Source: Thiocapsa sp. (lineage in GTDB: Bacteria > Pseudomonadota > Gammaproteobacteria > Chromatiales > Chromatiaceae). Taken from it: 33,876 nt of DNA. Location: positions 1-33,876 of the forward strand of contig NZ_JAABRP010000034.1 of assembly GCF_011390875.1 (NCBI RefSeq), read 5' to 3'. Below, in pieces: positions 1 to 33,876 of this stretch (positions are counted from its first letter, which is position 1; each line of letters starts with the position of its first letter). Below the pieces are notes generated by a model that did no database searches, was not told the origin of the DNA, and saw only the letters and a program-made list of their open reading frames with translations. The position numbers and the translations under genes are program-made.

Positions 1-1964
1 AGATGGCTGAACGGCGGCAGCTCGGCCTCGCGTCGCTCGGCAAGGGCGGTGGTCGCGAAGCCCGTGTAACCCTCGCGCAACAGACTCTGGAGCAGCGGGT
101 GCTCGGGGTGGCGGGTCTGGAGGACGACCCGCCCGGGACGCTCGGCGCGGCCGGCGCGTCCGGTGACCTGCACAATCAGCTGCGCGGTGCGTTCCGGTGC
201 GCGGAAGTCGCTAGCGTAGAGCGATTGGTCGAGATCCAGGATCCCGACCAGGGTCACGCCCGGGAAGTCATGTCCTTTGGCCAGCATCTGAGTCCCGAGC
301 AGGATCTGCACCTCGCCGCGCCGGACCTCGTCGAGGAGGCGGGCCAGCTCGCCGCGACGTCGGGTGGTGTCTCGATCGAGCCGGGCGATGCCGACGCCCG
401 GAAACAGGGGGCGCAGCTCCTCGTCGAGTCGCTCGGTGCCGCGTCCGAGCATGCGCAGGTCCTTCCCCTTGCAGTCCGGACAGACGTCGGGCAACGGCCG
501 CGTCCAGCCGCAGTGGTGACACCAGAGGCGTCGGCGGGCCAGATGGAGCGTGAGTCGTGCGTCGCAATGCGGGCAGTCGCCGACCCAGCCGCAGGCGTGA
601 CAGGTGAGCAACGGGGCATAGCCGCGGCGGTTCAGGAAGAGCAGCACCTGGTTGCCGGCGGCGATCTCGGTGCGCATCTCTTCGCGCAGGACGGCGGAGA
701 GGCCGGCCTGGAGCGGTTGATTGCGGATGTCCAGCAGCGAGGTCCGCGGCGTGCAGGCCGCACCCGCGCGCTGCGGCAGGCGCAACCAGCCGTAGCGCTC
801 GGTGTGCGCGTTGTTGAGCGTCTCGAGCGAGGGTGTCGCCGAGCCCAGCACGACCGGGCAACCGACCAGCTGGGCGCGTCGCACGGCGACATCGCGTGCC
901 GAGTAGCGGAAGCCCTCCTGCTGCTTGAGCGAGGCGTCGTGCTCTTCGTCCACCAGGATCAGCCCGAGCCGCGGCAGGGGCACGAACACCGCCGAGCGTG
1001 TCCCGAGCACGACGCCTGCACGCCCGGATGCAGCGCGGTGCCAGGCCCGCTCACGTTCTCCTGCAGCCAGCCCGGAATGCAGCACGGCGGGCGGGTCGGG
1101 CAGACGCGAGGTCAAGCGTTCGCGCAACTGCGGGGTCAGGCCGATCTCGGGAACGATCAGAAGGGTTTGGGCGCCGCGGGCGGCGGCGGCCTCGATCAGA
1201 CGGATATAGACCTCGGTCTTGCCGCTGCCGGTCACGCCGTCGAGCAGGAAGGGGCGGAACCCGCCGAGCCCGGCCGCGACGCGACGAACCGCTTCGGCCT
1301 GATCGGCATTAAGCTCCGGGCCGGGGGCGGGCTCGGGGCGGGGTGGGTGCGTGACGGGCCCCGTCGGCACGAGGCGACAGGTTTCCAGCAGACCGCGTGC
1401 ACGCAGGCTGCGCAGCGTCGCGGCGCAGGGACCCAGGCATGCCGTCAGATCGGTTACCGCGATCCCCTCGGGTACGGACCTGACGAGGGCTAGAAGCTCG
1501 CGCTGTTTCGGGGCCCGCCGCAGCGTCTCGAGGTCAAGAGCCAGGCCGGCGGGTGTCGCCGAGACGCCCGAGACCTGTTCGTCCGTGATGGGTTTGGCCT
1601 GGCGCAGACGGGCGGGGAGCGCGCTGAAGAGGGCCTCGCCGATCGGCTGCCGGTAGTAGTCCGCGGCCCAGCGGATCAGGGTCAAGTCAACTGCGCTTAA
1701 GACGGGGCGTGGATCGAGGAGACGCTCGATCGGCTTCAGGCGCGCGGGATCCTGATCCGAGGTGTCGCGCAGCTCGAGCAGGATGCCCACGCGTCGACCT
1801 TGGCCGAAGGGCACCAGTACACGCTGGCCGGGTAGCGGTGGCAGCGCTTCCGAGCAGCCGTCCGATGCCGGAGCCGGCGGCAGATAATCGAAGGCGTCCA
1901 TCAGCGGCGCCGCAATGGCGACACGCAGGATCGAACCGGGCTTTCTGATCGGGGCGGGCGGCAC
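1..1964 (-). CDS. priA: Primosomal replication helicase PriA (3' end outside window)
   Basis: ATP-dependent 3'-5' helicase that restarts stalled replication forks and loads the primosome. Reading leftward, the protein has the N-terminal DNA-binding region (RVAIAAPLMDAFDYLPP, then WAADYYRQPIGEALFSALP), the Walker A stretch GVTGSGKTEVY, the Walker B box DEEHD, and a zinc-binding insert with four CxxC pairs (CHACG, CPHC, CHHCG, CPDC). It then continues through the helicase motifs QMLAKGHDFPGVTL and QVTGRAGRAERPG. About 654 codons lie in the window and the frame is open at base 1, so roughly the last 80-90 residues of a typical ~730-residue PriA are missing. I place the start at GTG 1964, ten codons before the conserved N-terminus. 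No strong Shine-Dalgarno decides it, and the frame stays open upstream into the repeat at 2020. The opposite strand is also open over much of this gene; that is antisense noise in GC-rich DNA. Identity is certain, the start is not. Confidence 0.96.
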   Translation of the reverse strand, partial: MPPAPIRKPGSILRVAIAAPLMDAFDYLPPAPASDGCSEALPPLPGQRVLVPFGQGRRVGILLELRDTSDQDPARLKPIERLLDPRPVLSAVDLTLIRWAADYYRQPIGEALFSALPARLRQAKPITDEQVSGVSATPAGLALDLETLRRAPKQRELLALVRSVPEGIAVTDLTACLGPCAATLRSLRARGLLETCRLVPTGPVTHPPRPEPAPGPELNADQAEAVRRVAAGLGGFRPFLLDGVTGSGKTEVYIRLIEAAAARGAQTLLIVPEIGLTPQLRERLTSRLPDPPAVLHSGLAAGERERAWHRAASGRAGVVLGTRSAVFVPLPRLGLILVDEEHDASLKQQEGFRYSARDVAVRRAQLVGCPVVLGSATPSLETLNNAHTERYGWLRLPQRAGAACTPRTSLLDIRNQPLQAGLSAVLREEMRTEIAAGNQVLLFLNRRGYAPLLTCHACGWVGDCPHCDARLTLHLARRRLWCHHCGWTRPLPDVCPDCKGKDLRMLGRGTERLDEELRPLFPGVGIARLDRDTTRRRGELARLLDEVRRGEVQILLGTQMLAKGHDFPGVTLVGILDLDQSLYASDFRAPERTAQLIVQVTGRAGRAERPGRVVLQTRHPEHPLLQSLLREGYTGFATTALAERREAELPPFSH

Positions 1965-2019
1965 GTTGGTTGGCGCTATTTCCGAGGACGGGTTCTTGAG
2001 GACGGGCGGCAGTCGTCGA

Positions 2020-2107
2020 TTAAACCGCGCCCGGTGCGATATGCGAAGTGTGTTGGATTGGCTTGACCGCGCCGGCTCCGATAACTGTCGGAGCCGGCGC
2101 GGTTTAA
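2020..2107 (-). repeat. Dispersed repeat A, copy 1 (TTAAACCGCG-ended)
   Basis: An 88-bp unit bounded by the 12-bp inverted termini TTAAACCGCGCC and GGCGCGGTTTAA. Its reverse complement aligns along its length with the copies at 3939-4025 and 20810-20896, although this copy is the most diverged. It contains an additional perfect 16-bp hairpin (arms 2066-2081 and 2088-2103, 6-nt loop) that the other copies lack. No transposase is encoded. This looks like a small non-autonomous, MITE- or REP-like element, and I do not recognise a named family. Confidence 0.8.
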
Positions 2108-2128
2108 GGTATTAATAAATATTAAATT

Positions 2129-2213
2129 TTAAAACGCATCTCACCGAGATCGAGAACATTTCCGAAGCCAAACGCAAACTAAACATGACGCACGTCGCTC
2201 TGGACGCGGTTTA
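2129..2213 (-). repeat. Dispersed repeat B, copy 1
   Basis: An 85-bp unit whose reverse complement matches the copy at 3833-3918 at about 73 of 85 positions by eye. The ends are degenerate versions of TTAAACCGCG (TTAAAACGC on the left, GCGGTTTA on the right). It is separated from repeat A copy 1 by a roughly 20-bp AT-rich spacer (2108-2128) that stands out in this GC-rich genome. Read on the plus strand it ends in a short open frame, MTHVALDAV then stop, which the other copy also keeps. Confidence 0.78.
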
Positions 2214-2324
2214 GGTCGATGCCGGGCGCGTTGGCGCCGAGTCCTGCAACGGCTCTACTCGAAGGTCGAAGACGATCTCCGATCTCCCGGCTCGCCCGAC
2301 ACCCGCACCTCGCCCCCGCCTCGG

Positions 2325-3695
2325 CTAGGGCATCCGCAGCCTATACTTCTCGATCTTGCGATCCAACGCCGGGCGGGAGATACCGAGGATCTCGCAGGTC
2401 TTGCCCTTGTGTCCGCCGGTGTGGTCCAAGACCCGTTGGACGTGCTCGGCCTCCACCGCATCCAGCGTTCGCAGCACCTGGCTCTCGGGGGGCGTGCCCG
2501 ACACACCGGTCTCGAACGCGCCTGGAGCGGTCGTGGGTTCAGCGTCGAGCGCGAGCAGATCGGCCGTGATCAGACCCGTGCGCGCCTGCACCATGGCTTG
2601 CGTCAAGCGGTTTTCGAGCTCCCGCACGTTGCCGGGCCAGTCGTGGCGGCACAGTTGCGTCAAGGCCGTCTCGGCGATGCGCGGTCGCGCTTGGCCCAGA
2701 CGCTCGGCGATGCGCGTGAGCAGACCTTCGACCAGCAGCGGGATGTCCTCGCGCCGTTCGCGCAGCGGCGGCATCTGAATCTGAATGACCTTGAGCCGAT
2801 AGGCCAGGTCTTCGCGAAAGCGCCCGGCCGCGGCCTCGGCCATGAGATCCCGGTTGGTCGCGGCGACCACGCGGGCGTCGGTCGCGATCGTCTCGGTGCC
2901 GCCGACGCGTTGGAAGACACGCTCCTGCAGGGCGCGCAGCAGCTTGGCCTGCAGCGTCGGGGCGAGCTCGCCGATCTCGTCGAGAAACAGGGTCCCCGCG
3001 CTCGCCAGCTCGAACTTACCGAGCTTGCGCGACTGTGCACCGGTGAAGGACCCCTTCTCATGCCCGAACAGCTCGCTCTCGAGCAGGGTCTCGACGATGG
3101 CCGCGCAGTTGACGGCCACGAAGGGGCCGGTTCGACCGCTGTGCTGGTGGATCAGGCGCGCCACCACCTCTTTGCCGGTGCCGGATTCGCCGCTGATGAG
3201 CACGGTGGCGGAGCTGCGGGCGCTCAAGGCAATGCTTTTGCTCACCGCCAGCATGGCATCGCTGCGCCCGATCAGGTCGCGCGCCGCACCCGGACCGGCC
3301 TCCAGGCGCGCCGGCGCCTGCTCGGCGGCCTTGCGTTGGCGCAGCAACCGCTCGACCGTCTGCTGCAGCTCGGCGATCTTGATCGGCTTGTGCACGAAGT
3401 CCGCGGCACCGCGCTGGATCGCCTCGATCGCCAGCTCCAGGTCGTGCTGGCCGGTCATCATGACCAGGGGCAAATCCGGGTCGGCCTTCAGCAACGAGGC
3501 GATCAGATCGCTCCCCTGCCCGTCCGGCAGCTGTTGGTCCAACAGCACCAGGTCGACAGGCGCCGCCTGCACGCGCTCAAGGCCCGAGCGACAGGACTGC
3601 GCGACCTCGACCGCGAAGCCGGCATCCTCGAAATGCATCGCCAGCATCTGGCCCAAGGCCGGATCGTCTTCGATGATGAGCAGTTGTCGGGGCAT
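2325..3695 (-). CDS. Sigma-54-dependent response regulator, NtrC/AtoC type
   Basis: A 456-residue transcription activator of sigma-54 RNA polymerase. Residues 1-120 are a receiver domain with the acidic pocket E9-D10-D11, the likely phosphorylated D53 in LLDQQLPDG, T81 and K103. Residues ~140-370 are the AAA+ ATPase, with Walker A GESGTGKE at 169-176, the sigma-54-contact loop as GSFTGA (the common form is GAFTGA) at 215-220, Walker B LFLDE at 236-240, and the NRDL and FREDLAYRL motifs. Residues ~413-456 form a Fis-type helix-turn-helix ending ISRPALDRKIEKYRLRMP. No histidine kinase gene adjoins it, which is unusual for this family. It stands alone between inverted repeat pairs, with ~110 bp and ~137 bp of unassigned DNA on its two sides. 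The kinase at 20918-22906, itself preceded by the same repeat, is a possible partner. Family call certain, target genes unknown. Confidence 0.93.
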   Translation of the reverse strand: MPRQLLIIEDDPALGQMLAMHFEDAGFAVEVAQSCRSGLERVQAAPVDLVLLDQQLPDGQGSDLIASLLKADPDLPLVMMTGQHDLELAIEAIQRGAADFVHKPIKIAELQQTVERLLRQRKAAEQAPARLEAGPGAARDLIGRSDAMLAVSKSIALSARSSATVLISGESGTGKEVVARLIHQHSGRTGPFVAVNCAAIVETLLESELFGHEKGSFTGAQSRKLGKFELASAGTLFLDEIGELAPTLQAKLLRALQERVFQRVGGTETIATDARVVAATNRDLMAEAAAGRFREDLAYRLKVIQIQMPPLRERREDIPLLVEGLLTRIAERLGQARPRIAETALTQLCRHDWPGNVRELENRLTQAMVQARTGLITADLLALDAEPTTAPGAFETGVSGTPPESQVLRTLDAVEAEHVQRVLDHTGGHKGKTCEILGISRPALDRKIEKYRLRMP

Positions 3696-3832
3696 CGCGG
3701 TCGAGGGCCGTTTCCGGGGTGAAGGTCAGGGTACGGTCGCGTGCACCGGCGTGCAAGAGATCGCCTGCGTGCCGGGTCTTGTGGAGATAGGACGGCCCGA
3801 TGTACCTGAATAGGCGTCGGTCGCCAGGCATC

Positions 3833-3918
3833 TTAAACCGCGTCCAGAGCGACATGCGTCATTTTCATGTTGCGTTCAGCTTCGGAGATGTCCTCGATCT
3901 CGGTGAGACGCGGTTTAA
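3833..3918 (+). repeat. Dispersed repeat B, copy 2
   Basis: An 86-bp unit with clean 12-bp inverted termini TTAAACCGCGTC and GACGCGGTTTAA. It is the inverted partner of the copy at 2129-2213. Read on the minus strand it ends in an open frame finishing MTHVALDAV then stop. Changes between the two copies fall at both silent and replacement positions, so coding is not demonstrated. It lies about 138 bp upstream of the response-regulator start. Confidence 0.8.
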
Positions 3919-3938
3919 AGCTTATTATTTTTAGTCCT

Positions 3939-4025
3939 TTAAACCGCGCCCGCTCAGGTGGTCATCACATCTGCCGCGGCCGATCCCATCCACAAACATC
4001 GCATACCGCACTCGGCGCGGTTTAA
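3939..4025 (+). repeat. Dispersed repeat A, copy 2
   Basis: An 87-bp unit with the 12-bp inverted termini TTAAACCGCGCC and GGCGCGGTTTAA. It matches the copy at 20810-20896 in the same orientation at about 70 of 87 positions by eye, and the copy at 2020-2107 in inverted orientation. It is joined to repeat B copy 2 by a ~20-bp AT-rich spacer. It ends only 12 bp before the start codon of the next gene, so it must contain or replace that gene's promoter and leader. Confidence 0.8.
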
Positions 4026-4037
4026 AGAGCACGATCG

Positions 4038-4754
4038 ATGAACTGCCGAAATTTCCGTCGTCGACTCCTGGTCGACCCCGCGCGCGAGGAGGCCGAGGAT
4101 GCTCGACATGCGGCCCGCTGCCCGGCCTGCGCGGCCGAGCGCGCACGTGCACGCGCGTTCGACGAAACGCTGCGCACCCTGTTGGCCGAAGAGGTCGAGA
4201 CGTACCCGGTACCACCCGCCGGGCGTTCCGAGCGGCCACGACGGCTCCGCAGGATTCCCCCAGCGCTCGCCGCAACCGCGCTGCTCGCGTTCGGCCTGAT
4301 CGCTTGGCTCGGCGACAACCTGCAGCCGGGTTGGCCGACAGCGCCGTCGCACGCCCCGTTGGCCACCGCGGTTTTGGACCATATCGCCGCCGAGCCGGCC
4401 GCGCTGAAGACCGGTGGCGCGGTTCCGAAGCCGACCGTGACACTGTTGCTCGTCTCCCTCGGCCTACGCCTCGATCCGCAGGCCCTCGGCACCGGTTTGG
4501 AACCGGTGCGCTACGCGGCGCGGTGTCGCATCGCCAACCACGACGGCCTGCATCTGGTGCTCACCGGAGCGGCCGGGCCCGTCACCCTCTTGCTCATGCC
4601 GAAGACGCCGCTCGGGCGCGGCGCGCCGATCCGATCGGAAGACTTCAAGGGGCTGCTGATCCCGGCCGGGCGCGGGAGTCTCGCGATCGTCGGCACGCCC
4701 GACGAGCCCGTCACGCCCATCGCCCGGAGGATCCAACGCGAGCTCGTCTGGTGA
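4038..4754 (+). CDS. Anti-sigma-like membrane protein, DUF3379-type
   Basis: A 238-residue protein with an N-terminal zinc-finger-like segment of the anti-sigma (ZAS) kind: MNCRNFRRRLLVDP at the start, then HxxxCxxC as HAARCPAC near residues 29-36. This is followed by one predicted membrane helix (about residues 75-95, PPALAATALLAFGLIAWLGD) and a C-terminal soluble domain that would be periplasmic. DUF3379 proteins normally sit directly downstream of a gene for an extracytoplasmic sigma factor and would hold it at the membrane. Here there is no sigma gene upstream; repeat A copy 2 ends 12 bp before the start codon and no good ribosome-binding site is visible. The nearest sigma gene is at 17571. 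The gene may have been separated from its sigma factor by the repeat-bounded block. Family call moderately sure, role inferred. Confidence 0.7.
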   Translation: MNCRNFRRRLLVDPAREEAEDARHAARCPACAAERARARAFDETLRTLLAEEVETYPVPPAGRSERPRRLRRIPPALAATALLAFGLIAWLGDNLQPGWPTAPSHAPLATAVLDHIAAEPAALKTGGAVPKPTVTLLLVSLGLRLDPQALGTGLEPVRYAARCRIANHDGLHLVLTGAAGPVTLLLMPKTPLGRGAPIRSEDFKGLLIPAGRGSLAIVGTPDEPVTPIARRIQRELVW

Positions 4755-4913
4755 TTGCCCGCGTCGCCTTGAGCTGTTGCTCGAGCGGTCCGTCAAGTGT
4801 CGGAAATAAGCTGAGCACCGAATCCAATCGTTGTCGTTGTCGTAATCGAGAACAGCAACCCGGGCAAAGGAAGTCTCTCGTCGAGTCGTTTCACACAATT
4901 TTCGAATCGTTCC

Positions 4914-5140
4914 TTAGGGCCTCGGAAGCGCTTCAACAGCGGCGAGGATGTCGGCCGGCTCGACCCGCCGGCGGTAGTCCACGTCGGCAAATACCGCTCG
5001 GACGATGCCCGCCCGATCAATCACGAATGTCGCCGGAACCGGCAGCACGTAGCGGCCTTCGCCGTTGTAGTCGGCCAGGTCGAGCGACAACACCTTTTGA
5101 TAGATCTCGCTCAGATCCGCCGGGACCTCGAAGGCACCGC
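4914..5140 (-). pseudogene. Peroxiredoxin (AhpC/TSA family) C-terminal remnant
   Basis: About 70 codons with the look of the C-terminal part of a thioredoxin-fold peroxiredoxin: FEVPADLSEIYQKV, then VLPVPATFVIDRAGIVRAVFADVDYRRR, then a stop. The catalytic N-terminal half is absent. The recognisable homology stops almost exactly where the oppositely oriented AhpD-like gene begins (5141), so the 5' part has been replaced. No start codon or ribosome-binding site fits the fragment. I treat it as a dead remnant. Confidence 0.65.
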
Positions 5141-5917
5141 ATGACCGACTTCCCGAATCACGACCGTCACAGCGCACCCGCCGCCGCACTGCCCTCGTTC
5201 GACGCCGCCGAGCGCAACTTCGGCATGATCCCCAACCTGGCCCGCAAGATGGCGAGCGCCCCGGCCCTGCTGGAGGCGTATCTGCAGGTGGGCGCACTCT
5301 TCGACACCACCTCGCTGACCCCGCAGGAGCGCCAAGTCGTTCTGCTCACGGTCAGCCGCGAGAACGGCTGCGGCTATTGCATGGGCGCCCACAGCGTGCT
5401 GGCGGACATGAGCAAGGTCCCCGAGGCGGTCACCGCCGCGATTCGCGAGGACGGGCCCATACCGGACCTGCGACTCGCTGCATTGAATCGCTTCACACGG
5501 GTCCTGGTCGAACAGCGCGGTTGGGTGCCCGAGGAGGAACTACGGGCCTTTCTCGACGCCGGCTTCGACCGGCAACAGGTCCTGGAGGTGGTGCTCGGTG
5601 CAGAACAACGGGCGCCGAGACTGCTCGGCAAAGGCCTTGAGCCAAGCCAACCGGTCACGGCGCGCTCGTTCATCGGCTCGACCGAATCTGTCCTGTGCGG
5701 AATCGTATCTTGCCGTCGCGGGCGACCGGTCCATAAAATATTCAACCATAAGGTTGATCATCCTCGTGGAATCTGCCAGCATCTCCGCCGACCTGCAGAT
5801 TGTCCGAACCGCTGCAGGCGGCTTTCGCCATTCGGATTCGCAAGGAGATGGCGCGCGGCAGGACGCCGCTTGAACAAACCGTTTCGTTCCCCGAGCCGAC
5901 GCCGGAGGCCGCCATGA
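5141..5917 (+). pseudogene. AhpD-like carboxymuconolactone decarboxylase protein, C-terminus replaced
   Basis: The first ~153 codons (to about 5599) match the peroxidase-related CMD/AhpD family: the N-terminus has FGMIPNLARKMASAPALLEAY, and the redox motif is ENGCGYCMGAHS (CxxC followed by xxxH). Family members usually finish about 25-30 residues after VLEVVLG with a helix for oligomerisation. Here the frame leaves homology at that point and runs on through unrelated sequence (AEQRAPRLLGKGLEP onward) to a stop at 5917 that overlaps the start of the next gene. The start has a plausible GAAGG box six bases upstream. The catalytic motif is intact, so a hybrid protein could be made, but truncation by rearrangement is the simpler reading. 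AhpD enzymes often serve peroxiredoxins, and a peroxiredoxin remnant lies immediately to the left on the other strand. Confidence 0.6.
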
Positions 5918-6897
5918 ATCGTACGCTTCTCCGCACCCTAGGCGCCCTGCTGCTGGTCGGTGCGGTGACTACCGCCCTGCTCTACCGCGAGCATCTCGAC
6001 GTCGCGGCACTGGAGGCATGGGTCAGCGGCGCGGGTGCCGCAGCACCGCTGATCTTCATCGGGATCTATGCGCTGGCCACGGTACTCTTCCTGCCCGGCG
6101 CGGTGCTCACCCTGGCCGGCGGAGCCCTGTTCGGCCCGCTCTGGGGCACGCTCTACAACCTGGTCGGGGCCACGCTCGGCGCCGCGCTGGCCTTCCTCAT
6201 TGCCCGCCATCTCGCCGGGGACTGGGTGCAGGCGCGCGCCAAGGGTCTGCTCGCGCGCCTGATCCAAGGGGTGGAGGCCGAGGGCTGGCGCTTCGTCGCC
6301 TTCACCCGGCTGGTGCCGCTGTTCCCGTTCAATCTGCTCAACTACGCACTGGGTCTGACCCGCATCCGCTTCGTGCCTTACCTGCTGGCGACCCTGGTGT
6401 TCATGCTGCCTGGCGCCTTGGCCTATACCTATTTGGGCTTCGCCGGTCGCGAGGCGATCGCCGGCGAGGGTCTGATCCGCAACGGCCTGATCGCACTGGC
6501 GCTGCTCGCCGCGGTGGCCTTCCTACCGAGGCTGGTCGCACGGCTGCGTCAGCGTCCGATGCTGCCGATAGAGGGGCTCAAGCGTCGCCTCGAGGCCAAG
6601 GACGGGGATATCCTGGTGCTCGACGTGCGCACGCCCGAGGACTTCGTCGGCGAGCAAGGCCATATCGCCGGGGCGCTCAACATCCCGCTGGAGAGCCTGC
6701 TCGAGCGGATCGAAGAGCTCGGATCGGACCTCGAGCGGCCGATTGCGCTGGTCTGCCGCACCGACCGCCGCTCGGCCAAGGCTGCGGCCCTGCTCGCCGG
6801 CCGCGGCTTCGGCAAGGTACAGGTGGTCCGAGGCGGCATGACCGCCTGGCTGGCCAACGGCTGGCCGGTCGAACAGGCACATCCCCGGGCCGAGTAA
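5914..6897 (+). CDS. TVP38/TMEM64 membrane protein fused to a rhodanese domain
   Basis: A 327-residue inner-membrane protein. Residues ~1-210 are a DedA/VTT-type (TVP38) membrane domain with several hydrophobic segments and the typical stretches FLPGAVLTLAGGALFG and FTRLVPLFPFNLLNYALG. Residues ~220-320 are a cytoplasmic rhodanese domain with LVLDVRTPEDF, GHIAGALNIP and the active-site loop CRTDRRS, whose cysteine is C281. The ATG at 5914 is chosen because GGAGG lies just upstream and the hydrophobic N-terminus begins there. Rhodaneses move sulfane sulfur. A membrane transporter-like domain joined to one suggests sulfur-linked transport or quality control, but the substrate is unknown. It stands alone on the plus strand, ~138 bp before the next gene. 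Confidence 0.9.
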   Translation: MNRTLLRTLGALLLVGAVTTALLYREHLDVAALEAWVSGAGAAAPLIFIGIYALATVLFLPGAVLTLAGGALFGPLWGTLYNLVGATLGAALAFLIARHLAGDWVQARAKGLLARLIQGVEAEGWRFVAFTRLVPLFPFNLLNYALGLTRIRFVPYLLATLVFMLPGALAYTYLGFAGREAIAGEGLIRNGLIALALLAAVAFLPRLVARLRQRPMLPIEGLKRRLEAKDGDILVLDVRTPEDFVGEQGHIAGALNIPLESLLERIEELGSDLERPIALVCRTDRRSAKAAALLAGRGFGKVQVVRGGMTAWLANGWPVEQAHPRAE

Positions 6898-7035
6898 ACC
6901 ACATTCGTGGACCTGCACTTGCCTGCCCGGATCGTCATCGCGGAAAGCACGACGGTCAGTACAAGCGATGACGAACCGAACACTGCAGCAGACCACTGGC
7001 GCGACTGGGCGGACACTTGGACGTTGGGGCTGATC

Positions 7036-7560
7036 ATGGCAACCGACTCGACTACCGACGCCGAGCATCCCGGCGACATGCCCGATGCAGCGACAGAAGG
7101 CCTATGGCCTTCCGCCGACTACCATCGCCAGGTCGAGCATCTGCGCAGCGCCATCGGGGAGACGATCTACCTGGTGGAAGTGGTCGAGAGCCCCATTCAG
7201 CTCAGCGTCCATCTCAGCGGAACACCTTACGTCCTACTCGGGCTCATCGACTTCCCACGCCCGGATCCGGCCCGAGGGCTGGCCCCGCACCTGATCCTGC
7301 TCGACGATGGGCGCGGTCTGAATCTGGGGCGTATCGCCCGCATCAGTCGCCGCCCCTTCGATCCCGCACCGGACGATCTGCTCTACCTCGACCTAGCGAC
7401 GAGCCAACACCTCCTCTTCAGCGAGCGCCGCCTGTCACGCGACTTTCTCGCCCGGCACACGCGGCTGGCACTCGCGCATTGTCTCGGCTATCCAGTCATC
7501 GAGCCGACCCGGGACCTAACGGGACCCGGTATCGAAGAGACCACGAAGGATGAGCCGTGA
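7036..7560 (+). CDS. Hypothetical protein, family not recognised
   Basis: About 174 residues, no signal peptide, no membrane helix and only one cysteine. The middle has alternating hydrophobic strands (TIYLVEVVESPIQLSVHL, YVLLGLIDFP, HLILLDDGRGLNLGRIARI), and conserved-looking runs LLYLDLATSQHLLFSERRLS and LALAHCLGYPVIEPTRDL near the end. The frame could start further left at 6907, but the composition becomes irregular there, and ATG 7036 with a nearby GGGG box fits better. Codon use is normal for this window, so I take it as a real gene. I cannot name a function. Confidence 0.6.
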   Translation: MATDSTTDAEHPGDMPDAATEGLWPSADYHRQVEHLRSAIGETIYLVEVVESPIQLSVHLSGTPYVLLGLIDFPRPDPARGLAPHLILLDDGRGLNLGRIARISRRPFDPAPDDLLYLDLATSQHLLFSERRLSRDFLARHTRLALAHCLGYPVIEPTRDLTGPGIEETTKDEP

Positions 7561-7689
7561 TGGGCGCGATCGGGTCCAAGCGTCCTGACCTGTGCGACGG
7601 TGGAATCCATAACCCGTTGGCGCTTGCGCGCAATCGCAAGGCGTGACTCCAGCCAAACCTTCGGGTCGCGCGGAGCGCCACGGGGCATG

Positions 7690-7715
7690 CGTGACACCGC
7701 GGAGCGGGTGTCACG
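7690..7715. terminator. Stem-loop between convergent genes
   Basis: A 9-bp perfect stem (CGTGACACC paired with GGTGTCACG) with an 8-nt loop lies between the plus gene ending at 7560 and the minus gene ending at 7727. No T-run follows on either strand, so a terminator role is only suggested by position. Confidence 0.4.
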
Positions 7716-7726
7716 CGTCCCTTACC

Positions 7727-8629
7727 TCACTCGTCCTCGAGCAGCGTCTGCACTTCGTCGGCGATCTCCTCCGCGTAGAGATCGCGGAAGAAGTGATCGG
7801 CGCCGTCGAGCACGATCAGGTTGACGCGCTCGCCGTCCGCCATGGGTTGCACCGCCTCGACCAGTCCTTCGATGACATCGTCTTCACTGCCGGCCACCAC
7901 GAGAACCGGCGCCTTGATGTCGGGGATCAGACTCGGGGTATCCATGCGGGGATCGGGCGCGTGATAGGACAGGAAGGCCGCAGCGGTCGCCGAGGTCTCC
8001 GCGCAATAGATAAAGTCCACCGGCTCGAGCATCTCGGCGCCGCGCCCTTCCGAATCGAGCAGACGCGCCCGCTCGATCTGGGGCTCCAGCGCCTTGCCGA
8101 AGCGCTTGTCGTAATCCTGCACCGCGGCGGTTTCGCTCCAGGTCTGCGGGGCGATCAGGATCACGGCGTCGAGCGGGGCGTCCGGGTGCTCGGCCGCGAA
8201 ACGGGCCGACTGATTGCCGCCGCGCGAATGTCCCAACAGGGCCACCTCTTCCACGCCTTGACTCTTCAGCCAGCCAAGCCAAGCGCCGATCTCGCCGACC
8301 GCGTCGGTGTGCAGGTGGGTATGGGGCACGGCGCAGTCATACATGCCGCTGCGGTTGTCGAGACCGAGACTCAGGGTCATGGAGAGCGAGCTGATTCCGC
8401 GTTCCTGCAAGGCCGATTGCAGGGTCTGCATGATCTCCATGCCGCCGTGGGCCAGTGTGCCGTGGGTCATGAGGACCACCGGGCCCTGTTGCCAATCGGC
8501 GCCGCTCGTCTCCAGGTTGGCGTTCAGGACGAGGCCTCGGTCGGTCAGGGTGACCTCTTCGGCAGCAGCGGTCCCGGCCGCAAACGCCATGGCGAGCGCG
8601 AGTCCGGCGCTTTGAATGCGATGGTTCAT
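7727..8629 (-). CDS. Exported alpha/beta hydrolase
   Basis: 300 residues with a clear Sec signal peptide (MNHRIQSAGLALAMAFAAG, then cleavage near TAAA-EE at about residue 23). The mature part is an alpha/beta hydrolase: the oxyanion-side motif is LMTHGTLAHGG, the nucleophile elbow is GHSRGG (S135), the acid is probably the Asp in GSEDDVIEG, and the histidine is in DGADHFF. It resembles periplasmic or secreted esterase/DUF3530-like hydrolases; the substrate cannot be read from sequence. A GGAG box eight bases before ATG 8629 supports the start. It lies 40 bp downstream of the PLP-enzyme gene on the same strand, so the two may be co-transcribed. Confidence 0.85.
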   Translation of the reverse strand: MNHRIQSAGLALAMAFAAGTAAAEEVTLTDRGLVLNANLETSGADWQQGPVVLMTHGTLAHGGMEIMQTLQSALQERGISSLSMTLSLGLDNRSGMYDCAVPHTHLHTDAVGEIGAWLGWLKSQGVEEVALLGHSRGGNQSARFAAEHPDAPLDAVILIAPQTWSETAAVQDYDKRFGKALEPQIERARLLDSEGRGAEMLEPVDFIYCAETSATAAAFLSYHAPDPRMDTPSLIPDIKAPVLVVAGSEDDVIEGLVEAVQPMADGERVNLIVLDGADHFFRDLYAEEIADEVQTLLEDE

Positions 8630-8669
8630 GCGTTGGTCTCCGTGGGGTTGATGAATCGGTTGGGTCGGG

Positions 8670-9842
8670 TCAGCCGAGCGCTTGGTGCAGATCGGCGATC
8701 AGGTCCTCGGCGTCCTCCAATCCGATGGAGAGTCGCAGCATCGCGTCTGAAATGCCACGTCTGGCGCGCTCCTCGGGCCTCAGTCCATGATGGGTCGTGG
8801 TGCAGGGTTGCGTCACCAGGCTCTCGACCCCGCCGAGGCTGGGGGCGAGCGCGAACAGCTCGAGGCGATCGGCCACCGCGGTGGCCGCCGCGCCGTCGCC
8901 GGCGATCTCGATGGTCAGCATCCCCCCGAATCCGCTCATCTGCCGCGCCGCGAGGGCATGGCCGGGACAGGACGCAAGGCCCGGAAAGAGGACGCGGGCG
9001 ACCCGCGGATGAGCCTCCATCGCCCTGGCGACAACCAGGGCGGATGCCGACTGTTGCTTCACCCGCACCACCAGGCTGCGCAGACTGCGCGCCAGCAGGG
9101 CGGCCGTCTCGGGTGCGGGCATCTGTCCGAGGTTCTTGCGCCAGTTCCATACGGGATCCAACAGGGCCCGAGCGCCCATCAGGGCACCGGCGGTCAGATC
9201 GCTGTGTCCGCCCAGATATTTGGTCGCGCTGTGCACGACCAAATCGGCGCCGAGCGCCAGCGGCTGCTGATTGACCGGCGAGGCGAAGGTGTTGTCGACG
9301 ACGAGCAGAGCGCCCCGGGAATGGACCTGCTCGGCCAAGGCGGCGATGTCGAAGACCTCCAGGGCCGGGTTGGTGGGCGTTTCGAGGAAGACCAGACGGG
9401 CGCCCTCGGCGAGGAGTCCGTCGAGCTGCTCGAGCTCATGGCCGAGCAGGAGATGGGTCGGGATGCCGAGCAGCGGCAGTTGCTGACCGATCAGCTCCAG
9501 GGTGCCGCCGTAGGCATCCCCGATACAGACGATGCCCTCGCGCCCGTGAGCGAAGAAGAGTGCGGACTCCGCCGCCATGCCGGATGAAAAGGCCAACGCG
9601 GCCTCGGCCCCCTCCAAGGCCGCCAGCTTCTCCTCCAAGGCGAGGATGCTGGGGTTCAGCCCGTAGCGCGTATAGAGGCTTCCGGCAACGCGTCCCTCGA
9701 CCACATCGAGCAGTGCGGCGGTCGAGGGAAAGGCGAAGGTCGTGGTGGTATAGATCGGCGTGTGGGGGCTGCCGTGCGGATCGGTGCGCTCGCCGGCATG
9801 GACGCAGCGGGTGGCCAGGCTGATCTGGGTGGGTTCGGACAT
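8670..9842 (-). CDS. Transsulfuration PLP enzyme (cystathionine gamma-synthase/lyase type)
   Basis: 390 residues of the Cys/Met-metabolism PLP family, full length. Visible motifs are TRCVHAGERTDPHGS at the N-terminus, YTRYGLNPS, FSSGMAAESAL (phosphate-binding region), ETPTNPALEVFDI, VVDNTFASP and the cofactor lysine in SATKYLGGHSDLTAG (K208). Members act as cystathionine gamma-synthase, beta- or gamma-lyase or O-acylhomoserine sulfhydrylase, and sequence reading alone does not separate these, so I give no gene symbol. The start ATG at 9842 has a GAGAG box close upstream and directly follows a truncated DsrE-like gene. The sulfur context fits cysteine/methionine interconversion or sulfide release. 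Confidence 0.9.
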   Translation of the reverse strand: MSEPTQISLATRCVHAGERTDPHGSPHTPIYTTTTFAFPSTAALLDVVEGRVAGSLYTRYGLNPSILALEEKLAALEGAEAALAFSSGMAAESALFFAHGREGIVCIGDAYGGTLELIGQQLPLLGIPTHLLLGHELEQLDGLLAEGARLVFLETPTNPALEVFDIAALAEQVHSRGALLVVDNTFASPVNQQPLALGADLVVHSATKYLGGHSDLTAGALMGARALLDPVWNWRKNLGQMPAPETAALLARSLRSLVVRVKQQSASALVVARAMEAHPRVARVLFPGLASCPGHALAARQMSGFGGMLTIEIAGDGAAATAVADRLELFALAPSLGGVESLVTQPCTTTHHGLRPEERARRGISDAMLRLSIGLEDAEDLIADLHQALG

Positions 9843-9880
9843 GGGCTCTCTCGTTGGGGTGTCGGGATCGGTCGAGGCGC

Positions 9881-10009
9881 GGCATCGGCCATGAGAAAGA
9901 CGGTGACATGGGCGTCCTTCCCGGCGAGTGACTTGGCGAGGCGCAAGCCGTTGAAGCTGCGCTCGGTGCCGTAGGGCGGATCGTTGAGGATAAACAGAAC
10001 CTCGGACAT
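9881..10009 (-). pseudogene. DsrE-family sulfur relay protein, N-terminal fragment
   Basis: The first ~43 residues are a good match to the start of small DsrE/DsrF-like proteins: MSEVLFILNDPPYGTERSFN, then GLRLAKSLAGKDAHVTVFLMADA. A perfect AGGAG box lies seven bases upstream of ATG 10009. Full-length relatives are ~110-120 residues and carry a conserved cysteine further on. Here homology ends at about 9881 and the frame runs on into low-complexity proline- and arginine-rich sequence antisense or out of frame with the downstream PLP-enzyme gene. The 3' part has been deleted, joining the DsrE leader to that gene. The surviving promoter and leader may now drive the PLP enzyme. Confidence 0.72.
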
Positions 10010-10151
10010 GGGTTACTCCTGTCGCGACGTTGCGGTGTCCGGGCAGACGGGTGTCTGCGCGGGCGATGGATGGTTCCGGAGCCGGATACGGCGGGAGGGC
10101 GAGTGCCGCGTCGGGTCCGAGCGCGATCGAACCGGCTTGCGACCGTTCTGC

Positions 10152-11018
10152 TCAGGGCCGCGTATCCGGCGGTGAATCCTCCCAGCGCCGCCGATTGATC
10201 GCATAGTCGGTCACCTGTCCGATGAAGGGCAGCACCAGCATCCCGTCGAGCCGATCGACCCGGCGCGGATCGCGGTGGTCGCGAATCCCGATGGTCATGC
10301 CCTCGTGCCCGGCCCGCGGCTGGTCACGGTAGGTGCCGAGCAGGCGATCCCACCAGGACAAGTTGAAGCCGAAATTGGAGTTGGTCTCGTCGTCCTCGAT
10401 CGAGTGATGGACGCGATGCATGTCGGGTGTCACCACGAACCAACGCAAGACGCGGTCGACACCGAGCGGAAGACGCACGTTGGCATGGTTGAACATGGCC
10501 ATGCCGTTGAGGATCACCTCGAAGAGGATGACGGCCACCACCGGCGGGCCGAGTGCGGCGATGGCCGCGAACTTGATCAGCATCGACAGCACGATCTCGA
10601 TCGGGTGAAAGCGCGCGCCGGTGGTCAGGTCGTAGTCCAGGTCGGCGTGATGGACCCGATGCAGCCGCCACAGCGCGGGCACGGCATGGAACAGCACGTG
10701 CTGCACCCAGACGACGAAGTCGAGCACGACCACGGCGAGGAGCACCGCCAGCCAGCCCGGTATGTCGATCGCATTGAGCAACCCCCAGCCCTGCGCACTC
10801 GTAAACACGGCCATTCCGACCGCGGCGGCCGGAAACAGGATGCGCAGCACGACCGTGTTCAAGACGACCAGTCCGAGGTTGCTGGTCCAGCGTTGCAGTC
10901 GGGTCAAGGCCCGGGCGCGGCGCGGGGCGCGAACCTCCCAGATCGCCATGAGCGCGAAGATGCCGAAGAAGAACGCGAGACGGATCGTCGCCTCGTGGGT
11001 CTGGATAAAGCTGTCCAA
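10152..11018 (-). CDS. Sterol desaturase/fatty acid hydroxylase family membrane protein
   Basis: An integral membrane di-iron enzyme of the fatty-acid hydroxylase superfamily, 288 residues if started at TTG 11018. I prefer that start because a GGAGG box lies eight bases upstream; the frame extends 23 codons further to 11087 but lacks a site there. Four or so membrane helices surround the histidine clusters HVLFH, HRVHHADLD, HANV and HRVHHSIEDD, which ligate the di-iron centre. The C-terminal GFNLSWWDRLLGTYRDQPRAGH is typical of the family. Members oxidise sterols, fatty acids or carotenoids; the substrate is not clear here. No operon partner is evident. Confidence 0.88.
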   Translation of the reverse strand: MDSFIQTHEATIRLAFFFGIFALMAIWEVRAPRRARALTRLQRWTSNLGLVVLNTVVLRILFPAAAVGMAVFTSAQGWGLLNAIDIPGWLAVLLAVVVLDFVVWVQHVLFHAVPALWRLHRVHHADLDYDLTTGARFHPIEIVLSMLIKFAAIAALGPPVVAVILFEVILNGMAMFNHANVRLPLGVDRVLRWFVVTPDMHRVHHSIEDDETNSNFGFNLSWWDRLLGTYRDQPRAGHEGMTIGIRDHRDPRRVDRLDGMLVLPFIGQVTDYAINRRRWEDSPPDTRP

Positions 11019-11311
11019 GGGGTGTGCCTCCGACTGCCGGGATGGCTTGGTGAGATTGATACTGGCAGATCGGCGGCCCACTATCAACCGATACGTTGAA
11101 TGTTTTTTCGCCTACAGATTCAGCGGGATTTTCCGGTCTCGGGATCAATCTCGGCGGCACGTTCGTGTGTCGCTCGCCGGCGATCGAGGTCGAGACCGAT
11201 GAAGGCCGCGTATTGCTTCGCAGGCCCGAGCCTTGAAGCATCTGAACCACCGAGTGCTAAGCTGGATACTGTCATCAAGACCCTCACCAGCCGATTTGCG
11301 AGCAACACCTG

Positions 11312-11561
11312 ATGGAAGCACAACGCACCATCGACGACCTGCTGGCCTGGCGCGGCGACGAGCACGTCGAGCTGATCGACGGCGAGATCGTGCAGCGTCG
11401 CACCCGAGGACCGGGCGCTGATCGCCTATGCCCTGGATGACGGCGGATACCGAGCCGTGTTCACGGCCGAAGGCCCGGACGAGACCTCGGCCAAGATTCG
11501 CATCCCGCCGTTCGAAGCGATCGAGATCGACTTGGGCCTCCTGTTCGGCGACCCGGAATAA
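11312..11561 (+). pseudogene. Uma2-family endonuclease, internally deleted
   Basis: The first ~29 codons read like a Uma2 N-terminus (TIDDLLAWRGDEHVELIDGEIV). After the codons for QRRTRG the homology shifts to a second frame that encodes a Uma2-type C-terminus (AKIRIPPFEAIEIDLGLLFG, then stop at 11561). The middle of the protein, with the PD-(D/E)xK active site, is missing, so a deletion of roughly 90-100 codons with a frameshift has killed the gene. It precedes an intact gene of the same family. Confidence 0.65.
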
Positions 11562-11702
11562 AGCGGCAACCTCTGCTTCGATTCCGGTTTTAACCTCAAC
11601 CCATTGGAAGCCGTCCGCGTCCGTGGCACGCATCAAGTCGAGCGCTGCCGGGTCTATAATCGGGCCAGCACCATCCGCCGCAACGATTCACAGGAGGCCG
11701 TG

Positions 11703-12281
11703 ATGTCCGCTGCTCCCCAACCACGTCTTTCGTTCGACGACTGGCTCGCCATCGAGCGGACTGCGACCGACCAACGCAGCGAATACCTTGCCGGCGAGGT
11801 CTTTGCGATGGCCGGCGGCACCGAGGAGCACAATCTCATCGTTGCCAACATGGTCCGCGAGCTCGGCAACCAGCTCAAGAATAGACCCTGCCGCGTCTAC
11901 CCGAGCGACATGAAGGTCCATATCGCCGCCGACGACGTAGGCGCCTACCCGGACGTGATGGTGATCTGCGGCGAGCGTCGGTTCCACGACGGCCGGCGCG
12001 ACGTCGTCACCAATCCGGTCATGATCGTCGAGGTCTTGTCCGACTCCACCGAGGCATTCGATCGCGGCGACAAGTTCCGACACTATCGAAACCTCCAAAG
12101 CCTGCAGGCCTACCTGCTGCTGTCGCAATATCGGATGCAGGCGGAGCTGTTCCTCCGCCAGCCGGACGGGACATGGAGTCTGAGCAGCTACCAGGATCCG
12201 TCGGAAACGATTCCGCTACGCATCGTCGAGGCCGAGCTGTCCCTGGCCGAGGTCTACGATAAGGTCGAGCTGTCGCGGTAG
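11703..12281 (+). CDS. Uma2-family putative endonuclease
   Basis: 192 residues, the usual Uma2 (DUF820) length. Visible motifs are LSFDDWLAIERTATDQRSEY, LAGEVFAMAGGTEEHNLI (the substrate-side E and AM-GGT), VHIAADDVGAYPDVMVICG (catalytic D), and NPVMIVEVLSDST, with E-x-L of the PD-(D/E)xK-like site. GGAGG lies just upstream of ATG 11703. Uma2 proteins are widespread, often multicopy in cyanobacteria and purple bacteria, and their biological role is largely unknown; a nuclease fold is established for the family. It is an isolated gene following a degenerate paralogue. Confidence 0.85.
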   Translation: MSAAPQPRLSFDDWLAIERTATDQRSEYLAGEVFAMAGGTEEHNLIVANMVRELGNQLKNRPCRVYPSDMKVHIAADDVGAYPDVMVICGERRFHDGRRDVVTNPVMIVEVLSDSTEAFDRGDKFRHYRNLQSLQAYLLLSQYRMQAELFLRQPDGTWSLSSYQDPSETIPLRIVEAELSLAEVYDKVELSR

Positions 12282-12399
12282 CCGTCACTGAATGCGTGGA
12301 GCTGCAATGCTGCCTTGCCGTGAACGGTCGGCATCGAGCCATTTCCGGCGGCGACTTGGCGATTAGACATTCAGCGTACCTTTACGCCGAGGCACACCC

Positions 12400-14853
12400 A
12401 TGAACCGCCTGCTCGTCGGTCTTGCCCTGCTGCTCTACCTCACCACGGCGGCGGTTGTCGGCTTCGGTGCCGAGGTCCACGACCGCGCGCATGCACCAGC
12501 AGACACCTCGACAACCTACCCGCCCGAGCTGCAACGCCGGCTGACGGCGGCGCTCGCGGCCAAGGGACCGGACTATCGCCCGCGCACCGAGCACCTGCTC
12601 CCCGATGGCCGGCCTCGCTACACCAACCGCCTGATCCTGGAGGATTCGCCCTATCTGATCCAGCACGCCCACAATCCGGTGGACTGGTATGCCTGGGGGC
12701 CGGAGGCGTTCGAGCGCGCCCACCGCGAGAACAAGCCGGTGTTCCTCTCCATCGGTTACTCGACCTGCCACTGGTGCCATGTGATGGAGCGCGAGAGCTT
12801 CGAGGACCGCGCCATCGCTGAGCTTCTGAACACGCATTTCGTGGCGATCAAGGTCGATCGGGAAGTCCGCCCCGACATCGACCAGGTGTACATGACCGCC
12901 GTGCAACTGCTCACCGGCAGCGGCGGTTGGCCCATGTCGAGCATCCTCACACCCCAAGGCGAGACCGTCGTCGCCGGGACCTACTTCCCGCCCGACGAAT
13001 TCAGCTCGCTGCTGCAACGCGCCAACGCCCTTTGGCAAGAGCAGCCGGAGCAGATGCGCGCCCGGGCGGCCGAGATCGCCCGCGCCGTTGCCGAGGCCCT
13101 CGCCGCCGAAGCACAAGCCGCCGAGCTCGGAGACCGGATCGTCGACCAGGCCGTCGCGAGTCTGCTTGAGCAGCATGACGAGCTGCAAGGCGGGTTTGGC
13201 GATGCTCCCAAGTTCCCGCAGCAGCCGCGGCTCGCGCTGTTGCTCGATCAGGCGCTGCGCCGGGACGATCAAGCCGCGCTGACGGCGGCCGTCTTCACGC
13301 TGCAGAGCATGGCGCGCGGCGGCATTCACGATCAAGTCGGCGGCGGCTTTCATCGCTACGCGATCGACAACGACTGGCTGGTGCCCCACTTCGAGAAGAT
13401 GCTCCACGACCAGGCGCAGCTCGCGCGCCTGTATCTGACCGGCTGGCGTCTGACCGGCGACCCGGCGCTGGCGCGTGTTGCCCGGCGCACGCTGGACTTC
13501 GTGCTGCGCGATCTGACCTCCCCGGCGGGCGGTTTCTACTCCGCCACCGACGCCGACAGCGAGGGCGAAGAAGGGCTGTTCTTCCTCTGGACGCCCGCGG
13601 AGCTGAGGTCCGCGCTGTCGCCCGAGGACGCCGAGCTCGCCATCGCCCTCTACGGGGTGACCGAATCGGGCAACTTCGAGGGGCGGAACATCCTGCATCT
13701 GCCGATCGCGCCGGTGAAGTTCGCCGCCGCCCGCGGCTTGACCCCGGCAGCGTTGTTGAAGCGCTTGGACGCCATCAATCAGCGCCTCTACCGGCACCGC
13801 GAAGGGCGCCCGCATCCGCATCGCGACGAGAAGATTCTGACCGCTTGGAACGGCATGATGATCACCGCCCTCGCCGAGGCCGCCGATGCCTTGGACGAGC
13901 CGCGCTACCTGACGGCTGCCCAACGCGCCGCGGAGCTGCTTTGGAGCGAGCTGCGAACGGCGCCGGGTCGGATCAATCGCGTCTATCTCGACGGACGCGC
14001 CGCGCAACCCGGACTGCTCGAGGACTACGCCTTTCTCGGACAGGCCATGATTGCGCTCTTTGACGCCACCGGCGAGCAGCGCTGGTTGACGCGGGCCCGC
14101 GAGATGGCCGATGCGCTTTGGGAGCGCTTTGCCGATCACGACGAAGGCGGTCTGTTCATGGGCGAGCCCGCCGAAGCGACGCTGCTGATGACGCGGCCGA
14201 AGGACGTCACCGACGGTGTCATGCCGTCCGCCACCTCGGCGGCACTGCAGCTTCTGGCGGAGCTGGCCCGGCGCACCGATGAGCTCGCTTACGAGCGGCA
14301 CGCGACGGGACTGTTGGCGAGCACATCGGGCCTGATCGCGCGGGTCCCGAGCGCCTTCCCGTCGTTGCTGACGGCGCTGAGCCTGATGCGCGACGGCGAC
14401 ACTGGGCGCGTGCAATACGCGGCGCTCGGCGCCGTACGCGCCGACGCCCACGTCAACGCCGAGACCGGAAAGGGCGACGACGGCAGCGCAAACCTGGTGA
14501 TCGAGCTGACCATGCGACCGGGCTGGCACATCAATGCCCATCGACCGCTGCAGGACGCGCTCATCGGGACGACCCTGCGCATGCGCGGGGACAGTGCGGA
14601 CTGGCAGATGGCGGCGCCGGCCTACCCGAACGCGGAGGTCCTCCGACTCGGCTTCCAGCGCGAGCCGCTGGCGGTCTACCAAGGCCGGGTCCAGATCGAC
14701 GCGACGCTTGAGCCAAACCCGCAACAGCGGGCCGATACCACCGAGGATCCAAGCGCGTGGCTACCCTTCGAGCTGCGTCTGCAAGCCTGCAACGACGCCA
14801 TCTGCCTGGCCCCGGAGACCCTGGTCCTGCAGGTCCCGCTGCCTGCCCGCTGA
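12400..14853 (+). CDS. DUF255 thioredoxin-domain protein with C-terminal DsbD-like domain
   Basis: 817 residues. An N-terminal hydrophobic stretch ([20 protein letters not shown]) is a signal peptide or anchor. Residues ~75-240 form the DUF255 thioredoxin-like domain, with [15 protein letters not shown], the CxxC motif in STCHWCHVM (C123, C126) and GSGGWPMS. Residues ~260-660 are the (alpha/alpha)6-barrel-like region of the YyaL/SPATA20 family ([47 protein letters not shown]). The last ~130 residues resemble the N-terminal domain of DsbD ([34 protein letters not shown]), with a C-x4-C pair. YyaL proteins usually lack the signal and the DsbD-like tail, so this is an exported fusion likely to act in periplasmic thiol chemistry. 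It faces the TlpA gene at 14972 tail to tail. Confidence 0.9.
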
Positions 14854-14971
14854 ATCAGCCGCTTCGGCAAGGACCGAGGTTTTCGTTTTTCCAATCCCCG
14901 CTCCCGCAAAGCCTCAAGCGAACCACGGTTACCTTGTCGGTCGTCGAACCGAGGGTCGTCGCGGGACGCCG

Positions 14972-15547
14972 TCAAGGCTTCGGCAGAAACGGCAGCAACT
15001 GCTCCACGGCCGCCGCGTCGTCGAACTCGGTCCCGCCGACGGCACGGATGATCACCCGGCCCTCCGGGTCGACCACGAAACTGGTGGGGAGGCCCTTCAC
15101 GCTCCAGTCCTGCGCGGCGCGCGAATCGGTGTCGAGCAGGAGCGGAAAGGTCGGCGCCGGATCCAGCTGACCGGTGAAGGCGAAGACGGTGTCCATGTCC
15201 TCGCCGACGTCCACGGCGAGGATCGTCAGGCCGCGCTCCTTGAACTGCTGATACAACCGCTCCATGGACGGCATCTCGCGACGGCAAGGCGGGCACCAGG
15301 TGGCCCAGAAGTTCACCAGGACCAACCGGCCTTTGAGGTCGGCGAGATCGTGCTCGACCCCGTCGATATCCTCCAGGCGCAGCGGCGGCGCCGGCGCGGG
15401 AGCCTCGATCACCGTGAGCCGGTGGCTCAGCGGCGGCAGATCGGTAGCGCCGCCTGTGCCGGCGGCTCCGAGGGTGCCGATGCAGAGGAGCAGGGCCGGC
15501 AAAACCGACAGGCCTGCGCGAATCCGGTCAATCGGTGCAACGCACAT
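14972..15547 (-). CDS. TlpA-family periplasmic thioredoxin
   Basis: 191 residues. The N-terminus has a hydrophobic export signal (AGLSVLPALLLCIGTLGAAG) with a cysteine at about residue 22 that may make it a lipoprotein or an anchored protein. The thioredoxin fold follows, with LVNFWATWCPPCRREMP, where WCPPC occupies residues 84-88, and the cis-proline loop KGLPTSFVVDPEG. Such proteins reduce or exchange disulfides in apocytochromes, copper proteins or other exported substrates. The start overlaps the end of the upstream gene by 20 bases, so the two are probably translationally coupled. Strong family call; specific partner unknown. Confidence 0.92.
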   Translation of the reverse strand: MCVAPIDRIRAGLSVLPALLLCIGTLGAAGTGGATDLPPLSHRLTVIEAPAPAPPLRLEDIDGVEHDLADLKGRLVLVNFWATWCPPCRREMPSMERLYQQFKERGLTILAVDVGEDMDTVFAFTGQLDPAPTFPLLLDTDSRAAQDWSVKGLPTSFVVDPEGRVIIRAVGGTEFDDAAAVEQLLPFLPKP

Positions 15548-16142
15548 CGTCGAGTCTCCCCTCGTAGGTTTGGTCCGCGATTCTCCAGCGGGCGATCAGA
15601 TCGAAGCGACTGCCGGGCGGCAGCCCCGTGGCCATCATGCCTTGATTCCACTCCCCGGGCGCATAGGATTGCTCGGAGGGGAACTGCGCCCAGCGGAAGG
15701 CGAGACGCGCCGAATCGGGCACGCCCCGCGCCGCCCATTGCGCCAGCCAGTCGTCCAACGGCGGAAGGGACCGGACCTCCTCGCTGTGTTGGACCTCCCA
15801 GTCGGACAGGCGAAAGTCGAGCGTGCCGGGCGCCGTGTCGTTGCGCAGCACGGTCATGTAGACGCATGCCTCGGCAAAGACATCCGCATCGGCCAGGTCG
15901 AAGCCGCGAGCGACATAGAAGGCGCGGACCTGGTCGGGCAGGAGCTGGGTGAGCGAGAGGCTCACGCCTTGAGCTTGGGTTTCGTAGGTGGCTGCGCCTG
16001 TTTCGGGATCGACGCGAACGGGCTCGGCGCTGATCGTGGGACCGACAAGGACAGCAACGACGGCGGCGGCCGCCGCGGCGTAAGGGACGGACAGGCGGCA
16101 GGAATGCGTACCGTTCGGACCGTTTTGAGGGATGAATCGCAC
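15528..16142 (-). CDS. Exported protein of unknown function, coupled to TlpA
   Basis: 204 residues, not recognised. An N-terminal signal sequence is visible (SVPYAAAAAAVVAVLVGP, then TISAEP). The mature part is strand-rich and acidic, with LPDQVRAFYVARGFDLADAD, ACVYMTVLRND, DWEVQHSEEVRSLPPLDDWL and a C-terminal ARWRIADQTYEGRLDDVRC. It has two cysteines in the mature part, one of them near the C-terminus. Its end overlaps the TlpA-family gene by 20 bases, so it may be the substrate or a structural partner of that thioredoxin. The 239-bp divergent gap to the ArsR-rhodanese gene probably holds promoters for both directions. Confidence 0.75.
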   Translation of the reverse strand: MRFIPQNGPNGTHSCRLSVPYAAAAAAVVAVLVGPTISAEPVRVDPETGAATYETQAQGVSLSLTQLLPDQVRAFYVARGFDLADADVFAEACVYMTVLRNDTAPGTLDFRLSDWEVQHSEEVRSLPPLDDWLAQWAARGVPDSARLAFRWAQFPSEQSYAPGEWNQGMMATGLPPGSRFDLIARWRIADQTYEGRLDDVRCTD

Positions 16143-16381
16143 AGGCTAACGCTCTCCGTATTCGGGCCGATCGGCTCGGTGTGTCTGCTGCGCGACCCGA
16201 CGGTGTACCCGGCGTCGGATCCGCCGGCGGGAGGCTCTGCGGCCGACCGAAAGAAGCTGGCGCCGCACCATCGCGGAGTCGTCCGTCGCCCCCATCGGCC
16301 GGCTGGAGCCTATACTGACCGCTCGCCGAACCTCGAACAACCCCGCCGTCGAGCCGTCATCTGCATCGGAGCACGTTGGAC

Positions 16382-17095
16382 ATGCCCAAAGCCCGCACCC
16401 CTTATCGGGCCGCCAAGCCACCTCCCGAACCGATTCCCGAAAAGGCGCCCAAGCAAGCCCTGTTCGAGCACCTGGCGCTCATCGCCCGCGGTTTCGCCAG
16501 CGCCGCACGCCTTGAGCTGCTGGATTTCCTGGCGCAGGGCGAGCGCAGCGTCGAGGATCTGGCACGGGCCGCAGGTCTCTCGATCGCCAACACCTCCAAG
16601 CATCTGCAGCAGCTCAAGGGCGCGGGTCTCGTGACCCCGAGACGCGACGGCAAACACATCTACTATGCGCTGGCCGACGAGCGGGTCCTCGATGCGATCG
16701 CCACGCTGCGCCGACTCGCCGAGACCCACCAGGAGGCCGTCGCGCAGCTGATCTCAAGCTACCTCAAACAGCGCGATGCACTGGAGCCGATTCCGGCGGA
16801 CGAGCTGCTGGCGCGCGCCCGTGACGGGCTGGTGACGGTGATCGACGTGCGCCCGCCGCAGGAGTATGCCCAAGGGCATCTGGTGGGTGCACTGAACGTC
16901 CCGCTCGATCAGCTGGAGAGCCGGCTGGGCGAGCTGCCGGAGGATCGCGAGGTGGTCGCCTACTGCAGGGGTCCCTGGTGCGTCCTTTCATTCGAAGCCG
17001 TGGCACGCTTGCGCGAAGCCGGTTTTCAGGCGAGGCGACTGCAGGACGGTCTGCCCGAGTGGCGCCGGGCCGGATTGCCGGTCGACGGGGGTTGA
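16382..17095 (+). CDS. ArsR-type regulator fused to a rhodanese domain
   Basis: 237 residues from ATG 16382. A GGAG box lies ten bases upstream; a TTG six bases earlier is possible but too close to it. Residues ~25-115 are a winged-helix ArsR domain (ARLELLDFLAQGERSVEDLA, then LSIANTSKHLQQLKGAGLV). Residues ~138-235 are a rhodanese domain with VIDVRPPQEYAQGHLVGALN and the active-site loop YCRGPWCVLS, in which C195 is the catalytic cysteine and C200 a second one in the loop. This architecture is known in sulfur-responsive repressors and suggests sensing of reactive sulfur species by persulfidation of the loop cysteines. The gene is transcribed away from the TlpA pair, which it may control. A strong stem-loop lies 12 bp after its stop. 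Confidence 0.92.
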   Translation: MPKARTPYRAAKPPPEPIPEKAPKQALFEHLALIARGFASAARLELLDFLAQGERSVEDLARAAGLSIANTSKHLQQLKGAGLVTPRRDGKHIYYALADERVLDAIATLRRLAETHQEAVAQLISSYLKQRDALEPIPADELLARARDGLVTVIDVRPPQEYAQGHLVGALNVPLDQLESRLGELPEDREVVAYCRGPWCVLSFEAVARLREAGFQARRLQDGLPEWRRAGLPVDGG

Positions 17096-17256
17096 GCGCG
17101 CATCGGCGTCATCGCCGCCGGCACGCGCGGGCGGCGATGACGATCCCCGCTCGGAACGGGTGGTTCGAAGGCATTCTCGGCCATGACCGCTGCGGTTGCG
17201 ACGATCGACAGGAGTGCGAGCGGGATTCGCGACGGTTTCGTGTGAACGGACAACAT
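17026..17256 (-). CDS. Possible small exported peptide (doubtful)
   Basis: A 76-codon frame whose first 26 residues look like a signal peptide (MLSVHTKPSRIPLALLSIVA, then AVMA-EN). The remainder is arginine- and proline-rich and overlaps both the stem-loop at 17108-17141 and the 3' end of the ArsR-rhodanese gene in antisense, which argues against a genuine full-length product. A GAGGTGAG box lies upstream of the start. It may be a remnant or chance. Confidence 0.2.
   Translation of the reverse strand: MLSVHTKPSRIPLALLSIVATAAVMAENAFEPPVPSGDRHRRPRVPAAMTPMRAQPPSTGNPARRHSGRPSCSRLA
17108..17141 (+). terminator. Stem-loop after the ArsR-rhodanese gene
   Basis: A perfect 12-bp inverted repeat, GTCATCGCCGCC at 17108-17119 and GGCGGCGATGAC at 17130-17141, with a 10-nt loop, starting 12 bp after the stop codon. 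No U-tract follows, so it may act with Rho or as an mRNA-stabilising hairpin. Confidence 0.6.
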
Positions 17257-17460
17257 GAGAGGCTCACCTCGCGGGTTTGACGGGTCTTCTCGACGGATCT
17301 CGCGGGTTCTCGGGGGATAGGACCCGCATCGGGATCGGTCTCTTTCGCGCCGCGGCGTGAGGAGCGCACCGGCGGGGGCCGTGCGTCGGGCAGATGCGAC
17401 GTATCGTGACAGGAGGCGCGACGGAGCCGGGCGTCGTCACGATTCGTTACAACGCTTCGT

Positions 17461-17486
17461 TTAACCCGATCCCGAAGAACTCGAAT
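17461..17486 (+). promoter_or_regulatory. Candidate ECF-type promoter of the sigma operon
   Basis: TTTAACC (17461-17467) and CGAA (17483-17486), 15 bases apart, resemble the GTAACC / CGAA layout recalled for the Caulobacter SigF group that controls DUF692-type operons. The position, 34-85 bp before the possible sigma-gene starts, would suit autoregulation. This is a by-eye match with relaxed spacing. The rest of 17142-17519 holds no gene I can support. Confidence 0.25.
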
Positions 17487-17570
17487 AAGGCATGATTTTT
17501 CAAAGCGATAGATGCTGGCATGACAAATGGCAGTGTTTCGGCGACTCCAATCCATCGCCGGACCATCGCC

Positions 17571-18095
17571 ATGAACACCGCACTCTCCGAAACCGCCCTG
17601 CCCAGGACAACACCCGAGACGTCCGGCTTCGCCGCGCTGGTGCAGACCTACGGGCGGGATCTGCATCGCTATGCCTACAGACTCTCCGGCAACGTCCACA
17701 CCGCCGAGGATCTGGTGCAGGACACCCTGCTGCGGGCCTGGCGCTCGCTGGATAAGCTGCAGAACCGCGACGCGGTGAAGGGCTGGCTCTTCACGATCGT
17801 GCGGCGCGAGAACGCCCGCCGCTTCCAGCGCGCCCAAGGCCAGGTCTCGGACATCCCGACCGAGGAGCTCCCCGACAGCCATGTGACCTACGACACCTCC
17901 ACCGAGGCCTTCGTCCTGCGTCGCGCCATCCGGGAGCTGCCCGTCGAGTATCGCGAGCCGCTCGTCCTGCAGGTGCTCCACGGCCTATCGCAGCAGGAGA
18001 TCGCCGATCGACTCGGCCTGACCTCGGCCGGCGTGGGGACGCGCCTGTTTCGGGCGCGCCAAAAGCTGCGCGCCTGCTTGGGGGAACGGGGATGA
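17571..18095 (+). CDS. ECF (sigma-70 family) RNA polymerase sigma factor
   Basis: 174 residues from ATG 17571 (an ATG at 17520 in the same frame is possible; neither has a good ribosome-binding site). Region 2 reads YGRDLHRYAYRLSGNVHTAE, then DLVQDTLLRAWRSLDKLQN, with GWLFTIVRREN at 2.4. Region 4 reads LPVEYREPLVLQVLHGLSQQ, then EIADRLGLTSAGVGTRLFRA. It would redirect RNA polymerase to a small regulon, probably including its own operon. No anti-sigma gene follows. Instead the stop overlaps the start of a receiver-domain gene by four bases (ATGA), which ties their translation and suggests the receiver replaces or supplements an anti-sigma. Confidence 0.92.
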   Translation: MNTALSETALPRTTPETSGFAALVQTYGRDLHRYAYRLSGNVHTAEDLVQDTLLRAWRSLDKLQNRDAVKGWLFTIVRRENARRFQRAQGQVSDIPTEELPDSHVTYDTSTEAFVLRRAIRELPVEYREPLVLQVLHGLSQQEIADRLGLTSAGVGTRLFRARQKLRACLGERG

Positions 18096-18553
18096 GCGCC
18101 GCCGATGCCGTCGACCGATTCACCGCGTATCACGGTCGCCGGCCGCGTGTCCTGCTCGTCGAGGACGATCGCGCCTTGGGTCGGATGCTGACCTCCACCT
18201 TCGAGGAGCACGGGGTCCGCGCTCTGCTCGCACGCACCTGCACCGCGGCGCGGACAATCGCCGCCGCGGCCGGCTTTGATTTGGCCTTGGTGGATGCGGA
18301 TCTCCCCGACGGCGACGGGGTGATGCTCGCCGAGGCGCTGCGTGCGGACCACCCCGCCGCTCTGGTGGCGATCTGCAGCGGCCGCCACGGCATCGGCGGG
18401 AGGGGCCATCTGCCGCCGGCCGTCGATGTGGTCTTGATCAAGCCGGTACCGATACGATTATTGTTGGATCTGATGGAGACCGTCTGCCGAACGGAACCGG
18501 ACGCGGTGTCCGGGATCAGGCACACTCGGGATGCGGCGATACGCCCGCGCTAA
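18092..18553 (+). CDS. Single-domain response regulator (receiver only)
   Basis: 153 residues. A CheY-like receiver fills residues ~18-132: VLLVEDDRALGRMLTSTFEE (acidic pocket E-D-D), LALVDADLPDGDGVMLAEAL with the phospho-acceptor Asp in LVDADLPDG, and the conserved lysine in VVLIKPVPIRLL. There is no output domain. The switch residue position reads AICSGRHG (Ser in place of the frequent Thr). The start is fixed by the ATGA overlap with the sigma gene. Its likely partner is the sigma factor or a kinase elsewhere; the nearest kinase gene is at 20918 but is normally expected to pair with a sigma-54-type regulator. Confidence 0.88.
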   Translation: MSAADAVDRFTAYHGRRPRVLLVEDDRALGRMLTSTFEEHGVRALLARTCTAARTIAAAAGFDLALVDADLPDGDGVMLAEALRADHPAALVAICSGRHGIGGRGHLPPAVDVVLIKPVPIRLLLDLMETVCRTEPDAVSGIRHTRDAAIRPR

Positions 18554-18569
18554 CCGGAGCACCGAACAC

Positions 18570-19037
18570 ATGCAGAAACTCGGAATTCTCGGCCTTGTCT
18601 TGATCTTGATCTCACCCGCGTCTTGGACACTCGCCGGCGATGGACCGAGCAATGGCCTGGTGGCGACAACCAGCCCGCACGGGGTCGCCGAAACCGCGGA
18701 TCGTGCCGAGGCGGCGATCGCCGAGCGCGGTCTCGGGGTCTTCGCCCGCATCGACCATGCGGCCGGCGCCACCAAGGCGGGTCTGGAATTGACGCCGACC
18801 GAGCTGCTGATCTTCGGCAACCCGACGGCAGGCACGCGACTGATGCACTGCAGCGCCACGGTCGCGATCGATCTGCCGTTGAAGCTGCTGATTTGGGAAG
18901 GCGCCGACGGCGTCACGCAGGTAGCCTACAACGCGCCGGCCTGGCTCGATACCCGGCACGGCCTCGGCGCCTGTGCGACGGTCTTGGACAACATCGACAG
19001 AATGCTGGCCGAGATCGTCGCGGCGGCCGTCGAGTAG
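18570..19037 (+). CDS. Exported DUF302 protein
   Basis: 155 residues from ATG 18570, with a GGAG box ten bases upstream. A signal peptide is clear (LGILGLVLILISPASWTLAG). The mature part is a DUF302 domain: AEAAIAERGLGVFARIDHAA, then ELLIFGNPTAGTRLMHCSAT, then LPLKLLIWEGADGVTQVAYN and APAWLDTRHGL. The family is widespread in sulfur oxidisers and other proteobacteria. Its structure is known but its biochemical role is not settled. It has two cysteines in the mature part. It lies 16 bp after the receiver gene and 75 bp before the MNIO gene, in the place where bufferin operons usually carry a small cysteine-rich precursor. Confidence 0.88.
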   Translation: MQKLGILGLVLILISPASWTLAGDGPSNGLVATTSPHGVAETADRAEAAIAERGLGVFARIDHAAGATKAGLELTPTELLIFGNPTAGTRLMHCSATVAIDLPLKLLIWEGADGVTQVAYNAPAWLDTRHGLGACATVLDNIDRMLAEIVAAAVE

Positions 19038-19112
19038 ATCCCGACTGAAGGAACGTCTCCGATCGCGCGGTCTGTATCCGTATAACGATTCCAACCGGAA
19101 CCCATTGACGGC

Positions 19113-19970
19113 ATGACTCCAGAACCCTACCCCGTTCACGGCGCCGGTCTCGGTCTGCGGCGTTCTTTTTTGGGCGCCCTGGCGGAGCGGCCGCCCGAGC
19201 GGGTCGACTTCTACGAGATCGCCCCGGAAAACTGGATCGGCATGGGCGGCGTGAACGCGCGCCGCCTCCGCGCGCTGACCGAGCGCCATCCCTTTGTCTG
19301 TCACGGACTCTCGCTCTCGATCGGCGCCCCGACCCCGCTCGACCTGCACTTCGTGCGGCAGATCAAGGCGTTCCTGGACGAGCACGGGATCCGCGCCTAC
19401 ACCGAGCATCTGAGCTATTGCTCCGACGACGGCCACCTCTACGACCTCTTGCCCATCCCCTTCACCGAGGCGGCCGTGCACCATGTCGCCGGACGCGTCC
19501 GTCAGGTGCAGGAGATCTTGGAGCGGCGCATCGCTCTGGAGAACGTCTCCTACTACGGCGTGCCGGGGCAAGAAATGTCCGAGATCGAGTTCATCAAGGC
19601 CGTGCTGACCGAGGCCGACTGCGACCTGTTGCTCGACGTGAACAACATCCATGTCAACGCCGTCAACCACGGCTATGACCCGCGCGCCTTCCTGGCCGAC
19701 CTGCCGGGGGAGCGTATCCGATACGGCCACATCGCCGGCCACTATGTGGAGGCCGAGGATCTGCGGGTCGACACACACGGCGCGGACGTCATCGACCCGG
19801 TGTGGGAGCTGCTGGATCTGGCCTACGCGCGTTTCGGGGTCTTCCCCACGCTCCTGGAGCGCGACTTCAACATCCCGCCCTTGGATGATCTGGTTCGCGA
19901 GGTCGATCGGATCAAAAAGATCCAGCAGGTCCACGCGACGCAATCGGCGCGGTGCGCGGCCGATGCCTGA
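19113..19970 (+). CDS. MNIO (DUF692) peptide-modifying iron enzyme, BufB-like
   Basis: 285 residues of the DUF692 family, now called multinuclear non-heme iron oxidative enzymes, TIM-barrel enzymes that oxidatively modify cysteines in ribosomal peptides (BufB, MbnB and relatives). Candidate metal ligands and pocket residues are visible: [20 protein letters not shown] (H64), TEHLSYC (E98, H99), LENVSYYG (E143), [11 protein letters not shown] (D175, N177), HIAGH (H206, H210), DTHGADV (D220, H222) and LLERDFNIP (E249). The gene overlaps the next by eight bases, as is usual for the enzyme-partner pair. No small cysteine-rich substrate gene is seen nearby. Function as a peptide modifier follows from the family; the substrate is unknown. 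Confidence 0.93.
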
Positions 19971-20742
19971 GCAATCCGATGTCAACCAGCCCGATTTCTT
20001 CCAACGCCAGCGCGCCTTCGTCGCACATCTGCGCGATCCCGCAAGGATCCCCGGACCGGACGATGTCGAGGATCGCCGGATGGCGATCTATCGCAACCTG
20101 GTGTTCAACAACGTCTCGGCCTTACTCGCGGGCAACTTCCCGGTGCTGCGCCGGATCTTGTCCGATGCACGCTGGAATGACCTGATCCGGGACTTCTTCG
20201 TCCGTCATCGCGCCAAGACACCACTCTTCCTGGAGCTGGGGCAGGAGTTTCTCGACTTTCTGCAGGGCGCACGCGCCAACGATCCTCGGGATCCACCCTT
20301 TCTTCTGGAGCTGGCGCACTACGAATGGGTCGAGCTGGCGTTGCAGATCAGCGATGCGGAGCCGGACCGCACCCGCATCGATCCGTCCGGCGACCTGCTC
20401 GACGGTCGCCCGGTGCTCTCGCCGCTGGCATGGAATCTCACCTATCGCTTCCCGGTCCATCGCATCGGACCGGATCTGCAACCGGATGCGCCGCCGCCGG
20501 AACCGACCCATCTGGTGGTCTATCGCACGCCGGACGACGCCATCGCCTTCCTCGAAATCAACGCCGTGACGCAGCGACTGTTGATCCTCCTGGAAGAGGA
20601 TACCCGGCAGACCGGGCGAGAGGTGCTCCGCCGCATTGCAGAGGAGCTCGGTCATCCGGATCCGGACCAGGTCATCGGCTTTGGGGCCGGATTGATGGAG
20701 GATCTACGCACGCGTGGGGTCTTGCTCGGGACAACCCGCTGA
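19963..20742 (+). CDS. DUF2063 MNIO partner protein, BufC-like
   Basis: 259 residues. The N-terminal DUF2063 DNA-binding-like domain is clear: [20 protein letters not shown], then [20 protein letters not shown] and [20 protein letters not shown] with RTPLF-like [17 protein letters not shown]. The C-terminal part ([37 protein letters not shown]) is typical of HvfC/BufC proteins, which bind the precursor peptide and hand it to the DUF692 enzyme. The ATG at 19963 overlaps the stop of that enzyme, so the two are coupled. It ends the operon, 67 bp before repeat A copy 3. Confidence 0.9.
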
Positions 20743-20809
20743 GCGAGGCGTCGGGATCCCCGCGCCGAGGCGTGGCTCGCGATCGCGCTTTTGTCCGTTC
20801 CTTCGCGTC

Positions 20810-20896
20810 TTAAACCGCGCCGACTCCAGCGGTCGTCAAGTCTGCCGGGGCCGATCCCATCCAAAACCATCGCATCTCGCGCCGAGCGCGGTTTAA
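20810..20896 (+). repeat. Dispersed repeat A, copy 3
   Basis: 87 bp, same orientation as the copy at 3939-4025 and about 70 of 87 positions identical by eye. The termini are TTAAACCGCG and CGCGGTTTAA. There is no neighbouring repeat B. It ends 21 bp before the start of the histidine-kinase gene, so it must overlap that gene's promoter region. On the minus strand it contains an open frame starting MRWFWMGSAPADL and ending GAV then stop. Confidence 0.82.
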
Positions 20897-20917
20897 GGTT
20901 CAACGGCCATCCTCGAC

Positions 20918-26021
<5,104 letters not shown>

Positions 26022-26222
26022 TCACTTGCCTTCGGCCTTCGGCGCTGTCGCCGTCAGCCAGTCGGGCAGCTCGCGCGATCCGGAGTGCCCGACGATGTAC
26101 TCACGGATCAGCTTGCGGATCACCTGCGACGGCGTGAGGTCTTGCTCGGCACAGATCTCCTCGAAGAGCTGTTTTTTGATCGGATCGATCAGCACCGTGA
26201 TTCTCGCGCTGCGGTTTTCCAT
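26022..26222 (-). CDS. Ribbon-helix-helix (CopG-type) DNA-binding protein
   Basis: 66 residues with the RHH pattern: a basic beta strand SARITVLIDP, helix A KKQLFEEICAEQ, and helix B TPSQVIRKLIREYIVG. Dimers of such proteins bind short palindromes. A GGAG box lies five bases upstream of ATG 26222, and a perfect palindrome is 35-53 bp upstream, a natural autoregulatory operator. RHH proteins are often the antitoxin of a toxin-antitoxin pair, but no toxin gene follows downstream on this strand, so it is either an orphan antitoxin or a stand-alone repressor. It may also control the divergent gene at 26430. Confidence 0.78.
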   Translation of the reverse strand: MENRSARITVLIDPIKKQLFEEICAEQDLTPSQVIRKLIREYIVGHSGSRELPDWLTATAPKAEGK

Positions 26223-26256
26223 GGCACTCCACCGATGTGCATGCTATTTGTTTTGG

Positions 26257-26275
26257 ATGTTAATGTGATTAACAT
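26257..26275. promoter_or_regulatory. Perfect palindrome, likely operator
   Basis: ATGTTAATGTGATTAACAT has 8-bp arms around a 3-bp centre. It lies in an AT-rich patch upstream of the ribbon-helix-helix gene and ~155 bp upstream of the divergent spermidine-synthase-like gene. The size and symmetry suit a dimeric RHH regulator binding its own promoter. Binding is inferred. Confidence 0.55.
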
Positions 26276-26429
26276 CGGAAAACCACTGGATCATCTCATG
26301 ACGGGGGCCGGCGGCATTGTTGTCCGACGCCTTGCACCGGACCGTGTCGGGGTGACGAAGCACCGACGCGACGTGTGCATGCAGGCACCGTCCACATTAA
26401 AAACAAGCAATCCAGAGAGATACGACGCC

Positions 26430-27332
26430 GTGCAGCAGCAACCAGCGCTTTTGGAGCTACCGGGTGGGGCATTGGGTGAGTACGGCCGTCTGCGCGTCCT
26501 CGAGTCAAGGACCTGCGACCCGGAGCGACTCTACGAGCGCATCTTGAGCGGACGCTACGGCAAGCCGTTCATCGTCGAAGACGGCCGGACCCGGCGGCTC
26601 TACTTCAGTCTGCGTTACGTGCAGAGCTCCATGCGCATCGCGGATCCGTACGCGCTGGATTTCGCCTACACGCGCAAGATGATGGCCTTCCTGTTGTTCG
26701 TGCCCGAGCCCGAGCATGTCGTGATGGTCGGGCTCGGCGGCGGCTCCATGCCCAAATTCTGTCACCGCCATCTGCCGCACACGCGCCTGACCGTGGTCGA
26801 GGTCAACGCCGATGTCATCGCCCTGAGCGCCGAGTTCGGCGTCCCCGAGGACGAGCGCCTCGTCATCGTTCGAGCCGACGCCGCCGACTATCTTCCCGCC
26901 GACGAGCGCGACACCGACGTCCTGCTGCTGGACGGCTTCGACGCAGACGGCATCTCGCCCGCGTTTCTCAGTCGTGATTTCTACGCAGCGGCCCGCTGTC
27001 GGCTCAGACCCGGGGGCTTGCTCGTCGCCAATTTTTGCGGATCGCCCGACGGATGGCATGCGCATTTCATGCTGCTCGACGAGGTCTTCGAGGGACGAGT
27101 CCACCTCGGTCGCGTCACCCACGACGACAATTACATCGCCTTCGCATTCGCCGATGCCGAATTCCCCCTCGACTGGGCGAGCCCGGGTGAACGAGCAATC
27201 ACGCTGAATCACCGATTTCCGCTCGATTTTCGCTTCCTTGTCGACCGCCTCCGCGACGGAGCCGATCTGCGTCGACAGCTCCGGCGGCGACCGCAAAGCG
27301 CCTTTCAGCATCGAGAGCGGAGACGCGGTTAA
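26430..27332 (+). CDS. Spermidine-synthase-like methyltransferase-fold protein
   Basis: 300 residues from GTG 26430, with a GAGAGA stretch about ten bases upstream. The Rossmann core of polyamine aminopropyltransferases is clear: a beta-hairpin N-terminal part (GKPFIVEDGRTRRLYFSLRY, then VQSSMRIADPYALDFAYTRK), the nucleotide-binding loop VVMVGLGGGSMPKF, the acidic EVNADVIALS, and DADGISPAFLSRDFY with LRPGGLLVANF. The catalytic aspartate region reads LLLDGFDADG. Such stand-alone proteins are often annotated spermidine synthase without proof; a methyltransferase-like role is possible. Its stop overlaps by four bases the end of a convergent toxin-antitoxin remnant. Confidence 0.85.
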   Translation: MQQQPALLELPGGALGEYGRLRVLESRTCDPERLYERILSGRYGKPFIVEDGRTRRLYFSLRYVQSSMRIADPYALDFAYTRKMMAFLLFVPEPEHVVMVGLGGGSMPKFCHRHLPHTRLTVVEVNADVIALSAEFGVPEDERLVIVRADAADYLPADERDTDVLLLDGFDADGISPAFLSRDFYAAARCRLRPGGLLVANFCGSPDGWHAHFMLLDEVFEGRVHLGRVTHDDNYIAFAFADAEFPLDWASPGERAITLNHRFPLDFRFLVDRLRDGADLRRQLRRRPQSAFQHRERRRG

Positions 27333-27688
27333 ACCGAGATTGATCGAAGTTCCGGGATGGTATGCGTCACCTTCGGCAAGCCATGGGCTTCGGCCACCGT
27401 GCGGAGCGCCAAGAGACCGGCGGCTCGCTCGTCGGGATCGTCGAGTGACTCCATCGCTGCTTTCAGGTACGCGACCGCCAGTTCCCGGTCTGCACGCAGT
27501 TCGGCGATCTCGCGCTCGTGGTGCGAGACCACGCCTTTCAATCGACTCATGTGTCGCAAACGAACGCGAATGCTTGTTTGTGCCACCCTATCGCGTAAGG
27601 CGTCCAACCATTCCGTGAAAGGTTCGCGGCCGTCCTCACGCCGATACCAAACAAGCGAATTATCCCGCTCTCCCGGATGGCCGAACAC
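27329..27688 (-). pseudogene. Chimera of HigB-like toxin and HigA-like antitoxin remnants
   Basis: The first ~45 residues resemble the start of a phage-derived Gp49/HigB toxin (LVWYRREDGREPFTEWLDAL, then RDRVAQTSIRVRLRHMSRLKG). The frame then passes straight into residues typical of the N-terminal part of the cognate addiction-module antidote (IAELRADRELAVAYLKAAME, then LLALRTVAEAHG). It ends before the helix-turn-helix that antitoxins need. The end of the toxin and the start and end of the antitoxin have been lost, leaving an in-frame fusion of 119 codons. It is almost certainly non-functional as a toxin-antitoxin system. Confidence 0.6.
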
Positions 27689-27796
27689 GATCCTTCCTAC
27701 ACGCTACTGTTCTCGCATCGCGATCTGGTCGCGGACTTGATCCTAGGCTTCGTGAACGAGGATTGGGTCGAGCTATTGGACTTCACGACCCTATAG
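27677..27796 (+). pseudogene. Rpn/YhgA-like nuclease, N-terminal fragment
   Basis: 39 codons, MAEHDPSYTLLFSHRDLVAD, then LILGFVNEDWVELLDFTTL and a stop. This is the signature start of Rpn-type recombination-promoting nuclease proteins (transposase_31/YhgA-like), which are normally ~300 residues. Homology stops exactly at the in-frame TAG. The rest is missing, and an oppositely oriented remnant begins there. Confidence 0.65.
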
Positions 27797-28591
27797 CGCG
27801 CGCTGATTCGATCCAGCCAGCCGCGTCGAGGAATGTCGCATCCGGCCAGGATGTGCTCGTAGCGAGCCGACATGCCTTGCTGAAACTGGTTGTTTAAGCG
27901 ATCCCGTTGCGCCTCCAGGTCTATGTCTGGGTCCAGGGGTTCAATGACACTGAACCAATCGCGCCAGTAGCCGTCTCGGGCATGAAGGTAGCGTCCCACA
28001 TCGGCGAGCCTGGCGATCAGGTCCGCTTGTGTCACTCGCTCTTGGTTCTCCGCTAGCCAGTACAACCAATGACACAAGATTGCCGCGGGGTGGCTCGACT
28101 GGCCCGCCAACGCATGGGCTGCGCTGAGGAACTGCTCGACCTTGGCCCGCTCGGTATTCTCGTCCACCCGTTTCAGGGTCAGACGCTCGAACAGAAGGGA
28201 GATATCCGACGGGGTCAACCCGGCATTCTTGAGCTTCTGCCCTACACGATCCCGCGCGGCGGCCGAGCCCTTCCACGCGTCCTGAAGCTCCTGACCGAAA
28301 GGGCCAAAGCTCAGCAGACGGACCTTGCACGCGGGATGTTTCCGTGCAACCTCGACCGCCCGCTGCAACAGCCCGTTTCCGCTCCTGGAGACAAGCTCTG
28401 AAAAAGTCAATGGGGCCGTGTGCCCCTTGATTTGGATAGCTTCGCGCAGCATCCCCTGGTCGTCGAAGATCGCGAGATCCTCGATACCCTCGGGCCAGAG
28501 GGTCGCTTGGAGTGCCGTCTGTGGCTCGATCAGCCGGCAACCGGAAGCCCCGCAGGGCGGGACCGGCCGTATCGTTGCGACGAGTGGCCAT
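27797..28591 (-). pseudogene. Frameshifted N-terminal part of a nuclease-type protein
   Basis: A start ATG at 28591 opens RNDTAGPALRGFR, a run seen at the beginning of restriction-fold nuclease domains, but the frame then leaves homology. A second frame continues with LIEPQTALQATLWPEGIEDL, then AIFDDQGMLREAIQIKG, where the D-x(n)-QxK pattern fits a PD-(D/E)xK-like nuclease, and then a helical region (LLSFGPFGQELQDAWKG, LLFERLTLKRVDENTERAKV, ARLADVGRYLHARDGYWRDW). Proteins with this arrangement usually continue into a large STAND-type NTPase effector. Here everything after about 27797 is lost and replaced by antisense Rpn sequence. I infer a dead defence-type gene. The family assignment is tentative; the frameshift and truncation are visible. 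Confidence 0.45.
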
Positions 28592-28609
28592 TCGAGCCCG
28601 TGTGTTGCC

Positions 28610-28981
28610 TCAAGGGGATGAGGGCACCGGACGGTCGCGCACCTCCCGTAAGCGCTTCAGCAGGGCGGGCACATCGTCGCGCACGATGCTCCAGAGGGTG
28701 TCGTCGTCGATTCCGAGGTAGCCGTGAATCAACCGGTTGCGTGTGGCGACGATGAGTCGCCAGGGGACATCCGGATTGGCGGCCCGTACAGCCTCGGGGA
28801 TATGGGTCGCGGCCTCACCGATCAGCTCGAGATTGCGCAGCGTAGCGTCGTAGATGAGCTCCTCGCGGACGAAATGGTCCTGATCCAGCCCGGCCGTATA
28901 GGCCAGGACCTTCTCGGAGAATCCGATCATGTCGTCCAGGTAGAAGTCCCATGCGCGGGGCGGGGCAGCGGGATCAGACAC
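28610..28981 (-). CDS. hepT: HepT-like toxin (HEPN/DUF86)
   Basis: 123 residues from GTG 28981, which overlaps the end of the MntA gene by eight bases. It is a DUF86/HEPN protein: WDFYLDDMIGFSEKVLAYTA, then DATLRNLELIGEAATHIPEA and the catalytic RX4HXY motif in TRNRLIHGYLGID. In this family HepT is an RNase-type toxin, and the partner MntA silences it by adding AMP units to the tyrosine of that motif; the tyrosine is present here. The gene is full length and looks intact. It is followed after 18 bp by the broken nuclease-type gene. Confidence 0.88.
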   Translation of the reverse strand: MSDPAAPPRAWDFYLDDMIGFSEKVLAYTAGLDQDHFVREELIYDATLRNLELIGEAATHIPEAVRAANPDVPWRLIVATRNRLIHGYLGIDDDTLWSIVRDDVPALLKRLREVRDRPVPSSP

Positions 28982-29264
28982 GGACTGCCTCGCTCTCGAC
29001 GTAGGGCCGCAGCTCGGGACGTAGGGCCTTTTCCGTGACCAGGTCGACCGGCCGGCCGAGCAAATCCTCCAGATAAAACTGGACGCCAAAATAACGCTCG
29101 GAGGTGGCGGGCCCATCGAAACCGACCAGGATGTCGATGTCGCTGTCTTCCCGGGCTTCGCTCCGGACCGTGGAGCCGAACAATGCGAGTCCGGTCACGC
29201 CGTAGCGGCGGGCGAGATGGGCCTTGTGCTGGCTGAGAAGCTCCAGTGTCCGAGCTTGCTTCAT
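28974..29264 (-). CDS. mntA: MntA-like antitoxin nucleotidyltransferase
   Basis: 96 residues with the minimal nucleotidyltransferase motif GSTVRSEAREDSDIDILVGF (GSx10DxD) and a downstream acidic position in GRPVDLVTEKALRP. It precedes and overlaps the HEPN toxin gene by eight bases, the standard order for MntA-HepT modules. The protein would adenylylate HepT to neutralise it. The ATG at 29264 has no obvious ribosome-binding site, but length and alignment support it. Confidence 0.88.
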   Translation of the reverse strand: MKQARTLELLSQHKAHLARRYGVTGLALFGSTVRSEAREDSDIDILVGFDGPATSERYFGVQFYLEDLLGRPVDLVTEKALRPELRPYVESEAVRV

Positions 29265-29764
29265 GGTGCGTTTGACCTGGTCTGCGAATGTCCGGAAGTT
29301 CGATCAACTCGGGTGAGCCCGGTCAACGTCGGAGATTTGCGGCCGAATCGAGCGGGGCAGCGCCAGTCTAGCATGGGACTTGCGGCTCACGGCCGCACCC
29401 GCGCGAGATGTGCGACATGCCGCGAGGGGTTACAGATCACCAAGTTGCGAGTCTTCTTACCTATGCGACGATGACTGGTCCGGTCGCACGCCCGGCTGAG
29501 CCCGAGCGGAAAGCCGGGACGCGGGACAAGCGGTGCGGCATAAGCGGGCGGACAGCCCGGGAGGGGCACAATTCTCCTGAGTCCGCTTTTCATGGTTCGA
29601 TCCGCGTCTTCGACGCCGTCCTCGGGCCGCTAGGCGACACAACCGGTTGTCCCGATGCCAGGCCGGACTGTCAACAAACAGGATGGATCGGTCACTCGCT
29701 TGCGGTCGATAGGAGACGGCTCCCGGGACCACTGAGTAGCTCGCCGAGAGAACTGCAAGCGGCG
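29265..29764. other. Region without a recognisable gene
   Basis: About 500 bp upstream of the MntA-HepT pair. Open frames on both strands are short, arginine-rich and without family resemblance or ribosome-binding sites. The promoter for the toxin-antitoxin pair must lie here, near 29265-29330, but no clear boxes are visible. Confidence 0.4.
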
Positions 29765-29890
29765 TCAATGCGTCCAGAGCCTTCGACGGCGACAACAACC
29801 GCAACGAGGTGGGCTAGTTCATGCTAGTTAACTACAACCTCGACATCGGCTGGTTCCTGATCTCCGACCCGGTTCTCACCGCCAACTGGC
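29765..29890 (+). pseudogene. Fragment of an outer-membrane transporter-like protein
   Basis: About 40 codons resemble the C-terminal strands of a porin-like 'transporter' family: DGDNNRNEVG, then an in-frame TAG, then FMLVNYNLDIGWFLISDPVL and TANWQADTG. In relatives the position of the TAG is usually glutamine, so a CAG-to-TAG change fits. Homology disappears on both sides. This is a small dead remnant. Confidence 0.45.
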
Positions 29891-29941
29891 AGGCCGACAC
29901 CGGCCATCCGTGCGTCGTTTTCCCCCAGTCGCCGTTGCGGC

Positions 29942-30700
29942 TCAGCAACGGAAGAACCCCCGTCCGCGCAGAAAATCGAGCATGTGCTCGCGCTTCTTGC
30001 CCTGCACGGCATTGGCGGTGGCGGCGGACCAGTCGTCCAGCCGGGCGTTGCTGCCGCGACTGCGATAGTAAGCGGCCATCGTGGCGTCGTAGGCGCCGAT
30101 CTCGGCCGGGTCCGGGTCCCGGTAGCGGTCCTGGTGCAGGATCAGCTCCACCGGCATGCGCGGCTTGACCGCCTGCCCCTTGGCCTGCTCGCTCGGCCAG
30201 CCCAGGCAGAGGCCGAACAGCGGCAACACCCACTGCGGCAGCGCCAGCTCCGCCACGACCACGTCCGGCGCGTTGCGGATGCCCCCGATGAAGACGCCGC
30301 CGAGCCCGACGGACTCCCCCGCCAGCATCAGGTTCTGCGCGAACAGCGCGCAGTCGACGATGGCGGCGAGCGAATGCTCGGCCCAGCCCGCCAGCTCGCC
30401 GCGGCCCTGTGCCCGGCAGGCGTGATCGATGCGGCGCAGATCCGCGCAGCAGACCAGAAACACCGGCGCCTGCTCCACCCAACGCTGACCACCGGCGGCC
30501 TTGGCGATACGCGCCCGCGCCTCGGCCCGGTGTACGCGCACCAGCGAATAGGCTTGGATGAAGCTCGACGAGGCGGCACCTTGGGCGGAAGCGATCAGCC
30601 GCGCCAGCAGTGCATCGTCCACCGGCTCGGCGGTGTAGTCGCGCACCGAGCGATGGGCACGTTGCAGGTCCATGACGGCTGAGGTGGGTTGTTCGGTCAT
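29942..30700 (-). CDS. NfsA-type NADPH nitroreductase
   Basis: 252 residues from ATG 30700; another ATG at 30712 is possible, with a GGGGG run too close to it. The FMN-binding features of NfsA/FRP are clear: LQRAHRSVRDYTAEPVDDAL, QGAASSSFIQAYSLVRV, GLGGVFIGGIRN, LPLFGLCLGWPSEQ, KPRMPVELILHQDRY and the C-terminal ARLDDWS and FLRGRGFF. These enzymes reduce nitroaromatics, quinones or flavins with NADPH. It is divergent from the Old Yellow Enzyme gene at 30799; both are FMN oxidoreductases often induced together by electrophiles. Confidence 0.9.
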   Translation of the reverse strand: MTEQPTSAVMDLQRAHRSVRDYTAEPVDDALLARLIASAQGAASSSFIQAYSLVRVHRAEARARIAKAAGGQRWVEQAPVFLVCCADLRRIDHACRAQGRGELAGWAEHSLAAIVDCALFAQNLMLAGESVGLGGVFIGGIRNAPDVVVAELALPQWVLPLFGLCLGWPSEQAKGQAVKPRMPVELILHQDRYRDPDPAEIGAYDATMAAYYRSRGSNARLDDWSAATANAVQGKKREHMLDFLRGRGFFRC

Positions 30701-30732
30701 GGCTGTATCCATGCCCCCAATGGTCGGATTGC

Positions 30733-30750
30733 CGGGCAATTGCTTGCCCG
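30733..30750. promoter_or_regulatory. Inverted repeat between divergent flavoenzyme genes
   Basis: CGGGCAA and TTGCCCG form perfect 7-bp arms around TTGC, followed by two TGTCCGG direct repeats. The site lies between the nitroreductase and Old Yellow Enzyme starts, so it could be a repressor operator. No regulator gene is adjacent. Confidence 0.35.
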
Positions 30751-30798
30751 ATGCGGAGTTGTCCGGAAACCCTGTCCGGGTAGTTCGACCCGATCCAG

Positions 30799-31863
30799 GT
30801 GGGCGATCTCGCCCTGCCCAACCGCATCGTCATGGCACCGCTGACGCGCAACCGGGCCGTCGGTCTGATGCCGAGCGAGTTGACGGTCACCTACTACCGG
30901 CAGCGCGCAACCGCCGGTCTGATTATCACCGAAGCGACCCAAATCAGCCCCCTGGGCCAGGGCTATCTGGATACTCCCGGCATCTACAGCGCCGAGCAGG
31001 TGGCCGCCTGGCGCAAGGTCACGGATGCGGTGCACGCCGCGGGCGGGCTGATCTTCATGCAACTCTGGCACGTCGGACGTATCTCCCATACCTCGCTGTT
31101 GCCGGACGGCGAGGTCCCCGTCTCCTCGACGAACCGCCGACCCAATGCCATGACGTTTGCGCCCGAGGGATTCGTCGAGGTCTCCGAACCGCGCGCACTG
31201 CGCGACGAGGAGATCCCCGGGCTGATCCAGGACTACCGGCACGCCGCCGAACACGCACGCGCCGCCGGGTTCGACGGGGTCGAAGTCCACGCCGCCAACA
31301 ACTACCTGCTCGAGCAGTTCCTGCGAGACAGCGTCAACGACCGCGCAGGCCCCTATGGCGGCAGCATCGCCAACCGCGTGCGTCTTGTCGTGGAGGTCAT
31401 GCAGGCCGTGGCCGACGCGGTCGGCGCCGGGCGCACCGCGATCCGCCTCAGCCCCATGACCACGTTCAACGACACCCCGCGCGACAGCGATCCACAAGCG
31501 CTTTTCAACCATCTCGTGGATAGACTGGCCCCGCTCGGTCTGGCCTACGTGCACGTCATCCAAGGTGAAACCGGCGGACCCCGCGAACCCGAAGACGCCG
31601 AGCGCCCGTTCGACTACGAGGCCCTGCACGAGCGATTCAAGGGCTGCTGGATGATCAACAACGGCTACGGCAAGGACGACGCGCAACAGGCCCTCGCGGA
31701 GGGTAGGGCCGACCTCGTGGCCTTCGGCCGCCCCTTTATCGCCAACCCCGACCTGGTTCGCCGATTGCGCGAGAATGCACCGCTCAATACGCTGCAGGAA
31801 GACAAGTTGTACGGGGGCGGCGCGGAGGGCTATACCGACTACCCCGGGTTGAGCGATCTTTAG
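30799..31863 (+). CDS. Old Yellow Enzyme family reductase (NemA-like), 5' end altered
   Basis: 354 residues from GTG 30799, an FMN-dependent ene-reductase that uses NAD(P)H on electrophilic alkenes or nitro compounds. Conserved runs are LPNRIVMAPLTRNRA, GLIITEATQISPLGQGY, IFMQLWHVGRISH, GFDGVEVHAANNYLLEQFLRD, the active-site HAANNY (His-Asn pair), NDRAGPYGGSIANR and NGYGKDDAQQAL. Relatives begin ~10 residues earlier with an LFDPIQVGDL-like strand. Here FDPIQ is encoded but directly preceded by an in-frame TAG at 30781-30786, so the usual start is gone. No ribosome-binding site precedes the GTG, so expression is uncertain. It may be an early-stage pseudogene. Confidence 0.85.
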   Translation: MGDLALPNRIVMAPLTRNRAVGLMPSELTVTYYRQRATAGLIITEATQISPLGQGYLDTPGIYSAEQVAAWRKVTDAVHAAGGLIFMQLWHVGRISHTSLLPDGEVPVSSTNRRPNAMTFAPEGFVEVSEPRALRDEEIPGLIQDYRHAAEHARAAGFDGVEVHAANNYLLEQFLRDSVNDRAGPYGGSIANRVRLVVEVMQAVADAVGAGRTAIRLSPMTTFNDTPRDSDPQALFNHLVDRLAPLGLAYVHVIQGETGGPREPEDAERPFDYEALHERFKGCWMINNGYGKDDAQQALAEGRADLVAFGRPFIANPDLVRRLRENAPLNTLQEDKLYGGGAEGYTDYPGLSDL

Positions 31864-32044
31864 TCATGACGCGAGAGACCGGCGACCGGCGTCGATCGTC
31901 GGGCGCAAGCCGGCAGACGTGTGAACGGGACTGTCCAACCGGACGTCGCCGATGGATGCCGATCGGTCCGACAGGATCTCCAGGTCGCGAAACGCCGCGA
32001 TCGTCCTGGAGCGCTAGGACGCCCACCTGCCCCAGTGACGAGCA

Positions 32045-32437
32045 TCATGGCCGGCTTCGGCTCGGCACGCGCGGGCGCCCGAGGCGCCAGCCGACCCACG
32101 CGCGCAGGCCAATGTAGAGCAGGACGCCGACGACGTTTGCGACCAGGTCAAGCCACGAGAACTCGCGATACGGCAGTTGCCACTGCACCAACTCGATGAC
32201 GAGCCCATAGCCCAGCAGCAGCCCCCAGCGCGGCAACTCCCGGTCGCGACCCGGATAGCCGGCGTCCGCCAGTGCAGCCATGACGCAGAAGGCCAGCACG
32301 TGGTTGGCCTTGTCCCACGAGAAACCCCCAGGCTCGGCGAACGGCGCGAACGCAAGCCAGGCCACCACCAGGACGCAACCCCAGAGCGCCAGCTGAAAGC
32401 CTCTCCGAAACACGCCCTCCGGCATGAAGACCAACAT
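32045..32437 (-). CDS. VanZ-like membrane protein
   Basis: 130 residues with four predicted membrane helices (LALWGCVLVVAWLAFAPFAE, ANHVLAFCVMAALADAG, WGLLLGYGLVIELVQWQLPY, DLVANVVGVLLYIGL). The VanZ hallmarks are DKANHVLAF and the polar IELVQ plus SWLDLVANVVG. The role of this family outside glycopeptide resistance is unclear. Its ATG shares one base with the stop of the upstream small gene (TGATG), which fixes the start and indicates translational coupling. Confidence 0.85.
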   Translation of the reverse strand: MLVFMPEGVFRRGFQLALWGCVLVVAWLAFAPFAEPGGFSWDKANHVLAFCVMAALADAGYPGRDRELPRWGLLLGYGLVIELVQWQLPYREFSWLDLVANVVGVLLYIGLRAWVGWRLGRPRVPSRSRP

Positions 32438-32604
32438 CAGGAGAGGTCCACCGAGTGGTATTTCAGTTCGGCCAGGTCGCAGACGGTGTGCGAGCCGATC
32501 GCTTGCAGCGCCGTCTCGCAGTTGCCGCAGCGGGTGAAGCCGCCGCGCGGCTCCAGCGAACAGGTTTCCAGGGGCTCTGCGAGGACATTTTTGGGTTTGG
32601 GCAT
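32437..32604 (-). CDS. Small cysteine-rich protein resembling a shortened DUF2237
   Basis: 55 residues with a GGAG box seven to eight bases before ATG 32604. It begins NVLAEPLETCSLEPRGGF, then TRCGNCETALQAIGSHTVCD, and ends AELKYHSVDLS. The N-terminal half follows the pattern of DUF2237 proteins (NVLG-PLE-CS, CC-TG, GSHTVC), and the last residues resemble their end, but the ~55 residues that normally lie between are absent. It carries four cysteines and one histidine, which could bind metal. The coupled start of the VanZ-like gene shows the frame is used. It is either a genuine short variant or an in-frame deletion product. Confidence 0.6.
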   Translation of the reverse strand: MPKPKNVLAEPLETCSLEPRGGFTRCGNCETALQAIGSHTVCDLAELKYHSVDLS

Positions 32605-32966
32605 GAAAGCGCTCCGGATGGCGTGGTTGTTGTGTGGCTTCCAGGTCCGATAGTCTCTACAGGCACGATCGGACGCAAGACCCTATGGCTCAGGCCCAGT
32701 TGTGGCCGGTGCGACGCTGGGCGGGAGGAATACGAGCGCGACGGCCTCGAAGCCATCCGCCTGTGCCTTGGCGATCGGACCGTCCGATATCTCGGCCGGT
32801 CATTGCGGATGCCGGACCAGGATCCATCGGTAACCAGGCTCCATTGCACGCCGCCTTCGGGCACCCCACCCCGGACCCTGCACGCGCCCCGGCCATCCCG
32901 GATCGCGTGGATGCCGACTGGCCGGTGTAAGCTCGCGCCGTTGCTCACCCGAACCCGGATCTCCCG
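32605..32966. other. Region without a recognisable gene
   Basis: About 360 bp. No reading frame has a recognisable family or ribosome-binding site. It must contain the promoter for the small-gene/VanZ pair on the minus strand and whatever drives the beta-lactamase fragment on the plus strand. Confidence 0.4.
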
Positions 32967-33266
32967 ATGCCACGGCTTCTTCTCTTGCTCACGGCGCTCT
33001 TCATCGCCACACCCGGTCACGCCGAGGACGCCGACCTCGCCGCGCTGTTCGCCGCGTCCGGCGTCGAGGGCACCCTCGTCATCGCCGACCTCGACGGCGA
33101 TCCGGTGCATGTGCACAACGCCCCGCGCGCCGCGCAACGGTTCCCGGCGGCCTCGACCTTCAAGATCTTGAACACCCTCATCGCACTGGAGGAGGGAGTC
33201 GTTGCCGGACCCGATGCCGACGGCCTGAGGACCTCGCGCACGATGCGGACGAACTTGACCTGGTGA
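32967..33266 (+). pseudogene. Class D beta-lactamase, N-terminal fragment
   Basis: The start is well formed: a signal peptide LLLLLTALFIATPGHA-ED, then the OXA-type N-terminal domain (VEGTLVIADLDGDPVHVHN, then AAQRFPAASTFKILNTLIAL) with the serine-lysine active-site motif STFK. Homology ends after about residue 80 (EEGVVAGPDA). The frame stops at 99 codons, against ~250 in complete enzymes, and the SxV and KTG motifs are missing. It cannot be an active beta-lactamase. Confidence 0.75.
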
Positions 33267-33376
33267 TCGACCTCGAGGCAATCCGCAATGCCAGGTTCCG
33301 CCCGGGTGTCGGCACGCTGGCTGCCGCGCCGGCGTTGCCCTCACAACCTGAAATCACGGCGGTCAAGGTCGCTTAG
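33227..33376 (+). pseudogene. Unidentified C-terminal remnant
   Basis: A 49-codon frame without a start codon, reading EDLAHDADELDLVIDLEAIR, then NARFRPGVGTLAAAPALP, and a stop at 33376. It overlaps the end of the beta-lactamase fragment in another frame. It looks like the tail of some other protein joined there by deletion. I do not recognise it. Confidence 0.25.
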
Positions 33377-33384
33377 ACGCCACC

Positions 33385-33876
33385 GTGATTCAGACCGCGC
33401 CCTTACCTCCCGCGGTACCGGCCGAGCCCCTGTCGCCGATCGACGAAGCCATGCTGGACGGCCTGCAACGCGCCGCCTTCGACTATTTCCTCCGGCACAC
33501 CAACCGCGACAACGGCCTCGTGGCGGATACCTCGCGGCCGGGCTCGCACGCGAGCATCGCGGTCGTCGGCTTCGCCCTCTCGGCCTATCCGGTGGGCGTC
33601 GAGCGCGGCTGGATGACCCGCGACGAGGCGCTGCAGCGCAGCCTGGCCGCGCTGCGCTTCTTCCGGGACAGCGACCGGAGCGGCACGCCGGAATCCACCG
33701 GGCGCAATGGCTTTTACTTCCACTTCCTGCATCTGGACCGCGGCACGCGGGCCTGGCGTTGCGAGGTGTCGATGATCGACACCGCACTGCTGCTGGCCGG
33801 CATGCTCACGGCGGCGGCCTATTTCACCGCCGCCACTGCGGACGAGACCGAGCTGCGCGCGCTTGCCGACTGGCTT
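33385..33876 (+). CDS. Glucoamylase-like (GH144-type) protein, partial
   Basis: 164 codons to the right edge, frame open. From GTG 33385 (or ATG 33451) it reads DGLQRAAFDYFLRHTNRDNG, then LVADTSRPGSHASIAVVGFA, then LSAYPVGVERGWMTRDEALQ, NGFYFHFLHLDRGTRAW and SMIDTALLLAGML. This matches the N-terminal (alpha/alpha)6-barrel of the bacterial glucoamylase-like family (COG5368), which includes beta-1,2-glucan-degrading enzymes. There is no signal peptide in the visible part. Most of the protein lies outside the window. Confidence 0.85.
   Translation, partial: MIQTAPLPPAVPAEPLSPIDEAMLDGLQRAAFDYFLRHTNRDNGLVADTSRPGSHASIAVVGFALSAYPVGVERGWMTRDEALQRSLAALRFFRDSDRSGTPESTGRNGFYFHFLHLDRGTRAWRCEVSMIDTALLLAGMLTAAAYFTAATADETELRALADWL

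Follow-up and report, generated by a model that had tools for sequence, protein, structure and literature searches.

Gene content of the locus

The window, i.e., the whole 33,876-nucleotide stretch of Thiocapsa sp. DNA analyzed here, contains at positions 17461–20742 a run of five genes on the plus strand. The first encodes an ECF-type sigma-70 factor (17520–18095; Pfam Sigma70_r2, 1.6e-18, and Sigma70_r4_2, 2e-16), for which an ATG at 17571, conserved in relatives, is an alternative start. It is followed by genes for a stand-alone receiver (response regulator) domain protein (18092–18553; Response_reg, 1e-10), a DUF302 protein (18570–19037; DUF302, 5.8e-20), an MNIO of the DUF692 family (19113–19970) and a DUF2063 partner protein (19963–20742). 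The main Pfam domain of each of the five products scores above its gathering cut-off. Strand and positions, the overlaps of 4 bp (sigma factor and receiver) and 8 bp (MNIO and DUF2063), and the longest gap of 75 bp (plus strand, 19038–19112, between DUF302 and MNIO) agree with the initial annotation, and, as it also stated, no cysteine-rich peptide is seen in any of the gaps. In Thiocapsa sp. G009, an EGKCG precursor gene occupies the point corresponding to the 75-bp gap. A histidine kinase with HAMP, GAF, HisKA and HATPase_c domains (Pfam), not listed previously, is encoded on the same strand 175 bp downstream of DUF2063 (20918–22906); it also follows DUF2063 in genomes G001, G002, and G004 (91–94% identity).

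The MNIO belongs to the HvfB family (NCBIfam NF003818, score of 440.7 bits for a threshold of 360; PDB 3bww, E 1.1e-76) and falls below the cut-off for BufB (NF050167, 265.6 bits versus 310), while the DUF2063 protein belongs to the HvfC family (NF050145, 316.5 bits against a cut-off of 142; PDB 3dee, E 1.3e-7). They are the only intact MNIO and the only DUF2063 match found in the assembly. Since both pass the HvfB/HvfC cut-offs, the expected substrate is an EGKCG-repeat peptide of the oxazolin/captophorin kind. The earlier expectation of a DUF2282 precursor was thus misplaced, being suited to an MNIO of the bufferin BufB type, and a DUF2282 search of this assembly, which is 91.5% complete, found nothing at E 0.001. 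Across the class, an HvfB match over the cut-off is present in 117 of 369 genomes.

The EGKCG pathways (captophorins) comprise Hvf/oxazolin and fontiphorin types, and are characterized by 5-thiooxazole formation on the EGKCG cysteines and by copper binding (PMC13097082; PMC12452194). The HvfB-type MNIO, the HvfC-type DUF2063 protein and an EGKCG-repeat precursor with a signal-like N terminus are shared with the systems described there, whereas in the genome studied here the precursor lies at another locus and the maturase pair is flanked by the sigma factor, receiver, DUF302 and histidine kinase genes. The Buf1 bufferin clusters combine a DUF2282 precursor with a sigma factor and an NrsF anti-sigma factor (PMC12452194). 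The MNIO, DUF2063 and sigma factor genes resemble this arrangement, as does a DoxX gene near the sigma factor gene in G001, G002, and G004, although no DoxX of that type was found in the window genome; the differences are the MNIO score below the BufB cut-off, the lack of a DUF2282 match and the candidate anti-sigma factor, which is a DUF3379 protein.

A precursor gene on another contig

An EGKCG precursor gene is located in the same genome on contig C29 (14737–15048). Its product has six EGKCG repeats and a signal-like N terminus (such N termini were judged by eye throughout). It scores above the cut-off of the domain model for the HvfA family, NF050137 (51.5 bits versus 19.5), and below that of the stricter HvfA equivalog model, NF050188 (66.9 bits versus 95). 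The DNA pattern for EGKCG has seven matches in the genome, six of them inside this gene, compared with none for the reversed control pattern. A LysR-type gene, putatively NhaR, adjoins the precursor; the domain search showed LysR domains only. The precursor is followed by a stump, all that is left of an MNIO gene after its deletion. Of the two alternatives offered by the initial annotation, namely a precursor encoded elsewhere or DUF302 as a new class of substrate, the first is therefore borne out. As the seemingly missing peptide gene is present elsewhere in the genome, the pathway is of a known kind and only its layout at this locus is unusual.

The window genome is a draft of 390 contigs, which could suggest that assembly lost or misplaced a precursor gene truly belonging to the operon. 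This explanation is scarcely credible, because precursor and MNIO are also apart in independent genomes, two of which are single-contig assemblies (G001 and G003), and because T. roseopersicina DSM 217 (G002) has the same run of sigma factor, receiver, DUF302, MNIO, DUF2063 and histidine kinase genes with no precursor inside it. Given the completeness and fragmentation of the assembly, a further precursor could nevertheless be missing from it. Separation of precursor and MNIO has been described for bufferins of both the Buf1 and Buf2 types (PMC12452194); the present case is similar in this respect, but concerns the EGKCG type and has left remnants from which the separation can be traced inside a single genus.

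Arrangement of the pathway genes in Thiocapsa and wider relatives

Eleven Thiocapsa genomes were compared, an intact precursor being defined as an open frame with at least four EGKCG repeats. Eight genomes have both the precursor and an HvfB-type MNIO in intact form, two (G005 and G006) have neither, and in one (G008) both are broken, so that the precursor is kept or lost together with the MNIO in 11 of 11. In six of the eight genomes with both genes intact they are non-adjacent. The exceptions are G009, with the gene order DUF302, precursor, MNIO, DUF2063, and G010, with the order LysR, precursor, MNIO; no precursor adjoins the MNIO of the window locus. At the counterpart of the window locus in G010, DUF2063 is still present, as is the 5′-terminal part of DUF302; the sigma factor and receiver genes have been lost, together with the bulk of DUF302 and almost the entire MNIO. 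The LysR gene and precursor are retained with MNIO stumps in G000, G001, and G003. An MNIO gene once stood beside the C29 precursor and has since been deleted down to the stump. The main precursor copy of G002, G004, and G007 has neither the LysR context (by eye) nor a detected MNIO stump, and a history of duplication and loss is thus documented for some species only. The MNIO gene tree, meant to date the duplication, gave no resolved branching within Thiocapsa, and the sequence of events has been deduced from synteny.

The loss of the adjacent MNIO could also mean that the C29 precursor is a relic and that the window MNIO and DUF2063 act on a different, undetected peptide. Precursor genes do decay in this genome, as indicated by a second, degenerate copy on contig C49 with one EGKCG, and the literature describes certain MNIO loci to which no precursor has been assigned (PMC12452194). 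A relic is nonetheless improbable: the frame and repeats of the C29-type precursor are kept in seven other Thiocapsa genomes (with four of six EGKCG retained in G003), a promoter-like upstream stretch is common to several Thiocapsa precursors (by eye), the precursor directly before the MNIO in G010 is of the same type and that MNIO is 92% identical, and precursor and MNIO are retained or lost jointly, as described above.

A precursor encoded beside the MNIO is usual for such pathways, though not a defining feature. Of 80 named relatives, the best 80 of 135 found, 65 show three or more GxCG/KCG motifs in a run on the MNIO strand in the 1 kb preceding that gene, compared with none of the 80 in the opposite-strand control. 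No clear adjacent precursor (0–1 motifs) is found at nine of the 80 loci, and six more have two motifs. Three of the nine belong to the Thiocapsa genomes G002, G004, and G007, whose precursors are found elsewhere. Beyond Thiocapsa, G024 is a candidate for a split pathway.

The same comparisons bear on DUF302, one initial suggestion being that it is the modified substrate that takes the place of the cysteine-rich precursor; its two cysteines would then be oxidized by the MNIO and DUF2063 proteins before or during export. The gene lies on the same strand 75 bp upstream of the MNIO; as annotated, its product combines a signal-like N terminus with two cysteines (Cys94 and Cys135 of 155 amino acids), and both cysteines are conserved in the orthologs of G002, G003, G004, and G009 (tblastn). 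An in-frame ATG at 18531 would make the gene overlap that of the receiver. The closest solved relative is PDB 7tj1 (E 2.3e-30), named putative fluoride ion transporter CrcB. However, MNIO and precursor are present without DUF302 in G001, G007, and G010, DUF302 is intact away from the MNIO in G003 and G004, and in G009 DUF302 and a canonical precursor stand side by side. Furthermore, DUF302 is near the MNIO in two of the 80 named relatives, the best 80 of 135 found, as counted in the fetched flanks (full 5 kb upstream for 61 of 80, both sides for 48 of 80). The same two cysteines occur in the DUF302 proteins of G013 and G020, with no MNIO in the fetched neighborhood, and so fit an ordinary structural disulfide. 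Both findings that the initial annotation had named as refuting this idea were made: relatives carry a cysteine-rich precursor within the gene run, in one case with DUF302 beside it, and the presence of DUF302 does not track that of the MNIO. DUF302 as the substrate is therefore highly improbable. The open literature searched contained no match for DUF302 and DUF692 treated together, or for Thiocapsa with MNIO.

Proposed pathway and its regulation

The genes at 17461–20742 very probably supply the enzyme half of a pathway of the EGKCG type (oxazolin/captophorin, Hvf-type), whose precursor is the separate C29 gene. By analogy with the characterized FonBC and HvfBC enzymes, the MNIO and DUF2063 proteins would convert cysteines in the EGKCG repeats of the HvfA-like precursor, which would then be exported and probably bind copper. 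For FonBC, a mass loss of 8 Da is reported on a substrate with two repeats (PMC13097082), corresponding to about 4 Da for each modified EGKCG cysteine. With the precursor at a separate locus, where the MNIO is reduced to a stump, the pair most likely works in trans. The DUF302 protein, sigma factor and receiver would be accessory or regulatory neighbors, with the sigma factor presumably controlling the operon.

Two further regulatory genes are located in the window: one on the minus strand for an NtrC-type response regulator (2325–3695; Pfam Response_reg and Sigma54_activat), and one on the plus strand for a DUF3379 protein (4038–4754; Pfam DUF3379, 5e-23) with an N-terminal H-x3-C-x2-C motif. 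Homologs of the NtrC-type regulator are encoded upstream of homologs of this sigma factor in G013, G019, and G021, and DUF3379 directly after such homologs in five other genomes. Among the 11 Thiocapsa genomes, DUF3379 is found in the same four as the sigma factor, and is truncated in three of them. The DUF3379 protein is a candidate anti-sigma factor, on account of its place beside sigma factor genes and of a motif that resembles zinc anti-sigma domains; the open literature searched gave no match for DUF3379 in this role. A sigma factor paired with a receiver instead of an anti-sigma factor had been suggested for this operon. The pairing itself is real, as the two genes also occur together without an MNIO in G013 and G015, while the replacement of the anti-sigma factor is weakened by the presence of DUF3379 in the window.

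These genes allow a more elaborate scheme, which is possible but rather unlikely: the enzyme pair, detached from its precursor, would have its own circuit of ECF sigma factor, DUF3379 anti-sigma factor, receiver, histidine kinase and NtrC regulator. Regulation would then act on the amount of the enzymes and not on that of the peptide, and a single pair would serve, in trans, precursors encoded at scattered loci, DUF302 being a helper in the periplasm or an occasional second client. No motif shared by the upstream stretches of the sigma factor operon and the precursor was seen when they were compared by eye.

Overall, the reading of the locus as the maturase half of an EGKCG-type pathway removes a false lead, that of DUF302 as a new class of MNIO substrate, and shows by a concrete case why the whole genome should be searched when an MNIO has no precursor next to it. 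In this single genus, the genes of the pathway can be clustered, split, with the MNIO retained at either of two loci, or lost altogether, and these layouts amount to natural-genetics evidence tying the maturase to its precursor. The sigma factor, DUF3379 protein, receiver, NtrC-type regulator and histidine kinase are testable regulatory partners for the captophorin pathway.

The MNIO operon and its precursor

The genes coding for a sigma factor, a receiver, a DUF302 protein, an MNIO (DUF692) protein and a DUF2063 protein lie on the plus strand (17520–20742), with the placement and overlaps described in the initial annotation. The MNIO protein scored above the NCBIfam model of HvfB (440.7 bits, cut-off 360) and under the cut-off of the bufferin enzyme BufB (265.6 bits versus 310), and the DUF2063 protein exceeded the NCBIfam HvfC model (316.5 bits, cut-off 142). 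PDB structure 3bww aligned to MNIO in two stretches covering most of the MNIO length. The expected partner of such an HvfB/HvfC-type pair is therefore a precursor with EGKCG repeats, like those of oxazolin and fontiphorin, and not the DUF2282-type peptide assumed initially; DUF2282 had no match in a search of this Thiocapsa sp. genome (G000). A histidine kinase gene is located 3' of DUF2063 on the same strand after a 175 bp gap, and likewise follows DUF2063 in the Thiocapsa genomes G001, G002 (T. roseopersicina DSM 217) and G004.

Redox and thiol genes surround the operon (12400–25140): a DUF255/thioredoxin-like gene (12400–14853), an AhpC-TSA/TlpA-like gene (14972–15547), an ArsR-rhodanese gene (16376–17095) and a haem peroxidase gene (22903–25140), which we take to be a catalase-peroxidase.

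The EGKCG DNA pattern had seven matches in the G000 genome and its reversed control none. Six matches fell in one reading frame on contig C29 (14737–15048), encoding a 104-residue protein, counted from the ATG common to homologues, with six EGKCG units and a signal-like N terminus. This protein exceeded the cut-off of NF050137, a domain model of the HvfA family (51.5 bits versus 19.5), but not that of the stricter equivalog NF050188 (66.9 bits versus 95). Thus, of the two options raised initially, a precursor encoded elsewhere is borne out. A short MNIO gene stump lies directly 3' of the precursor gene; a search of the genome returned a single intact MNIO gene. The seventh match belongs to a degenerate precursor copy with one repeat on contig C49 (1437–1649), the 3' part of which continues into sequence matching the DUF3379 region.

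The observed gene layout stands; the more striking option, DUF302 as a new substrate class, is very unlikely given the C29 precursor and the rarity of DUF302 near MNIO. It was found there in 2 of the best 80 of 135 named relatives, both Thiocapsa; a few cases could have been missed, with the full 5 kb upstream covered in 61 of the 80 loci and both sides in 48. Nor does its presence follow that of MNIO: at 70% identity or more, DUF302 occurs in five of the 11 Thiocapsa genomes (G000, G002, G003, G004 and G009), adjoining MNIO in three (G000, G002 and G009), and G001, G007 and G010 carry MNIO and precursor without it. Both DUF302 cysteines also occur in proteins of the relatives G013 and G020, where no MNIO was found within the fetched neighbourhood.

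Co-occurrence and separation of precursor and MNIO

An intact precursor (an open frame with four to six EGKCG) accompanies an intact HvfB-type MNIO in eight of the 11 Thiocapsa genomes (G000–G004, G007, G009 and G010). Both are missing in G005, whose sole MNIO is 37% identical, and G006, and both are broken in G008. Assuming independent genomes, the chance of such agreement is 1 in 165, a guide only since the genomes are related. The two genes adjoin in just two of the eight (G009 and G010); in G001, 23 kb separate MNIO from the closest precursor copy, and in the others they lie on different contigs or megabases apart. Of the best 80 of 135 named relatives' loci, 65 have a precursor-like run of three or more GxCG/KCG motifs in the 1 kb preceding MNIO, six have two motifs, and nine have none or one; the opposite-strand control gave such runs in 0 of 80. 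Outside Thiocapsa, G024 encodes an HvfB-type MNIO on contig C12, where no EGKCG motif adjoins it; the EGKCG precursor of this genome is on C18.

The window is from Thiocapsa, and the closest MNIO proteins among the best 80 of 135 named relatives are those of T. roseopersicina DSM 217, T. marina 5811 and two Thiocapsa MAGs. The precursor is directly upstream of MNIO in 10 of 18 relatives' neighbourhoods, one of them broken (G008), and absent from this position in eight, two of which (G005 and G017) have only distant MNIOs. The gene order in G009 is DUF302, precursor, MNIO, DUF2063; a weak match to the 3' end of the receiver gene (66% over 183 bp, E 2e-4) precedes DUF302. In G010, MNIO and precursor adjoin a LysR-type gene. 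The DUF2063 gene of this genome lies 2.7 Mb from MNIO in contig coordinates, at a window-type locus next to an ArsR-rhodanese gene, where the DUF302 5' end is kept and MNIO is almost wholly gone. G000, G001 and G003 show the reverse, with only MNIO stumps at the LysR-precursor locus and MNIO with DUF2063 at the other. The simplest history is duplication of the MNIO gene and loss of different copies in different species. This account is not complete, because at the main precursor copies of G002, G004 and G007 no MNIO stump was detected and no LysR context was seen by eye, and the MNIO gene tree did not resolve the order of events. In T. roseopersicina (G002:C27 4873–5776), the ArsR-rhodanese gene, which precedes the operon in the window, is followed by an MNIO 5' stump on a contig other than the operon's; this stump is a further rearrangement remnant.

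The sigma factor module

An intact sigma factor gene is present in four Thiocapsa genomes of the 11 (G000, G001, G002 and G004), exactly those with DUF3379, the gene of which is divergent from an NtrC-type gene. Only the window genome carries DUF3379 at full length; in the other three it may be decaying, since just the N-terminal part with an H-x3-C-x2-C motif remains. The DUF3379 and NtrC-type genes are located 13–15 kb upstream of the sigma factor in the window. In G004, a region of about 6 kb contains sigma, receiver, broken DUF302 and DUF3379 genes together with the NtrC-type gene and a further (second) copy of the EGKCG precursor. Among other relatives, the sigma homologue is followed 3' by DUF3379 in G011, G016, G030, G036 (a weak match, E 3e-4) and G037; in G013 and G015 the gene after it codes for a receiver, and an NtrC-type gene lies 5' of it in G013, G019 and G021; DUF3379 had no match in G013 and G021. 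The sigma module is thus part of the captophorin neighbourhood, with DUF3379 as a candidate anti-sigma factor. We infer that the sigma factor drives the MNIO operon.

PMC12452194 describes DoxX as a core member of such clusters; a DoxX gene adjoins the sigma gene divergently in G001, G002 and G004, and DoxX of this type had no match in the window genome. An inverted repeat precedes the sigma gene (17399–17410/17436–17447, one mismatch) and was seen by eye upstream of that gene in these three genomes too; it could serve as an operator or form a leader hairpin. Contig C437 of G015 carries a complete DUF3379 gene (297–1004, minus strand) and, about 1 kb away, an MNIO gene of 40% identity (1959–2744, plus strand); the sigma homologue is on another contig.

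Proposed pathway

According to PMC13097082, FonBC and HvfBC form 5-thiooxazole on EGKCG repeats, and fontiphorin binds copper. In the best-supported reading, MNIO and DUF2063 would modify cysteines of the EGKCG precursor encoded at another locus, and the product would then be exported and bind copper. Because PMC12452194 describes precursors encoded apart from the maturase for the bufferin types Buf1 and Buf2, a precursor supplied in trans has precedent. The locus belongs to an EGKCG captophorin pathway whose layout is unusual.
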